Below are positions 1 to 64,000 of a stretch of DNA of 64,000 nt, piece after piece (positions within the stretch are counted from its first letter, which is position 1; the number at the start of each line of letters is the position of its first letter). A program made the translations under genes and the position numbers. The notes under the pieces are model-generated. The model made no database searches, had not been told where the DNA came from, and was given only the letters and a program-made list of their open reading frames with translations. The stretch comes from Sulfurihydrogenibium sp. YO3AOP1 (GTDB lineage: Bacteria; Aquificota; Aquificia; Aquificales; Hydrogenothermaceae). The DNA is taken from positions 889,501 to 953,500 of the forward strand of contig NC_010730.1 in NCBI RefSeq assembly GCF_000020325.1, given 5' to 3'.

Positions 1-129
1 ATGTCTGAATATAAAATCTGTGATGCATGAAGAGTAGAAAGAAAGATTTTCTAAAAGTTTATACTGGCTTGGATTTAGACTAATTAAAAAATCTTTTTTA
101 AGTGTTTCAAATTTAAATAGGTTTGACAT
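1..129 (-). CDS. N-terminal part of an unknown protein cut by the window edge
   Basis: The minus strand is open from an ATG at 129 to the window edge, giving 43 residues that start MSNLFKFETLKKDF. A good ribosome binding site (AAAAAGGAGC, 137-146) stands 7 nt upstream, which supports a real start. The visible part is soluble and rich in charged and aromatic residues. I recognise no family. The rest of the gene lies outside the window. It is divergent from the TauE-like gene at 440. Confidence 0.55.
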   Translation of the reverse strand, partial: MSNLFKFETLKKDFLISLNPSQYKLLENLSFYSSCITDFIFRH

Positions 130-206
130 GGTGGTTGCTCCTTTTTATCTGTTTATCAAAATCTTAATACTATTATAAAAATTCTCTAATACTTTGGGTA
201 AAAATA

Positions 207-294
207 AGAGATTCTTCGCCGGCTGCAGAATGACAATATTTTAACATTAACTTCTCATCCTCTTCTGTAGGGGCGATTCATGAATCGCCCCTAC
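207..294. repeat. Dispersed repeat arm plus short perfect palindrome
   Basis: The 130-439 spacer has no gene. At 207-235 it carries one arm of the dispersed hairpin repeat (AGATTCTTCGCC...GAATGACA). At 267-294 it carries a perfect 28-bp palindrome, GTAGGGGCGATTCA followed directly by its reverse complement. Degenerate versions of the palindrome recur at 8303-8330 and about 39250-39277. Function unknown; the palindrome could form a cruciform or an RNA hairpin. Confidence 0.75.
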
Positions 295-439
295 TCTTTC
301 ACTTTTCCATTTTATTTTTCATACTGAGGATTTTATCCAAAGGATTTCCTTATATGTTCTAAGTTATTCATGATTGATATCCATCATTGGCATCTTTGTG
401 TTAAACTAATTTTAACATATCTTAAAAGCAGGTTTTTTA

Positions 440-1075
440 ATGATTTTAGAGTATTTAATGATAACCTTAGCAGGTTTTTTAGGTTCCTATCACTGTATTG
501 GAATGTGTGGTGCTATTCCTTCTATCATCTCTTATAAAAACTTCTGGATTGGAAACATTCTTTACAATATGGGAAGAATTTTTACTTACTCCTTTCTTGG
601 CTTTTTGGCTGGAATGCTTGGTATGTATTTTCATAAATTTGAGTTTCAGCTTATTCAAAAAGGTCTTTCTATCTTTGTTGGGGTTTTGATGATTCTTTTT
701 GGTCTTCAAATTACAGGCAATATTAAAGAAAAAGGCGTACCGTTTTTAGATGTTGTGTTTGAGGCAATCTCTGATTTGTTATCAAATTTTAGACAATCTC
801 CGTTTATTCTTGGAATGTTTAACGGCTTTTTGCCATGCCCATTAGTGTATGCATTTTTAATGAAGGCTGTTTTAGATAAAAATCCGTTGGATGGAATGCT
901 GACGATGTTATTTTTTGGAATTGGAACAGTTCCGGCTATGCTTTTTTCTTCAAAAATCATAAATATGATTTCTCCAACTTCAAGAAAAAGTTTAGTTAAA
1001 ATTGCCGGAATTATTGTTATTATTTTTGGCATACTTACAATTCTAAGAGGTTTTGGAATAGGTTATCATCATTAA
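440..1075 (+). CDS. TauE/SafE-like (DsbD_2 type) integral membrane protein
   Basis: This 211-residue protein has about six predicted membrane helices and two conserved-looking motifs. GMCG near residue 22 and FLPCPLVY near residue 130 put a cysteine in each half. This pattern is typical of the short sulfite exporter TauE/SafE or DsbD_2 family (UreH-like), linked in other bacteria to metal or thiol handling and to cytochrome oxidase maturation. The substrate cannot be told from sequence. It ends 10 nt before the beta-CASP nuclease gene and is probably co-transcribed. The start has only a weak AGG upstream, so it is not certain. Confidence 0.7.
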   Translation: MILEYLMITLAGFLGSYHCIGMCGAIPSIISYKNFWIGNILYNMGRIFTYSFLGFLAGMLGMYFHKFEFQLIQKGLSIFVGVLMILFGLQITGNIKEKGVPFLDVVFEAISDLLSNFRQSPFILGMFNGFLPCPLVYAFLMKAVLDKNPLDGMLTMLFFGIGTVPAMLFSSKIINMISPTSRKSLVKIAGIIVIIFGILTILRGFGIGYHH

Positions 1076-1085
1076 GGAGGAAAAA

Positions 1086-2480
1086 ATGATAGTAAAATCT
1101 TTTGGCGGTGTAGAAGGTGTTACTGGCTCTTGTCATCTTGTTAATGTTGGACATCTAAATTTTTTAATAGATTGTGGAATGTTTCAAGGTATAGATGAGG
1201 ATAAAAATTATGAACCATTTGGTTTTAATCCTGCAAAGATTGATTATCTAATCTTAACCCATGCACATATTGACCATATAGGAAGAGTACCCTTATTAGT
1301 AAAACAAGGATTTAAAGGCAAAATTATCTCAACCCGGGCAACTTATGCTTTAGCAAGAATTATGCTTCTTGATGCTGTTAAAGTAATGTCTGAAGAGTAT
1401 AAAGTTAACTATAAAAAAGCTTTAAGAAGAGGAAAGCCTGAAGAAGTAAAGCCGGTTTTATATGATGAAGACGATGTATTCCAAGCAATGGAACATTTCA
1501 AAATATTCTTAGAATATGATGAGTCATACAAACTGTCTAAGGATGTAACTATCACATTTAGAAATGCTGGACATATTCTTGGCTCTGCTTACGTTGAACT
1601 TTTGGTTAACGATGAAGGAAGAAGTAAAAAAGTAATCTTTTCTGGAGACTTAGGAACAAATAATAAATTGGTTATAAGAGAGATAAATTATCCCCAAGAT
1701 GCAGACTTTATCTTTATTGAATCAACTTATGGAGATAGAAAACATAGACCACTTCCCGAAACTATAAACGAGTTTAAAACAGCTATTATAGAAAGTTTCA
1801 AAGATGGTGGGAATGTAGTAATTCCAACATTTGCACTAGAAAGAGCCCAAGAGATTTTATTTATCTTACGAACGATGTATGATAATGGTGAACTTCCGCC
1901 TTGTAAAATCTTTTTAGATAGCCCACTTACAATAGCTGCAACAAAGCTATTTTTACAATTTCCAAACCAGTTAAATGGTGAAGTCTTAAAACTTTTAAAA
2001 CAAAATAAAAATCCTTTTGTTTTTCCATGGGTTTATTTTACAGAATCTGTTGAGGAATCAAGAAAGATAAATGAGATAGAATCTGGTGCAATCATATTGG
2101 CTGGAAGTGGAATGTGTACCGGCGGAAGAATTAAACATCATTTAAAACACAATCTTTGGAGAGAAAACTCTTCAGTGATTTTTGTTGGCTACCAAGCAGA
2201 AGGAACTCTTGGAAGACAGATAATAGATGGAGCTAAATATGTTAAGATTTATGGTGAAGAAATAGCAGTTAAAGCTAAAATTTATACTATAAATGGATTT
2301 TCTGCCCATGCTGACCAAGAAAATTTATTAGATTTTATCAAGCAAACAAAAGGTGTTGAGACTGTCTTTCTTATTCACGGTGAACCAAAAATTCAAGAAA
2401 TTTTCAAAGAAAAGATAAAAGAAACATTAAACCTGCCAACTCATATTGTAAAAAGACATGAAAATGTTTATATTGTTTAA
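1086..2480 (+). CDS. Beta-CASP metallo-beta-lactamase-fold ribonuclease
   Basis: This 464-residue protein has the metallo-beta-lactamase signature HAHIDHIGR near residue 60 and further metal ligands (GHILGSA, FSGDLG). The beta-CASP motifs follow, including ESTYGDR, GSGMCTGGRIKHHL and FSAHADQ. This is the layout of CPSF73-like bacterial RNases such as Thermus TTHA0252, zinc enzymes that cut single-stranded RNA. It is close to full family length. An AAGGAGG sequence lies 5-6 nt before the ATG. Whether it acts mainly as endo- or exonuclease cannot be told. Confidence 0.9.
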   Translation: MIVKSFGGVEGVTGSCHLVNVGHLNFLIDCGMFQGIDEDKNYEPFGFNPAKIDYLILTHAHIDHIGRVPLLVKQGFKGKIISTRATYALARIMLLDAVKVMSEEYKVNYKKALRRGKPEEVKPVLYDEDDVFQAMEHFKIFLEYDESYKLSKDVTITFRNAGHILGSAYVELLVNDEGRSKKVIFSGDLGTNNKLVIREINYPQDADFIFIESTYGDRKHRPLPETINEFKTAIIESFKDGGNVVIPTFALERAQEILFILRTMYDNGELPPCKIFLDSPLTIAATKLFLQFPNQLNGEVLKLLKQNKNPFVFPWVYFTESVEESRKINEIESGAIILAGSGMCTGGRIKHHLKHNLWRENSSVIFVGYQAEGTLGRQIIDGAKYVKIYGEEIAVKAKIYTINGFSAHADQENLLDFIKQTKGVETVFLIHGEPKIQEIFKEKIKETLNLPTHIVKRHENVYIV

Positions 2481-2502
2481 ACAAATTTTTTGGAGGTAAA
2501 GT

Positions 2503-3306
2503 ATGTTTGATTTAGAAAAGTTTTTAGAGAATGACAAGCTTGTAATTGGCGGAAAAGAGTTTAAATCAAGACTTATAGTAGGCTCTGGAAAGTACAAAGA
2601 TTTTCAGCAGACAAAGGAAGCAACGGAAGCATCCGGTGCAGAAATGATAACGGTAGCAGTTAGAAGAGTAAACATTACAGACCCAAACCAAGACAACCTT
2701 TTAAACTACATAGATACATCAAAAATAATGATTCTTCCAAACACTGCTGGATGTTATACAGCAGAGGAGGCTATTTTAACAGCTAAACTTGCAAGAGAAG
2801 CTCTGGGACATGGATTTGTAAAACTTGAAGTTATCGGAGACCAAAAAACTTTATATCCGGATATGATAGAAACACTTAAAGCGGCAGAAATCCTTGTTAA
2901 AGAAGGTTTTACAGTTTTACCATACATAACAGACGACCCTGTAATGGCCAAAAGATTTGAAGATATAGGATGTGCAGCGGTTATGCCACTAGCAGCTCCA
3001 ATAGGCTCAGGACTTGGACTTCAAAATCCTTATAACATTCTTTTTATCAAAGAAGCGGTTAAAATACCTGTAATCGTTGATGCTGGAATTGGAACTGCAT
3101 CAGATGCTGCAATAGTTATGGAGCTTGGAGTTGATGGAGTTTTAATGAATACAGCCATCGCTCAGGCTAAGGACCCTATCAAAATGGCTGTTGCAATGAA
3201 GCACGCAGTAATAGCAGGAAGACTTGCATATTTAGCAGGAAGAATTCCAAAGAAAATGTATGCTTCAGCATCTTCTCCAATGGAAGGTGTTATAGGAAGA
3301 AATTAA
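2503..3306 (+). CDS. thiG: Thiazole synthase
   Basis: ThiG makes the thiazole phosphate ring of thiamine from DXP, dehydroglycine and ThiS thiocarboxylate. The 267-residue protein is a TIM barrel of normal length. The Schiff-base lysine is expected in [10 protein letters not shown] (Lys107), and the phosphate-binding C-terminal motifs are visible ([19 protein letters not shown]). A clear GGAGG lies upstream of the ATG. It follows the beta-CASP gene by 22 nt. No other thi gene is in the window, and I saw no TPP riboswitch in the short upstream spacer. Confidence 0.96.
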
Positions 3307-3313
3307 AGTTTCC

Positions 3314-3340
3314 ATCCCGAGGCTGAAAAAGCCGAGGGAT
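3314..3340 (+). terminator. Hairpin after thiG, also a repeat arm
   Basis: ATCCCGAGGCT and AGCCGAGGGAT form an imperfect stem around a GAAAA loop, followed by CATATTTTA. It sits 8 nt after thiG and may end its transcript. The sequence also matches the left arm of the dispersed repeat family (compare 29204), so a repeat seems to have been adopted as a terminator. Confidence 0.5.
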
Positions 3341-3708
3341 CATATTTTATGTATCAAAAATAATACCTTGGGCGAGAAATTATCTCCATAGTTTATTTTT
3401 TCTAAAAAAGTTATAACCAATAGTATATGCATATAGATAAGCGATAAAAGTTTTAACTTTTCTCCATCTACTTGTAAGATTAAAATTATTGTAATTCCTC
3501 TATTTATTCCACCTAAACATTTACATAAGCTATCATCAATATTATCCTTAAAATTATTCCTAAATTCATGCTCTTTTAGATAGTAGATAAAATTATCCTT
3601 ACTTACACCATGAAATTTTAGCAACCTCTCCTTTACATAACCCCAAAATCCTTCAATAACATTTATATACACTTTACCATTTATAAGCTCTTGTGTCCTA
3701 ATATCCAT
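3340..3708 (-). pseudogene. IS1595-family transposase C-terminal remnant
   Basis: The first 50 codons read like the end of an IS1595 (ISXO2-like) DDE transposase: VIEGFWGYVKERLLKFHG and YLKEHEFRNN contain the final catalytic-region signature. The remainder loses similarity and is unlikely to be functional. It has no start signal of its own and is joined directly to a TnpB fragment on the same strand. This is a dead remnant, not a gene. Confidence 0.7.
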
Positions 3709-4497
3709 TCTTCATATTCTTTTCTGTTTTTGTCGTAAAATAGAAAATCATGTAGATTTATTTTTAGGTAGCTTATCAGGTTTCCATCATTTAATACTTC
3801 TGCAATTGCTAAATGAAGCCGACTCACATTTGTGTCTATTCCTATTGCTCCGTTTGATTTTGTGATTGTTATATTTGGTGTTGGCAGTTCAAAGGATACA
3901 TAGCCGTAAATCTGATTATCTATTATTTTTATCTCAACTGTATAAGGAAAGTATTCTTCATACTGCCAAGCATTAACAAGCATAGAGATAAAATCTATCC
4001 ATTTATCTTTTTGTTATTAACTTGTCTTTTTACTTTTAAGTATATCCATTTATAAGGTTTAACGTTAACTCTTAGATATAATTATCCATTTATATCTACG
4101 AATCTTAAAAGTAGATTGCCTTTTTCTATATTATTTCCCGTTCCAATGCTAACAAGATTAAACTGTCTGTTTTCTCTCCATTGATTTTTTAGTGTTTCTT
4201 TTTGTTTACCTTGCAAGTGATTTTTACATAGTTTTTCAAAGATATCTTTACCACCAAAGATGGCATCATATTCTTGGCTGATTAAGATGCTTTAATAATT
4301 GCATGCGTTATATATCTTGATGGTAGGTTTGGAGATGTCTTTCTGATTAAATGGTAGATATCTTTATTTGAATAGTTTTCTTTTAGTCTGTTATATGCAG
4401 ATCTGACAGCAGACGATTGAAGTCTCATTAAGTCCTTTAGAGCTTCTAAATCTTCTTTCTTTTCTGTTATAAGTTTAAATTTAAGTGTGGTGTACAT
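3700..4497 (-). pseudogene. Degraded TnpB-like protein (IS200/IS605 group)
   Basis: The N-terminal piece (4282-4497) starts MYTTLKFKLITEKKE and is followed, across frameshifts, by IFGGKDIFEKLCKNHL, then LRFVDING, and then by a piece holding GAIGIDTNVSRLHLAIAEV, the RuvC-I region of TnpB nucleases. The order matches TnpB from N terminus to the RuvC-I block. RuvC-II, the zinc finger and RuvC-III are missing, and the sequence jumps into an IS1595 tail near 3705. No TnpA and no intact ends were seen. It is inactive. Confidence 0.75.
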
Positions 4498-4581
4498 GAT
4501 ATGATATTATAGCAAAAAATTTTTAGAATAGTCTCTGCACTATGATAGAATATACAGCAAAAATCACATAGAAGGAAGTCT

Positions 4582-5214
4582 ATGGAAAAAGAAAAACTAC
4601 CAATAGAAAAAGATGTAGATTTAGAATTTGAGTACAAAGTTTATAGAATCTATGATTTTCTAAAAAAACATTTTAAATTTGTTTTAGCATTTCTCCTACT
4701 ATTAATTATAATAAGTGGTGGTTTATATTACAAAAATCAGGTAGACAAACAAAACAGAGAAAAAGCATCTTTATATCTATCAAAAATTACAGACTTATTG
4801 TCTGAAAACAAATTAGAAGATGCAAGGAAAGAGCTTGAAAACTTTAAAAAACAGTATGGAAATACAGAGTTTTATAAAGTAGCTCTTGCTTACGAAATAT
4901 TGATAAACAAAGAAGAAAATAAAGAAAATAAAGAACCTGCAGAAAAGTTAAAGAATGAACTTAAAACCGATCTATCATCAGGTGTTAATGAATATCTTGC
5001 ATACCTAAAAAATAAAGAAGGTAATTCTAAAGAAGCAAAAGAAATATTAAAATCCATAGATTCAAAAAAGTATAACTACATATCAGCACAAACTCTTTAC
5101 GCTTTAATTTTAAAGAAAGAAGGTAATTTCCAAGAAGCTCAAAAAATCTTTGAAACTATAAAAAATAATCAAAATTATAGATACTTTTCTTTATTAGCAA
5201 AAGAAAATTTATAG
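4582..5214 (+). CDS. Membrane-anchored TPR protein, YfgM-like
   Basis: The 210-residue protein has an acidic cytoplasmic N terminus, one membrane segment at about residues 33-50 (FVLAFLLLLIIISGGLYY), and a helical tail with TPR-like repeats (ARKELENFKKQYG, AQKIFETIKN). This layout matches the TPR_21/YfgM group, accessory factors of the Sec translocon that assist envelope protein folding. The family link is by layout and composition. AAGGAAG precedes the ATG. It is the first gene of a tight run leading to purC and galU. Confidence 0.6.
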   Translation: MEKEKLPIEKDVDLEFEYKVYRIYDFLKKHFKFVLAFLLLLIIISGGLYYKNQVDKQNREKASLYLSKITDLLSENKLEDARKELENFKKQYGNTEFYKVALAYEILINKEENKENKEPAEKLKNELKTDLSSGVNEYLAYLKNKEGNSKEAKEILKSIDSKKYNYISAQTLYALILKKEGNFQEAQKIFETIKNNQNYRYFSLLAKENL

Positions 5215-5223
5215 GAGTTTGTC

Positions 5224-5922
5224 ATGGAAAAATTATATGAAGGAAAAGCAAAGATAGTATATCAATCTGAAAGTCCAAATCATGTTATCATCTACTTTAA
5301 AGATGAAGCAACAGCTTTTAACGCTCAAAAGAAAGATGTAATTGAAGGAAAAGGGATTTTAAATAATAAAATATCATCAATCTTTTTTACGCTTTTAAAT
5401 CAAGCAGGAGTTAAGACGCATTTTATAAAACAGATTTCAGACAGAGAAATGCTTGCATACAAAACAAAAATCATTCCGATAGAAGTGGTAGTCAGAAACT
5501 TAGCAACGGGAAGCATTGTTAAAAGGCTTGGAATTCCGGAAAAGACAGAATTTAATCCACCGTTGATAGAGTTTTACTATAAAAACGATGCACTTGGAGA
5601 CCCAATCATATGCTATGAACATGTTTTAGTTATGAAACTTGCAACAGAAGAAGACGTTAAAACTATCAAAGAAATGGCATTAAAAGTTAATCAAATATTA
5701 AGAGATTTTCTTATAAAGCATGACATTATTCTGGTTGATTTTAAGTTAGAGTTTGGAAAGTTATATGATGGAACAATCGTTGTAGCAGATGAGATATCTC
5801 CGGATACATGCAGATTTTGGGATGCAAAAACCGGTGAAAGAATGGACAAAGATAGATTTAGACTTAATTTAGGAGATTTGGCTAAATTTTATCAAGAAGT
5901 TCTAGAAAGGATAGAAAAATGA
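5224..5922 (+). CDS. purC: SAICAR synthetase
   Basis: PurC joins aspartate to CAIR with ATP in purine synthesis. The 232-residue protein is typical of the short bacterial form, with LYEGKAKIVYQ at the N terminus, VVVRNLATGS, LVDFKLEFG and ADEISPDTCRFWD. The start follows TAGGAG by 6 nt. The stop overlaps the galU start (ATGA), so the two genes are translationally coupled. Confidence 0.97.
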   Translation: MEKLYEGKAKIVYQSESPNHVIIYFKDEATAFNAQKKDVIEGKGILNNKISSIFFTLLNQAGVKTHFIKQISDREMLAYKTKIIPIEVVVRNLATGSIVKRLGIPEKTEFNPPLIEFYYKNDALGDPIICYEHVLVMKLATEEDVKTIKEMALKVNQILRDFLIKHDIILVDFKLEFGKLYDGTIVVADEISPDTCRFWDAKTGERMDKDRFRLNLGDLAKFYQEVLERIEK

Positions 5923-6818
5923 AAAAAGTCAGAAAAGCTGTAATACCAGTTGCAGGCTTTGGAACAAGATTTTTACCAGCTACAAAATCCACACCAAAAG
6001 AAATGATGCCATTAATAGACAAGCCAATTATTCATTACATTGTAGAAGAAGCTGTAAACTCTGGAATAGAAACTATAATTTTTGTTACAGGAAGACATAA
6101 AAGAGCAATAGAAGATTACTTTGATTACTATCCAGAGTTAGAACAGGTTTTAAATAAAAGTGGAAAAGAAAAAGAAATTGAAATGCTTAGACAAATAAGT
6201 AATATGGCAGAATTTGTATTTATCAGACAAAAACAGCAGCTTGGACTGGGGCATGCAGTATTAACTGCAGCAAATTTAGTCGGCAATGAACCATTTGCGG
6301 TTTTACTTGGAGATGAGATTATTAAAAACGATGAAAAGCCAGGAATAAAACAGCTTATAGATATTTACTATCAGTTTGGAAAATCAGTAATAGGCACGAT
6401 GGAAGTACCAAAAGAAGATGTTAGTAAGTATGGGATAGTAGCGGGAAAAGAAGTCATAAATGGAATAAAGATTATTGAATCATTGATTGAAAAACCATCG
6501 GTAGAAGAAGCACCATCAACTACCGCAATAATAGGAAGATATGTCCTAACACCGAACGTATTTGATGCATTAAGAGAAACACCAATAGGAAGAGGTGGAG
6601 AAATTCAATTAACAGATGGATTATCAAAGCTTAGAGAGAAAGAAGTAATTTATGCAAAAGATATAGAAGGAATTAGGCACGACACAGGCAATAAGCTTGG
6701 ATATATAGAAGCAATCATAGATTTTGCACTTGATAGACAAGATTTGAAAGATGAAGTCTTTAAAATGATAAAAGAAAAATATAAGGAGATGGAAAAGGAT
6801 TCAGTTGAACAAAATTAA
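5919..6818 (+). CDS. galU: UTP-glucose-1-phosphate uridylyltransferase
   Basis: GalU makes UDP-glucose for envelope and storage polysaccharides. The 299 residues show the nucleotidyltransferase signature AGFGTRFLPATKSTPKEM, then LGLGHAV, LLGDEI and the C-terminal EKP and GGEIQLTD motifs. It overlaps purC by 4 nt upstream and rsmA by 14 nt downstream. Length and motifs are normal. Confidence 0.95.
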   Translation: MKKVRKAVIPVAGFGTRFLPATKSTPKEMMPLIDKPIIHYIVEEAVNSGIETIIFVTGRHKRAIEDYFDYYPELEQVLNKSGKEKEIEMLRQISNMAEFVFIRQKQQLGLGHAVLTAANLVGNEPFAVLLGDEIIKNDEKPGIKQLIDIYYQFGKSVIGTMEVPKEDVSKYGIVAGKEVINGIKIIESLIEKPSVEEAPSTTAIIGRYVLTPNVFDALRETPIGRGGEIQLTDGLSKLREKEVIYAKDIEGIRHDTGNKLGYIEAIIDFALDRQDLKDEVFKMIKEKYKEMEKDSVEQN

Positions 6819-7581
6819 ACCAAAAAAACGTTTAGGACAGCATTTTTTAATTTCAAAAAATGTTATAGAAAAAATTGTAGATGAGATAAATATTTCTAAG
6901 GAAGACATTATCGTTGAGATAGGACCAGGCACAGGTGCTTTAACTGAAGAAATTTTATTAAGAAATCCAAAGATTTTGTACGCCATAGAAATTGACACGT
7001 CAGTTCATCCGGTTTTAGAAGAAAAGTTTAGTATATATTCAAATTTTAAGCTTATAAAATCGGATTTTTTTGATGTGAATCTTTATGAATTGATTTCTGA
7101 TGAAGAAAAAATAAAGCTTGTAGGAAATCTGCCATATAATGTTGCATCTTTAATGATTATTGACTGCGCGTTTAAGCTTGATATTTTAGAATTTTGTGTT
7201 TTTATGATTCAAAAAGAAGTGGCAGAAAAGTTGATAGCAAAACCAAAGACAAAAGATTATACATTTTTATCTGTATTTATTCAGACATTTTTTGATATAA
7301 AATATGTAATGAGTGTCCCGGCAAGGTTTTTTAACCCGCCGCCAAAAGTAACATCTGCAGTAGTAAAACTCACACCTAAACAAAACATAGCAATTAATAA
7401 TGTAAAAAAATATAAAAATTTTATATCTCATCTGTTCCAAAATAGAAGAAAGATGATAAAGTCTAAAATTGAAGAAGAAATGTTGAATAAAGCAGGAATT
7501 AGCCCAAATTTAAGAGCAGAAGAGCTATCGGTGGAAGATTTTATAAGAATCTTTGGGGTAGTAGAAAATGATGATAGGTAG
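6805..7581 (+). CDS. rsmA: 16S rRNA dimethyladenosine transferase
   Basis: RsmA/KsgA dimethylates A1518 and A1519 of 16S rRNA during late 30S assembly. The protein (258 residues) has LGQHFL, the SAM motif EIGPGTGALT and the catalytic NLPYNVAS. The start is TTG at 6805, with AAGGAGATGG upstream inside galU; no better ATG exists before the conserved N terminus. It overlaps galU by 14 nt and the next gene by 14 nt, so the run is likely one transcript. Confidence 0.95.
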   Translation: MNKIKPKKRLGQHFLISKNVIEKIVDEINISKEDIIVEIGPGTGALTEEILLRNPKILYAIEIDTSVHPVLEEKFSIYSNFKLIKSDFFDVNLYELISDEEKIKLVGNLPYNVASLMIIDCAFKLDILEFCVFMIQKEVAEKLIAKPKTKDYTFLSVFIQTFFDIKYVMSVPARFFNPPPKVTSAVVKLTPKQNIAINNVKKYKNFISHLFQNRRKMIKSKIEEEMLNKAGISPNLRAEELSVEDFIRIFGVVENDDR

Positions 7582-7849
7582 TTTAGTTTTAGAAATTCAT
7601 ATACCTGACTCATCAAATCTCAAAGAAAAAAGAATGGTTGTAAGGTCTATAAAAGAAAAGCTAAGAAGTAAATTTAATGTTGCTGTTTCTGAAGTAGATA
7701 AACAAGATTTATGGCAATCTGCAGTGATTGCTGTTGTAACTGTAGCACCTGATAAACTTCAGTTAGAAAAGGTTTTAGGTTCTATCGTTGGTTTTATAGA
7801 TGCAAACTTCCCACATTTGCATATAAATATACATAAAGAAATAATTTAA
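7568..7849 (+). CDS. DUF503 family protein (YlxP-like)
   Basis: A 93-residue protein with the DUF503 pattern: an N-terminal strand (LVLEIHIPDSSNLKEKR), SIKEKLRSKFNVAVSE and a hydrophobic C-terminal strand. Family members (YlxP in Firmicutes) sit beside rbfA and infB, and a role in ribosome maturation or translation is suspected. Here it lies between rsmA (14-nt overlap) and rbfA (15 nt downstream), which fits that idea. Confidence 0.88.
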   Translation: MMIGSLVLEIHIPDSSNLKEKRMVVRSIKEKLRSKFNVAVSEVDKQDLWQSAVIAVVTVAPDKLQLEKVLGSIVGFIDANFPHLHINIHKEII

Positions 7850-7864
7850 AAAGGTGAGTTTAAA

Positions 7865-8173
7865 ATGAGAGAAAAGTCACACAGAATGGAAAAAGTAAAT
7901 TCTATGTTAAAAAAAGAGCTATCTGAAATTATATCTGAAGAGATAGCATTGCCAAAGGATAATTTTATAACAGTGAATTTTGTAGACACTACAGCAGACT
8001 TAAGCGAAGCTCAAGTTTTTATTTCTGCTTTAAAAGATGAGGAAGAAATTTTAGAAGTTTTAAATAAACAAAGTGGACACATAAGATACGTTCTTGGTAA
8101 AAGAATTAGAATCAAGAAAACACCGAAGCTATTGTTTAAAAAAGATATTTTTGAATTAAATATATCTTTGTAA
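7865..8173 (+). CDS. rbfA: 30S ribosome-binding factor A
   Basis: RbfA binds free 30S subunits and helps mature the 16S 5' end. The 102-residue protein shows the KH-like family pattern: REKSHRMEKVNSMLKKELSEII at the start, VNFVDTTADLSEAQVFISAL, and RIRIKKTPKLLFKKD at the end. Length is slightly short but usual for thermophiles. It is preceded by AAAGGTG and follows the DUF503 gene. Confidence 0.93.
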   Translation: MREKSHRMEKVNSMLKKELSEIISEEIALPKDNFITVNFVDTTADLSEAQVFISALKDEEEILEVLNKQSGHIRYVLGKRIRIKKTPKLLFKKDIFELNISL

Positions 8174-8244
8174 ATGTATAATAGATTTCAAAAACAATTA
8201 TCGAGATTTCTTCTTTCGGCTTTGGAATGATACATTATTACTTT

Positions 8245-8371
8245 TGTCATTTTGAGGCCGTAAAGCCGAAGGATCTCCTATATTAAAGAAGGCAATAAAA
8301 GGAGTAGAGGCAATTCATGAATTGCCCGACAGTAAATAAGTAAAGTTTCTTCGCACGGCTATAGAATGATA
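8245..8371. repeat. Dispersed hairpin repeat arms flanking a short palindrome
   Basis: Between rbfA and rpmB, a left arm (TGTCATTTTGAGG...CCGAAGGATCTCC, 8245-8280), a degenerate copy of the palindrome seen at 267 (8303-8330), and a right arm (TTCTTCGCACGG...GAATGATA, 8344-8371) follow each other. This order (arm, palindrome, arm) shows that the two repeat families associate. No gene is visible here. Confidence 0.75.
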
Positions 8372-8416
8372 CTGTTTAGGAGCTTTTACCGGAAAGCAAT
8401 AAATTAAAGAGTCTAC

Positions 8417-8443
8417 TTTCCCACACCGGATATGACTTATACA
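8417..8443. mobile_element. Solo end of an IS481-like element
   Basis: This stretch, TTTCCCACACCGG...TATACA, matches the right end of the IS481-like element (60512-60537) at 23 of 26 positions plus one gap. It ends in the same terminal TATACA. No transposase sequence adjoins it, so it looks like a scar or solo end left by a lost copy. It lies about 25 bp upstream of the rpmB -10 box. Confidence 0.6.
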
Positions 8444-8467
8444 CGACGTTATACAATATCAATATTA

Positions 8468-8476
8468 TGATATAAT
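8468..8476 (+). promoter_or_regulatory. Extended -10 promoter of rpmB
   Basis: TG at 8468-8469, one base, then a perfect TATAAT at 8471-8476 form an extended -10 element. The -35 region (GTTATA around 8448) is poor, as is common for extended -10 promoters. It lies 33 nt before the rpmB ATG. Inferred from sequence only. Confidence 0.55.
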
Positions 8477-8509
8477 ATTCTTTCTAATTTTTGTAAGGAG
8501 GATTATAAG

Positions 8510-8701
8510 ATGGCTGTTTGTCAAATATGTGGTAAAAAAACTGTTTTTGGAAATACTGTAGCACACTCAGCTACAACAGAAAGAAGAACTTGGAAGCCTA
8601 ACCTTAGAAGAGTTAGAGTAGTTCTTGAAGATGGTTCTACAAAAAGAATTTATGTATGTGCTAAGTGTTTAAAAGCTGGAAAAGTTAAAAAAGCAGTATG
8701 A
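8510..8701 (+). CDS. rpmB: 50S ribosomal protein L28
   Basis: The 63-residue protein has the L28 pattern: AVCQICGKKTVFGN, SATTERRTWKPNLRRVRV, and a C-terminal CAKCLKAGKVKK. The two CxxC pairs suggest a zinc-binding version, as in many thermophiles. AAGGAGG lies 7 nt before the ATG. It appears to be monocistronic, with its own promoter and a hairpin right after the gene. Confidence 0.97.
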   Translation: MAVCQICGKKTVFGNTVAHSATTERRTWKPNLRRVRVVLEDGSTKRIYVCAKCLKAGKVKKAV

Positions 8702-8710
8702 TTTCACATT

Positions 8711-8763
8711 TGGGATTGGGAGAAATTTCTTTACAGTTAAACTCCTAATCCCTTGTCTGTTGT
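8711..8763 (+). terminator. Hairpin after rpmB
   Basis: GGGATTGGGAG (about 8712-8722) pairs with CTCCTAATCCC (about 8742-8752) around a 19-nt loop, followed by TTGTCTGTTGTT. The T tract is weak, so termination may be partial and the SemiSWEET-obgE genes may be read through from rpmB. Confidence 0.55.
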
Positions 8764-8770
8764 TATCGTA

Positions 8771-10956
<2,186 letters not shown>

Positions 10957-11160
10957 ATTTAAAAGTGATTGGTAAAATGGCTATTTTTATGTCTAAACTC
11001 TTATAAAACTTTTTTCTTATGATTTAAAATATTCAACATACCATTTGATGAAAATTTTTATACTTGACATTCTCCATAGAACATTCTGAAGCTACAGCGA
11101 ATAATCTTATACTTTTTTGGAATTTCTCATCAAACACGTACTCACTTTATCATATAGCTT

Positions 11161-11820
11161 TTATTCATCTTTAAACTTAGCTTTAACATGCGTGCCATCG
11201 CAAAATGGTTTGTTTTTAGACAATCCACATCTACAAAGAGTTACTCTATTTCTAATCTTATAAAACTTATTTTCTTCATATTCTATAGGTACTCCACCTT
11301 TAACCCAAATAGGACCACTTAAACCTATTACAGTATCTTCCAAAATACTAATTTCGGGCTCAAAATCAGGCTCTATTTCATTACCATTTTTATCAAAAAT
11401 AACCAACCTCCCTGATGGACAATTAAATGCTATCTCTTTAATTATCTCTTCCTTACCTTCTTTATTCAATAACTTCCAAATTCCACCATCTCTTAAACAA
11501 AACCTAGCAGAAGAACATAGAGGTTTAATATCCAATAAATCATATTCTAGACCTTCATATTTAACAGCTTCAAGATTATCTAAATCCTCTTTAGTTATTA
11601 ATTTGTCATCTTTAAAGTCATTTCTATGTGAACCATCACAAAAAGGTTTATTCTTAGATAATCCACACCTGCATAGGGCATAATTCTCTTTAGTTTCATA
11701 CTTCTTAACCTTTATCCATTTCAAGGGAATAGACATCTTATACTTTTCATTAGTTTCTTTATACAAAGGAATATTTCCGGATACTAAGTAAGGACCATTA
11801 GGAACAATTTTTATCTTCAT
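11161..11820 (-). CDS. Protein with two CDGSH iron-sulfur motifs
   Basis: The protein (219 residues from ATG 11820) has two CDGSH motifs, CRCGLSKNKPFCDGSH near residue 55 and CRCGLSKNKPFCDGTH near the C terminus. Each should bind a 2Fe-2S cluster with three Cys and one His. The middle region holds CSSARFCLRDGG and CPSGRLV, which resemble the Fer4_19-type part seen in multidomain CDGSH proteins. Function is unknown; redox or cluster transfer is likely. I chose ATG 11820 over GTG 11835 because a GAGG lies 9 nt before the ATG, within the longer frame. Confidence 0.85.
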   Translation of the reverse strand: MKIKIVPNGPYLVSGNIPLYKETNEKYKMSIPLKWIKVKKYETKENYALCRCGLSKNKPFCDGSHRNDFKDDKLITKEDLDNLEAVKYEGLEYDLLDIKPLCSSARFCLRDGGIWKLLNKEGKEEIIKEIAFNCPSGRLVIFDKNGNEIEPDFEPEISILEDTVIGLSGPIWVKGGVPIEYEENKFYKIRNRVTLCRCGLSKNKPFCDGTHVKAKFKDE

Positions 11821-11895
11821 TTTAAAAAACCTCACAAAAGGAATAGATATAATAAATATTATGAAGAAAAAGAAATTTGCAAATTAGAGGAAATC

Positions 11896-12465
11896 ATGAA
11901 TATACTCGGTATTGATTTAGCAGGGTCTGAAAAAAGACCAACAGGTATAGCTTATTTTGAAAATAATAGAATATTAACTAAAGTCGTATACAATGATGAA
12001 GAAATTCTAAAAATAGCTAAAAACTTTTCTAAAATTTTTATAGATGCCCCCCTTTCATTACCGAAGGGAAGAGATTCATTAGAAGTAAACAATGGTATAC
12101 ATTTTAGAGAATGTGATATAAAGCTTAGAGAACTTAAAATAAAATTTTTCCCACTTACACTTGGACCTATGAGAAAACTGACAAAAAGAGCAATGAAACT
12201 AAAAGCAATACTCGAAGAACAAAACAAAAAAGTTTTTGAAGTTTTTCCTGGCGGATTTTATGATATTATGAAATTAAGTCGTAAAGATAAAGAAGAAATC
12301 ATAAAATTTTACAAAGACTTAGGATTTGAACTTGAAGATAAAGAATTTATCCAAGATGAACTTGATGCAATAGCTTGTTTGTTAACTGGCTTGATGCATG
12401 AAAAAGAGGAAAGTTTAATTTTAGAAGGCATAGATGGGTCTATCATCTTGCCAAGAAAAAAGTAA
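11896..12465 (+). CDS. DUF429 family protein, RNase H-like fold
   Basis: The 189-residue protein begins NILGIDLAGSEKRPTGIA, an acidic strand typical of RNase H-like/actin-like folds, and has FIDAPLSLPKGR and a C-terminal DELDAIACLLTG. These fit DUF429, predicted nucleases of unknown role. It is divergent from the CDGSH gene, with a 75-bp shared upstream region. GAGGAAATC precedes the ATG. Confidence 0.8.
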   Translation: MNILGIDLAGSEKRPTGIAYFENNRILTKVVYNDEEILKIAKNFSKIFIDAPLSLPKGRDSLEVNNGIHFRECDIKLRELKIKFFPLTLGPMRKLTKRAMKLKAILEEQNKKVFEVFPGGFYDIMKLSRKDKEEIIKFYKDLGFELEDKEFIQDELDAIACLLTGLMHEKEESLILEGIDGSIILPRKK

Positions 12466-12483
12466 TTTGAAGTTAAAAAGTTA

Positions 12484-12512
12484 TTGACAAAAATATAATT
12501 ATTATGTATTAT
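12484..12512 (+). promoter_or_regulatory. Sigma-70-type promoter of the HU gene
   Basis: A perfect TTGACA (12484-12489) is spaced 17 nt from TATTAT (12507-12512). The HU ATG follows 34 nt later, with AAGGAGGG before it. The same pair of hexamers with the same spacing precedes dnaK, which suggests strong vegetative promoters. Confidence 0.75.
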
Positions 12513-12546
12513 TACATATGTAAATACTTCACAAGGAGGGATAGAT

Positions 12547-12825
12547 ATGACAAAGTCTGAATTAATCTCAAAAACAGCTGAAAAAGCTGGAATTACAAAG
12601 GCAGCTGCTGAAAGAGCTGTTAATGCTGCTATTGAAGCAGTAGTTGGTGCTCTCTCAAAAGGTGAAAGAGTAGCTATTCCAGGTCTGGGGGTTTTTAATG
12701 TTAAACAAAGAAAAGCAAGAAAAGGAAGAAATCCAAGAACTGGAAAAGAAATTACAATTCCGGCAAGAAAAGTAGTTGCATTTACAGCAGCTAAGTCTTT
12801 GAAAGAAGGACTGAATAAAAAGTAA
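12547..12825 (+). CDS. hup: HU-family DNA-binding protein
   Basis: The 92-residue basic protein is a normal HU: MTKSELISKTAEKAGITKA, AVVGALSKGERVAIPGLG, and the DNA-binding arm with RKARKGRNPRTGKEI and IPARKVVAFTAAK. It bends and packs DNA as a dimer. It has its own strong promoter, a good ribosome binding site and a terminator, so it is a single-gene unit. Confidence 0.96.
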   Translation: MTKSELISKTAEKAGITKAAAERAVNAAIEAVVGALSKGERVAIPGLGVFNVKQRKARKGRNPRTGKEITIPARKVVAFTAAKSLKEGLNKK

Positions 12826-12840
12826 TGCCAATTTTGCAGA

Positions 12841-12881
12841 AAAGGGTTGGGATATCTAATTAATCTCAACCCTTTGTTTAT
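12841..12881 (+). terminator. Rho-independent terminator of the HU gene
   Basis: AAAGGGTTGGGA and TCTCAACCCTTT form a 12-bp stem with one G-U pair around an 11-nt loop, followed by GTTTATTTT. It lies 15 nt after the HU stop. Confidence 0.8.
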
Positions 12882-12959
12882 TTTAAAGAAAAACACAAAA
12901 ATTATCTTTTAAACTAAAAAATTTAATTATTTTATAACATAATTAAAGCTTTTATATTA

Positions 12960-13140
12960 TAAAGCAAGTTGCCACTTTCTTAGACTTAAGATAAGTAAAG
13001 GAGTATTGGACTAAGTTTTTTTATATATGGGCAAACTTATTTGTCTTTCATAATATAACAGACAAGTAAGGCTAATATGTAAGTCTTTTGGTTGAAACAT
13101 ATGACTGACGTAAGTGGATTAGGACTTACATTTGATTAAA
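12960..13140. other. Intergenic region with two possible RNA helices
   Basis: No gene is visible between HU and the DUF151 gene. CTTATTTGTCT (13036-13046) can pair with AGACAAGTAAG (13060-13070), and GTAAGTC (13079-13085) with GACTTAC (13123-13129). Both stems fit an orientation-independent structured RNA or a decayed mobile element. No RNA family was recognised. Confidence 0.25.
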
Positions 13141-13378
13141 AATAGTAACGTGGATTATCATAGAACAACTAAATTTTGAAAAAATCTCAAAAATCCTTTT
13201 ACCATTTTAAGTCTTGAATCTTTATTATTCTTAATCAAGAAGACATTGATTTAAGTAAATATCGGTTAATTTGGTCTAAAATCACCACTTATTCTTAACA
13301 TGGATTTTTCAACTTTTCTTAACATGTTATGTTAAAAATATCAACCTATCTCCACGAGAGTGTTCTAAAAATCCACAC

Positions 13379-13467
13379 TGTCATTCTGAAGCCGACGAAG
13401 AATCTCCTGTTTTTTCAAATCAAAAAATTAATAGGAGATCCTTCGGACTAAAGCCCTCAAGATGACA
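13379..13467. repeat. Complete dispersed inverted repeat unit, reverse orientation
   Basis: TGTCATTCTGAAG...GAATCTCCT (13379-13408) and AGGAGATCCTTCGG...GATGACA (13433-13467) form the two arms of the common hairpin repeat around an A/T-rich loop. The flank after it (GGAAAGACAAACTTACAAAA...TTTTGGAACAG) is also repeated near 29170. The DUF151 frame can be extended through this unit, but that extension is spurious. Confidence 0.85.
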
Positions 13468-13578
13468 AGGAAAGACAAACTTACAAAAATTTTGGAACAG
13501 TCTCGCCTATCTCCACTTGCAAAAATTCAAAATTTTAGTATATTAATGACAGATAGTTTTATAATAGAGGTGATAGAT

Positions 13579-14154
13579 ATGGTAAAGGTTATCGTAAAAT
13601 CAATAGCGATAGATTCATTGACAGGAAGTCCAATAGTACTTTTAGCTAATGAGGAAAATCAAAATGATGTATATCCAATATGGATAGGAATAGCTGAGGC
13701 AGAGGGTATAGTTGTAAACCAAAGTGGGTTTATTCCACCCAGACCTTTGACTTATGATTTATTTAAAAACGTCATAGAGGCTATTGATGGAAAAGTAAAG
13801 GAAGTAAGAATTATTGATATGGTAAATAACGCATACATTGCAAACATAGTAATTCAACAAGGAGATAGAGAAATAATCATAGATTCAAGACCAAGCGATG
13901 CAATTAATTTAGCTTTAAGATTTAATAGTCCAATTTATCTAAATGAACAGGTTGTCAAAAAACTAAATGTAGAGGAATTGAAATCTCAAGAAAAAGATGA
14001 AGAAATACAAACAGTCGAAGACCTTGAAAGACAGACAGAAACTCCAAAATTAGATTTAGAAAAAACAGAAGAAATTAGTATAAAAGATGAAGATTTAGAA
14101 AAGTTTAGAGAAATGCTTGAAAACATAAAACCTGAGGATTTTTTAACTAAGTAA
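13579..14154 (+). CDS. Bifunctional nuclease family protein (DUF151)
   Basis: From ATG 13579 the 191-residue protein has a DUF151/BFN domain (VKSIAIDSLTGSPIVLL, VYPIWIGIAEAEGI, DSRPSDAINLALR) and an acidic tail of about 60 residues. The family is reported to act on DNA and RNA. The frame runs back to 13462 but enters a dispersed repeat, and AGAGGTGAT sits 5 nt before 13579, so I take the later start. The acidic tail resembles the UvrB/UvrC-like extension seen in some members, but is not clear. Confidence 0.88.
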   Translation: MVKVIVKSIAIDSLTGSPIVLLANEENQNDVYPIWIGIAEAEGIVVNQSGFIPPRPLTYDLFKNVIEAIDGKVKEVRIIDMVNNAYIANIVIQQGDREIIIDSRPSDAINLALRFNSPIYLNEQVVKKLNVEELKSQEKDEEIQTVEDLERQTETPKLDLEKTEEISIKDEDLEKFREMLENIKPEDFLTK

Positions 14155-14171
14155 ATGATAAAATATATTAT

Positions 14172-14744
14172 GTGGAAGTCAAAATTGGAAGTACGAAGCT
14201 TATTTTAACAATAGGTGATATAACAGAAAGTGAAACAGAAAGTATAGTCAATGCAGCTAATTCTACCTGTATGGGTGGTGCCGGTGTAGATGGTGCCATC
14301 CATTCAAAAGGTGGTCCTCAAATACTTCAAGAATGTATTAAAATTAGGAAAACCCTATACCCAGATGGTCTTCCTCCCGGAGAAGCAGTAATAACAACAG
14401 GCGGAAATTTAAAAGCCAAGTATGTTATTCATACAGTAGGTCCTATATGTAATGGTCCTTTGACAAAGCATCAAAAACAAATCCTAAAAAATGCTTATCA
14501 AAATAGTCTTAAATTAGCTTTAGAAAAGAATATAAAATCTATATCTTTCCCGTCCATTAGCACTGGAGCATACCGCTGTGATGTAAAAGTAGCATCAAAA
14601 ATAGCACTCAAAGCGGTGATAGATTTTTTAAAACAAAACCCAAATAAATTAGATTTAGTCGCTTTTGTCCTATTTACTCCAGAAATTTATCAGGTTTATA
14701 AAACATCTCTTGAGGAAATCCTTAATGCAAATATCAATGATTGA
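14172..14744 (+). CDS. Macro-domain protein (ADP-ribose binding or hydrolysis)
   Basis: The 190-residue protein is one macro domain: GDITESETESIVNAANS, GGAGVDGAIHSKGG, HTVGPIC and SFPSISTGAYRCD. This is the MacroD/YmdB group, which removes ADP-ribose from proteins or deacetylates O-acetyl-ADP-ribose. The start is GTG at 14172; the ATG at 14170 is in another frame. It overlaps the next gene by 20 nt and heads a four-gene overlapping cluster with a two-component system. Confidence 0.9.
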   Translation: MEVKIGSTKLILTIGDITESETESIVNAANSTCMGGAGVDGAIHSKGGPQILQECIKIRKTLYPDGLPPGEAVITTGGNLKAKYVIHTVGPICNGPLTKHQKQILKNAYQNSLKLALEKNIKSISFPSISTGAYRCDVKVASKIALKAVIDFLKQNPNKLDLVAFVLFTPEIYQVYKTSLEEILNANIND

Positions 14745-15528
14745 TTTTATTCTTATATCTGTAATCGCTTTAATAGTGATGCTGTATGCTTATTATAGAT
14801 ATAGAGAAGAAAAACACAAAGAAGAAAAATTATTAATTCCAAAACTTGAATCCTATAAAGAGAAATTTTTAGAAGAGAAAAAAAACTTTATCAAAAGATC
14901 TCAAGAACTTATAGATAAAATGGAAGAAGTCAAAAAAGAGATAGAAAATTTAAAAAACAAATATCATGAATACCCATGGACAGAATCTCAAATCAAATAT
15001 CTAAAAACCATGAAAGGCTCAGAATTCGAATATTATTTAACCACAGCTTTCCAAATGCTTGGGTTTATTACAATAGATTTACCTTTTTATAAAGACCATA
15101 ACCTTGACTTAATTATAAAGTATGAAGATAACAACAAAACAGAATATATAGCGGTTGATTTTTTAGATCATACAGAAATAAAAAAGTTAAATGAAAAATA
15201 TGTAGAAGATTTACTTCAAGGCAAAGAAAAATATGAATGCGGCAAGCTTTTGATAATAACAAATGGTTATTTAGATGATAATATAAAAAAATTTTTAATA
15301 GAAAATGATATTAACTTCTTTGAGATTGACCAGATTGTAAGATTTATTCCTTCTTTAAATTTCTTTTATAGATACGAAGAATTAAAGGGAAGTTTTCATA
15401 ATTACGAAATATTACATAAAGAAGCTTTTGATGAAGTTATAAGAAGAGAACATTGGCTTTCAGAGGTAGAAGAACAATTAATAAAAGCGTTGGAAAAGAA
15501 AAATGAGAGTACTTATAATAGAGGATGA
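14725..15528 (+). CDS. Membrane-anchored coiled-coil protein with degenerate Mrr-like nuclease fold
   Basis: From ATG 14725 (267 residues) there is a membrane helix near residues 5-22, a charged coiled coil to about residue 85, and a domain like Mrr-type restriction endonucleases: GSEFEYYLTTAFQMLGF, then HNLDLIIK, then EYIAVDF, then KLLIITNGYLDDNIKKF. In active Mrr nucleases the third site is (E/Q)xK; here it reads VDF, so the catalytic lysine seems lost. It overlaps the macro gene by 20 nt and the response regulator by 26 nt. A sensing or scaffold role is my inference. Confidence 0.6.
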   Translation: MQISMIDFILISVIALIVMLYAYYRYREEKHKEEKLLIPKLESYKEKFLEEKKNFIKRSQELIDKMEEVKKEIENLKNKYHEYPWTESQIKYLKTMKGSEFEYYLTTAFQMLGFITIDLPFYKDHNLDLIIKYEDNNKTEYIAVDFLDHTEIKKLNEKYVEDLLQGKEKYECGKLLIITNGYLDDNIKKFLIENDINFFEIDQIVRFIPSLNFFYRYEELKGSFHNYEILHKEAFDEVIRREHWLSEVEEQLIKALEKKNESTYNRG

Positions 15529-16147
15529 TTTACTACTTGGAGAAAGTCTTAAAGATTATCTTGAAAATAACGGTATAGAATGTTTATGGATTAGCAATGA
15601 AAGAAAATTAGAAGAAGCTTTAAGCCTTTCAGAATTTGATGTAATCGTTCTTGATTTGATACTCAGGTATTCAAAAGGTGAGGATATACTAAGAAATCTT
15701 AGAAATAAAAATGTAAAAACTCCAATTTTAATAATGACAGCCAAAAACTCTATTAAAGATAAAGAAACATGTTTTAACTTAGGTGCTGATGATTACATAA
15801 TAAAACCTTTCGACCCAAAGGAGTTTTTACTTAGAATAAAAGCTTTAAGCAAAAGAGCTCACCTTCCAGAAAAAATAAAAATAGGGGATGTTGAGATAGA
15901 TTTAGAAAATCAAATTGTTTTAAAAGATGGAAAAGAAGTAAAACTAACCAAAACAGCATGGACTTTGCTGTATTATCTTATAAAAAATAGAGGAAAAGTT
16001 GTAAGCAATGAAAACATTTTAAACTACGTTTGGCATGATAAAGCTGTAGGAGATGAAGTAATAAGAGCTTACATAAAAGAACTTAGAAAGATTCTTCCTG
16101 ATGGAAGCATTGAGACATTTAAAGGAAGAGGATATAAATTAAATTGA
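15503..16147 (+). CDS. OmpR-family response regulator
   Basis: The 214 residues hold a receiver domain (IEDDLL, phospho-acceptor Asp51 in VLDLIL, KPFD with Lys101) and a C-terminal winged helix (LTKTAWTLLYYLIKNRGKVVSNENILNYVW, IRAYIKELRKIL). It should bind DNA when phosphorylated by the kinase encoded next, which it overlaps by 4 nt. Its targets are unknown. Confidence 0.94.
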   Translation: MRVLIIEDDLLLGESLKDYLENNGIECLWISNERKLEEALSLSEFDVIVLDLILRYSKGEDILRNLRNKNVKTPILIMTAKNSIKDKETCFNLGADDYIIKPFDPKEFLLRIKALSKRAHLPEKIKIGDVEIDLENQIVLKDGKEVKLTKTAWTLLYYLIKNRGKVVSNENILNYVWHDKAVGDEVIRAYIKELRKILPDGSIETFKGRGYKLN

Positions 16148-16989
16148 AGCTTGAAACGAAAATATTTATTCTCATATCTCTTATTTTTATAATAAGCCTT
16201 TCTATGATCAATTTTATTAATCTTTACTATATTAATGACTTAATAGAAAAATACCAGCAGCTCCAAAATATATTGAAACAGCAAAATCAGCTCCCTGTAG
16301 TATTTCAAGATAACCTAAAATCTTATAAAAGTGAATATAGTAAGATGGTAATACTTTGGGAAACTTTTTTAGTTTTTGGTTCTATAATTTTAATTTATTA
16401 TTTGACATCTATATACTTAAAAAAAGAAGAAAGATATAAACAGTTTCTACAACTTATGATTTTATCCATCAGTCATAAGCTTGGAAATAAGATTTCAAGT
16501 CTTAACATAAATTTAGAATTAATAAAATCAAACTGTAATAATCAAGCTGTCGATAGATTAGAAAAATCTTTAATTTCTTTAAATGAAGACCTAAAAACTC
16601 TTTTAAGCACACTCAAAAAAATTCAATTTGAAAGAAAAGAAGAAGAAAAATTTAGAGTTGACGAATTAGTTTTAAAGCTCCTTGAAGAATTTAAGCCTTT
16701 TGAGAATAAAGTTTTCGTAAGATTAAAACCTTTGAAAAGTTTTAAGAATAAATCTGACATAGAGGCTATTATTCAAATAATATTAGAAAATGCTTTTAAA
16801 TATTCAGAAAATAAGGTATACATAAAGATTTACAAAACAAATTTAATAATCAAAAACGACATTAAAAATGAAATAGAAAGTGGAAGTGGATTAGGCTTAC
16901 TTATAGTTGAAGGACTATCAAAATTAAATAACTTAAAAGTTATAAAAAGAGTGAAAGGGAAATATTTTACTATTTGTCTTGCTTTTTAA
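16144..16989 (+). CDS. Sensor histidine kinase, compact form
   Basis: The 281-residue protein has two membrane helices (about 9-27 and 73-92) around a 45-residue outer loop, then the H box SISHKLGNKISSLN, an N box (IIQIILENAFKYSE) and GSGLGLLIVEGLSKL. The usual DxGxG box is not obvious; the catalytic domain is short. It starts with TTG overlapping the regulator stop, and its 3' end overlaps the convergent rpoZ by 20 nt. Confidence 0.88.
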   Translation: MKLETKIFILISLIFIISLSMINFINLYYINDLIEKYQQLQNILKQQNQLPVVFQDNLKSYKSEYSKMVILWETFLVFGSIILIYYLTSIYLKKEERYKQFLQLMILSISHKLGNKISSLNINLELIKSNCNNQAVDRLEKSLISLNEDLKTLLSTLKKIQFERKEEEKFRVDELVLKLLEEFKPFENKVFVRLKPLKSFKNKSDIEAIIQIILENAFKYSENKVYIKIYKTNLIIKNDIKNEIESGSGLGLLIVEGLSKLNNLKVIKRVKGKYFTICLAF

Positions 16990-17182
16990 CTATAGAAGCT
17001 TCTCCTTTAGCTATTTTATCTATTGCAATAACGGTTTTTTTAAGTGGAATTCCTTCCTCAGTGATGTATGTTTCAAGACCTGTTTCATACAATTCTATTG
17101 CAAGCTTAGATGCTGCATGAACTAACTCATATCTGCTTTTTACTTTTTTTAATGCTTCTTCTATTAAAGGTCTTCTGTTCAT
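16970..17182 (-). CDS. rpoZ: RNA polymerase omega subunit
   Basis: A 70-residue protein of the Rpb6/omega type: RRPLIEEALKKVKSRYELVHAASKLAIEL, then an acidic link and KTVIAIDKIAKGEASI. Omega helps assemble RNA polymerase. An AGGAGG-like site (CAGGAGG on the minus strand) precedes the ATG. It lies 310 nt after gmk on the same strand, separated by repeats; the gmk-rpoZ order is common in bacteria. Confidence 0.93.
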   Translation of the reverse strand: MNRRPLIEEALKKVKSRYELVHAASKLAIELYETGLETYITEEGIPLKKTVIAIDKIAKGEASIVKKQDK

Positions 17183-17236
17183 TTTATACCTCCTGTCATT
17201 ATAGAAAATATATTATACCATAATTAACCTCTTCTT

Positions 17237-17388
17237 TGTCATCCTTAGGACTTTAGTCCGAAGGATCTCCTCTTTTATTGTTATTTGAAAGGAATAGGAG
17301 CAAAAGGAGATTCTTCGCTTCACTCAGAGTGACAGAATAGGAGAGTATGAATTAAAGCGGATATTCTTCGCACGGTTATTGAATGACA
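17237..17388. repeat. Dispersed hairpin repeat unit plus extra arm
   Basis: A left arm (TGTCATCCTTAGGACTTTAG..., 17237-17272), a right arm (AGATTCTTCGCTTCACTC...TGACA, ending 17334) and a further right arm (ATTCTTCGCACGG...AATGACA, 17360-17388) fill the rpoZ-gmk spacer. No gene is visible here. Confidence 0.85.
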
Positions 17389-17492
17389 AGAAACGCAAAA
17401 ATCGTATTCTTATCACAAATGCAAAATTTTAGTATATCAAATTTTAAAAAATTTTTGGAACATTATCATTTCTAACTTTATATATTAAATAA

Positions 17493-18110
17493 CTATAACA
17501 TAAGAGACCTTAACTCATCATCCTTTATTAAAGACAAATCAAATCGTTGTCTTTTAAATCTTTGAGATTTAATGATATGGCTCAAATTTTCTTTAGATTC
17601 AAGTAAGTTCTCATTAATTATTATGTAGTCATACTCTTTCCAGTGAGGAATTTCTCTTTTGGCTGTTTCTAATCTTTTTTGTATTTCTTCTTCACCTTCT
17701 CCTCTTATTCTCATTCTACTTTCAAGCTCTTTTAAAGATGGAGGAAGGATAAATATTGTAATGGCTTCAGGAATAACTGATTTTATCTGTTTCATTCCTT
17801 GAACATCTATCACTAAAATTACATCATAACCTTGGTTTAGAAGTTCAAACGTCTCTTTTTTTGGTGTGCCGTAATAATTTCCATGAACAATTGCATACTC
17901 TAAAAAAGCATTCTCTTTGATCATTAATTCAAAAACTTCTTTAGCAACAAATACATAATCAACACCATCTATTTCATTTTTTCTTTTTTTCCTTGTTGTA
18001 TAAGTAATAACTCTCTTTAATTTTTCATTTTCTTCAAGCAAAAGATTTGTTAAAGTGGTTTTTCCGGCCCCAGCAGGAGATGAGATTATAAAAAGCTCAC
18101 CTTTTATCAT
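17493..18110 (-). CDS. gmk: Guanylate kinase
   Basis: Gmk converts GMP to GDP. The 205 residues have the P-loop [11 protein letters not shown], the GMP-binding [17 protein letters not shown] and [14 protein letters not shown], and an adenine-binding C-terminal part ([17 protein letters not shown]). The start overlaps the nuoN stop (ATGA), so it is coupled to the complex I operon, probably only by position. Confidence 0.95.
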
Positions 18111-19576
18111 CTAACTCCCACATTCATAACAAGTATTGATGTTAATATATTAGAAATTTCCCAAAATACTGTTGGATAAATTCCAAGCATTAGAACAACT
18201 ATTGCGAGAAATCCAACAGTGAACTTCTCAGAAACCGTTAAATTAAATCTCCCTTCTATTACAGGTTCATACATATACATATAAGCAACAACTCTTAAGT
18301 AATATCCAGCTGATATTACGCTTGTAATAACAAGAACTACCGCAAGCCACCAAACATTTGATGATATTAAAGCCATAAATACACCAAATTTACCCATAAA
18401 ACCAACTGTTGGTGGAATTCCAAGCATAGAAAACATATAAATAAGCATGAATAACGCCATTATTGGATGTTTTTTTGCAAGACCTTTAAAATTATCAATG
18501 TCATTAGTCCATCTGCTGTCTTTTTCAAAAGCTGACAAGAATATAAATCCACCAATTGCCATGAACATATACACTAAAGAATAAAATATTAAAGCTGTAA
18601 AGCCCATTCCATTTGGGGAAGCTAAGGCAGCTAAGATGTACCCCGTATGTGCAATGGAAGAATATGCAAGCATTCTTTTAACATTTTTCTGTCTTAAAGC
18701 GATGATATTTCCAACGATCATTGAAGCTGCAGCTAAAATTGCCCATGCATAAGACCATATACTGTTAACAAGCGGAAAAGCTTCCACCATAACTCTTAAA
18801 ATTAATGCATACGTTGCAACTTTTGAAATACTTGCAAGAAATGCAGTAATTGGCGTTGGTGCAGCTTCGTAAGCGTCAGGCGTCCAGAAATGAAGTGGTA
18901 CAGCAGATGCTTTTAATGCAAGACCTAAAATTAAAAGTACTAAACCAGCTGTTAAACCTATATCAGCTTTATCCTGAACTTCATTAAATATTCTTGCAAA
19001 ATCAAAACTTCCGGTTTTTCCATATAAAAGTGCAATTGCATAACTAATTACAGCAGTACCTGCACCACCAATGATTAAATATTTGAATGCACCTTCCTTA
19101 GATTTATAATCCTTCCTCCAAAGACCAACTAAAATGTATATAGAGACAGACATTAACTCTAAACCAATATAGAAGCTTACAAGGTTTGGAGAAGAAACCA
19201 TTATCATTATTCCAAGTAGTGAAAATAGAATTAGGTAATAGTATTCACCGTAAGATGTTTTCTTACTATCGACATAAGATTGTAGGTTGATGACAATCAA
19301 AATGGTTGAAATCAGTAAGAAAAATTTAAATACTAATGAAAAACTGTCTACAATATATAATCCATAAAGAGTGACTGCGCCTTCTGTAATGGTCAGCGTA
19401 GATAAAGTTGCTAAGGAAAGACCTAATACTGAAGTTATAAGAAGAATGTTTCTATTTTTTGTAAATAATTCTAAAACAAAAACTAATATAGCAGTTGCTA
19501 AAACAATCATTTCGGGAAGTAAAACATTAAAATTTGGAACTCCAAAACCTGACACGATTTGCTGAACGATAGTCAT
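18107..19576 (-). CDS. nuoN: NADH-quinone oxidoreductase subunit N
   Basis: NuoN is one of three antiporter-like proton-pumping subunits. The 489 residues form about 14 helices, with [12 protein letters not shown] carrying the conserved Glu, [12 protein letters not shown] and [20 protein letters not shown], the half-channel signature. It is the last nuo gene, 5 nt after nuoM. Confidence 0.96.
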
Positions 19577-19581
19577 TTTGC

Positions 19582-21090
19582 TTACCCTCCTACTATCTTG
19601 TGTAAAACAAATTGGGTAGTGTTATTAATTAGATTAATCCACCAATTAGGGTATATACCAATTACGAACATAAATATCACAAATGGCAAGAAAGACCAAA
19701 GTTCTGCTGTGTTTAAGTCTTTTAGTTTTGAGTACTCTATTATTTTTTCTTCAGATAACAGCTCTTCTTCAAACATTGTTTTCTTGTATAGCCATAGTGT
19801 GTATGCAGCACCTACTACTAAGCTGAGACCGGCTAAAACAGCGGTTAAGATGCTAACTTTGAATGTTCCAACCAGTGATAAAAACTCACCTACAAACCCA
19901 GACAATCCTGGCAGCCCTGCTGAAGCCATAGCTGATATCATAAATAATGTTGCAAAAACTGGAACAAATTTTGCCATTCCGCCAAGGTCTTTCATTTCAT
20001 AACTATGAAGTCTTTCATAAATAAATCCTGCTGCCAAGAATAGCGCCCCTGATGTTAAACCGTGAGAAATCATAGTGATTATGGCACCGTTTACACCCTC
20101 AGGATTTAATGCAAATGTACCCATTGTCACAAATCCCATGTGCGATACAGAAGAGTATGCAATAAGCCTTTTTATATGTGTTTGAGCTATTGCCATCATT
20201 GCAGTATAAATAATAGCTATTACACTTAAAGCAAAGATTACCGGAACAAAATATTTAGATGCTTCCGGGAACCATGGAAGACTAAATCTTACAAACCCAT
20301 AAGTACCCATTTTTAACAAAACTGCTGCAAGTATTACAGAGCCTGATGTTGGAGCTTGAACGTGTGCAGCCGGAAGCCATGTATGGAATGGCCACATAGG
20401 AACTTTGATAGCAAAACCAAGAGCAAGAAGTAAGAAAAAGATTAATTCAAGGTTAAAAGGCAAGTGTAATTTTAATAAATCAAAATAGCTTGTAGAAAGT
20501 ATATTGTTTTCCATGTAGTTGTAAATATACATTCCAATTACGCCAATTAGAAGGAAAAGAGAGCCAAAGAATGTGTATATAAAGAATTTAGTTGCTGCAT
20601 AAATCCTTTCAGCATAACCCCAAACACCGATGATTAAAAACATTGGAATTAACATAACTTCCCAAAAAACATAAAACGCAACAAGGTCAAATGCAACGAA
20701 TACGCCAATACAAGCTGCTTCAAGAATTAAAAATGCTATAAAGTATTCTTTTATTCTTTTCTCTATGTTAGTACTCCATACAAAAGCAGCAACAAAAGAT
20801 AAAGCTGTTAGCCAAACGAGAGTTAAACTTAGAGCATCAACCCCAACTTCGTAGCTTATTCCAAACTGTGGAATCCATGCATACTTTTCATAAAATTGAA
20901 TTTTATAACCTGTTGGGTCGTATGTTAAAAGCATATAAGAAGATATTATAAAAACTATTATAGACGTTATGATACTAATCGGCTTAGCGAGTTTTTCGTT
21001 TGCAAAAAATACTATAAACGAGGCTAAAATTGGAATGATTATACTGATGCTTATTAGTGGAATGTCAGCCCTTACAAACTCTACTGTCAT
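19582..21090 (-). CDS. nuoM: NADH-quinone oxidoreductase subunit M
   Basis: An antiporter-like proton-pumping subunit of 502 residues, about 14 helices. [17 protein letters not shown] holds the key Glu of helix 5, and [20 protein letters not shown] is the helix 7-8 signature with its Lys/His relay nearby. It lies 13 nt after nuoL. All core residues that I can check are present. Confidence 0.96.
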
Positions 21091-21103
21091 TTTCTACCTC
21101 CTC

Positions 21104-23050
21104 CTACTTCAAAAACAAGAATAGGGATAAAAAGATTACTACGCCGATTAACATTTGAATTACGTACCCACTAATTCTTCCCATCTGTGTTTTTCTAAAT
21201 ATATCACTTGCAAAAAGTGAAGTTTTTCCAGAACCATCAACAATTCCGTCAATGATAATTTTATCACCAATAAACCACATCACCTTAGAAAGTTTATAGT
21301 ATCCATACACAAAGATTGCATAGTAAATCTTGTCAAAGAACCATCTGTTGTAGAAAAGGATGTATAAAGGTTTAAACATATCTCCAACTTTAACTGGGTC
21401 AATTTTTCTAATTTGATAAATTGTATATGCAGTAAATATACCGGCCAAGGCAGTTGCCAATAGAAGTATTCCTAATAAAGATGTTAAAGAATGTCCTAAA
21501 AATTCAAAAGCATTTGCTTCTATATGGACATGATGAGACCTGCTCAATCCTTCATTAACCAATGCTTTTACCTCTGGTGATAAGAAAGACATATATGCAG
21601 GGTCTAATGATGGTTTTAAGAAGTTTATAAAGAACTCTCTAAAGAAACCAAGAATAACTGTTGCTGTTGCTAACACGATCAATGGAATTGTCATATTTGG
21701 CGGTGATTCATGAACATGCTCTCTAATATGATGGTCTAATCTATCTCCGTCAAAGAAAGTAAGGAAGAATAATCTAAATATGTAGAATGCGGTCAAGAAT
21801 GCTCCAAGCCACAAGAACGTAAACGCAAAAGTGTTAATTTCGTAAGCACCTTCAATGATAGGGTCTTTACTGAAAAATCCTACAAATGGAGGTATACCTG
21901 CCAATGCAAGAGAACCAATTAAAAATGTTCCCATTGTAATAGGCATCAATCTTCCAATTTGACCCATTTTTTGAACATCTAACAAGTGGTGAAGAGCTAT
22001 TAAAACGCTACCTGAACCTAAGAAAAGTAATGCTTTGAATACCGCGTGGGATGTAAGATGGAACATACCTTCACTGAATAATCCTAAGCCTTCAGCAGCA
22101 AACATATAACCAAGCTGTGATAATGTTGAGTATGCAATGATTCTTTTAATATCGTTTTGAACAAGCCCCATAGTAGCTGCAAGGAATGCAGACATCGTAC
22201 CTATGAATAAAACTGTATCTAATGCAATTTCTGAAGATGCAAAGACCGGCATTAGTCTTGCAACCATGTAAACACCGGCTGCAACCATCGTAGCGGCGTG
22301 AATTAATGCAGAAACCGGAGTTGGACCTTCCATCGCATTTGGAAGCCATATATGCAATGGAATCTGTGCTGATTTACCAACAGCACCACCAAATAATAAC
22401 AACGCTATAAAAGTGACGATTATGTAGTCCATTCCGTGTAATTTGTTGAAAATTTGTAGGTAGTCTAAGGTTCCAAAAGTTGTAAATGCAAGCAATATTC
22501 CAAGTAAGAATAGCCAATCACCAACCCTGTTAACTACAAATGCTTCCATAGCAGCATTCGCCGCGGATTTTTTATAGTGCCAAAAACCAATCAATAGGTA
22601 TGATGCTAAACCAACACCTTCCCATCCAAAGAAAAGCTGAACCAAATTGTCAGAAAGTGTAAGCATAAGCATCATAAACACGAATAATGATAAATATGCA
22701 AAGAATCTTGGATAAGATTCATCACCTTTCATATAACCGGTTGCGAATATAAAAATGAACGTTGATACACATGTAACGACACAGGTCATTAAAGCCGAAA
22801 GTGGATCCCAAAATATACTAACAGATATTGAGTAGTCGCCTATAGTAAGCCAATTAAAAAGCTTTAAATCATAATACTTTCCAGATTCAGCAACATCAAT
22901 AAAACCTTTTACTGATGCTATTGCTGAGATTGCAACCCCTATAACAGCAACGATTCCAGATAATGGCTCTTTTAAAAGCTTATAACCAAAAAGCCCTATG
23001 ATTACAAATGCTATAAGTGGTGAAAACGGTATAATCCATAAGTACTCCAT
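21104..23050 (-). CDS. nuoL: NADH-quinone oxidoreductase subunit L
   Basis: The largest membrane subunit (648 residues), with about 14 antiporter helices, then the long lateral helix and a last membrane anchor. FFGWEGVGLASYLLIGFW and FVVNRVGDWLFLLG are the helix 5 region, and WLPNAMEGPTPVSALIHAAT is the helix 7-8 signature. The C-terminal 100 residues (AYTIYQIRKIDP, then a final helix near 635) match the lateral-helix region. It follows nuoK by 4 nt. Confidence 0.96.
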   Translation of the reverse strand: MEYLWIIPFSPLIAFVIIGLFGYKLLKEPLSGIVAVIGVAISAIASVKGFIDVAESGKYYDLKLFNWLTIGDYSISVSIFWDPLSALMTCVVTCVSTFIFIFATGYMKGDESYPRFFAYLSLFVFMMLMLTLSDNLVQLFFGWEGVGLASYLLIGFWHYKKSAANAAMEAFVVNRVGDWLFLLGILLAFTTFGTLDYLQIFNKLHGMDYIIVTFIALLLFGGAVGKSAQIPLHIWLPNAMEGPTPVSALIHAATMVAAGVYMVARLMPVFASSEIALDTVLFIGTMSAFLAATMGLVQNDIKRIIAYSTLSQLGYMFAAEGLGLFSEGMFHLTSHAVFKALLFLGSGSVLIALHHLLDVQKMGQIGRLMPITMGTFLIGSLALAGIPPFVGFFSKDPIIEGAYEINTFAFTFLWLGAFLTAFYIFRLFFLTFFDGDRLDHHIREHVHESPPNMTIPLIVLATATVILGFFREFFINFLKPSLDPAYMSFLSPEVKALVNEGLSRSHHVHIEANAFEFLGHSLTSLLGILLLATALAGIFTAYTIYQIRKIDPVKVGDMFKPLYILFYNRWFFDKIYYAIFVYGYYKLSKVMWFIGDKIIIDGIVDGSGKTSLFASDIFRKTQMGRISGYVIQMLIGVVIFLSLFLFLK

Positions 23051-23054
23051 GCTA

Positions 23055-23357
23055 CTACCCCTTTAACTCTGTTAGTTTTTCTACATCAACATCTTTTTTC
23101 ATTCTGTAGATTGCTATTATTAAGCCAAGACCTATCGCCGCTTCCGCAGCTGCTATAGTTAAGATAAAAAATACAAATACTTGACCTACCACGTCATGAA
23201 GTTTCATATCAAAGGCAACAAATGCTATATTTACTGCGTTTAGCATAAGCTCTGTTGATAGTAGCATCGCAATAATATTTTTCCTAATTATTACACCAAT
23301 AAAACCAAGAACCATAAGAAGTCCGCTTAAAGCTACGTAGTATTCAAATGGTACCAT
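23055..23357 (-). CDS. nuoK: NADH-quinone oxidoreductase subunit K
   Basis: A 100-residue three-helix protein homologous to MrpC. It has the conserved glutamates in STELMLNAVN and AAEAAIGLGLI, which form part of the central proton path of complex I. Normal length; it abuts nuoJ. Confidence 0.96.
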   Translation of the reverse strand: MVPFEYYVALSGLLMVLGFIGVIIRKNIIAMLLSTELMLNAVNIAFVAFDMKLHDVVGQVFVFFILTIAAAEAAIGLGLIIAIYRMKKDVDVEKLTELKG

Positions 23358-23902
23358 TACTGCCCTCCTTCTTCATCTTCAACTATATCTTTTCTTCCAA
23401 GTAATATAGCACCAATCATTGCAACGAGAAGAATTAAAGAGGCAACTTCAAATGGGAAAAGATATTTTGTAAATAAAAGTGATGCTACAGCTTTTGCATT
23501 GGATATTTTTGTAAAAATATCAGGAGAGAATATACCTTTATTAGATGCCCATAAACCATAAATAGATACATAGGCAAGCTCTAAGAATAAAATAAATCCG
23601 AATGGAAGAGAAAGTAAAGTATATTTTGGGTCTATAGCTTGACCTTTGTACTGTGGTACTGTTGATATCACAAGAACATAGAAAACAACTATCGCTACCG
23701 CATAGATTAAGATCTGTAGTGCTCCTACAAGCTCTGCCCCGAGGTTAAAAAACAGTCCTGAAATCGCTATCAATGTTGAGATTAGCGACAAGACGGCATA
23801 AACAATATTTCTAAAGAAAACAACACCTATGGCTGATATAACCGCTATTGTAGATAAAACCCAAAAAGCTACTGCACTTAACTCCATTTGACCTGCCCCC
23901 AT
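23357..23902 (-). CDS. nuoJ: NADH-quinone oxidoreductase subunit J
   Basis: A 181-residue membrane subunit with five helices. NIVYAVLSLISTLIAISGLFF and AELVGALQILIYAVAIVVFYV include the helix 3 region whose pi-bulge couples quinone reduction to pumping. The start overlaps nuoI by 25 nt, and the stop meets nuoK. Confidence 0.95.
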   Translation of the reverse strand: MGAGQMELSAVAFWVLSTIAVISAIGVVFFRNIVYAVLSLISTLIAISGLFFNLGAELVGALQILIYAVAIVVFYVLVISTVPQYKGQAIDPKYTLLSLPFGFILFLELAYVSIYGLWASNKGIFSPDIFTKISNAKAVASLLFTKYLFPFEVASLILLVAMIGAILLGRKDIVEDEEGGQ

Positions 23903-24480
23903 AACTTAATTCTTTCTGAGTCATTAATCCATATTCTATCTGGTTCTTTTAATCTTCTTCTATCAAAATCTTTTCCTCTTTCGCTCATATCTTCCATATG
24001 AATTACGCAATTTTTTCTTTGATACTGTGCCATTTCATATATATCTGTCATAATCAAACAGTTTACCGGACATGCATCAACACACAATCCACAGTACAGA
24101 CAGTTTAATAAATTCATTTCAAACTTTTTAACTTTTTTCTTTCCGTTAGGAAGTTGCTCTGCCTCTATAACAAACAATGAAGGCATCGGGCATGCTTGCT
24201 GACACATATAACAGGCAACACATCTGCTTTCGCCTGTTTCAATATCCATAAATTTTTCTAATACGCTAAAAGATGGCGGTTCATTTCCATCTTTTACTCT
24301 ATGAGCATGCACACCTCTAAATCTTTTTGGAGGAGTTAATTTCTCAAAAGGATATTTAGTTGTAATTGTTTTTTGCAATAAGTTTTTAAAAGTCACTTTT
24401 AAACCTTTCATAAAATCAATGAAAAATATTTTTTCCCATATGCTTAAGCTTGGTCTTTCTAAATATTTTAGCTTAACCAT
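23878..24480 (-). CDS. nuoI: NADH-quinone oxidoreductase subunit I (8Fe ferredoxin type)
   Basis: The 200-residue hydrophilic subunit carries two 4Fe-4S motifs, CVACYMCQQACPMP and CLYCGLCVDACPVN, which bind clusters N6a and N6b on the way to NuoB. In most motifs of this family the sequence reads CxxCxxCxxxCP, as here. The N-terminal 75 residues include an amphipathic stretch (IDFMKGLKVTFKNLL). It is one base from nuoH. Confidence 0.96.
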   Translation of the reverse strand: MVKLKYLERPSLSIWEKIFFIDFMKGLKVTFKNLLQKTITTKYPFEKLTPPKRFRGVHAHRVKDGNEPPSFSVLEKFMDIETGESRCVACYMCQQACPMPSLFVIEAEQLPNGKKKVKKFEMNLLNCLYCGLCVDACPVNCLIMTDIYEMAQYQRKNCVIHMEDMSERGKDFDRRRLKEPDRIWINDSERIKLWGQVKWS

Positions 24481-24481
24481 T

Positions 24482-25492
24482 TTAGCCCTTGATTAAAATT
24501 ATTATCGCAGTGATAAAAATATTTAATAATGACAATGGAAGCATTACTTTCCAAGCAATTTCAGTAATTTGGTCTACTCTGTATCTTGGAAGCGTCCAAT
24601 GCACCCATAGGAAGAACATAAACATCATAAATACTTTTAAGAAGAACCATATAAATGGTGATATTGGTCCAAAGATTTCAGGACCTTTCCAGCCACCAAA
24701 GAATAGAATTACAGCTATGGCACTAAGTACAAAAGTACCTATATACCATTCTGCCAATGGGAATAGACCAAACTTCATTCCTGAATATTCTGTGTTGTAT
24801 CCCGATACTAGCTCTGCTTCTGCTTCTTGAACGTCAAACGGTGTTCTTCCTGTCTCCGCCAATATGGCAAAAAGAATAACAATAAACGCAATTGGCTGAT
24901 ACCAGATAAACGCACCAAAAAATCCATCTTGAGCGTATACTATCTCTTTAAGAGAAAAAGAACCAGCTAACATAATTGGTCCAACCATAGCAAATCCAAG
25001 GGCAACCTCATAACCTATTAAAACAGCAGCCTTTCTAAGACCACCTATCATTGGATATTTACTGTTTGAAGCCCAACCAGCAAAGATAACTCCATAAATG
25101 CTTATGCTACCAAATGCAAGGGCAAGGATTAATCCAATATTTAGGTCTGTAATATATGGCTTTATTTCAAATCCAAAGATCTGTATAGGCTCGCCAAATG
25201 GAATAACAGCAAGTATCATGATAGCTGGAACGAATGCAAGAAGTGAAGCAAGGTAAAATAAAACTTTATCGACATTATTTGGAACTAAATCTTCTTTTGT
25301 TAAAACTTTAAGAGCATCTGCTATTGGCTGAAGAAGTCCATGAAATCCTACATGGAGAGGTCCCGGTCTTTGCTGAACATGACCTGCAAACTTTCTTTCA
25401 ATAAGAGTTAAATATGCTGCTGCTAAAAACATCCCAACAACAAAGACAAGAGATTTAATCGTTAGACCTATTATCGTTCCAAGCATCTCCAT
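24482..25492 (-). CDS. nuoH: NADH-quinone oxidoreductase subunit H
   Basis: The 336-residue, eight-helix subunit that forms much of the quinone chamber. It shows AYLTLIERKFAGHVQQRPGP, the loop FDVQEAEAELVSGYNTEYSG with conserved acidic residues, and WVHWTLPRYRVDQ near the end. It is the first gene of nuoHIJKLMN. A 690-bp spacer with no coding sequence separates it from nuoCD. Confidence 0.96.
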   Translation of the reverse strand: MEMLGTIIGLTIKSLVFVVGMFLAAAYLTLIERKFAGHVQQRPGPLHVGFHGLLQPIADALKVLTKEDLVPNNVDKVLFYLASLLAFVPAIMILAVIPFGEPIQIFGFEIKPYITDLNIGLILALAFGSISIYGVIFAGWASNSKYPMIGGLRKAAVLIGYEVALGFAMVGPIMLAGSFSLKEIVYAQDGFFGAFIWYQPIAFIVILFAILAETGRTPFDVQEAEAELVSGYNTEYSGMKFGLFPLAEWYIGTFVLSAIAVILFFGGWKGPEIFGPISPFIWFFLKVFMMFMFFLWVHWTLPRYRVDQITEIAWKVMLPLSLLNIFITAIIILIKG

Positions 25493-26182
25493 AATGCAAA
25501 ACCTCTTCCTTGTAATTTTGTTAAATTATATTAACACATTACTACATAAAATTAAACACTGTTTTATTTTAAAAAGTCAAAAATTTATTTAAGGTTTTGA
25601 TAAATATTTTTAATCTTTGTTAAGATGTTGAATTGTTTACTTATTTGGTTTTTTAAGACTTTTGAGAGCTGTAAGAGAAGGTTGTTATTATTGATTTAAA
25701 TATTCCACACGTACCGGTTTGGATAGTTTGATTACCAAACTCTTTGTTTCTCTTAACTTGTAAAATAATTTTACCCTTTTTCTAAAGCTTTTAGTTCAAC
25801 CTTTGATTACTACCCTTAGGACTTTAGCACGGAATGTTAAAATTTAGAGGTAGATATTGTTGGGGAGCGGTTCATAAATTTTTTTTTTGAGTAAAAGGAT
25901 GAAAACGAAACTGCTCCAAAATTTTTGTAAGTTTACCTTTTTTGTTATCCAGAGTAAGTCCGAAGGATCTTCTCTTTTGATTTTTTTGACTTGAAAAGAA
26001 AAATTGGAGATTCTTCGCTTCACTAAGAATAACAGATAAAGTTACCCTTTTTTGATATTTATCAGCTAATTTTTGACTGTCATCCTAAGGACTTTAGTCC
26101 GAAAGATTTCCTTTTTAAATTTTATAAAAACTACCAATTTCTCACTTGACATATTTTAACCTTAAAAAAGCTTTTTATGTTA
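25493..26182. other. Non-coding gap inside the complex I gene set, filled by repeats
   Basis: This 690-bp stretch lies where nuoE, nuoF and nuoG often lie, between nuoCD and nuoH. It contains no supported frame. Dispersed repeat arms occur at 25943-25974, 26006-26034 and 26078-26111, plus a worn piece near 25815. I see no nuo remnants, so the absence looks old or ancestral. Confidence 0.7.
25943..26111. repeat. Dispersed hairpin repeat arms
   Basis: TGTTATCCAGAG...CCGAAGGATCTTC (25943-25974) and GGAGATTCTTCGCTTCACT...AATAACA (26006-26034) form a unit. A second left arm TGTCATCCTAAGGACTTTAG... follows at 26078-26111. The flanking TCCAAAATTTTTGTAAGTTTA at about 25917 is shared with the copies at 13467 and 29204. 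Confidence 0.8.
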
Positions 26183-27925
26183 TTACCTATCTGTTTCACC
26201 AACAACCGGGTCTATACTTCCAAGAAGAGCAACTGCATCAGCTACCGTCCTTCCTTTTATAAGCTCTGGAAAGATTTGAAGATTATAAAATGCGCCCGAC
26301 CTTATTCTTAATCTGTAAGGTTTGCCTTCACCTTTGCTTACGATATAAAAACCAAGCTCACCTCTTGGATTTTCTCCAGAAACATAAACCTCTCCAACCG
26401 GTGCTTTTTCTCCATAAATTCTCAATGTAAAATCTTTAACCATAGACTCTATAGACCCATAAACTTCATTCAACGTTGGAAGTACATAAGGATTCTCTGT
26501 TGCTACATATTTATCATTCTTTAGTTTTTCTAATTTCTCTACACACTGCTGAACTATCCTTAAACTTTGCTTCATCTCTTCCATTCTGATTAAATATCTA
26601 TCATAAGCATCACCAACTGTTCCAAGAGGAATTTCAAAATCGACATCAGCGTATGCATCTGTTGGTTGAATATACCTAATATCGTAAGGAACGCCGGCAC
26701 TTCTTGCCATTACACCAGTAAGTCCATACTGGTAAACATCTTCCTTGCTTACTATTCCAACATCTTTATTCCTTCTTATCCAAATTCTATTTTTAGTTAG
26801 AAGGTCTTCATAATCTTTAACTCTTGATGGGAAATCTTTAATAAAATGCTTGATTACATCTAATGCACCTTCTGGTAGGTCATATCTAATGCCACCTATC
26901 CTTAAAAAGGAAGAGTTTAACCTTATGCCTGCTATTCCTTCTATAATATCCATTAATTTTTCTCTTTCTCTAAATGTATATAAAAACATTGTCAAAGCAC
27001 CAAGGTCAAGGGCGGTTGTGCCAAGCCAAAGCAGATGGCTATTGATTCTTTGAAGTTCAGCCAGCATAGTTCTAATCCATTTAGCTTTCTCCGGCGGCTG
27101 AACTCCAAAAAGTTTTTCAATTGCATTAACATAAGCTATATTTGAACATAAAGCCGAGATATAGTCCATTCTGTCTGTATATGGTATTATCTGAGTGTAT
27201 GTAAGGTCTTCTGAAAGTTTTTCAATTCCTCTGTGAAGTTGTCCAAGAATGATATCACATTCTCTTATTGTCTCACCTTCTAAATCAAATAAAAACCAAA
27301 TTGTTCCGTGCGTTCCGGGATGAAGTGGTCCCCAGTTTAAAACTATTTGATTTTTTTTACTGATTCTTTTCCTTTCTGTTATTTCTAAGTCTTCAAGTGT
27401 TGGTATAGCGGTATGGTATGGGTCATAATCATGACTGGGAATATTTTTTCCTTCATTTAAAGATGGTAGATATGTATCTTTAAATCCTTCTTTTGGAAAA
27501 TCTTTTCTAAGTGGATAGTATGGATAAGTCTCCCATAAAAACATCCTTACCAAATTGTCATGGCCATCAAACTTGATGCCAAACATATCATAGGCTTCTC
27601 GTTCAGCCCATTTGGCACCTTTCCAAAGATTAATTAAAGATGGCAGAGTATCATCAGTCCAAGTTTTGACTATAATTCTTTCGTTGTATTCTGGAGAGTA
27701 AAGAATATAAACTGCTTGAAATCTTGGGTTGTGATATGGATAATCTACGACTGTAAAGTCAATAAACATCTTAAAGGAAAAGTCCGGCTCCTCTTTTAGA
27801 AATTTCAAAAGATCGATTAAATTATCTTTTTCTATCTCTACCCAGACAATATCTTTATAACTTTCAATTTTAACATTAAAAACAGAATTTATCCTTTTAG
27901 CTTTATCTAAAGTTATCCATGTCAA
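26183..27925 (-). CDS. nuoCD: NADH-quinone oxidoreductase fused subunits C and D
   Basis: One 580-residue frame joins NuoC (residues about 1-165, RFQAVYILYSPEYNERIIVKT, GAKWAEREAYDMFGI) to NuoD (about 190-580, LNWGPLHPGTHGTIWF, GLTGVMARSAGV, FYNLQIFPELIKG, ending GSIDPVVGETDR). NuoD contributes the quinone-binding His and Tyr region. The fusion is known in E. coli and some Aquificota. It follows nuoB by 12 nt. Confidence 0.96.
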   Translation of the reverse strand: MTWITLDKAKRINSVFNVKIESYKDIVWVEIEKDNLIDLLKFLKEEPDFSFKMFIDFTVVDYPYHNPRFQAVYILYSPEYNERIIVKTWTDDTLPSLINLWKGAKWAEREAYDMFGIKFDGHDNLVRMFLWETYPYYPLRKDFPKEGFKDTYLPSLNEGKNIPSHDYDPYHTAIPTLEDLEITERKRISKKNQIVLNWGPLHPGTHGTIWFLFDLEGETIRECDIILGQLHRGIEKLSEDLTYTQIIPYTDRMDYISALCSNIAYVNAIEKLFGVQPPEKAKWIRTMLAELQRINSHLLWLGTTALDLGALTMFLYTFREREKLMDIIEGIAGIRLNSSFLRIGGIRYDLPEGALDVIKHFIKDFPSRVKDYEDLLTKNRIWIRRNKDVGIVSKEDVYQYGLTGVMARSAGVPYDIRYIQPTDAYADVDFEIPLGTVGDAYDRYLIRMEEMKQSLRIVQQCVEKLEKLKNDKYVATENPYVLPTLNEVYGSIESMVKDFTLRIYGEKAPVGEVYVSGENPRGELGFYIVSKGEGKPYRLRIRSGAFYNLQIFPELIKGRTVADAVALLGSIDPVVGETDR

Positions 27926-27937
27926 AATAATTCCCTG

Positions 27938-28453
27938 CTATTTAGAGATAGGCTTTGATTCTTGAGGAACTTTTATAGGAATTTCTATAAGCTCTTTTCC
28001 TTCTTTTTTTGCTTTTATCTTTTTCTGAAGTTCTAATATTCCCCAAAGTAAAGCCTGTGGTGTTGGCGGACAGCCTGGAATATAAACATCTACAGGAATT
28101 ATTCTATCTACTCCTTGTAATGTTGGATATGTAGGAAATGGGCCACCAGCAGATGCGCAACCGCCCATAGATATAACCCATTTTGGGTCTGGCATTTGCT
28201 CATATATAAGTCTAAGCATAGGAGCAACTTTATTCACTACCGTTCCGGCTACGATTAAAACGTCCGATTGTCTTGGAGAACCTCTAAATATGATTCCAAG
28301 CCTGTCTGTATCAAATCTTGAAGCTGCTGTGTGCATCATCTCAATAGCACAGCATGCTAAACCAACAGATACAGGCCATAAAGAGTTTCTTCTTCCCCAG
28401 CTTAAAACTTCTTCAACTGTTGTTAAAATTATTCCGCTACTTGTCATTGCCAT
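27938..28453 (-). CDS. nuoB: NADH-quinone oxidoreductase subunit B
   Basis: NuoB carries the terminal 4Fe-4S cluster N2. The ligands are visible as the adjacent cysteines in [10 protein letters not shown] plus MGGCASAGG and [12 protein letters not shown] place the start at ATG 28453 (171 residues), since AAGGAG lies 8 nt upstream; the frame extends to 28474 without a ribosome binding site. It overlaps nuoA by 10 nt. Confidence 0.95.
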
Positions 28454-28815
28454 TTTAACGCTCCTTTTTTCCAAGCATAGATATAACCAAGAATCAATAT
28501 ACCTAAGAAGAAAAACATTTCAGTAAGTATAAAACCGGGTGCAACCTGTGCAACTTCTCTAAAAATAGCTGCCCAAGGAAATACAAAAGCTGATTCAAGG
28601 TCAAAAAGAACAAGAAGTAATCCAAGAAGATAATATTTTTGGTCTATTGTTGTCCATGTTGTTTTATCGTAAAGGGGAACACCACATTCATAAGGATAGC
28701 CTTCATAAGGTTCAGGTGTTTTTGGTGCAAGAAGTCTGTTTATAACTAATAGAACTACTCCAATTGCGGTAGCCAGTATAAAGAAAATTGTTAGTCCTAA
28801 ATAACCTGTGGTCAT
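28444..28815 (-). CDS. nuoA: NADH-quinone oxidoreductase subunit A
   Basis: A 123-residue, three-helix subunit near the quinone site. It has the family motifs [11 protein letters not shown] and [12 protein letters not shown]. It is the first gene of the complex I operon, with AGAGGAGAG upstream of the ATG. Confidence 0.95.
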
Positions 28816-28847
28816 TATCGGCTCTCCTCTATAAAATTTCTTAAATT

Positions 28848-28876
28848 AGGATAACTCAAAATAAGAAAGTTTGCAA
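28848..28876 (-). promoter_or_regulatory. Possible promoter of the nuo operon
   Basis: On the minus strand TTGCAA (28871-28876) and TATCCT (28848-28853) are spaced by 17 nt, and the nuoA start follows 32 nt later. The -10 box is only a moderate match. Confidence 0.35.
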
Positions 28877-29047
28877 GAGTTTTATAACACAGTTTGAATT
28901 TTTTCTGACGAAATATTGTTAAGAAAATGAAAAATCGATCTTAATTTAATGAAGCAGATATTGAAAATTGATTTAAAAGAATAAATATTCTCTTAAGAAA
29001 CTTCTTTTCTATTATATTAAAAGATACGTCGTATGAGAGATTTAATA

Positions 29048-29303
29048 AGATTAGGAGATTTTTTGCCAACTGCAGAGTGTAAATAGTCAAAGACGGATAT
29101 TGAGTAATTCATGAACTACCCTTACGCAAGAAGTTAAGAGCGAAGTGTTAAAGGTAAGAAGTGAGTGAGACTGTTCCAAAATTTTTGTAAGTTTGTCTTT
29201 TCCTGTCATCCCGAGGCTGTAAAGCCGAAGGATCTCCTCTTTTATTGTTGTTTGATAGAAAGAGGGACAAAGGCGGAGATTCTTCGCCGGCTGCAGAATG
29301 ACG
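29048..29303. repeat. Cluster of dispersed repeat arms and palindrome remnant
   Basis: The nuoA-rsmI spacer holds a worn right arm (about 29048-29080), a partial copy of the GATTCATGAATC palindrome (29102-29124), and a full unit with TGTCATCCCGAGGCTGTAAAG... from 29204 and AGATTCTTCGCCGGCTGCAGAATGAC up to 29303. A small minus-strand frame across it is repeat-derived, not a gene. Confidence 0.85.
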
Positions 29304-29336
29304 ATGTTGGTTTTTTGAACGGTCTCATAACATTTC

Positions 29337-30173
29337 TCAGCCTTCATTACCACTCTCTAATGTCATCTTGTATGCTTGATTCTTAGGCAAATTATACTCA
29401 TCAGCTATAATCTTTGCTATCTCTTTTGACTTTAAGTTTTGATTTTTTAACTCTATTACTCTTCTTTTTATTTCATCTTCGTCTATAGTAGCTTTCTTTT
29501 CTGATGGATGGACAAGAATAACAAACTCACCTTTTATCTTGTCTAGATTTTTTTCAAAAAAATCTAAAATTTCAAAAGGATTACCAATGATAAACTCTTC
29601 ATGAATCTTTGTAAGCTCCTTTGCAACAACGATATTAGCTTTTTCATCAAGGTCTTTTATAAGATTGACAGTATCTATAACTCTATTTGGACTTTCATAA
29701 AGTATTAAGGTTGTATCTAACTCTATATATTTTTTCAAAACCTTTTCTTTGTGAGACCTTTTTTGTGGAAGAAATCCTAAGAAAAGAAATTTATCTGATG
29801 GTAATCCTGAGGCAGATAGTGCCACAGCTCCTGCAAATGGACCAGGAATTGGCACAACTTTTATATTATTTTCTCTTGCCTTTTTTACAACTCTATAACC
29901 AGGGTCTGAAATACATGGAGTTCCAGCATCGGAAACCAATGCTATATCTTCTTTTTCTAAAATCTTTAATATCTTTTCCGAAGCTTCTTCTTCGTTATGC
30001 TCGTGATAGCTAATCAGATGCTTATCTTCTATCCCATAGAAATTTAGCAGTTTTTTTGTTTGTCTTGTGTCTTCGCAAGCTATGTATTTAACCTTTTTAA
30101 GTGTATCTAAGGCTCTAAACGAGATATCTTTAAGATTTCCGATAGGTGTGGCAACAACATACAAAACAGCCAT
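29337..30173 (-). CDS. rsmI: 16S rRNA (cytidine-1402-2'-O)-methyltransferase
   Basis: RsmI methylates the ribose of C1402 in the 30S decoding centre. The 278 residues show the tetrapyrrole-methylase-like fold: VVATPIGNLKDISFRALDTL, ACEDTRQTKKLL, VSDAGTPCISDPGYRVV and PGPFAGAVALSASGLP. The start overlaps the stop of the upstream gene by one base (TAATG). Confidence 0.96.
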   Translation of the reverse strand: MAVLYVVATPIGNLKDISFRALDTLKKVKYIACEDTRQTKKLLNFYGIEDKHLISYHEHNEEEASEKILKILEKEDIALVSDAGTPCISDPGYRVVKKARENNIKVVPIPGPFAGAVALSASGLPSDKFLFLGFLPQKRSHKEKVLKKYIELDTTLILYESPNRVIDTVNLIKDLDEKANIVVAKELTKIHEEFIIGNPFEILDFFEKNLDKIKGEFVILVHPSEKKATIDEDEIKRRVIELKNQNLKSKEIAKIIADEYNLPKNQAYKMTLESGNEG

Positions 30174-31012
30174 TAAGGTAATCTTAATGTATTATTTTGA
30201 ATACTACCATAACCTACAAAGACATTATTTTTATATACAGCAACCTTACCATCCGGAAAGTATTTTTTAGAGTTTATGGTATTTACTTTAGAATAAGGAA
30301 GCTCTAATCTGTCAATATTTATCAGCTTTGATGTATAAGGTTCAATAACTGTCTTATCGTACAATTTCACTACTCTCTCGTTTTCTTTAATGTATAAAGC
30401 TACATCATTTAATCTTATTGGCGTGTTGTTTACTATTTTGTAAAAGCCATTTAAAACAACTTTATTATTTGATATATCAGCAGTATAAACTACATCCCAG
30501 CTAAATCCATTTATCGGATAAATCAAATTAATTCCGGCTGAAACAGGTTTATCCGAGTTTAGCTTTATTGTTACTCTTGGTGCTTGAATATCTTGCCACT
30601 TTAAAGAAGATGAGAGTCTGTTAGGAAATGTTGGTAAAGTTGTTACTACTACACCGTTTTTTGTATCCAAGGTTATAAAATTGTCTTTTACAGATATGAC
30701 TGTTCCACGTATTAATCTTCCGTCTCCTTCAATAGATATAGTCTTCCCAATAAGATTTTCTATAAAGTTTTCTTTTGTTGGTTCTATCATGTATCCAGAT
30801 ATTTTTACACTGCTATCTGAAGGCTTTATAACCAAATCATTAGTGTTAGCCATTGGTAAAAGCTGAATTGGTCCAATAATCGTTTCGCCCTGTGCTAATA
30901 AAAACTGTGAATACTGAATATAAGTAGATGAACCCTTTTTATTTACTATCAAACTGTCTGCAAATGAAAAGCTAAATAAAAATAAAATTATAGCACTGAC
31001 TTTCTTAAACAT
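30173..31012 (-). CDS. Exported protein resembling DUF4139
   Basis: The 279-residue protein has a signal peptide (residues 1-18, cleaved near FADS). The mature part is beta-rich. GFSWDVVYTADISNNKVVLNG and KIVNNTPIRLNDVALYI resemble the DUF4139 core, where a Trp-x-x-x-Tyr stretch is followed by a strand and an N-x-T/S-G-like turn. Function is unknown. It is translationally linked to rsmI, but no functional link is expected. Confidence 0.55.
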   Translation of the reverse strand: MFKKVSAIILFLFSFSFADSLIVNKKGSSTYIQYSQFLLAQGETIIGPIQLLPMANTNDLVIKPSDSSVKISGYMIEPTKENFIENLIGKTISIEGDGRLIRGTVISVKDNFITLDTKNGVVVTTLPTFPNRLSSSLKWQDIQAPRVTIKLNSDKPVSAGINLIYPINGFSWDVVYTADISNNKVVLNGFYKIVNNTPIRLNDVALYIKENERVVKLYDKTVIEPYTSKLINIDRLELPYSKVNTINSKKYFPDGKVAVYKNNVFVGYGSIQNNTLRLP

Positions 31013-31044
31013 TTAAACTCCTTTATTGATTTTGGTAAAAAATA

Positions 31045-32724
31045 TTATATAACAGATGGAGAAAGACCTATAAAATCTAATAAATCTGACAGTGATACTG
31101 ACTCTATGTCTGAAGATACATCATCAATAACATTGTTTATCATGCTTCGTTTTTCTTCAAGCTTTTGCATTATCTTTTCTTCTACTGTATTTTGAGTTAT
31201 GAATGTGTAAATATTGACTTTGTTTTTTTGACCTATTCTATGAACTCTGTCTTCTGCCTGCCACATTTTGGCCGGATTCCAATGTAAATCAAAAAATATT
31301 ACATAGCTACTTGATGTTAGTGTCAATCCTTCTCCTGCTGCATTAATTGTTCCTACAAAAACTAAACATTTTTCATCTTCTACAAACTTTTTAACGGCTA
31401 AATTTTTCTCATCCGGTTTTAAAGAACCATGATAACTTACTATCTGCTGGGGTTGTAATATTGTTTTTATATTTTTAATTATTTTATCAACACCTTCATT
31501 CACAAAGTTTGTAAAAATAACAACTTTTTCTTTTTGGTCAGCTAATTCTTTTACTATTTCTTTCAACCTTTCTACCTTTGGACTGTGGATTGATTCTGGC
31601 GGGAAATTACAAATCTGTCTAAGTTTTTGGAGTGAAAAGATTAAATTTTGCTTCATCATATAATTAAAGTTTTTTTCATACTTAATTCTTTCATAGAGAT
31701 TTAAAAGCCTACTTCTTTCATAGTTTAAATAGTTTTCGTAGTACTGTTTTTGTATTGGACTTAACTCAAATTTTTCTATTTCTGGCGGTAGCTTTTCCGG
31801 AAGCTGTGAAAGAACATCTTTTTTCAATCTTCTTAGCATAATAGATTTTAAAATCTCTTTTAGCTCTTCAATTGTAAGATTATCAAACTTTTGATTTGGT
31901 ATAAGAAATTCCAGCAAAGATACAAGTTCTTTTATGTTGTTTTGAAGTGGAGTTCCTGATAATGCCCATCTATAATGGGCATTCTTAGAAATACTTTTAA
32001 CGGCTTTTGCTTTGAATGTATCCTTATTTTTTATGTTATGAGCTTCATCTAAGACTATTAAATCAAGATTTTTTGAAAAATCTTTTAATAACACTGATTT
32101 TTCTTTATAATCGTTTTTTAAAGTATCATAGCTAATTATATAAACATGGGCTCTTATCTGCCAAAGAATATTTCTCATATCTTTTGTATCGTTGATAGTT
32201 AAAAACTGAAGTTCTGGAGCCCAATTTTTAAGATGAGACTGCCATACATTTATAAGGTTTGAAGGAACAACTACCATAGCTTTTTTTATTAAGCCCTTTA
32301 TAAAAAGAATCCTGATAGCCGTGGTTGTCATTACTGTTTTTCCCGTTCCCATTTGGTCTGCAAGGAGTGCTGATTTGTTAGACAGTAAAAATTTTATCCC
32401 TTGTATCTGGTAATTAAAAAGCGGGGAGGGAAAATGTAATTCTGAATATAAATCGACATCTATCTCCGGCATAAGTATAGGTTTTATATAATCAAACAAT
32501 GATAAAGTTTTATATTTAGTACTGTTTGAAACATTCTTTTTATTTTCAGACTGTCTTGGCAGATTATAAATAAAACTTCCTTTTTTTAAGTCATAAATTT
32601 TGCCAGAATCTTTTATAGATGGAATATCTTTAAAAAGATTATCACTTATTGAAACTCTTTTATCAAAATTATCTATATTAAAAACAGAAGGAGTTCTTAT
32701 CTCAAAATCTACTTTCTTAATCAT
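31045..32724 (-). CDS. SNF2-family helicase/ATPase
   Basis: The 559-residue protein has the two RecA-like domains of SNF2 ATPases: Walker A LADQMGTGKTVM, DEAH in VLDEAHNIKN, SGTPLQNN, then VSYHGSL, FVGTINAAGEGLTLT and EDRVHRIGQKN (motif VI). It should move along double-stranded DNA. About 95 residues before the ATPase core match no family that I know. It overlaps an upstream unknown gene by 8 nt, suggesting a two-protein unit. Confidence 0.9.
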   Translation of the reverse strand: MIKKVDFEIRTPSVFNIDNFDKRVSISDNLFKDIPSIKDSGKIYDLKKGSFIYNLPRQSENKKNVSNSTKYKTLSLFDYIKPILMPEIDVDLYSELHFPSPLFNYQIQGIKFLLSNKSALLADQMGTGKTVMTTTAIRILFIKGLIKKAMVVVPSNLINVWQSHLKNWAPELQFLTINDTKDMRNILWQIRAHVYIISYDTLKNDYKEKSVLLKDFSKNLDLIVLDEAHNIKNKDTFKAKAVKSISKNAHYRWALSGTPLQNNIKELVSLLEFLIPNQKFDNLTIEELKEILKSIMLRRLKKDVLSQLPEKLPPEIEKFELSPIQKQYYENYLNYERSRLLNLYERIKYEKNFNYMMKQNLIFSLQKLRQICNFPPESIHSPKVERLKEIVKELADQKEKVVIFTNFVNEGVDKIIKNIKTILQPQQIVSYHGSLKPDEKNLAVKKFVEDEKCLVFVGTINAAGEGLTLTSSSYVIFFDLHWNPAKMWQAEDRVHRIGQKNKVNIYTFITQNTVEEKIMQKLEEKRSMINNVIDDVSSDIESVSLSDLLDFIGLSPSVI

Positions 32725-33247
32725 TTAATCCTTCTGATTCAATATATTCAATAGCTTTTATTATTCTTGAGAATGGTTCTAATATATCAATGTTTTTATA
32801 TATATCATTTAAAACTCTGCCAATTTGATTTGCTATATTCTCATCTTCGGGAAAAAACTTTAGATTTAAAGCCGGAAACTTACCAGTTAAATTTTGAATT
32901 TTAATAGCATACTTTTCTTTTGGTCTAAACTCATCATGCTTTTCAAAAAGGAAAACAGGTTTTTTTAGATCTTTCCTAATAGATAGAAGATTCTTATCTA
33001 AAATAAAAATTGCAGTAAAATCTGATTCTAAACTATTTAATAATTCAAGCAAAACCTTATCTATTATTACACCTTCTTTGAAAGTTTCTCCATAAAGAAT
33101 TTTTTGTAAATCATTAACTTCAACCTTGGAAGTTATCCTAAACTCAACCGGCTTTGTCCTTTCATCAACAATTAATCCACCAGCCCTTATATAATTATCT
33201 TCATTTTTTAAATTTAGATAGCAAAAATTCAATTTTTCTCCTACCAT
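32717..33247 (-). CDS. Unknown protein paired with the SNF2 helicase
   Basis: From ATG 33247 (176 residues) the protein is soluble, mixed alpha/beta, with GEKLNFCYLNLKNEDN at its start and an acidic helical end (IIKAIEYIESEG). I know no family. The start is unsure: the frame extends to 33265, and no clear ribosome binding site is seen for either. Its stop overlaps the SNF2 start, so the two are probably made together and may act together. Confidence 0.65.
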   Translation of the reverse strand: MVGEKLNFCYLNLKNEDNYIRAGGLIVDERTKPVEFRITSKVEVNDLQKILYGETFKEGVIIDKVLLELLNSLESDFTAIFILDKNLLSIRKDLKKPVFLFEKHDEFRPKEKYAIKIQNLTGKFPALNLKFFPEDENIANQIGRVLNDIYKNIDILEPFSRIIKAIEYIESEGLND

Positions 33248-33265
33248 GAGTTTAAAGTATAACAA

Positions 33266-33622
33266 AATTATACCAATTAAAAAAGTAATAATTTACATTT
33301 TTTAAAAAAGCTTATGAAATAAGGTAAGGCCTGAGAAGTAAGATGTTGGACTTTTGTTAAACAAAGAACAAATGTTCTACCCTATATCACTTACTTACCT
33401 ATCTTAACAAGTTAAGTTAATTTAGTAATTTTAGAAGTTGAAAGAAAAAGAGTCTTCTGATAATGCCATTTAAGACATATGAAAGTATAAATCCTAATAT
33501 TCCTAAATTCTGAATCCTTGATCGAAATAAAAGTTTTTATTTTTAATTTTAAAAATCGTTATTTAATTAAATCAAACGATATTGAATAAAAGCTAAAATT
33601 GACTTTATTAATATAAAAAAAC
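33266..33622. other. Intergenic region upstream of dnaK
   Basis: I find no gene here. The sequence contains stretches that could pair (for example AAGTAAG near 33333 and CTTACTT near 33390), but no known RNA or CIRCE element. The dnaK promoter lies at its right edge. Confidence 0.4.
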
Positions 33623-33651
33623 TTGACAAAAGGTTACTAAAGTATTATTAT
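33623..33651 (+). promoter_or_regulatory. Sigma-70-type promoter of dnaK
   Basis: TTGACA (33623-33628) and TATTAT (33646-33651) are spaced 17 nt, identical in layout to the HU promoter. The dnaK ATG follows 32 nt later, with TTGGAGGT before it. No CIRCE (HrcA) inverted repeat was seen, so heat control, if any, works another way. Confidence 0.7.
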
Positions 33652-33683
33652 ATTAATATATCAAAAATATTGGAGGTATTAAA

Positions 33684-35537
33684 ATGGGAAAAGTAATAGG
33701 AATAGACCTTGGAACAACTAACTCTGTTGTTTCTGTAGTTATTGGTGGCGAACCAGTTGTTATTGCAAACCAAGAAGGATTTAGAACAACTCCATCTATT
33801 GTATCTTGGACAAAAGAAGGGGAGATTTTAGTAGGAGAGCCTGCAAAAAGAAGAGCGGTATTAGACCCCGAAAACACAATTTATGAATCTAAAAGATTTA
33901 TTGGAAGAAAGTATGATGAAGTATTAAATGAGATAAAAAACGTTCCTTATAAGGTAGTTGCGGATGATAAAGGTGATGCTGCATTTAACGTTCCTAACGC
34001 CGGTAGAATTGTAAGACCGGAAGAAGTAGGAGCACAGGTTCTTAAAAAATTAAAAGAGGCGGCTGAGGCATATCTTGGAGAAAAAGTGACAGAAGCTGTA
34101 ATCACAGTACCTGCCTACTTTAACGAAAGACAAAGACAGGCAACAAAAGACGCGGGCAAAATTGCCGGATTGGAAGTTAAAAGAATCATCAACGAGCCAA
34201 CAGCAGCGGCACTTGCGTATGGTCTTGATAAAAAATCAGATATTAAAATTCTTGTTTATGACTTTGGTGGTGGTACATTTGACGTTTCTATCCTTGAAGG
34301 CGGAGATGGTGTTATTGAAGTAAAAGCATCAGATGGTGATACTCACCTTGGTGGTTCTGACATTGATGCAAGAATCATAAATTGGCTAGTAGACGAGTTT
34401 AAAAAAGAGCATGGTATTGATTTAAGAAATGATAAAACAGCATTCCAAAGATTAAAAGAAGCAGCTGAGCAAGCTAAGAAAGAGTTATCTTTCAAAATGG
34501 AAACAGAAATCAACTTACCATTTATTACAATAGACCCAAACAACAACCAACCTTTACACCTACAAAAGAAACTAACAAGAGCAAGACTTGAAGAAATGAT
34601 AAAGGACCTTGTTGATAGAACTATGGAAATTGTAAAAAGAACTCTTGAAGCGGCAAAATTAACTCCATCAGATATAGATGAAGTTGTATTAGTTGGTGGT
34701 TCAACAAGAATACCATTGGTACAACAAAAAATTAGAGAATTCTTTGGAAAAGAACCAAACAAATCAGTTAACCCTGATGAAGTTGTTGCTGTAGGTGCAT
34801 CAATCCAAGGTGCAGTATTAACCGGAGAAGTTAAAGATGTATTATTAATTGACGTAACACCACTATCTCTTGGTATAGAAACACTTGGTGGTGTAATGAC
34901 AGTTTTAATACCAAGAAACACCCCTATACCAACTAAAAAATGTGAAATGTTTACAACAGCAGTTGACAACCAAACAACTGTTGAAATTGCAGTATACCAA
35001 GGTGAAAGAAGCATCGCCAGAGAAAATAAATTGCTTGGTAGCTTTAGATTAACTGATATTCCTCCAGCACCAAGAGGAGTTCCTCAAATAGAAGTGTGCT
35101 TTGATATAGACGCAGATGGTATACTACATGTTACAGCTACAGATAAGGCAACAGGTAGAGCACAATCTATAACAGTTACACCATCAAGCGGATTAACTAA
35201 GGAAGATATCGAAAAACTAATCGAAGAAGCTAAAAAACATGAAGAGGAAGACAAGAAGTTTAAAGAAACAATTGAATTAAGAAACCAACTTGATGCTTTA
35301 GTATACAGCTTTGAAAAGGCATTCAATGAAAACAAAGCTAAATTTACACCAGAAGAGATTTCAGAAGCAGAGAATACAATATCTGAAGCTAAAAAAGCTA
35401 TTGAATCTAACGATAGAACACAAATTCAAACTGCATTAGATAAATTACAAAATGTTGCTAACAGATTGGCACAAAAACTTTACGGACAAGGTGGTAGTGA
35501 ATCTGGCGGAGATGTAATAAATCCAGAAGTTCATTAA
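33684..35537 (+). CDS. dnaK: Chaperone DnaK (Hsp70)
   Basis: DnaK refolds proteins in cycles driven by DnaJ and GrpE. The 617 residues are full length: [27 protein letters not shown] and [13 protein letters not shown] in the ATPase domain, the linker [19 protein letters not shown], and the lid with a Gly-rich end ([11 protein letters not shown]). No dnaJ or grpE lies next to it. Confidence 0.98.
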
Positions 35538-35570
35538 TAACTAATAGAGAAAAAACTTTTAAAAATATGA

Positions 35571-35609
35571 CCGAGGTGGGTTGAAAAATATCTGCCTCGG
35601 TTTTATTAT
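35571..35609 (+). terminator. Terminator of dnaK
   Basis: CCGAGG (35571-35576) pairs with CCTCGG (35595-35600), extended by G-U pairs, followed by TTTTATTATT. It lies about 33 nt after the dnaK stop. Confidence 0.7.
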
Positions 35610-35644
35610 TTATATAGCATTTTAGAAATAGGGGGTTTTAAAGA

Positions 35645-36535
35645 ATGGCAAATCAGCTGAAAACAGTTTTACTTTTAGGAGTTTTAACAGGTTTATTTCT
35701 TGCTATTGGTCATTTAGTGGCTGGGAAGCAAGGTATGATAATTGCGTTTGTAGTAGCTTTATTTATGAACTTTTTCAGCTATTTCTTTTCTGATAAAGTT
35801 GCTTTGGCTATGTATGGAGCAAGAGAGATTATGTATGAAGAAGCACCTTGGCTTCACGAAATGGTAGAAGATTTAGCAAAGAGAGCCGGCATTCCAAAAC
35901 CAAAAATCTATTTAGCACCTATAGCTGTTCCAAATGCTTTTGCAACAGGAAGAGACCCTAACCATGCAGCTGTAGCTGTAACCTCCGGTATTTTACAAAT
36001 TTTAGACAAGGATGAACTAAGAGGTGTTTTAGCTCACGAACTTGGACATGTTAAAAATAGAGATATACTTATTTCTTCAATAGCTGCAACTATTGGTGGA
36101 GCAATCTCTATGCTTGCCAATATGGCTTATTACACTGCATTCCTTGGCGGAAATGATAGAGAAAATAACAATCCAATTGCATCAATAATAGGTTCTATAA
36201 TCTTATTTATAGTTGCTCCTTTAGCAGCAACTTTAATACAAATGGCAATATCTCGCTCAAGAGAATTTGTAGCAGATGAAGCAGGAGCAAAAATCTCTGG
36301 ATGTCCTTTATGCTTAGCTAATGCTTTAAGAAGGTTGGAAGAAATAGCACATAATCCACAGATACAAGAGATAGCATCACAAGAAATCAATCCAGGAACT
36401 GCTCATATGATGATTGTCAATCCACTTAGTGGTGATTTTATAATGAAATTATTTTCAACACATCCACCAACGGAAGAGAGAATCAGAAGATTAGAAGAAC
36501 TTGCAAGAAAAATGCAGCCAGGATATGGATTTTAA
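35645..36535 (+). CDS. htpX: Membrane zinc metalloprotease HtpX
   Basis: HtpX degrades misfolded membrane proteins. The 296 residues have two N-terminal helices, the zinc motif AHELGHVKNRD, two further helices (AISMLANMAYYTAF, IIGSIILFIVAPLAAT) and the third ligand region SREFVADEAGA. GGGG and TTTAAAGA precede the ATG. Its location after dnaK fits a stress role. Confidence 0.95.
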   Translation: MANQLKTVLLLGVLTGLFLAIGHLVAGKQGMIIAFVVALFMNFFSYFFSDKVALAMYGAREIMYEEAPWLHEMVEDLAKRAGIPKPKIYLAPIAVPNAFATGRDPNHAAVAVTSGILQILDKDELRGVLAHELGHVKNRDILISSIAATIGGAISMLANMAYYTAFLGGNDRENNNPIASIIGSIILFIVAPLAATLIQMAISRSREFVADEAGAKISGCPLCLANALRRLEEIAHNPQIQEIASQEINPGTAHMMIVNPLSGDFIMKLFSTHPPTEERIRRLEELARKMQPGYGF

Positions 36536-36566
36536 TATGGATTTAAATATCTAAATAATTCCTAAC

Positions 36567-36595
36567 TCGGGGGATAAGCCCCGATTCAATTTTTA
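36567..36595 (+). terminator. Terminator of htpX
   Basis: TCGGGG and CCCCGA pair around a 6-nt loop (GATAAG), followed by TTCAATTTTT, about 30 nt after the htpX stop. Confidence 0.7.
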
Positions 36596-36907
36596 ATCCA
36601 AAATATCATGATAATTTCTTAATTCATTGCTTGGTTAATTATTACAAGGAAGGTTATACTTAGTCTGATGAAAACCTTTAAAACAAGCCAAGTCTATGTT
36701 AGGAAGCCGACGGAAGGAATTTTGGTTGGCAAGTTTTGAAGTAGCCCTTGTTTTCCTTATTTCTCTGTGAAATCATCAACAATTTCAGAAACGTAAAATA
36801 GGATGACAAGAAAGTCAGTCCGACGAGGCGTTCCTGAGTAAAACAGAAATTTTACAACAGTTTTATTCAAATGCATATACATAAAATACCTTGAGTGAGA
36901 AATTGGT

Positions 36908-37120
36908 GGATTCAAGATCCTTCGGACTTACGTTCTTAGAATGATAAAGCCATCCAAATCTGCCATTCTGCAGCCGGCGAAGAATCTCATGTTTTTTCTT
37001 TTCAAGTCAAAAAATCAAAAAAGAGATCCTTCGGGCTAAAGCCCTTAGGATGACAAAGAAAGTGAAAATACGTTAGCAATTGCCTTATTTGTCACTCTGC
37101 AGCCGTGCGAAGAATCTTAT
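36908..37120. repeat. Cluster of dispersed hairpin repeat arms
   Basis: A worn arm at 36908-36946, a full reverse-orientation unit (CCATTCTGCAGCCGGCG... from 36962, GATCCTTCGGGCTAAAG...GATGACA to about 37055) and another arm (GTCACTCTGCAGCCGTGCG..., 37091-37120) fill most of the htpX-DsrE spacer. The rest of 36596-36907 shows no gene. Confidence 0.85.
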
Positions 37121-37150
37121 ATTTTATTGAACTTTTCGCCCGATATATAA

Positions 37151-37630
37151 TTAAAAATTCAAAACTATCGATTTATCACCCGCATTTACAAAGCTTAAAA
37201 AAGTTGCAGCTCCAGCTGGTTTTTCTACACCTTCTATTAAATCATCGACCGTATAGCCAAAAAGAGTCATTGCTGTCTGGCATGGATATAATTTTATCTC
37301 TAAATCTTTTGCTTGCTGGATTAGTTGCTCTAAAGATGGGACTTTATGTTTTTCCATCATTCCTTTCATCATAGATGTTGCAAAATCCATCATGCCCGGC
37401 ATTATTGTTAGTATCTGTGGCACAGGAACAGGCATAGGCATTGCTGGATTTCCTACCGGAGAAACTTTTAAATTTTTATGTTTTTCTTTATGAATTGCAT
37501 TTAATCCATAAAAGCTAAAAAACATTCCTACTTCTAAACCCATAGCCGCAGCTGTAGTCCCAATTATAAAAGCAGGCATTACTTTATCTAAGGTTCCACT
37601 TAAAACGATAATTCCAACTCTTGTAGCCAT
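37151..37630 (-). CDS. DsrE2-like sulfur-carrier family protein
   Basis: The 159-residue protein has the DsrE/DsrF/DrsH fold: GIIVLSGTLDKVMPAFIIGTTA, GLEVGMFFSFYGLNAI, and a conserved Cys in KLYPCQTAMTLFGY. DsrE2 proteins are membrane-linked persulfide carriers in sulfur oxidizers. The central Met/Pro-rich part (PAMPMPVPVPQILTIMPGMM) is typical of this group. In a sulfur-oxidizing host a role in sulfur transfer is likely. Confidence 0.8.
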   Translation of the reverse strand: MATRVGIIVLSGTLDKVMPAFIIGTTAAAMGLEVGMFFSFYGLNAIHKEKHKNLKVSPVGNPAMPMPVPVPQILTIMPGMMDFATSMMKGMMEKHKVPSLEQLIQQAKDLEIKLYPCQTAMTLFGYTVDDLIEGVEKPAGAATFLSFVNAGDKSIVLNF

Positions 37631-37665
37631 TTTTTACTCCATATATAAAAATATATTTTCTATAT

Positions 37666-38985
37666 TTATTGTATAGCTCTTAATATATCATTAAAAATGA
37701 CGTATATCATTAAACTACCAAGAAGCGCAAAGCCTATGTATGCTAAATATTCTTTTGCCTTTTCTGGAAGTGGTCTTCTGATAATACTTTCTATTAAAAG
37801 AATAAATATTAATCCGCCATCAAGAACTGGAATAGGAAGTAGGTTTAAATATCCAAGCTGTAAAGACATAAAAGCCATTGCAAATAAGAATGTTGCAATT
37901 CCAGTTTCTAATGCTTCTCCCGAGAATTTAGCAATAGAGATAGGACCACCAAGGGTTTTAAATGATACTTCACCTGTAAATAAACCCGCTACTACCTTAT
38001 ATATTGATGCTGTTAACTCTTTTGTTTTATCAAATGCTTTTACTATTGCTTGGTCTATAGGATACTGAATGGTCTTTACTTCAAATTTTGGAGATATTCC
38101 TACTGTATATTTTTTAAGTTCTTGATTGTATTCTGGTGTTATTGTTAAAGAAATAACTTTTCCATCCCTTTTAACAAGAAGGTTAATGTCTCTTTTTTCG
38201 TTCAGGTTGGACATAAAATCTACAAATTCAAACCATGTCCTTATTGGCTTTCCATTTACAGCAATAATAATATCGCCTTCTTTTAAACCTGCTTCTTCTG
38301 CCGGTGTATTTGGTAAAACTTTACCAACCTTTGGCTCTATTATTGGAGAAATGCCGAAAGAATCTTTTGTCATATCTTCTGGAAGCGTAGCGGATACTTT
38401 ATAGACATTACCATTTCTTAAAAACTCTATATCTATATTTTTACCAGATTTCATTGCTAATTTAATTGTTAAATCTTTCCAATTTTTAACTTCTTCGCCA
38501 TTTACTTTTAAAATCTTGTCAAACGGCTGTAGTCCTATTTTTTCAGCAATAGAGTTTTTCTCAACATATCCTATTTCCGGTGGCTGTGTTAAATACGCTG
38601 GTTCTTTTATACCTATTGCGTAAACAGCTATAAATAAAACTATTGCAAGGATTATGTTAAAAAGTGGTCCGGCAAATGCTATTAACATTTTTTGCCATCT
38701 TGCTTTTGAATGAAAAGACCTTGGGTCGTTGTAGGCTTCTTTATTAACTTCACCTTGTACTGGTTCTGTCATTGAATCTTCGCCATACATTTTTACGTAT
38801 CCACCAAGGGGAATAAGTGCTATTTGGTACTCTGTTTCTTTTCCTTTCCATCTAAATATTGGTGGTCCAAAGCCTATGGAGAATGTTTCTACTTTTACGC
38901 CAAACATTCTCGCAAAAAGAAAATGTCCAAATTCATGTATCGTAATCAATACTCCAAGCATTATTAAAAAAGCTAAAATTGTCAA
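37666..38985 (-). CDS. rseP: RseP-type intramembrane zinc protease (site-2 protease)
   Basis: The 439-residue protein has the active-site HEFGHFLFARMFGVKVE in the first helix, two PDZ domains (near 130-195 and 200-290; the second has LKEGDIIIAVNGKPI) and a C-terminal NLLPIPVLDGG motif that supplies the third zinc ligand. It cuts membrane-bound regulators such as anti-sigma factors. It lies 35 nt upstream of the DsrE2-like gene. Confidence 0.95.
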   Translation of the reverse strand: MTILAFLIMLGVLITIHEFGHFLFARMFGVKVETFSIGFGPPIFRWKGKETEYQIALIPLGGYVKMYGEDSMTEPVQGEVNKEAYNDPRSFHSKARWQKMLIAFAGPLFNIILAIVLFIAVYAIGIKEPAYLTQPPEIGYVEKNSIAEKIGLQPFDKILKVNGEEVKNWKDLTIKLAMKSGKNIDIEFLRNGNVYKVSATLPEDMTKDSFGISPIIEPKVGKVLPNTPAEEAGLKEGDIIIAVNGKPIRTWFEFVDFMSNLNEKRDINLLVKRDGKVISLTITPEYNQELKKYTVGISPKFEVKTIQYPIDQAIVKAFDKTKELTASIYKVVAGLFTGEVSFKTLGGPISIAKFSGEALETGIATFLFAMAFMSLQLGYLNLLPIPVLDGGLIFILLIESIIRRPLPEKAKEYLAYIGFALLGSLMIYVIFNDILRAIQ

Positions 38986-39198
38986 AACTTTTTACCTCCT
39001 ATCTAAAAAATTATTAAATATTTTAATCCAAATTGCAGTGGTAAAATATGTTTAAATACACTCTATTAGAAAGTCAAGGATTTGATAGCCATTATTTGGC
39101 TACCGGATAATATCATTCCAAGTTATTTAATCTGATTTACCTGTAAGAATGCTTTAAAATTTTAACTAAATCTAAAAATTAATTAACCTTTTTATCGT

Positions 39199-39340
39199 AA
39201 TTCTGTAGACGAGTGAAGACTTTCCTACTTTTACTCTCACATATTCATTGTATGGGCAATTCATGAATTGCCTCTACTTACTTTCTCACCTTCTTTAAAA
39301 GAGGAAGTCCTTTAGACTTACGTCCTCAGGATGAAAAAGA
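39199..39340. repeat. Dispersed repeat arms around the short palindrome
   Basis: Between tlyA and rseP the order arm (39199-39227, TAATTCTGTAGACG...), palindrome (about 39250-39277, GGGCAATTCATGAATTGCC) and arm (39297-39340, GTCCTTTAGACTT...AGGATGA) repeats the layout at 8245-8371. No gene is visible. Confidence 0.75.
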
Positions 39341-39396
39341 AAGCAACATTATATTTACATACACATTAAAACATCCTCTTTTGACCTATTCACTTT

Positions 39397-40203
39397 TTAC
39401 CTTAAACCCTCATGTGCCTTATCTATTATGTTTTTAATGTACTCATCAGGCAATGTTTTACAATCTTCTGATTTTCTTTCTATCAATGCTAAGAATTCTA
39501 TGTTACCTTCCGGTCCTTTTATTGGAGAAAAGTCTAAATCTTTTATACAGTAGCAGGACTGTTTTAAACTTTCAATTACAGACTTTATGGCTTTAAAATG
39601 CAGTTCTTTATCTCTAACAACGCCGTCTTTTACTTCCTTTTTTGATAATTCAAACTGTGGCTTGATTAAAATTATTCCTTTAAAATCTTCCTTTAACAAA
39701 TTACATATGTTTGGAAGTATTTTTGTAATGGATATAAAAGATACATCGCAAACCAATATATCAATCTTTTCCGGAATTTCATTTTCAGTTAAATACCTTG
39801 CGTTAAACTCTTCTATTGAAATAACTCTACTGTCAGCTCTTAATTTTTCATGAAGTTGATTTTTTCCAACGTCAACGGCATAAACTTTTTTAGCTCCATT
39901 TTGAAGTAAACAGTCGGTAAATCCACCAGTTGAAGAGCCTATATCAAGACAAATCTTATCTTTTACATCAAGATTAAAAATTTTTAAACCTTTTTCTAAC
40001 TTAAATCCACCTCTTGAAACATAAGGCATTTTTTCTTTGATGTAGATGTTTGCATCTGTTGGAACTTTTGTGCCCGGTTTGTCTATTTTCTGATTGTTCA
40101 CAAAAACAACGCCAGACATAATAAGAGCTTGTGCTTTCTCTCTGCTTTCAACTAAACCTTTATCTACCAATAACTTATCTATTCTTTCTTTCTGAACTTT
40201 CAA
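39397..40203 (-). CDS. tlyA: TlyA-family rRNA (cytidine-2'-O)-methyltransferase
   Basis: The 268 residues start with an S4 RNA-binding domain (ERIDKLLVDKGLVESREKAQALI), followed by a FtsJ-like methyltransferase: CLDIGSSTGGFTDCLLQNGA (SAM motif), DVSFISITKILP and ILIKPQFE. TlyA modifies 16S and 23S rRNA; haemolytic activity is historic naming. It is the last gene of the lpd-gcvH-ACT-def operon. Confidence 0.92.
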   Translation of the reverse strand: MKVQKERIDKLLVDKGLVESREKAQALIMSGVVFVNNQKIDKPGTKVPTDANIYIKEKMPYVSRGGFKLEKGLKIFNLDVKDKICLDIGSSTGGFTDCLLQNGAKKVYAVDVGKNQLHEKLRADSRVISIEEFNARYLTENEIPEKIDILVCDVSFISITKILPNICNLLKEDFKGIILIKPQFELSKKEVKDGVVRDKELHFKAIKSVIESLKQSCYCIKDLDFSPIKGPEGNIEFLALIERKSEDCKTLPDEYIKNIIDKAHEGLR

Positions 40204-40206
40204 TTT

Positions 40207-40368
40207 TTATGCGTAGATAGAGATGCTACCGTTTTGATTTTCTGGAGGTTTTTTAGCTTGATTTACATTTTGTGTTTGCTGTATTATCTGATAATTTAAC
40301 TGCTTCATCATCTCAAGAACTTGTTTAAAAAGCTCAACTTGAAATTGGTCTACTGGGTCTACCTGCAT
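40207..40368 (-). CDS. Small unknown protein (53 residues)
   Basis: An ATG at 40368 with GAGG 9 nt upstream opens a 53-codon frame beginning MQVDPVDQFQVELFKQVLEM and ending QNGSISIYA. It is Gln/Asn-rich, with an amphipathic helix and a short tail. It fits exactly between def (10 nt) and tlyA (3 nt), which argues for a real gene. The ending (hydrophobic-x-hydrophobic-Tyr-Ala) loosely recalls small putative motility proteins of the YjfB kind, but the match is weak. Confidence 0.6.
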   Translation of the reverse strand: MQVDPVDQFQVELFKQVLEMMKQLNYQIIQQTQNVNQAKKPPENQNGSISIYA

Positions 40369-40378
40369 TGTTAAAACC

Positions 40379-40888
40379 TCACTCTTTATAAACTTTTCTT
40401 CTAAAGATATCTTTTGGAGAAACTACTTTTTCTATAAAAACTTTTCCTTCTAAATGATCTATTTCATGCTGAATAACAACAGCTTCGAAGCCTTCTGTAT
40501 CAAATGTTATTAAATTTCCGTTTATATCCTGAGCTTCTACTTTAATATAGTAAAATCTTTTTACATTTCCAGTATAGTCCGGAACTGACATACAACCTTC
40601 TCTGAAAATTATTTCACCTTCCGCATGAACAATCTTTGGATTAGATAAAACCATCAAACCATGGGAAACTTTATTTGTTTTATGTGTAGATTTTGATGTG
40701 TCTACGATTATTGTTCTTATAGGATTGTTCACCTGTGGTGCGGCTATTCCAACACCGCCTGGTGAATTATACATTGTATAAGTTAATTTTTCTATAAATT
40801 CTTTAAACTCTTTTCCAAAATCTACGACTTCGATAGATTTTCTTTTTAATCTTTCATCCGGATATTTAAGAATCTCGAGTTTTTCCAC
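40379..40888 (-). CDS. def: Peptide deformylase
   Basis: Def removes formyl from new proteins. The 169 residues have the three signature motifs GVGIAAPQV, EGCMSVP and QHEIDHLEG; the Cys and both His bind the metal. Normal length. It follows the ACT gene by 1 nt. Confidence 0.97.
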   Translation of the reverse strand: MEKLEILKYPDERLKRKSIEVVDFGKEFKEFIEKLTYTMYNSPGGVGIAAPQVNNPIRTIIVDTSKSTHKTNKVSHGLMVLSNPKIVHAEGEIIFREGCMSVPDYTGNVKRFYYIKVEAQDINGNLITFDTEGFEAVVIQHEIDHLEGKVFIEKVVSPKDIFRRKVYKE

Positions 40889-40889
40889 T

Positions 40890-41411
40890 TTATAACTCTG
40901 CCGTTTCTACGTTTTCTATTTCTATGTCAACATCTAACTCTTGTTTTAGCTTTTCTATCTCTCTATTAAACTCTAAAATATTCACTTCTTCCGGAAATTC
41001 TGATTCTATAAACATAATATAAAGACTATTTACCTTTTCTGTTCTTAAATCTGAGATATTTATTCCTTTGTCTGCAAGTAGTTTTGATACTTTATAAACT
41101 ATGCCTGGCTTATCAGAGCCGTAAACTGCTATATTGAAAATTGGTAATTTTTTTCTTGGTTTGTTTATAACATCCTCAGATACTTCTTTTATGATGATAG
41201 TTAAGCCTTCTTTTTCAAGCTGGCTGAATTCTTGTTTAAGATGTTCTAAGCTTTTATCTCCTTTCACAATCAGCATTATTGTAAACTCATTGTTTAATCT
41301 TGTCATTGATGAATCTTCAATGTTAAAACCGTTTTTAAATAGGATTTCAGTAACTTTTGCAACTATTCCTGGCCTATCTTCTCCAATTGCTACAATAATA
41401 AAATGATTCAT
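40890..41411 (-). CDS. Two-ACT-domain regulatory protein (GcvR-like)
   Basis: The 173 residues form two ACT domains, each opening with the typical pattern: FIIVAIGEDRPGIVAKVTEIL and NIAVYGSDKPGIVYKVSKLL. This is the layout of GcvR, which controls glycine cleavage genes in E. coli. Its place 2 nt after gcvH supports a role in glycine-linked control, although it has no DNA-binding domain. Confidence 0.85.
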   Translation of the reverse strand: MNHFIIVAIGEDRPGIVAKVTEILFKNGFNIEDSSMTRLNNEFTIMLIVKGDKSLEHLKQEFSQLEKEGLTIIIKEVSEDVINKPRKKLPIFNIAVYGSDKPGIVYKVSKLLADKGINISDLRTEKVNSLYIMFIESEFPEEVNILEFNREIEKLKQELDVDIEIENVETAEL

Positions 41412-41413
41412 AA

Positions 41414-41821
41414 TTATTCCTCTTCTTCTGTAATTGCCTCTAAATAAGCTCTATAATCATCCGCTGTCATTAAATCTTCTATTTCTGTTAGGTCTTTCAT
41501 TTGAATATCACATATCCAACCATCACCGTACGGGTCTGAGTTAATAAAAGATGGCTCATTTACTAAATCTTCGTTTATGGAGATTATCCTTCCTGTTAAC
41601 GGTGAGTATATTTCAGATACTGCTTTTATAGATTCTACCGTCGCAATAACTTCTCCGGATTCAACCTCTCTTCCTACTTCCGGCAGCTCAATAAAAACAA
41701 CGTCGCCAAGCTGACTTTGTGCATAGTCTGTAATGCCAATAGTTGCAACATCATTCTCTATCTTTACCCATATATGTTCTTTTGTGTAATACAATTCATC
41801 TAATATCTTATACTCTCTCAA
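41414..41821 (-). CDS. gcvH: Glycine cleavage system H protein
   Basis: GcvH carries the lipoyl arm between the glycine cleavage enzymes. The 135 residues show EHIWVKIENDVATIGITDYAQ, LGDVVFIELPEVG, and the lipoylated Lys66 in ESIKAVSEIYSP. It follows lpd by 49 nt. The other gcv genes (P, T) are not in the window. In sulfur oxidizers, GcvH-like proteins can also serve sHdr systems, but no hdr genes lie nearby. Confidence 0.94.
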   Translation of the reverse strand: MREYKILDELYYTKEHIWVKIENDVATIGITDYAQSQLGDVVFIELPEVGREVESGEVIATVESIKAVSEIYSPLTGRIISINEDLVNEPSFINSDPYGDGWICDIQMKDLTEIEDLMTADDYRAYLEAITEEEE

Positions 41822-41869
41822 AGTTTTCCTCCTTTATTTTTTTCTAATTAGATTATATCAGAAATTAAT

Positions 41870-43249
41870 TTAGAAAAGCTTACCAATAGCAACATCATAG
41901 GAAGCATAAGCAAATATTTCTGTTAATGATGGATGGAAGTAAATAAAGTCATGAACTTGTTTAGCCGTGTATTTTTCTTTGATAAAGGTTGATATTGTAT
42001 GAATTAACTCTGATGCACCACTGCCGACAACATCCGCTCCAACAATTATTTCAGAGTCTTTTTCAAAATACAATCTTACGTAGCCCTCTGGCTCAAGTTC
42101 GTCTACCGCCTTTTCGTTAAATCTGTATGTATAATATCCTGAAATAAGCTCAACTCCTTTTTCTTTTGCAAGCTCTTCGTTTAAGCCAATATGTCCTATC
42201 TCGTAAGCTGAGAAAATAGCCCAAGGAACTAAATCGTAGTTTGGAGATTCTTTTTCTTGTGATGTTATGTTATGTAAAGCTATTTTTGCTTCGTATCCGG
42301 CAACATGAGCAAGCATTGGAGAATTTATAACATCTCCTATAGCGTAAATATTTTCATAGTTTGTCTGTAAATATTCATTTACTTTGATAAATCTTTTACT
42401 GTCTTTTTCTATGCCTATGGTGTCTATATCTAAAGTGTTTGGCTTTCTTCCAACTGTCAGAAGAATCTTTTCAACGTTTACAACTTCACCGTTAGAAAGT
42501 TTAACGTCAATAGAATTATCTTTTATCTGATAGCTTTCAACCGTTGCCTGGAAGTAAGTTTTAATTCCAAGGGATTTGAATTTTCTCAATAAATACTTTG
42601 AAATCTCCTGAGAAATTATGTTTGATGGTAATAATCTATCTTGAAGCTCTGTTAAATAAACATCACAGCCGTATATTTTTGCAATGTATCCAATCTCACA
42701 CCCAGCTACGCCACCACCAACAATAAGCATACTTTTTGGAAGTATATTTAATCTTTCCATGTAATCTTCCGTAGTGATTATATAATTGCCATCTGGCACT
42801 AAATTTCCAACAGATGCAGGAACAGAACCAGTAGCAATAATAATATTCTTTCCTTCTATTATTTCAAAGGTTGAATCCTCTTTTACAATCTGTACTTTGT
42901 TTTTGTCTACAATTTTACCAACACCTTTATAAACAGGAACTTTTTTTGATTTTAAAAGCTGTGCTAAAGAGTTTCTTAAAAAGCTGATGGATGAATTTTT
43001 GCTTTCAAAGGCTTTTGAATAGTTAAGACTAAAATCTTTTATATCTATTCCATACTCTTTCAATTTTGACAACTTTTCTATCTGATAAGCTCCGCTTCTT
43101 AAATATTTTGTAGGAATGCAGGCTCTATTAAGACAGTTTCCGCCAAGTTTGTCTTTTTCAACGACGGCAATGTTTAAATTTTTTCTCAGTGCTGTAAGAA
43201 TAGCCTCATAACCCCCCGGTCCGGTTCCGATGATTATCAAATCGTACAT
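41870..43249 (-). CDS. lpd: Dihydrolipoyl dehydrogenase
   Basis: The flavoprotein reoxidizes dihydrolipoyl arms with NAD. It has the FAD motif GTGPGGYEAI, the redox pair in GGNCLNRACIPTK (CxxxxC; unusual residues around it compared with GGTCLNVGCIPSK), the NAD motif GGGVAGCEIGYI, and the C-terminal HPSLTE. The frame starts at 43255 (TTG), but ATG 43249 with GAGG 8 nt upstream is better (459 residues). Directly before gcvH. Confidence 0.92.
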   Translation of the reverse strand: MYDLIIIGTGPGGYEAILTALRKNLNIAVVEKDKLGGNCLNRACIPTKYLRSGAYQIEKLSKLKEYGIDIKDFSLNYSKAFESKNSSISFLRNSLAQLLKSKKVPVYKGVGKIVDKNKVQIVKEDSTFEIIEGKNIIIATGSVPASVGNLVPDGNYIITTEDYMERLNILPKSMLIVGGGVAGCEIGYIAKIYGCDVYLTELQDRLLPSNIISQEISKYLLRKFKSLGIKTYFQATVESYQIKDNSIDVKLSNGEVVNVEKILLTVGRKPNTLDIDTIGIEKDSKRFIKVNEYLQTNYENIYAIGDVINSPMLAHVAGYEAKIALHNITSQEKESPNYDLVPWAIFSAYEIGHIGLNEELAKEKGVELISGYYTYRFNEKAVDELEPEGYVRLYFEKDSEIIVGADVVGSGASELIHTISTFIKEKYTAKQVHDFIYFHPSLTEIFAYASYDVAIGKLF

Positions 43250-43362
43250 GGTCAAAACCTCAAATATAAGTTGTTTTTATAATTATAACTTAAATACGTC
43301 GGGCGAGAAATTCAAAAGATTAGGCTGCTCCAAAAAAGTTTTTGATAAAGATATAATCTTGC

Positions 43363-43443
43363 CTGTAATTCTGAGTGAAGCGAAGAATTTCTTTTTTCTC
43401 AATTTTTAGAAGAGGAGATACTTCGGAATAAAGTCCTCAGGAT
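43363..43443. repeat. Dispersed hairpin repeat unit
   Basis: TGTAATTCTGAGTGAAGCG... (43363-43392) and AGAGGAGATACTTCGG...CAGGATG (43410-43443) form a reverse unit. Just downstream GTCAAGTACAAAAATTTTCA (about 43459) is the reverse complement of a stretch at about 11050-11070, a further small repeat. Confidence 0.8.
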
Positions 43444-43547
43444 GTTCTATGTTAAATGTCAAGTACAAAAATTTTCATCAAATGATTAGTTTACCATATC
43501 CTCTTTTCCAGCATTCAACTTATTCTCTTTTTCCTATTTTATAAACT

Positions 43548-44156
43548 TTATATCCCAAGCTCCTGTTTAAAGGCTTCGTTTACATCGCAGTATTTTCTTG
43601 TAGCTCTAAATTCATTAATTTTATTGAAGGAAAATCTATCATCAGTATCGTCATATTGAAGCTCATAAATAGTGAATTTAACAGTATCTTTATCGGCATA
43701 CGTTTTTTCTCCTGATAAGTAGCGTTCAGCTTTAATTAAGTAGACTTTTTTACTGTTTTTTATTTTAACTAATCTAAAATCTCTTAATATACAATCAGCT
43801 CCTTCATGAGTAAATAATTGATATTCTTCTTTGTCAGGCAGTTGACCGATTGAAATTATATCCAATCTCTTGATATTTGATTTCTCTTGACTATCTATCT
43901 TCCTTGATAAATAAAAGGAAATTACAGAAAACGTATGAGCAGAGATATTGTTTCTATAACCTTTTACAATAATATCTTTTTCTCCGTCCCCATCTAAATC
44001 AAGATAATTTAGTCCATTAGAAATAACGGTTGACCAAGTTATACTTTGCTTTAAAGTTTCTATCTTTTCTTTCTCCTCACTAAACCCATGCTTTGGCAAG
44101 ATAAACAATATAAAAACTAATAAAATCCGGAAAATTTTGAGTCTTCTCATATGCAC
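43548..44156 (-). CDS. Exported protein, possibly CarG-like
   Basis: The 202-residue protein has a signal peptide (about residues 1-26, ending HGFS) and then LDLDGDGEKDIIVKGYRNN, GADCILRDFRLVK and YCDVNEAFKQELG. The Asp-rich DxDGDG loop should bind calcium. The combination resembles the carbapenem self-resistance CarG-like family, as far as I recall it, but the functional label should not be transferred. It stands alone, next to another secreted unknown. Confidence 0.6.
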   Translation of the reverse strand: MHMRRLKIFRILLVFILFILPKHGFSEEKEKIETLKQSITWSTVISNGLNYLDLDGDGEKDIIVKGYRNNISAHTFSVISFYLSRKIDSQEKSNIKRLDIISIGQLPDKEEYQLFTHEGADCILRDFRLVKIKNSKKVYLIKAERYLSGEKTYADKDTVKFTIYELQYDDTDDRFSFNKINEFRATRKYCDVNEAFKQELGI

Positions 44157-44352
44157 TCCTCCTTTTTGAAAAATTTTAATTAAAATTAAATATTAGAGCA
44201 ATCATTTTTGACTTTAATACAGATACGTCTTTTATTTGCTATGATATTTTGTAAATAATTCTTTTTCCCTGCTCGGAAAATAGTAGTATAGATAATCATA
44301 ATTTTTTTATTTTCTGCATAAATCAAAACTTAAATTACTTACACCTCTTTTT

Positions 44353-44859
44353 TCAGTATTCTATGTGTTTTTCATCTATTTCTATTGAATTTTCTAGCAC
44401 TCCTATATTATATTTTTTCCCATTCATATCATAGACTTCAAAATATTCACACTCTGGACAATTTCCTCCACGATAATAGTCGAACATTACAAACCATTTA
44501 CCAGTAGGACTTTTGTAACAAGTTATATGTGTTATAACGTAAGGCAATATTCTTTCCCCTTTTATTAACTTCCTTGTTTTTGGATCTATATTTAATAGAA
44601 GAAATCTTTCACTTTTAATTTTAGGCGAGGTAGAATTTATTTTCTTTTTCCCTATAATGATATATTGATTATCAGCTACACAAAAAGGCGGTAAAGCTTC
44701 ACGATAAATACAGTGTGTAATTACCTTAACATCAACCCCTCCACAACTAAAATCTGTTTGAACTGTATAGTTTTGCTTAATATCCTCACTCCAACTTTGC
44801 CCCTGCAAAACAATTAATATAAAAATTGGTATTACCCAAGACTTTCTAAACCATCTCAT
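44353..44859 (-). CDS. Exported protein of unknown function, cysteine-containing
   Basis: From ATG 44859 (168 residues; the frame runs to 44886) there is a signal peptide (MRWFRKSWVIPIFILIVLQG, cleaved near QSWS) and a mature part with six cysteines, including CGG, CIYR, and a CPEC pair in RGGNCPECEYFEVY. No family recognised. GGGGGTAAAAC lies before the ATG. It is followed 196 nt later by the other secreted unknown. Confidence 0.55.
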   Translation of the reverse strand: MRWFRKSWVIPIFILIVLQGQSWSEDIKQNYTVQTDFSCGGVDVKVITHCIYREALPPFCVADNQYIIIGKKKINSTSPKIKSERFLLLNIDPKTRKLIKGERILPYVITHITCYKSPTGKWFVMFDYYRGGNCPECEYFEVYDMNGKKYNIGVLENSIEIDEKHIEY

Positions 44860-44921
44860 ATTAAGTTTTACCCCCAATATAAACACTTTTTTATCTATGA
44901 GATATTATACTTTAAGTCTTC

Positions 44922-47048
44922 TCACCTAATCAAAGTGTAAATCACAAAGCTAACAATCCAAGCAGATGTAAAGTTTATCAAAATAGATATAAACATCCAT
45001 CTATAACTGTTTAGTTCTTGTTTTATTGCAAAAACTGTTGCAAGACATGGAGTGTATAAAAGCAAGAAAGCTAAAAAAGAGTAAGCTTGAGCAGGTGTAA
45101 AACTTTCTTTCAATACAGAGCCAAGACCTTTAAACTCATCCTCTTCTTTTTCTGTTTTTACAAGCCCAAAAGTAGAAGCCAAATCTTTAAAAAGACTTAC
45201 ATTAGCATCTATAAAGCCGCTAAAAATCTCATTTAACCCTTCTTGAAAGGATAAACTTTTCTTTTCTTCCTTCAGCTCTTCTCCAACATAAATATTACTC
45301 ATTGTTGATAGTACTACTTCCTTAGCTACAAAACCAGAAAATAATGAAGCTGTCGCTTGCCAAGTTCCAAATCCAATAGGCTCAAAAATTACCGATACTT
45401 TTTGAGAAACCTGAGCAAGTAAAGACTCATCTTTTTTAGCTCCAAAAGGAATGTTTGTTAAAAACCAAACTATGATTGAGGTTGCAAAAATAAACGTTCC
45501 AGCTTCAACAATAAAAGATTTTACACGTACCCAAGCATTGTTTAGAATGTATTTAAGCGTTGGCATTCTGTAAGGTGGTAGCTCTAAAATGAAAACTTCA
45601 GACTTTGTTTTAAAATAAAACTTATTAAGCAGTGTCGCTACAATTACAGCAACTAAAATCCCAATCAGATAAAGAGAGAATATAACTAAACCTTTTTGAT
45701 TTTCAAAGAAAACGCTTACAAAAAATGCAAAAACTGTTAATCTTGCTCCACAAGACATAAAAGGAATCATTAAAGCTGTAAGGATTTTTTCTTTTTGGCT
45801 TTCAATCGTCCTTGTTGCATAAACAGCAGGAACGTTACAACCAAAACCAAGAAGCAGTGGAATAAAAGATTTTCCGCTCAATCCAAAGCTACTCATAAAC
45901 CTATCCATCAAAAACGCTGCACGGGATATATACCCACTTCCTTCTAAAAAAGAAATGACTATATACAGCACAAAAAGCACCGGAACAAAAGTAATAACAA
46001 ATCCAACTCCACCTATTACAGCATCTGCCACAAAAGATTTAATAAACTCCGACGCATTTAAAGACTCTAAAATCTGTAAAGCCCAGATACCAATCACTTC
46101 CAAAACTTTGTTTAGAAAATCAACGTAAGGAGAAGAAAATTTAAAGGTAATCTCAAAAGAAAGCCAAACCAAAAATAAAAATATTGGAATGCCAAAGTAT
46201 TTATGTAAAAAGATTTTATCTAAAAATAATGAACCTTCTACTGTATTAACCGGCTCTTTTTTTACAGTTTGCTCGTAGATGCCTAACACTATCCCGTATC
46301 TTTCTTCAATAATCAAAGTCTTAACGTCTTTTCCATAGATGCTTTTAATTTTTTCTCTTAATTTTTCTAACTCTTGCGCAAGTGCATCGGAAAGATTATC
46401 TTTTAGACTTCCTTCTAAAAGAGATACTGCTAAATAGCGTTTAGGATACAAGTTCAAAAGAACAGGTTGATAAATCTCTACAAGTTTTAAAACTTCTTTT
46501 AAATACTTCTCAAATTCTACTTCAAAATGCTCACATTGGACAAACTTTTTATTTTCATATACTTGTATGATTTTATCTAAAATCTCATCAATTCCAAGCC
46601 TTTTTTTAGCTGATGCAGGAATTACAGGACTGCATAAAAGATTTTCAAGCTTTTTAAAGTCAACAGATATTCCTTTTTCTACCGCCTCATCCCATATATT
46701 TAATACTACTAAGATCGGAATCTCAAACTCTAATAACTGAGTTGTTAGATATAAATTTCTTTTTAGATTTGTAGAGTCTAAGATATTTAAAATCACATCC
46801 GGTTTTTCATTTAATAGATAATCAACCGTTATTTTTTCTTCTGCTGTTTGATTTCTTAGGCTGTAAATACCCGGTAAGTCAACAAATCTGATGATATAAT
46901 CTTTATAAGTAATAGTTGCTTCTTTTTTTTCTATCGTAACGCCCGGCCAGTTGCCAACTTTTAAATCAGTTCCGGCAATTTCATTAAGTAGAGCGGTTTT
47001 TCCAACGTTTGGGTTTCCTATTAAAGCAACTTTTATTTCTTTTAACAT
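44922..47048 (-). CDS. feoB: Ferrous iron transporter B
   Basis: FeoB imports Fe(II). The 708 residues hold the N-terminal G domain (GNPNVGKTALLNEIAG, VDLPGIYSL, LNIWD in place of the usual NMxD) and a helical membrane part with two Gate repeats and TPCLATVFAIKQE near the end. It overlaps feoA by 7 nt. The short CCCCCT-type FeoC is not seen. Confidence 0.95.
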   Translation of the reverse strand: MLKEIKVALIGNPNVGKTALLNEIAGTDLKVGNWPGVTIEKKEATITYKDYIIRFVDLPGIYSLRNQTAEEKITVDYLLNEKPDVILNILDSTNLKRNLYLTTQLLEFEIPILVVLNIWDEAVEKGISVDFKKLENLLCSPVIPASAKKRLGIDEILDKIIQVYENKKFVQCEHFEVEFEKYLKEVLKLVEIYQPVLLNLYPKRYLAVSLLEGSLKDNLSDALAQELEKLREKIKSIYGKDVKTLIIEERYGIVLGIYEQTVKKEPVNTVEGSLFLDKIFLHKYFGIPIFLFLVWLSFEITFKFSSPYVDFLNKVLEVIGIWALQILESLNASEFIKSFVADAVIGGVGFVITFVPVLFVLYIVISFLEGSGYISRAAFLMDRFMSSFGLSGKSFIPLLLGFGCNVPAVYATRTIESQKEKILTALMIPFMSCGARLTVFAFFVSVFFENQKGLVIFSLYLIGILVAVIVATLLNKFYFKTKSEVFILELPPYRMPTLKYILNNAWVRVKSFIVEAGTFIFATSIIVWFLTNIPFGAKKDESLLAQVSQKVSVIFEPIGFGTWQATASLFSGFVAKEVVLSTMSNIYVGEELKEEKKSLSFQEGLNEIFSGFIDANVSLFKDLASTFGLVKTEKEEDEFKGLGSVLKESFTPAQAYSFLAFLLLYTPCLATVFAIKQELNSYRWMFISILINFTSAWIVSFVIYTLIR

Positions 47049-47272
47049 TTTTCTTCCACCAAGATTTTATAAGCTTCTGTTCTTCGTAGTGCAAGACAAT
47101 AATCATGAAGTTTTATTTTTATAGGTCCACCAAAAGGTGCTACTTGTATAAGTTCTAATTCCGTTCCGGGTAGTATGCCAAGTTCAAAAAGTTTTAGCTT
47201 CAAAGCCTCATCCATATCCACATCTTTCACAACAGCCTTACAACCTTCCTTTATATCTAATAGTCTTTTCAT
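47042..47272 (-). CDS. feoA: Ferrous iron transport protein A
   Basis: A 76-residue SH3-like protein with KLFELGILPGTELELIQ and ALRRTEAYKILVE, normal for FeoA, which supports FeoB. A Fur-box-like palindrome (47286-47304) lies 14 nt before its start, so feoAB is probably iron-controlled. Confidence 0.93.
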   Translation of the reverse strand: MKRLLDIKEGCKAVVKDVDMDEALKLKLFELGILPGTELELIQVAPFGGPIKIKLHDYCLALRRTEAYKILVEEKC

Positions 47273-47285
47273 CTTCTTCCTTTAA

Positions 47286-47304
47286 ATTAAGATTTAATCT
47301 CAAT
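47286..47304 (-). promoter_or_regulatory. Fur-box-like palindrome upstream of feoA
   Basis: ATTAAGATTTAATCTCAAT differs at one position from the perfect palindrome found at 54385. Read as 7-1-7 (TAAGATT-T-AATCTCA), it keeps most bases of the classical Fur half-site TGATAAT..ATTATCA. It lies 14 nt before feoA, in the place where a repressor would act. Confidence 0.7.
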
Positions 47305-47324
47305 AATATTTATTATATGCTAAA

Positions 47325-48038
47325 TCAAAAGAATCTGTATGTCAAACCGCCATAGAAAGAATAATCATTTTCTCCAGTAAAGTTTTTACCTATTCCAATA
47401 CCTATCTCTATTTTACCCTTAGAATATCCTACACCAATCAATCCACCTTTTTCTGTTTGGCTACTGTAATTAGAAAGATAAAAGCTTGTTATTACACTGA
47501 AATTATCGTTAATGTTATACTCCCCGGAAACAGACTGAAAAATTTCATTTTGTCCAACTATTCTATTTTTATGAACCATGAAAGATGAGTTTGCATAAAA
47601 AGTAAATTTATCAACTTCTAACTGAGAAATCAAAGTAATTCCATAGCTTAAATGACGTTCGCTAAAATCGCTATCTCTCTTTACAGGTATTCCAAGAAAT
47701 GGCTTTATAGCAAACTTTAAATTTTCTCTCTCAAAAAATCTATACTTTACTTCAACAAAAGGGTCTGATATATCTGAGTAAGTGTTTTCATAATTTTTTA
47801 AGTATCCAAAAGGAATGTTTAAAGCTATGTCTGTTTTATCGTTATATCCATACGTAAAGTTAAAAATATAACTGCCTTCTCTATCTTCTGTGTTTTTTGT
47901 GTAAAAAAAGTAATTTTCATTTTGAGAATTTCCTGTTCCAAGCGTTTCTGTATCATCCCATATAAGAGCCTTTTTACCAGCAAATGCAAAGCTTGGGATA
48001 ATCAATAATGATAGTGAATAAATTAAATACTTCTTCAT
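47325..48038 (-). CDS. Predicted outer-membrane beta-barrel protein
   Basis: The 237-residue protein has a signal peptide (MKKYLIYSLSLLIIPSFAFA) and alternating amphipathic strands, ending in GGLTYRFF, a C-terminal Phe typical of barrels inserted by BamA. FNFTYGYNDKTDIALNIPFGYLK and GLIGVGYSKGKIEIGIGIG are strand pairs. It may be a small porin or receptor. Its start overlaps the upstream 60-residue gene by 4 nt, and feoA lies 52 nt downstream, so it sits in the iron cluster. Confidence 0.7.
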   Translation of the reverse strand: MKKYLIYSLSLLIIPSFAFAGKKALIWDDTETLGTGNSQNENYFFYTKNTEDREGSYIFNFTYGYNDKTDIALNIPFGYLKNYENTYSDISDPFVEVKYRFFERENLKFAIKPFLGIPVKRDSDFSERHLSYGITLISQLEVDKFTFYANSSFMVHKNRIVGQNEIFQSVSGEYNINDNFSVITSFYLSNYSSQTEKGGLIGVGYSKGKIEIGIGIGKNFTGENDYSFYGGLTYRFF

Positions 48039-48217
48039 TTACGAAAACCTCCTCTTTGTATAGTTTCTGAAGTTTGCATATTTTGTAAAGTCGTCAGTAT
48101 CTTATAATAAGATTCAAAGATCTCAATTTTTCTTTCTTTGGAGTCTAAGGAAGCAATAACTTTTGAATAAACTTTTGCCAACTCTTCTACTCTTTCAATC
48201 AATTCTTTTGAATGCAT
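48035..48217 (-). CDS. Small helical protein, paralogue 1 (60 residues)
   Basis: From ATG 48217 the protein begins MHSKELIERVEELAKVYSKV and is charged and fully helical in appearance, with a YYKILTTLQ stretch. GGAGG lies 8 nt upstream; the frame extends to 48346 but through the operator region, so I reject that. A near-identical copy lies at 54166-54345. A Fur-box-like site is 27 nt upstream. No known family. Confidence 0.75.
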   Translation of the reverse strand: MHSKELIERVEELAKVYSKVIASLDSKERKIEIFESYYKILTTLQNMQTSETIQRGGFRK

Positions 48218-48243
48218 TGCCAAACCTCCAAAAATTATTAGAA

Positions 48244-48262
48244 ATTGAGATTTATTCTCAAT
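48244..48262 (-). promoter_or_regulatory. Fur-box-like palindrome upstream of small paralogue 1
   Basis: ATTGAGATTTATTCTCAAT differs at one base from the perfect 54385 copy. It lies in the divergent spacer shared by the small gene (left) and the porin (right). A shorter TGATTTTAATCA (48283-48294) palindrome lies between it and the next copy. Confidence 0.7.
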
Positions 48263-48328
48263 TAAAATTTTAAAAGAGAAAATGATTTTAATCACAAATA
48301 TTTTATGATTTAAAGGTGAATTAGTCAT

Positions 48329-48347
48329 ATTGAAATTCAATCTCAAA
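48329..48347 (+). promoter_or_regulatory. Fur-box-like palindrome upstream of the porin
   Basis: ATTGAAATTCAATCTCAAA matches the 54385 palindrome at 16 of 19 positions. It lies 41 nt before the porin ATG, so the divergent spacer has one site for each direction. Confidence 0.6.
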
Positions 48348-48388
48348 TTTTAAAATAATTTACGAAAAAATTTTAGGAGGTAATCATT

Positions 48389-49744
48389 ATGAGGAAAACA
48401 TTATTATCTATGGCTTTATTATCTTCTGTAGCGTTAGCTCATGCTTCGGAAGATAAAATTAAAATACTTGAAGACCAGATAAAACTTCTTCAAGAAGAAG
48501 TACAAAAACTAAAACAAGAACAAGCTTCCGTTAAAGAAGTAAAAGAGGAGAATGAATCTATAAAAGAAGAGCTTAGAAAGTTAAAAATAGAGATAGCTAT
48601 GCCAGAGCTTGAAGTTAAATCTTACTATGGAATGGGTCCCGCTGCATCTAAGGCGATGTTTAATCAGAAAGGTGTATCTATTGGTGGATACGGAGAAATC
48701 CACTTTGTTCATAACCCGGATAAAAAACCAAAAAACACCATAGATGCCAAAAGACTAATCCTCTACTTTGGTTATGCCTTCAATGAAAAGCTAAAATTCA
48801 ACTCAGAGATTGAATGGGAGCATGCATTCGTAGAAGGAAAAGAGGAAAGCGGAGAGACTGCAGTAGAGTTTGCTTTTATAGATTACAACTTTAGTCAAAA
48901 GTTAGGATTAAGAGGAGGATTACTTCTTATACCTGTAGGTATTGTTAATGAATATCATGAACCACCTACTTTCCCAAGCGTTGATAGGCCATATCTTGAA
49001 AGAAACATAATTCCTTCCACATGGCGTGAACTTGGTTTTGGTGCATATGGAAAACTGGGAAATTTAGAGTATAAAGCCTACATAACAAATGGACTAAAAC
49101 CTAACGAGGAAGCAGGTGAGAAAGTGGAAAAAGGGGAAATTCTAAAAGGATTTAGACAAAATGGTTTTAAGGCGGCTTCTGACCAGATAGCTTTTACTGG
49201 TAGGCTTGACTATAATTTGCCGATTAATTTAAAAGTAGGTATTAGTGGTTTCTTTGGAGGCGTACAGGATGATGAGGGGAATAAATTAGGTAGTATTAAT
49301 CTTTTATTTCCCCACCTTTGGTGGCAGTACAGGGGATGGGATCTTAGATTGGTAGGAGCATACGGAACTACTTCTGGAGCAGATAAGATATCCCAGGGGA
49401 TAAGCACAAACCCTGTATGTCAACTTGGCGATACCACCCAGTGTACCACATTTCCTAAAAAGTTTTACGGATTTTATACACAGGTAGCATACGATGTGTT
49501 AAAGTTTTTCAAAGTATCTGACCAGCAACTAAATTTATTTGGCATCTATGAAAACTACGATACCCATGCCAGCGTCCCAGAGGGCTTTGAAAAACCAGAA
49601 GGACATAAAGTGGAAGTATATAATATAGGACTCTCATACAAGCCGCATCCTTTAGTAGCATTAAAAGCTGATTATGTTCGCTTTTCACCGCATGATGCAA
49701 AAAAACAAAATCTTTATAGATTTGCTATCGGATGGATGTTTTAG
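48389..49744 (+). CDS. Porin with N-terminal coiled coil
   Basis: The 451-residue protein has a signal peptide (MRKTLLSMALLSSVALAHA), a coiled coil at about 22-70 (IKILEDQIKLLQEEVQKL), then a barrel (IGGYGEIHFV, GLRGGLLLIPVGIVNEYHEPP) ending in FAIGWMF with the C-terminal Phe. This is the layout of trimeric porins. The 3' half is much richer in G+C than the 5' half (52% in 49321-49380 by count, against 27% in 48541-48600), suggesting a mosaic. Its stop lies within the ribosome binding site of the next gene. Confidence 0.85.
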   Translation: MRKTLLSMALLSSVALAHASEDKIKILEDQIKLLQEEVQKLKQEQASVKEVKEENESIKEELRKLKIEIAMPELEVKSYYGMGPAASKAMFNQKGVSIGGYGEIHFVHNPDKKPKNTIDAKRLILYFGYAFNEKLKFNSEIEWEHAFVEGKEESGETAVEFAFIDYNFSQKLGLRGGLLLIPVGIVNEYHEPPTFPSVDRPYLERNIIPSTWRELGFGAYGKLGNLEYKAYITNGLKPNEEAGEKVEKGEILKGFRQNGFKAASDQIAFTGRLDYNLPINLKVGISGFFGGVQDDEGNKLGSINLLFPHLWWQYRGWDLRLVGAYGTTSGADKISQGISTNPVCQLGDTTQCTTFPKKFYGFYTQVAYDVLKFFKVSDQQLNLFGIYENYDTHASVPEGFEKPEGHKVEVYNIGLSYKPHPLVALKADYVRFSPHDAKKQNLYRFAIGWMF

Positions 49745-49754
49745 GAGGGTGAAT

Positions 49755-51414
49755 ATGAGAAGACTTGTGCTATTATCCGTGATATTCCTTTATTCATGTG
49801 GTGGAGGGGGGAGGAGTAAAAGAAAAAAAAGGAGAAAGCTTTGTTAACCCTGAGCCTAACATACCCCTTGAATGCTATACTGACACAGGCATCGTGAGAT
49901 ACGGAAAGGCGATAGCAAACCCTTGTTACGTATGCCACACGCAAGCCAACACCCCTTATGCCAACGAAAAATCAGATATGAATCTAACCCTTAACTACTC
50001 TTTTCCTGAGAAGATACTAAAGATAGGAAATCCTTGGCTCAACGCAATAAGACCAGACTTGACCTTGGTAGGTGTAGATGCTCCTTCTGACGCAGAGGTG
50101 CAAAGTTATATAAGGCAAGATAACTGGAGTTTTGCTTACAGGAATAGAGGTAGCGGAGACCTTAAATACTTTCCTGACGTGCCACCACTGTACTCATACA
50201 CAGGTGGAGGGTATAACTTGGCAAATATTGATATGGAGGGTTTTGTATTAGACCCTGAAACTGGAAAATACACTGGTTGGAGGGTTTTTAAGTGGAAACC
50301 CTTCCCAGGTTTTTTCCCTACAAACGGTAGAATCGACTCAACCTTAATAAGACTTGACAGACCCTTCAGAGAAAGTAGAGGAATATTCAACAAGGAGGTT
50401 TACAAGAAAAACTTAGCCATAGCGGAGTGTGCAGTAAAAGGAGTAAAGCCCGGTGAAGTTTGCAGAGGCACAGAAGTAGGAGACTTTACAATGCCAGAAC
50501 ACTATGAAGGGGATGCAAGTGGTGTACCGGTGATAACATACCAGTATCCACCGGGCACTGAATTTGCCCATCCTCTCTATTACTTGGACCCCTCAAACAC
50601 AATATCTTACAAATCTCTCCGTATAAAGGAAATGCGGTATATGAAAAAGTTGGCTTATATAGGTGTCCAAAAAGGTGGTGAAGAGGAAGAGGAAGAGAAA
50701 AGTTTTTTTTGGGACAAAGGGCTTGTGTTTAATGATAGTAAGAACTGGATAATGGCAGGGTTTATAGAAGATAAGGATGGAAGGTTGAGACCTCAAAGTG
50801 CTCAGGAGATGAAGTTTTGTGTAGCATGTCATGGGGGCATAGGGGGAACTGTTGATGCCACCTTTACATATTGGCGAAAAGTTCCCGGTGCAGATGGTTG
50901 GATGGAACAAGATTATAATTTAACCATTAAAAACATAAAAGATTGGAACTATGAAAGTTTTGAAGGAAATCTTGGTACCGAACTTGCTAAAATTGAAGCT
51001 TTAATAAAAGGTGAATACCAGCTGTATTTCTCCATGACTAACGGGGGAGATCACTTTAGAAGCAACGAAGAGATACGCTCAAGGATAAGTAAAGATGTTA
51101 ACAAGATATCGTTTATACTTTCGCCGCAGGACAACATTATCACAAACCCAAGCCTTATAAACTATCTGGATAATGAAGACTACATAAAACCTGAACTTTT
51201 TCTTCCTTCGCCTGAACGCGCATACAGTATAGATAAACAGTACATAAGAATAGTAAAAGCTCAAGGGTTCATCTTTGGAAGAGATGTTTTTGATAGACCT
51301 TTTGGTATATCTTCAGGAGGTAATTCCCTTGAAAAACTCTCTAACTTAGATAGTACAGGCGTAAAAGAGTCCGGATTATGGGCTATTATAAAAACCCTAC
51401 TTCATTTAAAGTAA
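49755..51414 (+). CDS. Diheme c-type lipoprotein, frame disrupted at a homopolymer
   Basis: A strong ribosome binding site (AGGAGGGTG) precedes ATG 49755, which opens a lipoprotein signal (MRRLVLLSVIFLYSCGGGG, lipobox LYSC) but stops at 49847. The main 530-residue body continues in another frame, from about 49798 to 51414. Shifting one base in G6 (49806-49811) or A8 (49823-49830) joins them. The body has two CxxCH haem motifs, PCYVCH and FCVACHGG, about 300 residues apart. By eye it is G+C-richer than its surroundings. It may be an exported diheme electron carrier, off in this phase or mis-sequenced. Confidence 0.75.
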
Positions 51415-51464
51415 TATACGAGTTAAATTTTATAACTTCTTCATCTCAGACCTCCTATTATTTA

Positions 51465-51491
51465 GCCGGTAGTTTATGCTGCCGGTTTTTT
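51465..51491 (+). terminator. Terminator after the diheme lipoprotein
   Basis: CCGGTAG and CTGCCGG pair (one G-U) around a 6-nt loop, followed by GTTTTTT. It closes the porin-lipoprotein unit; the FMN-binding gene begins 80 nt later. Confidence 0.8.
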
Positions 51492-51571
51492 ATATGATAT
51501 GATAAAATTCATTGGGACTAAATCCCGGTTTTGAGACTATATTTATAAAATTCTCAATTGTGGAGGTGTTT

Positions 51572-52102
51572 ATGTTTAAATATGCTATATACACTCTAAT
51601 CCTTATATTTACTTTTTCTTATGCTAATGAATCTAAAAAGCCAGAAGATGTTTTAAAAAGGATTTATCTAGGCTCTAATGTTGAAATAAAAAATTTAGTT
51701 CTAAATTCTCAACAGTTAGAATCAATTCAAAAACTTTCAGGAGTTAAATTTGATTCTAAGTTAGTCTCTATATATATTGTAAAGAAAGGACAAAATATAG
51801 TAGCTTATGGCTATGTAGATACACATGTAGTAAGAACAAAGCCGGAGGTTGTTTTATACACAATAACTCCTGATTTTAAAATTGATGTTATAGAAGTATT
51901 ACATTTTGGAGAACCCTTGGAATATCTTCCAGAGAAAAACTGGTTTGAAAATTTTAAGGGAAAAGGTTTAGATAATGATGGTCTTAAATTAAGGGCTAAT
52001 ATTCCTAATGTTTCCGGTGCAACTTTAACTTCAAGGGCAATCACGGACAGAGCAAGGCTTGCGGTTGCAATCATAAAAACCTTGTTTGGTGAAAAAAAAT
52101 GA
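51572..52102 (+). CDS. Exported FMN-binding domain protein
   Basis: From ATG 51572 (GGAGGT upstream; the frame runs back to 51512 without a ribosome site) there are 176 residues: a signal peptide (1-18) and an FMN_bind domain ending in NVSGATLTSRAITDRA. Thr151 in the SGAT motif should carry FMN linked by phosphoester, as in NqrC/RnfG. ApbE, which makes that link, is encoded 0.9 kb away. It overlaps the next gene by 4 nt. Confidence 0.85.
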   Translation: MFKYAIYTLILIFTFSYANESKKPEDVLKRIYLGSNVEIKNLVLNSQQLESIQKLSGVKFDSKLVSIYIVKKGQNIVAYGYVDTHVVRTKPEVVLYTITPDFKIDVIEVLHFGEPLEYLPEKNWFENFKGKGLDNDGLKLRANIPNVSGATLTSRAITDRARLAVAIIKTLFGEKK

Positions 52103-53037
52103 GATTTTTGATTACAAACGATATTAAGCTTAAAAAAAACATTTTTTATATAGTGCTATTCTTTAATATATTTTCTTTCCTGTTTATTATAGCTTCCATC
52201 TTCCAGTACAACATTACGTATGGATTTAGCTATGAAAGTTTGTATAAATACTTTTTTACAGACCCAGAATTTCCAGAAAAGGTCTCTGTAAAACAAGTAG
52301 TTGAAAATGTACATATCAATCTATTTTTAAATATGTTTCTCTTTATAATAGTATCCTCAATTTTTAATGTATTTAACTTTACTCTAAGATTAAAAATGTT
52401 TCTTATCATTGCTTTCTTTATAAGCAGTGTTTTGTATTCTTTTTCTGATCTGATAGTGTATTATTTTGACAGCTTCTTGTATATTAAACCATTATCATTT
52501 TTAACATTTATTGCTTTAGCATTTATAATGCTTATCCTCTCAACCTTTTACTTATTAAAAAAAAACATAAAACCATCCATAAAAGCAATTAAATTTATAA
52601 TTATATTTTTTAGCTTTTTTACTTTAGTATTTATTGTTTTTAACTTTTTTATCTTTTACATCAAATTCGGACTTACATCAGAAAGCATAAAAGACTACTA
52701 CTTAGGAAATCCAGAAAGATATACAAAGCCAAAAACCTCAGAAGGACTGTTTAAAATCTTTTATCCCCACTTGCTGAGTATGGCGTTGTATTCTTTTACT
52801 GTTGCCCATTTATTACTTTTTACAGAATTAAAGAAAGTTATTAGTCTAACAATAGGTTTAATCTTATTTGTATCAAGCTTTTTAGATAATCTTTCTGGTC
52901 TGTTTATAAGATTTTTTAATGAATCCTTTGTTTATTTAAAAATGATCTTTTTTATAATCTTCGAGCTATTTTCTCTTTTTGCCATAATTTATATTATCTT
53001 GGATATAATTATATCATTTAAAACGGAAAAAACTTAA
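52099..53037 (+). CDS. Multi-pass membrane protein of unknown function
   Basis: A 312-residue protein with about eight membrane helices and few charges in them. His residues occur in NVHINLFLNMF and in PHLLSMALYSFTVAHLLLF, 13 residues apart. Such spacing could bind a haem b, but this is inference. It is coupled to the FMN-binding gene (ATGA) and its 3' end overlaps the convergent apbE by 20 nt. It may pass electrons to the flavoprotein. No family recognised. Confidence 0.7.
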   Translation: MRFLITNDIKLKKNIFYIVLFFNIFSFLFIIASIFQYNITYGFSYESLYKYFFTDPEFPEKVSVKQVVENVHINLFLNMFLFIIVSSIFNVFNFTLRLKMFLIIAFFISSVLYSFSDLIVYYFDSFLYIKPLSFLTFIALAFIMLILSTFYLLKKNIKPSIKAIKFIIIFFSFFTLVFIVFNFFIFYIKFGLTSESIKDYYLGNPERYTKPKTSEGLFKIFYPHLLSMALYSFTVAHLLLFTELKKVISLTIGLILFVSSFLDNLSGLFIRFFNESFVYLKMIFFIIFELFSLFAIIYIILDIIISFKTEKT

Positions 53038-53899
53038 TTTCTTCAAAGAAATCTAAGAAATTTTTATTAAACTCTATATTGCCATTTTCAAACATTAATA
53101 AATATCCAAACTTTGCATTTTTTAAGAATTTTTCTCTTTTGTTTTTATCCATTGCAAAGATTGCAGTTGATAAAGCATCAGTAAATGTGCATTCGTTATA
53201 CACTACGCTAACTTGTAATAAGTCTGTTTTTTGTCCAATTATATGTTTTTGAAAATAGTTTCCTGACGTAGATACACATATATCTTTTTTTGCAATCCCT
53301 TCTGTTAATATTTTTTTTGTAATAGGATTGAAAATTCCTATATTTCTCTCATGACCCCATGATTTTAAATCTCCGGCAATTGCTATAAAACCTTTATCCT
53401 TTTTAATAAATTCGTATGCTTTTTGTATAGCATAACCCTTTCCAATCCCACCCAAGTCTATAGCCATTCCTTTCTTTTTCAAGAAGACAGTCATATTTTT
53501 CTCGTCTAATACAATATCTTTATAATTTACAAGTTTTTTTGCTTGTTTAAGGTCTATTTCCTTGTCTCTTTTATATCTAATTGTTATAGCACCAACGGTT
53601 ATATCAAAAGCTCCATCTGTAAGCTCTGATATCTCTACTGATTTTTTAATTACCTCAAAAGTTTCCGGACTAACTTTAACGGGTTTTATTCCTGCAAATT
53701 TATTTATTGCAGAAATTTCAGAGTCTTTTATATAATCAGACAATTTGTCTTCTAAATTTTTTAAAAATCTGTAAACTTCATATTCTAATTCTCCATCTAT
53801 CTCTACTATTGCATAAGTACCCATAAGGTTAAAAACTTTTTCTTCACAATAAACTTTTGAACTTAGGAATAATGTTAAAATTACAATTAAATAAACCAT
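53018..53899 (-). CDS. apbE: FAD:protein FMN transferase
   Basis: ApbE moves FMN from FAD onto a Thr of exported flavoproteins. The 293 residues have a signal peptide (1-18), FNLMGTYAIVEI, DGAFDITVG, the FAD-binding AIDLGGIGKGYA, and the metal-binding ECTFTDALSTAIFAM. It lies tail-to-tail with the membrane gene whose partner, an FMN-binding protein, is the obvious substrate. Confidence 0.93.
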   Translation of the reverse strand: MVYLIVILTLFLSSKVYCEEKVFNLMGTYAIVEIDGELEYEVYRFLKNLEDKLSDYIKDSEISAINKFAGIKPVKVSPETFEVIKKSVEISELTDGAFDITVGAITIRYKRDKEIDLKQAKKLVNYKDIVLDEKNMTVFLKKKGMAIDLGGIGKGYAIQKAYEFIKKDKGFIAIAGDLKSWGHERNIGIFNPITKKILTEGIAKKDICVSTSGNYFQKHIIGQKTDLLQVSVVYNECTFTDALSTAIFAMDKNKREKFLKNAKFGYLLMFENGNIEFNKNFLDFFEEIKFFPF

Positions 53900-53978
53900 G
53901 TTTACACCTACTTATAAACTTAGTTTTAAGTATGTAATAAGATATCATTTGTTAGAAGTTAGAAATTTAAAAAACTTA

Positions 53979-54041
53979 AAGAGGGAATTCTCGGACTAAT
54001 GTCCTTATGATGAAAAAATAGCAGGCAAAGAATCTCATAAT
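53979..54041. repeat. Worn dispersed hairpin repeat unit
   Basis: GAGGGAATTCTCGGACTAATGTCC...ATGATGA and a fragment of the other arm (GCAAAGAATCTCAT) lie upstream of apbE. They are more worn than elsewhere. Confidence 0.6.
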
Positions 54042-54165
54042 TAATCTTTCGAATTTCTCTTCCAACATATTTAAAATACTTCCGATTTAATTTCTTCGGT
54101 ATTTTGATACTTTTAAACAAAGAAAAAAGCTGATATTTTTTCAATCAACTTACATTGAATAATTT

Positions 54166-54345
54166 TCAATCATAAAAACTTTTTTCAAGAGTTTCTGAAC
54201 TCTGTATATCTTGCAAAGTTCTCAGTATCTTATAATAAGATTCAAACATCTCAATTTTCCTTTCTTTGGAGTCTAATGAAACAATAACTTTTGAATAAAC
54301 TTTCGCCAGCTCTTCTACTCTTTCAATTAATTCTTTTGAGTACAT
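54166..54345 (-). CDS. Small helical protein, paralogue 2 (59 residues)
   Basis: From ATG 54345 (AGGAAG upstream) the protein starts MYSKELIERVEELAKVYSKV. It is nearly the same as paralogue 1 over the first 52 residues, differing at about seven positions, mostly conservative; only the last residues diverge. A perfect Fur-box-like palindrome lies 39 nt before the start. It should be transcribed alone. Function unknown. Confidence 0.75.
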   Translation of the reverse strand: MYSKELIERVEELAKVYSKVIVSLDSKERKIEMFESYYKILRTLQDIQSSETLEKSFYD

Positions 54346-54384
54346 TTTAACTCTTCCTATTTTAAAGTTTCTAATATTGTAGCA

Positions 54385-54403
54385 ATTGAGATTTAATCTC
54401 AAT
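54385..54403 (-). promoter_or_regulatory. Perfect Fur-box-like palindrome upstream of small paralogue 2
   Basis: ATTGAGATTTAATCTCAAT is a perfect 9-1-9 palindrome. Three near copies lie upstream of feoA, paralogue 1 and the porin. In the 7-1-7 reading, TGAGATT-T-AATCTCA agrees with the classical Fur box at the outer TGA/TCA and central AT-rich positions. Confidence 0.75.
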
Positions 54404-54618
54404 ATGATTTAAATAAGAAAGGATCATGCTGTTAATATGATAAAAATCATATATTGGATGTGAAGTTTAAAGATAAATCTTTTGCATTTTAATGTGGGAC
54501 GTTAGAGGTGGAAAGTTTACTATTTGAAACAAAACATATAAGTTTAAAGATGCTGCAAAATTTTTGTAAGTTGTAGAGTGTGTATGTAAATATGCGTTGA
54601 CTGAGAAATTGGGCAAAG

Positions 54619-54728
54619 GTAGAGATTCTTCGCCTGCTTCAGAACGACAAATAAGGTTACTTTTCTCTGATATTTATCAACCAACCTTTGACTGTCATCC
54701 TGAGGGCTTTAGCCCGAAGGATCTCCTT
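54619..54728. repeat. Dispersed hairpin repeat arms
   Basis: A right arm (AGATTCTTCGCCTGCTTC..., 54619-54649) and a near-consensus left arm (TGTCATCCTGAGGGCTTTAG..., 54693-54728) lie in the spacer before glnD. The rest of 54404-54886 has no supported gene. Confidence 0.85.
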
Positions 54729-54886
54729 ATCTAAATTTTGTAAAAATTCTTAATTTCTCACCCAAGGTATGTCAATTAATTTTTAGTCTTAGTTAAAATT
54801 TTAAAGCACGCTCCATACAGGTTTTATTTAAGTTGATAAAATAATATTATTCTACGTCTTACATTTCAAATTTATGTTATCAAGAT

Positions 54887-57496
54887 TTACCCATTTTTTA
54901 ACAGCTCCAATATCTCATTTTGAACTTTTTCCAGAAGCTCCTTGTCATAAACTTTCTCTTTATTTTTTGTTCTAATATAAAAAGCATCTCTAACTCTCAA
55001 ACCCTGCGTTGAAGCTTTTACCATATGAACATATAAATCATACTTTGAGAATATTTTGATTATATCAAAAAGTAGTCCAACTCTATCTTCTCCAGAAATA
55101 TCAAAGATTGTGTAATTTTCTGACATTTCATTGTCTATTTTTACAAATGTAGGCGGTGGAACAGTAGAAGCTCTAAATCCTCTATCTCTTTTTCTTATCA
55201 GATTCTCAAACTTTTCTTCTCCGTTAATTACTTTTAAAAGTAAGTTTAAGAATTTCTCAAATTTTTGTTCATCAATAGCTTCTAAGCTTGAGGTTGAAAT
55301 TTGAGATTCTATAAGGTATATTCCATCTTTCCTTTCAAAGCTGTATACAGTAAGAATGTTAATGTTTAAGTAAGTCAAAATTCCAGTGATTATTAGCAGT
55401 GGATTTTCTATGTTTTTAACGGCTATTACAACATCAGAATATCCTGCTCCTATGTTTTTCTCAAAGGTGGTAGTAAGTGTAAGATTTTCTTCTATAAGCT
55501 TATCTTCTAATTTTATATGTTTTACTATATCTTGTAGTGGTGTTGATAAGATATAGTAATCCGAAAGTCTGTTTAAATGAAATTCTGCTTTTTCTTTAGA
55601 AAGCTCTAAAGATAAAAGTTCAAGGAGTTTTCGCTTTTTATCTTCAAATCTCTTTTGAATTTGTACTTCTAAATCTTCGATGCTACTGCTTTCTAAGTAT
55701 TCAGAAGCTTTGTTGTAAAGGTCCATCAATAATGCAAACTTCCAGTCGTTCCAAGCTCCAGAGCCTACAGCGTTTGCATCACACCATGTTAAAACTGTTA
55801 GCATGTTTAAAAGTTCTTTGTTTTTGATAACTTTAACGAAATCTTCAATAACTCTTGGTTCGTGTAGGTTTCTCCTTTGTGAGATGTGAGCCATATCTAA
55901 GTGATGTCTTACTAAAAAGCTTACAGTTTCTATATCTTTTAAAGGATATCCAAATCTATCTAAAATATCTCTTGCCATTTCTGCACCAAGGACGCTATGG
56001 TCTGCCTTATGTCCTTTTCCGATATCATGTAAAAATATTGCCCAGATTAATAAATCTTTTCTTTGTATTTCTTTGTAAATCTCAAAGATTTTTATTTTTT
56101 GAAAGCTGTCAATCTTAGGAAGGTTTTCTAACTCTTCTAAAGCTTTGATAGCATGGGCATCGGTTGTATACTTATGATAATGGTCGTATTGGAAATGACA
56201 TCTTTGAAATCCAAACTCAGGAATTAAATCATCAAGGACATAAAAATCTTGCATTCTTTTTAGCGTTTTTGGAAGGTTGTTTATCGAAGAAAATATTTCT
56301 CTAACAATATCTTTTAAGTCATCAGATAGTTTTTTACCTTTTAAAAATCTTTCATTTTTTCTAAGCAAATATTCAAGGTTAGAAGAAAAATTTAAGCCGT
56401 ATTTTTTAAAGTATTTAAAAGCCTTTAAAATGTTTTTCTCCGGCTCTTTTTCAAACTTTTTAGAGTTTAAAACATCTATTTCAGAAGATGTTCTTATAAA
56501 TACATCATCAATTGGAATATATTCTTCGTATGGACTTTCTGACTCTGTAAGATTTTTTAGTATTCTGTTTGTTATGTTATTGATCGACCTTGCGTTCAAA
56601 TAGTAAAGTTTCATCATTCTTTCAACGCTGTCTCTTAAGGTTTCATAATCTGCATTTTCAGGAGCATAGCCAAGCCTTTTAGCCACTTCTTCCTGTAATG
56701 CAAAGGTTAAAACATCACATTTTTTATTGCATAATAGATGCATCTGATTTCTTATTCTTAAAAGAAAATCATAAGCATTCATCAATTCTATATATTCTTC
56801 TTCAAGGATTATGTTTTTTTCTACAAAGTATCTATAATCGTTAACATCATCTAAAACTTTCGCTATCCAAAATACTTCATGAAAATCCCTAAGACCACCT
56901 TCACCCTCTTTAACATGCGGCTCCATCAGATAAATGCTACTTCCTGTGTTGCTGTATCTAACCTTCCTTGCTTTTAGCGTAGCTTCTATGTATGCTTTTC
57001 TTTTAGACCTTATTAGTTTTTTAAATTTTTCTGATAATGTTTTATATATATCTTCATTTCCACATAGAAATCTGCCTTGAAGTAGTGCTGTTGCTACTGT
57101 TAAATCTTCTTTTGACAAATCTAAAAAAGTTTTAATATTTCTGGGAGAAAATCCAATGTCGCATTTTAAATCCAGCAAACAATAGTAAAAATTTTCTATG
57201 CCAATTTTTAGACTTTCTATATCTTCTGTGTTATAAACTATCGAGATATCTATATCAGATTTAAAACATAACTCTCTTCTTCCATAGCCACCAAGGACTA
57301 TAATTGATATCTCATTAAGATTTGGAAAAGAAATTCTCGCAAACTCTTTGATTGTTTGGTCTGTTAAATCTGATAACTCTTTAACAATTGTTAGTGCACT
57401 TTCTCCAGCATAATGTTTTGCTATAAGCTCTTTTTTCGTTTTATTGTAGTTATCTAAAATATGTTGTTTTTTATTTACTTCTAATGCCGTTTCCAT
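54887..57496 (-). CDS. glnD: [Protein-PII] uridylyltransferase
   Basis: GlnD senses glutamine and adds or removes UMP on PII. The 869 residues hold the nucleotidyltransferase motif GGYGRRELCFKSDIDISI, an HD domain (HDIGKGHKADHSVLGA, HHLDMAHI), and two C-terminal ACT domains (near 690 and 800, ending ISGEDRVGLLFDI...). Full length. PII itself is not in the window. Confidence 0.96.
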   Translation of the reverse strand: METALEVNKKQHILDNYNKTKKELIAKHYAGESALTIVKELSDLTDQTIKEFARISFPNLNEISIIVLGGYGRRELCFKSDIDISIVYNTEDIESLKIGIENFYYCLLDLKCDIGFSPRNIKTFLDLSKEDLTVATALLQGRFLCGNEDIYKTLSEKFKKLIRSKRKAYIEATLKARKVRYSNTGSSIYLMEPHVKEGEGGLRDFHEVFWIAKVLDDVNDYRYFVEKNIILEEEYIELMNAYDFLLRIRNQMHLLCNKKCDVLTFALQEEVAKRLGYAPENADYETLRDSVERMMKLYYLNARSINNITNRILKNLTESESPYEEYIPIDDVFIRTSSEIDVLNSKKFEKEPEKNILKAFKYFKKYGLNFSSNLEYLLRKNERFLKGKKLSDDLKDIVREIFSSINNLPKTLKRMQDFYVLDDLIPEFGFQRCHFQYDHYHKYTTDAHAIKALEELENLPKIDSFQKIKIFEIYKEIQRKDLLIWAIFLHDIGKGHKADHSVLGAEMARDILDRFGYPLKDIETVSFLVRHHLDMAHISQRRNLHEPRVIEDFVKVIKNKELLNMLTVLTWCDANAVGSGAWNDWKFALLMDLYNKASEYLESSSIEDLEVQIQKRFEDKKRKLLELLSLELSKEKAEFHLNRLSDYYILSTPLQDIVKHIKLEDKLIEENLTLTTTFEKNIGAGYSDVVIAVKNIENPLLIITGILTYLNINILTVYSFERKDGIYLIESQISTSSLEAIDEQKFEKFLNLLLKVINGEEKFENLIRKRDRGFRASTVPPPTFVKIDNEMSENYTIFDISGEDRVGLLFDIIKIFSKYDLYVHMVKASTQGLRVRDAFYIRTKNKEKVYDKELLEKVQNEILELLKNG

Positions 57497-57667
57497 TTTT
57501 CAGCTCCTTTTAGAATAAGTTGATTACATAAGCAATCTAAATCGCTGCTAATAAATTATATAAAAAATCTCTTACAGAAAATAGATATTAAATTAAATTT
57601 CTGTAGGAGGTAAATCATGAAGGAATCTTATTAATTTTAGTATATCGCATTAATCTAAGATAAAAGC

Positions 57668-57930
57668 TTATACAAAGAGTTCAGAGATTGTCAGGACGAA
57701 AATGTTTTCATTAAGCTGTTTAATCCTATAATGATAGTCATTCAGAGAAGGAATTTTAAAGCCAAGATATTTAAGCTCTTGAAGAACTTCTCTATAAGAA
57801 TATTGTTTTAGTGTTTGATATAGAAATATAGCTATTATAAATTCATCTTTGTACTTTCTTGGTCTACCTCTTTGACTATTTTTCTTTTCCTTATATTTAA
57901 TCTTTTTAAAAAATCTTTTTGTAAGTTTAT
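57668..57930 (-). pseudogene. N-terminal fragment of an unidentified transposase
   Basis: The minus strand reads RGRPRKYKDEFIIAIFLYQ followed by SYREVLQELKYLGFKIPS, DYHYRIKQL and a stop at 57668. The RGRPxKYxDE start with SYRE is typical of the N-terminal region of IS4/IS5-like transposases. No catalytic region follows. It is a remnant next to a working or nearly working IS pair. Confidence 0.5.
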
Positions 57931-58119
57931 AGATTTATTATTTTATTTAAAAGATATTCCTGTTTTTCTCATGCAAACATTTTATTTTTTGATTTTGCGT
58001 ATTTAATTTTAACTAATAAAATAATTTTGGAACAGTCTCCCAACCCCCCTGTATAAGCTAAAAGAAATATGGGAAAATATAATATAAGAATTTAAAATTA
58101 TGAAAATCGGGGGATAAAG

Positions 58120-58527
58120 ATGAGAAAGAAAGTAGGAGCATCTACCTACATTCAGAGAATTAATACACTTGAAAGAAAGCTTTTAAAACAAGTAAAAGAA
58201 TTAGATGATGTTATGGAAAAACATCCAGAAATAATCTTTAGATTGCAAGTAGTAGAATTTGCTTTAAAACATTCAGTGAAGGTTGCAGTTGAAGCTTTTG
58301 GTGTATCAAAATCTACCATATACAGATGGATTAAAGAGTATGAAAGCAGTAATAACAATCCTGTATCTCTTAAAAATCGTTATATATCAAAAAAAGGAAT
58401 GAAATTAGAAAAATTACAAAAAATAACAGAAAAACATAAACAATTAGTTTTAGAAATAAGAAAGAAACATCCTAAGCTTGGGAAAGAAAAAATAAAGGTT
58501 TTACTTGATAAACTCTGTAAGCAGCAC
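58120..58527 (+). pseudogene. IS481-like transposase, 5' part
   Basis: 136 codons from ATG 58120 (GGGGGATAAAG upstream) encode a helix-turn-helix part (VAVEAFGVSKSTIYRWIKEY) and HPKLGKEKIKVLL. After CKQH (58527) the frame enters the inserted IS. If bases 58528-59830 are removed, the frame continues directly into NIPTISASSIG at 59831, so it is one gene split by insertion. Confidence 0.85.
58520..58527. repeat. 8-bp target site duplication, left copy
   Basis: AGCAGCAC at 58520-58527 is repeated exactly at 59823-59830, just outside the IS256-family ends. The family usually makes 8-9 bp duplications. Confidence 0.85.
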
Positions 58528-59822
58528 GAGACTTATCAATAATTTTGTGTCTGGATTGAAAACTTTTTATTAAACAATTGTAAAATTTCATAAGAAGCTC
58601 CTTTAAAAGCAGGTATAGGTTTTTTCCATTTTCCATTCTTTAAATTATCTCTCTGTATAAGCAGATTTATCTCAAGAATGTCTACAGATTGAAAATATCC
58701 GCCTAAATTTATTCTTACTTTCTCTATCATGCTATTAACACTTTCAACTGGATTTGTTGTGTATATGTGCTTTCTTAGATTTTCTGGATATTTTAAAAAA
58801 CATAAGTATCTCTCTTTGTTAGATTGAATATGTTTTATAAAGCTTGGATATTTAGATTTAAATCTACTACATAAATCATCTAATTTTTCTAATCCATCTT
58901 CATAATCTAAGCTGTTTTCTTTTATGTTTTTTAATTCTTTGTTAAATACTTGTGAATCTTCTTTATCCATCTGATTTCTAACGTTTCTTTGTAAATGGAC
59001 TAAACATAGCTGATGGTCTGTATAAGGAAATAGTGTTTCTATGGCTTTTGTTATCCCAGGAAAATCATCACTTACTATAAGCATTACCCTTTTTAGTCCT
59101 CTATCTATTAAATCATTGAATACTTTTATCCAGTCTGCTTTGTTTTCACTACTGAAAAATGTGTAAAATCCAAATATATCTTTATTTCCTTGTAAATCTA
59201 TTCCAAGAACTACATAGACAGAAGCCTTTCTGATTTTGTTTTTCTCTTTTATATCACAGTGATATGCGTCTATATACAGTACAAATGCATCCGATGGAAG
59301 CTCTCTTGTTTTAAAATCATTAAGTCTTTCTATAAGCTCTTTTTTGATTTTATCCATATGTTGTTTTGAATAGTTTAAGCCTAAGCTTTTTAATGTAGAA
59401 TCTATCTTGCTTTCTGAGTATCCATTGGATACCAAACTCATAAGAAGGTCTATATAATCTTCATCAACTCTTTTGTAAGGGTCAGGTAATATTTGTGGTC
59501 TAAATTTACCCTTTCTATCTCTTGGGACATTTATGTTAAGCTTGAAAGAACCAGTATTTAGGTTTCTTTCGTAGTATCCATTTGCTTTGTTATCTTCATC
59601 ATTTTCAAGGAAGAAATTTCTTTCCTGATTCATGACCAGTTCTACAACAGATTCTAAAAGCTTTCTTATACCTATCTTTTCTTTGGTTGTTATACCGTTT
59701 GGGAAAAATTCTTTTACTAATTCCTCTGTGGATCTGTTTAATACTTTTTCAAAGTATTCTTTTTTATCCATTATCATTCCTCCTTATAAATTTAATTTAG
59801 ACACAACATTATTTTAACTCCC
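58528..59822 (-). mobile_element. IS256-family insertion sequence, complete
   Basis: The 1295-bp element holds one transposase gene. The ends GAGACTTATCAATAATTTTG... and, inverted, GGGAGTTAAAATAATGTTG... share a TAATnTTGTGTCT block with one-base offset. Direct 8-bp repeats flank it. The intact gene and clean duplication suggest a recent insertion. Confidence 0.85.
58536..59771 (-). CDS. IS256-family transposase
   Basis: The protein (411 residues from ATG 59771, with AAGGAGG 7 nt before it) is a DDE transposase of the Mutator/IS256 type: NVPRDRKGKFRPQILP, YIDAYHCDIKE (first Asp), LIVSDDFPGITKAIETLFP (second Asp), HQLCLVHLQRNVRNQM, and IYTTNPVESVNSMIEKVR with the catalytic Glu. It appears whole. 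Confidence 0.95.
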   Translation of the reverse strand: MDKKEYFEKVLNRSTEELVKEFFPNGITTKEKIGIRKLLESVVELVMNQERNFFLENDEDNKANGYYERNLNTGSFKLNINVPRDRKGKFRPQILPDPYKRVDEDYIDLLMSLVSNGYSESKIDSTLKSLGLNYSKQHMDKIKKELIERLNDFKTRELPSDAFVLYIDAYHCDIKEKNKIRKASVYVVLGIDLQGNKDIFGFYTFFSSENKADWIKVFNDLIDRGLKRVMLIVSDDFPGITKAIETLFPYTDHQLCLVHLQRNVRNQMDKEDSQVFNKELKNIKENSLDYEDGLEKLDDLCSRFKSKYPSFIKHIQSNKERYLCFLKYPENLRKHIYTTNPVESVNSMIEKVRINLGGYFQSVDILEINLLIQRDNLKNGKWKKPIPAFKGASYEILQLFNKKFSIQTQNY

Positions 59823-59830
59823 AGCAGCAC
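59823..59830. repeat. 8-bp target site duplication, right copy
   Basis: AGCAGCAC, identical to the left copy at 58520-58527. Confidence 0.85.
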
Positions 59831-60546
59831 AATATTCCTACGATATCTGCAAGTTCAATTGGAAATATAATAAAAATGCTTAAAGAGGAAAGGAAGTTAA
59901 ATCATGAGTACGCCAGGCAAAGAATCTCAATCAACGGAAGAACTGGAAAGCTAATAGTGAAAGAAGATAAAAAGAAAACAAAGAAAGATAGATATAAAGA
60001 CAAAAAACCAACAAAACCAGGAGAATTGGTACAAATAGATACAAAGCATGAATATGTAAATGGTAGAAAAGTTTATATATTTGTAGCCAAGGATGTAAAA
60101 ACAAGAATCTCTTTTACTTTTGCATATGACAGGCTAAACAGTAAAAACGCAAAGGACTTTTTAGAGAAATTAATAAAAGCAATACCATTTGAGATAAAAG
60201 GTATACAAACAGATAATGGCAGTGAATTCTTGGGTGAGTTTAGCAAGGCATTAAAGAAAAAAGATATAAAACATTATTTTAACTATCCAAGATATCCAAA
60301 AGGACAAGCATATGTAGAGAGAATGAATAGGACATTACAGGATGAATTTATCATGTACTACGAAGATTATGAATTAAAAGATGTTTATGAGTTTAATAAA
60401 AAATGATGGAGTATATGCTATGGTATAACATAGAAAGACCTCATCATAGTTTAAACAAAAAATCACCTATTGCATACTTTTGTGATATTATAAATTCAAG
60501 AAAATCGGAATTTTCCCAAACTGGTATGACCTATACAACAATTTGA
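59831..60546 (+). pseudogene. IS481-like transposase, 3' part with frameshift
   Basis: The frame resumes at 59831 (NIPTISASSIGNIIK) and holds the DDE core: LVQIDTKHEY, IQTDNGSEFLGEF and KGQAYVERMNRTLQDEF. It stops at 60406 because an A6 tract (60398-60403) lacks or gains a base; in the next frame it continues MMEYMLWYNIERPHHSLNKK to 60546. So the gene has both an insertion and a frameshift. Confidence 0.85.
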
Positions 60547-60605
60547 ACAAAAGCCATAAATATGATAAAATTTGAGAAAAGATTTATAAATGGAGGTTTC
60601 ATAAT

Positions 60606-61409
60606 TTGTCAATTGGAAAAAGAGTTAGACTTGAAAGATTGATTAATAGAGAAACAGGTAAAACTGTTTTAGTTCCCATGGACCATGGTGTCAGCTCAGG
60701 TCCTATGGAAGGAATTGTCAACTTAAAAGAAACTGTTCAGAAAATAGCAGAAGGTGGAGCTAATGCAATAATTTTACATAAAGGAATGGTAGAAGCAGGA
60801 CACAGAGGAAAAGGTAAGGATGTTGGATTAATAATTCATATGTCTGCTTCTACAGATTTATCACTTAGAAAAAATGATAAAGTTCTTGTTTGCACAGTTG
60901 AAGAGGCTATAAAACTTGGAGCTGATGGTGTTTCTATTCATGTTAACATAGGTGCTGAAGATGAAAAACAGATGCTAAAAGATTTTGGAGAAGTATCTAA
61001 AAAATGCTTAGAATGGCAAATGCCACTTCTTGCTATGATGTATTACAGAGGTCCTGAAGTAAAAAATCCATACGACCCAAAAGCCATCGCACATATTGCA
61101 AGAATTGCTGCGGAGCTTGGAGCTGACATTGTAAAGGTTCCATATACTGGAGACCCAGAAAGCTTTAAAAAAGTGGTGGAAGGATGTCCTGTTCCAGTAG
61201 TCATTGCTGGAGGTCCAAAAGTAGATTCCGACGAGGCATTATTGAAAATGGTCTATGATGCTGTTGTAGTAGCTGGTGGTGCTGGATTGTCAATTGGAAG
61301 AAATATTTTCCAACATAGAGATGTGGCTTTAATTACATCTGTTTTATCAAAGATAGTAAATGAAGGTATTTTTGTAGAAGAAGCATTAAAGTTTTTGAAT
61401 AAAAATTAA
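60606..61409 (+). CDS. DhnA-type aldolase / ADH synthase family protein
   Basis: The 267-residue TIM barrel belongs to the archaeal class I FBA (DhnA) family, including 2-amino-3,7-dideoxy-D-threo-hept-6-ulosonate synthase. [13 protein letters not shown], the region [13 protein letters not shown] with the Schiff-base Lys, and [14 protein letters not shown] are visible. It could be a fructose-bisphosphate aldolase or an aromatic pathway enzyme; the sequence alone does not decide. It starts with TTG (GGAGGT 8 nt upstream). Confidence 0.85.
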
Positions 61410-61468
61410 TTGCTTTTTTAAAAATTATGTTATAAAATTACTTTTATAAAAATAAGGAGGTGTGTGAT

Positions 61469-61567
61469 ATGGAAGCATGGTTAGCGTTTATTATCATGAC
61501 AGCTTTCACAATTTTAACAGGAGTTATTGTGTTTGTAGGTGGTATGCTAAAAAGAGGCGAAGAATAA
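61469..61567 (+). CDS. Small single-helix membrane peptide (32 residues)
   Basis: A near-perfect AAGGAGGT lies 7 nt before ATG 61469. The frame codes for MEAWLAFIIMTAFTILTGVI and a further segment ending KRGEE, a single membrane helix with a short charged tail. It ends 19 nt before the AI-2E-family gene. The excellent ribosome site argues for a real gene. Function unknown; it may be an accessory subunit of a membrane complex. Confidence 0.65.
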   Translation: MEAWLAFIIMTAFTILTGVIVFVGGMLKRGEE

Positions 61568-61586
61568 AAATATTTAAGGATTTTAA

Positions 61587-62654
61587 TTGTTAGATGATAT
61601 CAAGAAGTTAGGAAATATATTTTTTATTATTTCCTTTCTTCTTTTTCTTTTTTTAGGATATGTAATTTTTTCTCCGTTTATAGGTATAATTACAGTTTCA
61701 ATTTTGCTTGTTGTAATTTTTTATCCAATACATCAAAAAATTTCAAAAATTGTGAAAAACTCTGTTTTAAATTCTCTAATCTCAACATTTATAATACTGA
61801 CTACGCTATTACTACCATTTAGCTTGATTTTGTTTTTTCTGACAAAGGAAATCATAGAACTGTATCCACTGATAGCAGATTATATAACAAATCCTAATTT
61901 GATTGTTGAAAAATTAAAAGAAAGTCCTTATCTATATAAACTCTATCTTAAACTTCAAGAATTTTATCTAAACAAGCTTGATAGTAACTTCCATGATTCA
62001 ATAATTAATTATCTTAAACAATTTACAGCAGTTATGTTTAATTTTGCAAAGACATTTTTATCAAATGTTATTTTGATTTTTATTGCTATTTTTATTATGG
62101 CTATAACCATTTTCTTTCTTTTTAAAGATGGATATAAGTTGTACAATTTGGTTTATTCAATAATTCCTTTAGAAAAAGAAGAAAAAGATTACTTATTTAG
62201 TAATTCTTATGCCGCGGTTCAAGCTGTAATTCTTGGTTCTGTATTTGTAGCAATTGCTCAAGCTATAGCATCTTTAATTGGATTTTTGGTTGCTGACGTA
62301 GAATACAGTCTTGTTCTTACTTTTCTGACATTTTTTGCTGCATTTATTCCTTTTGGCGGTGCGTCCTTAGTATGGGTTCCGGTAGCTATTTATCTTATGG
62401 TCAGCAAAGGTCTTTTAGTAGGAATTCTTTTTGCTGTTTATGGAACTTTTGTAATTAGTACTGTGGATAATATTATCAGACCTATAGTTGTTGGAACTAA
62501 AATTGACATGCACCCAATGATAATGTTTTTTGCTATTATTGGTGGATTAAGTACCTTTGGATTTCTTGGCATCTTTATTGCTCCTGTAATCGTTGCATTG
62601 ATAGATGCTTTTATTATGCTTTATAAGAAGAGATATGGAATAGAAAATGAGTAA
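61587..62654 (+). CDS. AI-2E family transporter (PerM-like)
   Basis: The 355-residue protein has two helices at the N terminus (IFFIISFLLFLFLGYVIFSPF), a middle amphipathic part and about five further helices, with the family block FLTFFAAFIPFGGASLVWVP and DNIIRPIVVG. Members include TqsA, PerM and Na/H antiporters, so the substrate is not certain. The start is TTG at 61587 with AAGGA before it. Confidence 0.88.
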   Translation: MLDDIKKLGNIFFIISFLLFLFLGYVIFSPFIGIITVSILLVVIFYPIHQKISKIVKNSVLNSLISTFIILTTLLLPFSLILFFLTKEIIELYPLIADYITNPNLIVEKLKESPYLYKLYLKLQEFYLNKLDSNFHDSIINYLKQFTAVMFNFAKTFLSNVILIFIAIFIMAITIFFLFKDGYKLYNLVYSIIPLEKEEKDYLFSNSYAAVQAVILGSVFVAIAQAIASLIGFLVADVEYSLVLTFLTFFAAFIPFGGASLVWVPVAIYLMVSKGLLVGILFAVYGTFVISTVDNIIRPIVVGTKIDMHPMIMFFAIIGGLSTFGFLGIFIAPVIVALIDAFIMLYKKRYGIENE

Positions 62655-62720
62655 AATGAGTAATGAGTAAATCATTTAAATAACAAAATCTAAACGTCAG
62701 GTGAGAAATTCAATAAAAGT

Positions 62721-63025
62721 ATGAGATTCTTCGCACGGCTTTAGAATGACAGATTTTTATTTTCCTTGTCATCCTGAACGTAGTGAAGGATCTTGTTTTT
62801 TAATGTTTTTTAAAAAGAAAAAAAAAGAGATTCTTCGCTTACGCTCAGAATGACACCATTATAACGTTCTCTGTCATCCTGAAGCTGTAAAGCTGAAGGA
62901 TCTCATGTTTTAATGCTTTTTAAAAAGAGAAACATGAGATTCTTCGCCGGCTGCAGAATGACAGTGTGGATTTTTACAAGCAGCCTCAGGAAAGAGGAGA
63001 TTCTTCGCCTACTTAGAAATGACAA
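62721..63025. repeat. Array of six dispersed repeat arms
   Basis: Arms lie at about 62721-62752, 62766-62796, 62823-62855, 62870-62909, 62931-62965 and 62996-63025, with orientations alternating so that hairpins of several pairings are possible. The third to fifth arms form two near-complete units. A plus-strand frame over 62913-63176 derives from them and is not a gene. This is the densest copy in the window. Confidence 0.85.
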
Positions 63026-63073
63026 CGTTGATTTTTGCAAGCAGTCTGAGGTGTTTCTTAAAGATAACAAAAT

Positions 63074-63838
63074 CTATCCCACAACACCTTTTGATTCATT
63101 CCAATATTTATCCATCTCTTCTAAACTCATCTCTTCTAACTTTTTACCTTGCTGTTTTACTTTCTGCTCAATGTAATTAAATCTTCTTATGCTTCTGTCT
63201 GTTGCTAAATGAAGTGCTTCTTCTGGGTCTATTTTTAAAAATCTTGCAAGATTGACAAGTGCAGTTAGAATATCTCCGAATTCATGGACTTTTTCTTCGT
63301 ATGTTTTGGCTTCTTTTAACTCTTGTATCTCTTCAAAGACTTTTTCCCATACATCGTTTATGTTTTCCCATTCAAATCCAACCTTTGCCATCCTATCTTG
63401 AACTTTATAAGAACGCAAAAGTGCCGGCATTCTTTTTGGAATTCCCTTTAAAATAGAGCTTTTTTCTTCTTGTTTTATTTGGTGCCACTGTTTTAAAACT
63501 TCTTCGGCATTTTTAGCCTCTGACTCTCCAAAAACATGCGGATGTCTTTTTATAAGCTTTTTTATTAGTCTATCTATTACAGCAACTATATCAAACTTAC
63601 CTTCATCTTTTTTGATTTGGCTATGGAAAACAACCTGTAATAAAACATCTCCAAGCTCTTCTATCATCTTTTCATCATCGTTTTCTTCAATTGCTTCTAA
63701 TAGCTCATAAGCTTCTTCTATGAGATTATTTTTAATAGATTGATTTGTTTGCTCTTTATCCCACGGACATTCTTTTCTTAATCTTTGAACTATCTCGACA
63801 AGCTCTTGAAACTTCTTTCCTTCCTCTTTACATTCCAT
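63074..63838 (-). CDS. mazG: Nucleoside triphosphate pyrophosphohydrolase MazG
   Basis: MazG hydrolyses NTPs to NMP and PPi. The 254 residues hold two MazG domains: CPWDKEQTNQSIKNNLIEEAYELLEAIE with EELGDVLLQVVFHSQI, then EKVFEEIQELKEA and VHEFGDILTALVNLARF. Length is normal. GAGAGGAG lies before the ATG. Confidence 0.95.
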   Translation of the reverse strand: MECKEEGKKFQELVEIVQRLRKECPWDKEQTNQSIKNNLIEEAYELLEAIEENDDEKMIEELGDVLLQVVFHSQIKKDEGKFDIVAVIDRLIKKLIKRHPHVFGESEAKNAEEVLKQWHQIKQEEKSSILKGIPKRMPALLRSYKVQDRMAKVGFEWENINDVWEKVFEEIQELKEAKTYEEKVHEFGDILTALVNLARFLKIDPEEALHLATDRSIRRFNYIEQKVKQQGKKLEEMSLEEMDKYWNESKGVVG

Positions 63839-63850
63839 TGTTAACTCCTC

Positions 63851-64000
63851 TCACTGTCTCACGATCTTGTATAAAAGTATAACAAACATAAAAATTGAAA
63901 TATATAACATTAAGTTTGCCATAAAAGGCTGATTTGACAGATGAAAAAGTGCAGATGAAACTAAAAATGCAAAAAAGATTATAGCCAAAACAATTTTATT
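63851..64000 (-). CDS. Small membrane protein, C-terminal part only
   Basis: The minus strand is open from the window edge to a TGA at 63851-63853 and codes for 49 residues with two membrane helices (VLAIIFFAFLVSSALFHL and LMLYISIFMFVILLYKIV). It ends 12 nt before mazG, so it is probably in the same operon. The start lies outside the window. No family recognised. Confidence 0.5.
   Translation of the reverse strand, partial: NKIVLAIIFFAFLVSSALFHLSNQPFMANLMLYISIFMFVILLYKIVRQ

Follow-up and report, generated by a model that had tools for sequence, protein, structure and literature searches.

Our data point toward a two-protein ADP-ribose module that would belong to the normal equipment of the family Hydrogenothermaceae (f1): a MacroD-type hydrolase and a membrane-anchored, non-cutting partner with an Mrr-like fold. 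We put the probability of this reading at roughly 45%. It builds on the conserved pairing of the two genes, which overlap or nearly touch, on the predicted fold of the partner and the loss of its lysine, and on the intact catalytic residues of the macro protein. The Mrr-like protein most likely does not cut and serves as a membrane adaptor that positions the hydrolase, by a proposed interaction and on a putative substrate.

Locus and conservation of the gene pair

The window, i.e., the whole stretch of 64,000 nucleotides analyzed here, covers positions 889501-953500 of a single-contig genome of 1,838,442 bases. A preliminary description of this DNA had treated four open reading frames overlapping by 20, 26, and 4 nt as one set, and their coordinates and overlaps were confirmed (Table 1). 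The four overlapping genes fall into two units, brought together in one lineage, and do not make up a conserved four-gene set.

Table 1. Features of the locus, in window coordinates
Feature	Position	Strand	Evidence
BFN-domain (bifunctional nuclease domain) gene, directly upstream of the pair in the window's genus	13462..14154	+	PF02577, 5e-35
Macro gene, MacroD-type, 190 aa, GTG start	14172..14744	+	Pfam Macro, 7.2e-40
Catalytic loop, residues 36-42, GAGVDGA in the window, position 37 Ala instead of Gly	14277..14297	+	Alignment
Mrr-like gene, membrane-anchored, 267 aa, ATG start	14725..15528	+	Pfam Mrr_cat, 7.2e-11; AlphaFold2 model
Predicted membrane-spanning helix, residues 3-24 (approximate), with basic residues C-terminal of it	14731..14796	+	Hydropathy
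Stalk, first half, residues 25-80, invariant R25, Y26, E28, E29, K32, P39, E51	14797..14964	+	Model, alignment
Restriction-endonuclease-fold head, residues 85-210	14977..15354	+	Structure comparison of the model
D128, invariant first aspartate of the nuclease motif	15106..15108	+	28/28; present in plasmid relatives too
D145-F146-L147, place of Q/E-x-K, no lysine	15157..15165	+	Alignment with QAK relatives
C-terminal stalk helix, residues 211-266, invariant E233, E237, R240, R241, W244, E247	15355..15522	+	Model, alignment
Overlap of 26 nt, Mrr-like 3' end (NESTYNRG) and regulator start	15503..15528	+	ORF coordinates, alignment
Response regulator gene, OmpR/PhoB-type, separate unit	15503..16147	+	Response_reg and Trans_reg_C; gene order in relatives
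Histidine kinase gene, short, separate unit	16144..16989	+	Weak HATPase_c; gene order

Within 61 genomes of the order, the Mrr-like gene was present in 31 of the 37 genomes of the family, and the protein was found in 0 of the 24 genomes of the order's two other families. A profile search over 136 genomes of the phylum recovered it in 35 of 41 genomes of the family (this total was counted from the listing), and the other 95 genomes yielded one weak match, to the coiled-coil part only. The macro gene lies directly upstream in 29 of the 31 genomes (28 read from loci and one, G009, from coordinates), which upholds the earlier view that a nuclease fold without its lysine is linked genetically to a macro domain that processes ADP-ribose. 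The junction was measured in 28 cases, 23 with overlaps of 1 to 20 nt and five with gaps of 1 to 3 nt, and both gene order and junction are preserved across genera whose flanking genes differ. The BFN gene stands before the pair in the window, G002, G003, G004, and G006; a gene for an M16-like peptidase follows it in several genera, and molybdopterin-enzyme-like and cytochrome genes flank it in another (all these latter names were read from the sequence).

Exceptions to the pairing are few. In G015 the macro gene is absent and stops interrupt the Mrr-like gene; G019 likewise has no macro gene, yet an intact Mrr-like gene, in a genome that is 99% complete. In no genome of the family was this macro gene found without an Mrr-like gene downstream of it, and in the sole macro-only genome, G024, the contig ends inside the macro gene. 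Both genes are missing from five genomes of the family, all less than 90% complete. The macro gene is the only one of its genome in 19 of the 22 genomes checked, the exceptions being G011, with a second one beside DarT, and G015 and G019, with none.

A scan of genome contigs for the pair, with patterns that reach close relatives only, gave 22 loci, all from Sulfurihydrogenibium, Persephonella, Hydrogenothermus, Hydrogenothermaceae, or Aquificota. On an Aeromonas plasmid, a membrane Mrr gene overlaps a macro gene of another class; of seven plasmid neighborhoods inspected, this is the only one with both genes, and we regard it as an isolated case. The pair is a family-wide partnership of known parts, and we did not find it described in the literature searched, which included passages of PMC8195603, PMC11490716, PMC7159879, PMC5413906, and PMC1189080 and did not extend to most subscription papers.

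Residue counts refer to alignment A1 for the Mrr-like protein (28 of 30 loci, with the window standing for L001 and with the broken L017 and the contig-end L026 left out) and to alignment A2 for the macro protein (27 of 28 macro genes, L012 left out). Alignment A3 holds the window and 20 of the 22 scan loci; the fragments L083 and L084 were left out, the L078 row starts two residues ahead of the ATG, and the L080 row is truncated.

In the tree of the Mrr-like protein, a single branch separates each of the five multi-member genera from the rest; support for the window's genus is low (74/47). The macro tree sets apart three of four in this way, and g8 needs two changes there. The pairwise identities of the two proteins correlate modestly (Spearman 0.43, 26 genomes). 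Between the window and G002, dN/dS was 0.07 for the macro gene, 0.16 for the Mrr-like gene, and 0.14 for regulator and kinase. Because the genus groups are mostly intact in the trees and dN/dS is low, the pair is, as judged from these comparisons, inherited largely vertically under purifying selection, unlike a defense or toxin module.

The two-component system as a recent neighbor

The regulator, with a receiver and a Trans_reg_C domain, adjoins a histidine kinase in the OmpR/PhoB two-component arrangement; the kinase matches HATPase_c at 0.0085, which is weak and below the Pfam cut-off. The suggested tie of the pair to a sensor kinase did not hold: among the loci examined, regulator and kinase stand behind the pair only in the window and in G002, the remaining 28 of the 29 relatives' loci being without them, and several contigs end soon after the pair. 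Linkage in relatives was thus found for the macro and Mrr-like genes and not for regulator and kinase. Regulator-kinase orthologues lie away from the pair in seven genomes (G001, G003, G004, G006, G012, G019, and G015), and in all of these except G015 they are followed by rpoZ, gmk, and nuoN (other strand). The absence of macro and Mrr-like genes beside these loci was judged within the fetched stretch, and the G005 locus was uninformative, as its contig starts inside the regulator gene. The tail NESTYNRG of the Mrr-like gene occurs in the window and G002 and in no other member of the genus. Since this tail is the start of the regulator gene read in another frame, the two units were probably brought together in the lineage of the window and G002, most likely through a deletion. 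Regulator and kinase are recent neighbors of the macro/Mrr-like module and lie outside it, which cautions that gene overlap within a single genome can reflect the late joining of separate units.

The macro protein

Compared with solved structures, the profile of the macro family matched OiMacroD best (5fud, 8e-60), followed by YmdB (1spv, 1.4e-53) and MacroD2 (4iqy, 8.4e-53); the macro protein scored 188.8 bits against NCBIfam NF001664, just below the cut-off of 200. N27, N30, D40, H44, and Y134 (OiMacroD numbering), which PMC5413906 names as catalytic in OiMacroD, are invariant in all 27 aligned macro proteins. As far as its sequence tells, the macro protein of the window is MacroD-type with all five catalytic residues. 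Position 37 of the catalytic loop is Gly in 24 of the 27 proteins, Ala in the window and G002, and Leu in G004. Since the G37V exchange in OiMacroD lowers kcat (0.13 versus 0.48 per second) and gave the lowest de-MARylation (PMC5413906), Ala37 may lower the activity in the window's lineage, although Ala is not Val.

Fold and nuclease motif of the Mrr-like protein

The membrane anchor proposed earlier was borne out by a hydrophobic N-terminus in 30 of 30 family rows, with a best 19-residue hydropathy of 1.65 to 3.01. Because basic residues follow the hydrophobic stretch 3-24, the head is predicted by the positive-inside rule to face the cytoplasm. The AlphaFold2 model (mean pLDDT, 91.7; pTM, 0.72) has one long helix (residues 5-78), a head, and a second helix (residues 211-266). 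The long helices, residues 34-80 and 211-267 of the model, align together with antiparallel coiled-coil stalks, in agreement with the coiled coil of the preliminary description and with a predicted antiparallel stalk. When the sequences of solved structures were searched with the Mrr-like profile, most matches were coiled-coil or helical chains, and kinship of the stalk to Smc, the dynein stalk, or V-ATPase D was rejected, these matches being taken as a common helical arrangement. The part of the C-terminal helix that runs from E233 to E247 (E233..E237..R240 R241..W244..E247) is the most conserved outside the head (28 rows), and we propose residues 233-247 as a putative partner-binding site.

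The Mrr_cat match spans residues 93-207 of the window's protein, and Mrr_cat was found in 27 of 28 members (E up to 0.1). Structure comparison placed the head among restriction-endonuclease folds, with AF1548 (Z 10.7, rmsd 2.9, 107 residues aligned), FokI (Z 9.7, 3.1, 120), Can2 from Sulfobacillus (Z 9.1, 3.0, 104), and AspBHI (Z 8.8, 3.5, 122) as matches; Foldseek alone on the model ranked AspBHI first at an E value of 0.01 and gave no match below 0.001. The Mrr-like fold of the preliminary description therefore stands, whereas its reading of the motif as VDF has to be moved by one residue, from V144-D145-F146 to D145-F146-L147. Plasmid relatives settled this register (Q falls on D145, A on F146, and K on L147 of their QAK), and hhalign against the phylum's classical Mrr proteins was too weak for the purpose. 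Across the family, the motif reads DF(I/V/L), with I10 V10 L6 M1 A1 in column 147, and no lysine occurs in columns 144-148 in any of the 28 rows. D128 and D148 are present in 28/28 and D145 in 25/28, with S, A, or Y in the other three; further conserved residues are K123 and K169 (28/28), K153 and K154 (25/28 each), and E102 (26/28). Since position 147 is never Lys in 28 members, the usual nuclease chemistry appears to be missing from the head. A relocated lysine is conceivable, with K123, K153, K154, and K169 as candidates, and the catalytic lysine can migrate within this nuclease superfamily (PMC1189080). PF22722 (NA-iREase1, NACHT-associated inactive REase) matches 28/28 at E values up to 0.1, with the window's protein below the cut-off; active-looking Mrr proteins match too, and the match was rejected as proof of inactivity.

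ADP-ribose writers, defense, and RmuC

Of dedicated ADP-ribose writers, DarT was found in 3 of 61 genomes and was absent from G000, and KptA/Tpt1 was found in 0 of 22 genomes, on which count an RNA ADP-ribose route via KptA/Tpt1 was dropped. A SIR2 gene is present in 53 of 61 genomes, a divergent SIR2 occurs in most genomes of the family, and SIR2 could be a source of O-acetyl-ADP-ribose. Common but unlinked, and without a match in four genomes that carry the pair (G003, G007, G022, and G031), the sirtuin was rejected as a linked partner. The defense sensor suggested for this locus found little to sustain it: PADLOC matches were weak only, no phage record was found, and the pair occurs as a single copy in nearly the whole family, its trees are largely vertical, and its neighbors look like housekeeping genes. 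A defense role of the pair is unlikely. RmuC (PF02646) had no match in G000 and exceeded the Pfam cut-off in 2 of 61 genomes; because it is rare across the whole order, beyond the family, its absence gives no pointer to replacement, and the Mrr-like protein was rejected as a substitute for RmuC.

Proposed model and alternatives

In our model, the macro protein would be a working enzyme that hydrolyzes ADP-ribose esters (O-acetyl-ADP-ribose or mono-ADP-ribosyl groups), and the Mrr-like protein would consist of a head with a restriction-endonuclease fold, carried on a coiled-coil stalk that a transmembrane helix anchors. This head may bind nucleic acid or another substrate and would no longer cut by the usual mechanism; through a putative physical interaction, the hydrolase would act at the membrane. 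In a more specific picture, which we consider doubtful, the two proteins would form an eraser complex in which the silenced head on its membrane stalk recognizes an ADP-ribosylated nucleic acid or a membrane-bound target and passes it to the MacroD-type hydrolase, as a core, non-defense function of a thermophile lineage. In our judgment, the role of stand-alone bacterial MacroD-type enzymes is largely open, with partners and substrates not known; a partner gene beside the enzyme throughout a family offers a handle, since a pulldown with the membrane protein could name the substrate. The pair further illustrates how a nuclease fold can be retained under purifying selection after loss of the catalytic lysine. 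The observations that weigh against the module are the intact Mrr-like gene without a macro gene in G019, the conserved lysines, the failure to find a dedicated writer, the Spearman coefficient of 0.43, and Foldseek values above 0.001.

It is conceivable, if not probable, that the pair is kept for shared expression only, the macro protein scavenging sirtuin-made O-acetyl-ADP-ribose and the membrane protein doing an unrelated job. The wide distribution of SIR2, the hydrolysis of O-acetyl-ADP-ribose by MacroD-type enzymes (PMC5413906), and the membrane protein that stands alone in G019 would agree with this; however, order and junction of the pair survive the reshuffling of the flanks among genera, and four genomes have the pair without a SIR2 match. 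Unlikely in our view is that the Mrr-like protein still cuts nucleic acid via a relocated lysine, tethered to the membrane like RmuC, while the macro protein clears ADP-ribose from that substrate. The conservation of D128, D145, E102, and the four lysines speaks for such an activity, as do the membrane helix, coiled coils, and PD-(D/E)XK core shared with RmuC (PMC1189080) and the scarcity of RmuC itself. However, the canonical lysine position is hydrophobic in 28/28, the residue after it is the invariant D148 where the plasmid relatives have R, and three rows have S, A, or Y in place of D145.

Two further explanations are highly improbable. That the four genes are one stress or defense sensor, as the preliminary description proposed, would fit the same-direction overlapping genes in the window and G002 and the purifying selection on regulator and kinase, but as a conserved system it is largely refuted by the separate regulator-kinase loci, by the 28 relatives' loci without these genes beside the pair, and by weak defense-family matches and no phage match. 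Macro domains serve as antitoxins in DarTG, and a short overlapping gene pair could be a toxin-antitoxin or anti-phage module of this kind with the macro protein as the antitoxin; against it stand the rarity of DarT and its absence from G000, and a near-universal single copy in the family with genus groups mostly intact in both trees. The hydrolase with a non-cutting membrane partner is our preferred reading.

Comparison with known systems

The DarTG systems, with a DarT toxin next to the macro gene, differ from the pair, since G000 has no DarT and DarT occurs in only 3 of 61 genomes. Like OiMacroD, YmdB, and human MacroD1/2, which it matches over the whole domain length, the window's macro protein has all five catalytic residues; unlike theirs, its gene sits with a membrane-anchored Mrr-like gene, and its residue 37 is Ala, whereas that of OiMacroD is Gly. 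In the SirTM/Zn-Macro operons, too, a macro gene of the MacroD type is packed tightly together with overlapping genes (PMC11490716), but the window's family keeps a glycine-rich loop, GG(G/A/L)G, instead of the Zn-loop, and the SIR2 of G000 lies elsewhere and keeps HG, whereas the linked sirtuin of those operons is without the His. Membrane-anchored Mrr proteins encoded on plasmids (Priestia, Bacillus velezensis, and Aeromonas), which have a zinc finger of the topoisomerase type, share the N-terminal hydrophobic segment and the Mrr_cat head, at 22-27% identity over about residues 81-220, but keep QAK, carry a zinc ribbon, and are without the long stalk and C-terminal helix. RmuC has longer coiled coils, and the window's Mrr-like protein is without a match to its Pfam family, but the two are alike in their arrangement of membrane helix, coiled coil, PD-(D/E)XK core, and coiled coil (PMC1189080).

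Macro, Mrr, and SIR2 proteins in the order

In the macro protein of the pair (the MacroD-type macro gene and the membrane-anchored Mrr-like gene), residue 37 (numbering of OiMacroD, its best solved relative), in the catalytic loop at window 14277-14297, is naturally Ala in the window, as it is in the relative G002, and Leu in the relative G004; Val at this position weakens OiMacroD (PMC5413906). The window's genome (G000) also encodes a classical Mrr protein with the nuclease motif QAK. In the relative G011, a DarT locus is found in addition to the pair, and its DarT and second macro gene are likely to constitute a DarTG system.

Genomes of the window's family encode a divergent SIR2 protein (best matches of 1e-19 to 1e-27, profile positions 1-150), the catalytic His being retained in the copy of the window's genome (G000); the order's other two families have a classical SIR2 protein in its place (matches of 1e-45 to 1e-60).

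Coordinates of additional features in the window and in the genomes compared
Feature	Location	Genome position	Domains
SIR2 gene, G000	L114:3591-4415	G000:C1:1348590-1349414	
Protein in which a divergent 4Fe-4S domain accompanies two CDGSH iron-sulphur stretches	window 11161-11835 (-)		Fer4_19
Classical Mrr protein, G000	L130:1033-1938	G000:C1 near 166079	Mrr_N + Mrr_cat
DarT gene, second macro gene immediately after	L061	G011:C28:626-1651	

Related genes on plasmids

Bacillus and Brevibacillus plasmids (L161, L162, L165) have a DNA topoisomerase gene with a membrane Mrr gene or an Aeromonas-class macro gene beside it. On the Aeromonas plasmid pNe-1 (L160:2830-4027), a membrane Mrr gene, whose product has an intact QAK and a zinc ribbon, shares a 47-nt overlap with a macro gene. 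That macro gene is of another class than the macro gene of the window's pair.

What the first reader, a model, noticed from the sequence alone, without database searches (positions are those of the whole stretch)
44922..54403. Candidate iron-responsive envelope electron-transfer module
Within 9.5 kb lie feoAB, a beta-barrel, a coiled-coil porin, a diheme c-type lipoprotein, an exported FMN protein with the SGAT flavin site, a multi-pass protein with spaced His residues, ApbE to load the flavin, and two copies of one small unknown protein. Fur-like palindromes precede four of the genes. Known: FeoAB imports Fe(II), ApbE flavinylates FMN_bind proteins. Inferred: the set moves electrons across the envelope to reduce iron, or takes up iron, under iron control. 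I know of no described system with this gene set.
Basis: partly seen in the sequence, partly recalled or inferred. Interest (0 to 1): 0.8.

Follow-up and report, generated by a model that had tools for sequence, protein, structure and literature searches.

The report
Iron-controlled flavin electron-transfer gene module
These hot-spring bacteria (order Aquificales) carry a conserved gene set, probably switched on when iron is scarce, that pairs a flavin-carrying exported protein with an unclassified membrane protein and most likely reduces iron outside the cell so it can be imported; in this strain an extra cytochrome gene was spliced in from a distant relative and is now out of frame with its export signal.

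Summary
The gene list is real, but it is two things joined. (1) The conserved core in Aquificales is porin – FMN_bind protein – 8-helix membrane protein (TM), with ApbE and, in Hydrogenothermaceae, a ~60-aa protein. FMN and TM are adjacent in nearly every genome that keeps TM. This genome has one FMN_bind protein and one ApbE; across 112 genomes ApbE tracks TM (64 both, 37 neither, 11 discordant). TM matches no Pfam family, PDB sequence or PDB fold; it is an internal 4+4-helix duplication, encoded as two genes in other genera. (2) The diheme protein is an optional, horizontally acquired insert: a 3-kb stretch (porin barrel plus cytochrome) is 84% identical in DNA to another family, while the flanks are 95–96% identical to S. 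yellowstonense, which lacks it. Here its lipoprotein signal is out of frame with the cytochrome domain. The palindrome TGAGATTNAATCTCA precedes four transcription units and recurs before feoA, the porin/FMN operon and the small protein in relatives, so shared iron (Fur) control is likely. feoAB itself is usually far away. Most likely function: flavin-mediated Fe(III) reduction in the periplasm, feeding FeoAB. It resembles known flavinylation/iron systems but uses an unclassified membrane component.

The parts
44922..47048 (-). feoB, Fe(II) transporter
   Evidence: TIGR00437 617.8 bits; adjacent to the module only in this Sulfurihydrogenibium lineage and near it in two other genomes
47042..47272 (-). 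feoA
   Evidence: PF04023 E 5.8e-22
47288..47302 (.). palindrome TAAGATTTAATCTCA 15 bp before the feoA start; candidate Fur box
   Evidence: 1 mismatch; a site at the same place before feoA in many relatives: 11 of 20 feo loci with <=2 mismatches against 0.07 expected
47325..48038 (-). 237-aa exported beta-barrel-like protein, feo-associated
   Evidence: no Pfam family; in another Sulfurihydrogenibium genome that lacks the TM module (L086/L107) the order is site-small-barrel-feoA-feoB
48035..48220 (-). small ~60-aa protein without signal peptide, copy 1
   Evidence: family found in 20 of 112 genomes, all Hydrogenothermaceae, 17 of them with TM
48246..48260 (.). palindrome TGAGATTTATTCTCA before small protein 1
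   Evidence: 1 mismatch; also in SS-5 (L009)
48331..48345 (.). palindrome TGAAATTCAATCTCA before the porin
   Evidence: 1 mismatch; a best site of 1-3 mismatches 14-55 bp before the porin start in most relatives
48389..49744 (+). coiled-coil porin; mosaic gene: N-terminal ~80 aa native, the rest foreign
   Evidence: conserved order porin-FMN-TM; identity switches from SS-5-like to G027-like at about alignment column 80
48435..51413 (+). horizontally acquired ~3-kb tract (porin barrel + diheme gene); the left breakpoint lies somewhere in 48435-48825
   Evidence: 84.4% DNA identity to G027 (Aquificaceae); flanks 95-96% identical to S. yellowstonense, which lacks the cytochrome; GC 0.38-0.40 against 0.24-0.34 in neighbouring genes
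49755..51414 (+). diheme c-type lipoprotein gene, frameshifted between lipobox and mature domain (mature frame from 49798)
   Evidence: CYVCH and CVACH-type motifs conserved in 10 relatives
51464..51487 (+). terminator-like hairpin and T run after the diheme gene
   Evidence: terminator count in the region is not above shuffles
51572..52102 (+). exported FMN_bind protein, RnfG-like; flavin site (S/T)GAT
   Evidence: PF04205 E 6e-6; G149 and T151 invariant in 26 relatives; PDB RnfG chain 9eri_G E 1.8e-9; only FMN_bind protein found in the genome
52099..53037 (+). 8-helix membrane protein (TM), 4+4 internal duplication; invariant H72, H224, H237
   Evidence: no Pfam, PDB sequence or PDB fold match; split into two genes in other genera
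53018..53899 (-). ApbE, FAD:protein FMN transferase (only copy found in the genome)
   Evidence: PF02424 E 2.8e-48; single copy
54166..54345 (-). small ~60-aa protein, copy 2; next to ApbE here and in several relatives
54387..54401 (.). perfect palindrome TGAGATTTAATCTCA before small protein 2 (-ApbE)
   Evidence: 0 mismatches

Best explanation
This is an iron-repressed (Fur-box) envelope redox module. Under iron limitation the cell makes a porin, a periplasmic protein that ApbE loads with covalent FMN, and its co-translated 8-helix inner-membrane partner. The membrane partner passes electrons from the quinone pool or cytosol, probably through haem b or another metal bound by its conserved histidines, to the FMN protein. 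The FMN protein reduces Fe(III) or ferric chelates that enter through the porin, and FeoAB imports the Fe(II). Shown here: gene content, synteny, single-copy ApbE and FMN_bind, shared palindrome, TM duplication, cytochrome insert. Inferred: Fur as the binder, electron direction, haem in TM, Fe(III) as the acceptor. In this strain the porin barrel and a partner diheme cytochrome were imported together from an Aquificaceae relative; the cytochrome is now probably not exported or not functional unless the frame is bypassed.
For: Order porin-FMN-TM in most of ~40 fetched genomes, FMN and TM usually overlapping by 4 bp. One FMN_bind gene per genome in nearly all, next to TM. ApbE/TM co-occurrence 64/4/7/37, Fisher p 5e-18, phylogeny not corrected. 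The same palindrome precedes feoA in genomes where feo is far from the module, G098 and G102; it also precedes porin/FMN operons order-wide and small-protein genes. A canonical Fur is encoded, among 3 FUR-family proteins. Published flavinylation clusters with iron transporters, some Fur-repressed (PMC8238504).
Against: No iron-response data. feoAB is not physically linked in most genomes. In Aquificaceae the site is mostly not found close to feoB. The haem assignment in TM rests only on three invariant histidines; H72 and H224 are pseudo-symmetric, but H237 has no partner in the N-half. About 39% of Aquificales genomes lack TM, so the module is not essential to iron uptake.
Confidence: 0.58

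Rival explanations
1. Iron-sparing electron transfer: under iron limitation the flavinylated protein and TM replace haem or Fe-S carriers in respiration; iron is the signal, not the substrate.
For: Iron-type operator plus a flavin carrier; flavin/cytochrome interchange is described in PMC8238504; feoAB is usually unlinked.
Against: The porin is co-conserved in the operon, and a diheme protein sits in the operon in some genomes, which does not fit iron sparing.
Confidence: 0.2
2. Extracellular electron transfer, or dissimilatory metal reduction or oxidation: the porin plus diheme cytochrome form an outer-membrane conduit.
For: Porin barrel and diheme gene moved as one tract; in most cytochrome-positive genomes the porin is of the matching type, 60-80% identity to the window porin against about 50% in cytochrome-negative ones; 22 of 22 genomes with a close cytochrome relative have TM.
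Against: The cytochrome is absent from most genomes with the module; only two CXXCH are present, against ten or so in known porin-cytochrome conduits (from general knowledge); it is out of frame here; L044 carries a cytochrome with a porin of the other type.
Confidence: 0.12
3. The palindrome belongs to another metal or stress regulator (Zur, PerR or another family) and the redox module serves that stress.
For: Three FUR-family proteins are encoded; the sequence differs from the E. coli Fur consensus (from memory).
Against: The most consistent target outside the module is feoA/feoB.
Confidence: 0.08

Closest known systems
Flavinylation-associated iron-reduction clusters, PepSY-like and MsrQ-like (PMC8238504; PMC11334425)
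   Same: ApbE, flavinylated extracytosolic protein, multi-helix membrane partner with conserved histidines, iron transporter association, Fur control in some cases
   Different: The membrane partner here matches none of PF03929, PF16357, PF01794, PF12801 or DsbD by hmmscan at E<=1; iron partner FeoAB rather than VIT1 or FTR1; porin in the operon
DUF4405 / FezC cytochromes (PMC11334425)
   Same: Membrane cytochromes associated with flavinylation or iron; FezC is modelled to build its haem sites by homodimerisation, as a paired 4-helix unit could
   Different: DUF4405 hits lie away from the TM loci, profile-profile E 0.4-0.7; 8 helices and three, not four, invariant histidines
RnfG / NqrC type FMN_bind proteins
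   Same: FMN_bind domain with the (S/T)GAT site; profile matches PDB RnfG chains
   Different: TIGR01947 18.3 bits against a cut-off of 102; partner is not an Rnf subunit
FeoAB ferrous iron uptake
   Same: Ordinary feoAB with an iron-type operator
   Different: Adjacent to the redox module only in a few genomes

Membership tests
ApbE-flavinylated FMN_bind system | FMN_bind domain above cut-off with [S/T]GAT acceptor motif | tested here: met
   27.3 bits against 22; motif invariant at G149, T151
ApbE-flavinylated FMN_bind system | ApbE in the genome | tested here: met
   single ApbE beside it
ApbE-flavinylated FMN_bind system | covalent FMN on the protein | not testable with these tools
   needs co-expression and in-gel fluorescence or mass spectrometry
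PepSY/MsrQ/NapH/DsbD classes of flavinylation partner | Pfam domain of the class in the membrane protein | tested here: not met
   no such match for 31 TM members at E<=1 nor for 6 split halves
DUF4405 class | PF14358 match or profile similarity | tested here: not met
   PF14358 hits lie at other loci; hhalign E 0.43 and 0.69
NQR/RNF-like | RnfG model score and Rnf/Nqr subunits nearby | tested here: not met
   TIGR01947 18.3 against 102; no unlabelled neighbour family recurs in more than 9 of 40 loci
Feo system | feoA + feoB | tested here: met
Fur regulon | shared operator with a known iron-uptake gene, conserved across species | tested here: met
Fur regulon | Fur binding and iron-dependent expression | not testable with these tools
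   needs EMSA or footprint and RNA-seq
Porin-multihaem cytochrome conduit (Mtr/Mto/Pio) | multihaem (about ten CXXCH) periplasmic cytochrome with a barrel | tested here: not met
   two CXXCH only

The most novel reading that the evidence does not exclude
The TM protein founds a new class of transmembrane electron carrier for flavinylated proteins: a 4-helix unit that works as a pair, encoded as two genes in some Hydrogenothermaceae and as one fused gene in Sulfurihydrogenibium and Aquificaceae, with a haem or metal site formed between pseudo-symmetric histidines (H72/H224) at the periplasmic side, dedicated to iron assimilation.
Probability: 0.4. Interest if true: 0.72.

Novelty: new variant of a known kind. 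Interest (0 to 1): 0.56.

Why it matters
It defines, from sequence alone, a probable iron regulon shared across an order and a dedicated flavin electron-transfer module in a thermophilic lineage with little genetics. It adds a membrane protein family, with no Pfam or PDB relative found, to the short list of partners for flavinylated proteins. It also shows such a module changing its outer-membrane part by transfer of a porin-cytochrome pair.

Tried and rejected
Feo as a fixed part of the module: rejected by gene order. Cytochrome as core: rejected (24 of 136 genomes; absent from SS-5). TM as DUF4405, PepSY or MsrQ: no support. Foldseek against PDB for TM: nothing below E 1.3; an 8-helix haem A synthase appears at rank 8 without significance and was not used. 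AlphaFold of the cytochrome: mean pLDDT 42, not used. Rfam: nothing. Promoter scan: count equals shuffles, so the overlap of -35-like hexamers with the palindromes is only suggestive. Other near-palindromes in the genome: those examined lie inside coding genes. Plasmid search for TM: none; for the cytochrome: about 32% identical relatives on large Pseudoalteromonas replicons, one of them within 1 kb of a PepSY gene, a weak lead. Literature searches for Aquificales iron regulation gave nothing specific.
Full report
WHERE. The window is G000:C1:889501-953500 of a 1.838-Mb genome. The one locus recovered by the genome-contig scan is Sulfurihydrogenibium yellowstonense SS-5 (L009), with 95-96% DNA identity in the flanks.

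WHAT IS THERE. feoB and feoA (-), a 237-aa exported barrel-like protein (-) and small protein 1 (-) run leftwards. The porin, diheme gene, FMN_bind and TM run rightwards. ApbE and small protein 2 run leftwards. The FMN_bind protein has a signal peptide by eye and the (S/T)GAT acceptor site, invariant at G149 and T151 across 26 relatives. Its profile matches RnfG chains in the PDB (9eri_G, E 1.8e-9). One FMN_bind protein and one ApbE were found in the genome, so this ApbE has no other evident FMN_bind substrate.

WHAT IS CONSERVED. In 112 genomes of the order, TM is found in 68, and in none outside the order among 136 genomes of the phylum. Among 40 loci fetched around TM, an FMN_bind gene was recovered beside TM in 39 and the porin in 28. 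ApbE presence tracks TM: 64 both, 4 TM only, 7 ApbE only, 37 neither (Fisher p 5e-18 without correction for relatedness). The small protein is a Hydrogenothermaceae family (20 genomes, 17 of them with TM) and often lies beside the module or ApbE. feoB is near-universal, but in complete genomes it lies about 100 kb or more from TM (e.g. G098 140 kb, G039 97 kb, G058 118 kb, G036 117 kb). It is close only in G000/G103 and, within about 10 kb, in G001 and G014.

THE MEMBRANE PROTEIN. No meaningful Pfam match for any of 31 members, no PDB sequence match, and no PDB fold match (best Foldseek E 1.3), although the AlphaFold model is confident (pLDDT 90.8, pTM 0.87, eight long helices plus short ones in two loops of about 23 residues). 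The two halves are homologous (hhalign E about 6e-19, probability 99%). In L071-L073 the halves are separate genes of about 158 and 149 aa that overlap each other and the FMN gene; in L074 the N-half open frame found is shorter (101 aa). Invariant residues include H72, H224 and H237. H72 and H224 occupy equivalent positions of the two halves; H237 follows H224 by 13 residues, a spacing that (from general knowledge) occurs in diheme b cytochromes. By the positive-inside rule the two large loops with the GNPE..KPKT-type motifs are periplasmic, where they could meet the FMN protein; that is inference.

REGULATION. TGAGATTNAATCTCA occurs at 47288, 48246, 48331 and 54387 with 1, 1, 1 and 0 mismatches. 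Genome-wide, at up to one mismatch of the 17-base form, the only other hit is inside a coding gene, and the eight two-mismatch sites examined are also within coding sequences. Across species, sites with at most two mismatches lie upstream of feoA/feoB in 11 of 20 loci against 0.07 expected from shuffles; ten of these eleven are Hydrogenothermaceae. Sites lie just before porin or FMN operons in most genomes, e.g. L077 perfect at 24 bp and L047, L049, L054, L056, L076 with one mismatch, and before most small-protein genes. A canonical Fur (L080) is among three FUR-family proteins. This is a footprint, not a binding test.

THE INSERTED CYTOCHROME. Window 48435-51413 aligns to G027 (another family) at 84.4% DNA identity, while FMN and TM are only about 52% and 42% identical in protein to G027. 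SS-5 lacks the gene: its porin is followed directly by FMN. The switch falls inside the porin gene (about codon 80), so signal peptide and coiled coil are native and the barrel is foreign. GC is 0.38-0.40 in the tract and 0.24-0.34 in the neighbouring genes. Porin type follows cytochrome presence in most genomes (60-80% identity to the window porin in cytochrome-positive, about 50% in cytochrome-negative genomes), with L044 an exception. The mature cytochrome frame is out of frame with the lipobox. Sequencing error, phase variation and decay cannot be told apart here.

MECHANISM AND LIKELIHOOD. Flavin-based electron transfer at the periplasm: about 0.9 likely, from established knowledge of FMN_bind/ApbE. 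Iron (Fur) control: about 0.85. Assimilatory Fe(III) reduction feeding FeoAB: about 0.58. Haem in TM: about 0.4. Published flavinylation clusters associated with iron transport and Fur (PMC8238504) and the DUF4405/FezC cytochromes (PMC11334425) are the closest described systems; TM failed the sequence tests for membership in each of those partner classes.

VERDICT. Not a wholly new system, but a new variant: a dedicated, probably iron-repressed flavin redox module with an unclassified membrane component, widespread in Aquificales, seen here next to feoAB and carrying a transferred, frame-broken cytochrome.

Noticed in passing
43548-44886; L009:202-4578: Short exported proteins in a row upstream of feoB share a very similar signal peptide (MRRLKIFWILLVFILFILP...) but mostly unrelated mature parts; SS-5 has about six in a row, the window at least two. 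The DNA leader of the 43548-44156 gene is found once in this genome apart from a 23-base match.
   Followed up: partly
L044:7620-7760: In this relative the cytochrome gene's N-terminus looks deleted (signal-like start joined to VRYGKAVANPCYVCH), and its porin is of the cytochrome-free type: a second lineage with a damaged N-terminus.
   Followed up: partly
L073:11068-12129, L071:7483-8541: In two other Hydrogenothermaceae genera an OprB-like porin gene lies next to the small protein (L073) or just before the FMN gene (L071).
   Followed up: partly
58120-60406: Transposase and integrase-like open frames lie to the right of the module; identity judged by eye, not searched.
   Followed up: no
L160:7839-12217: A 32%-identical relative of the diheme protein in Pseudoalteromonas xiamenensis lies under 1 kb from a PepSY-associated membrane protein gene.
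   Followed up: partly
L210, L215, L216, L219, L224: In another family of the same class, which lacks TM, DUF4405 cytochromes carry a C-terminal repeated domain.
   Followed up: no
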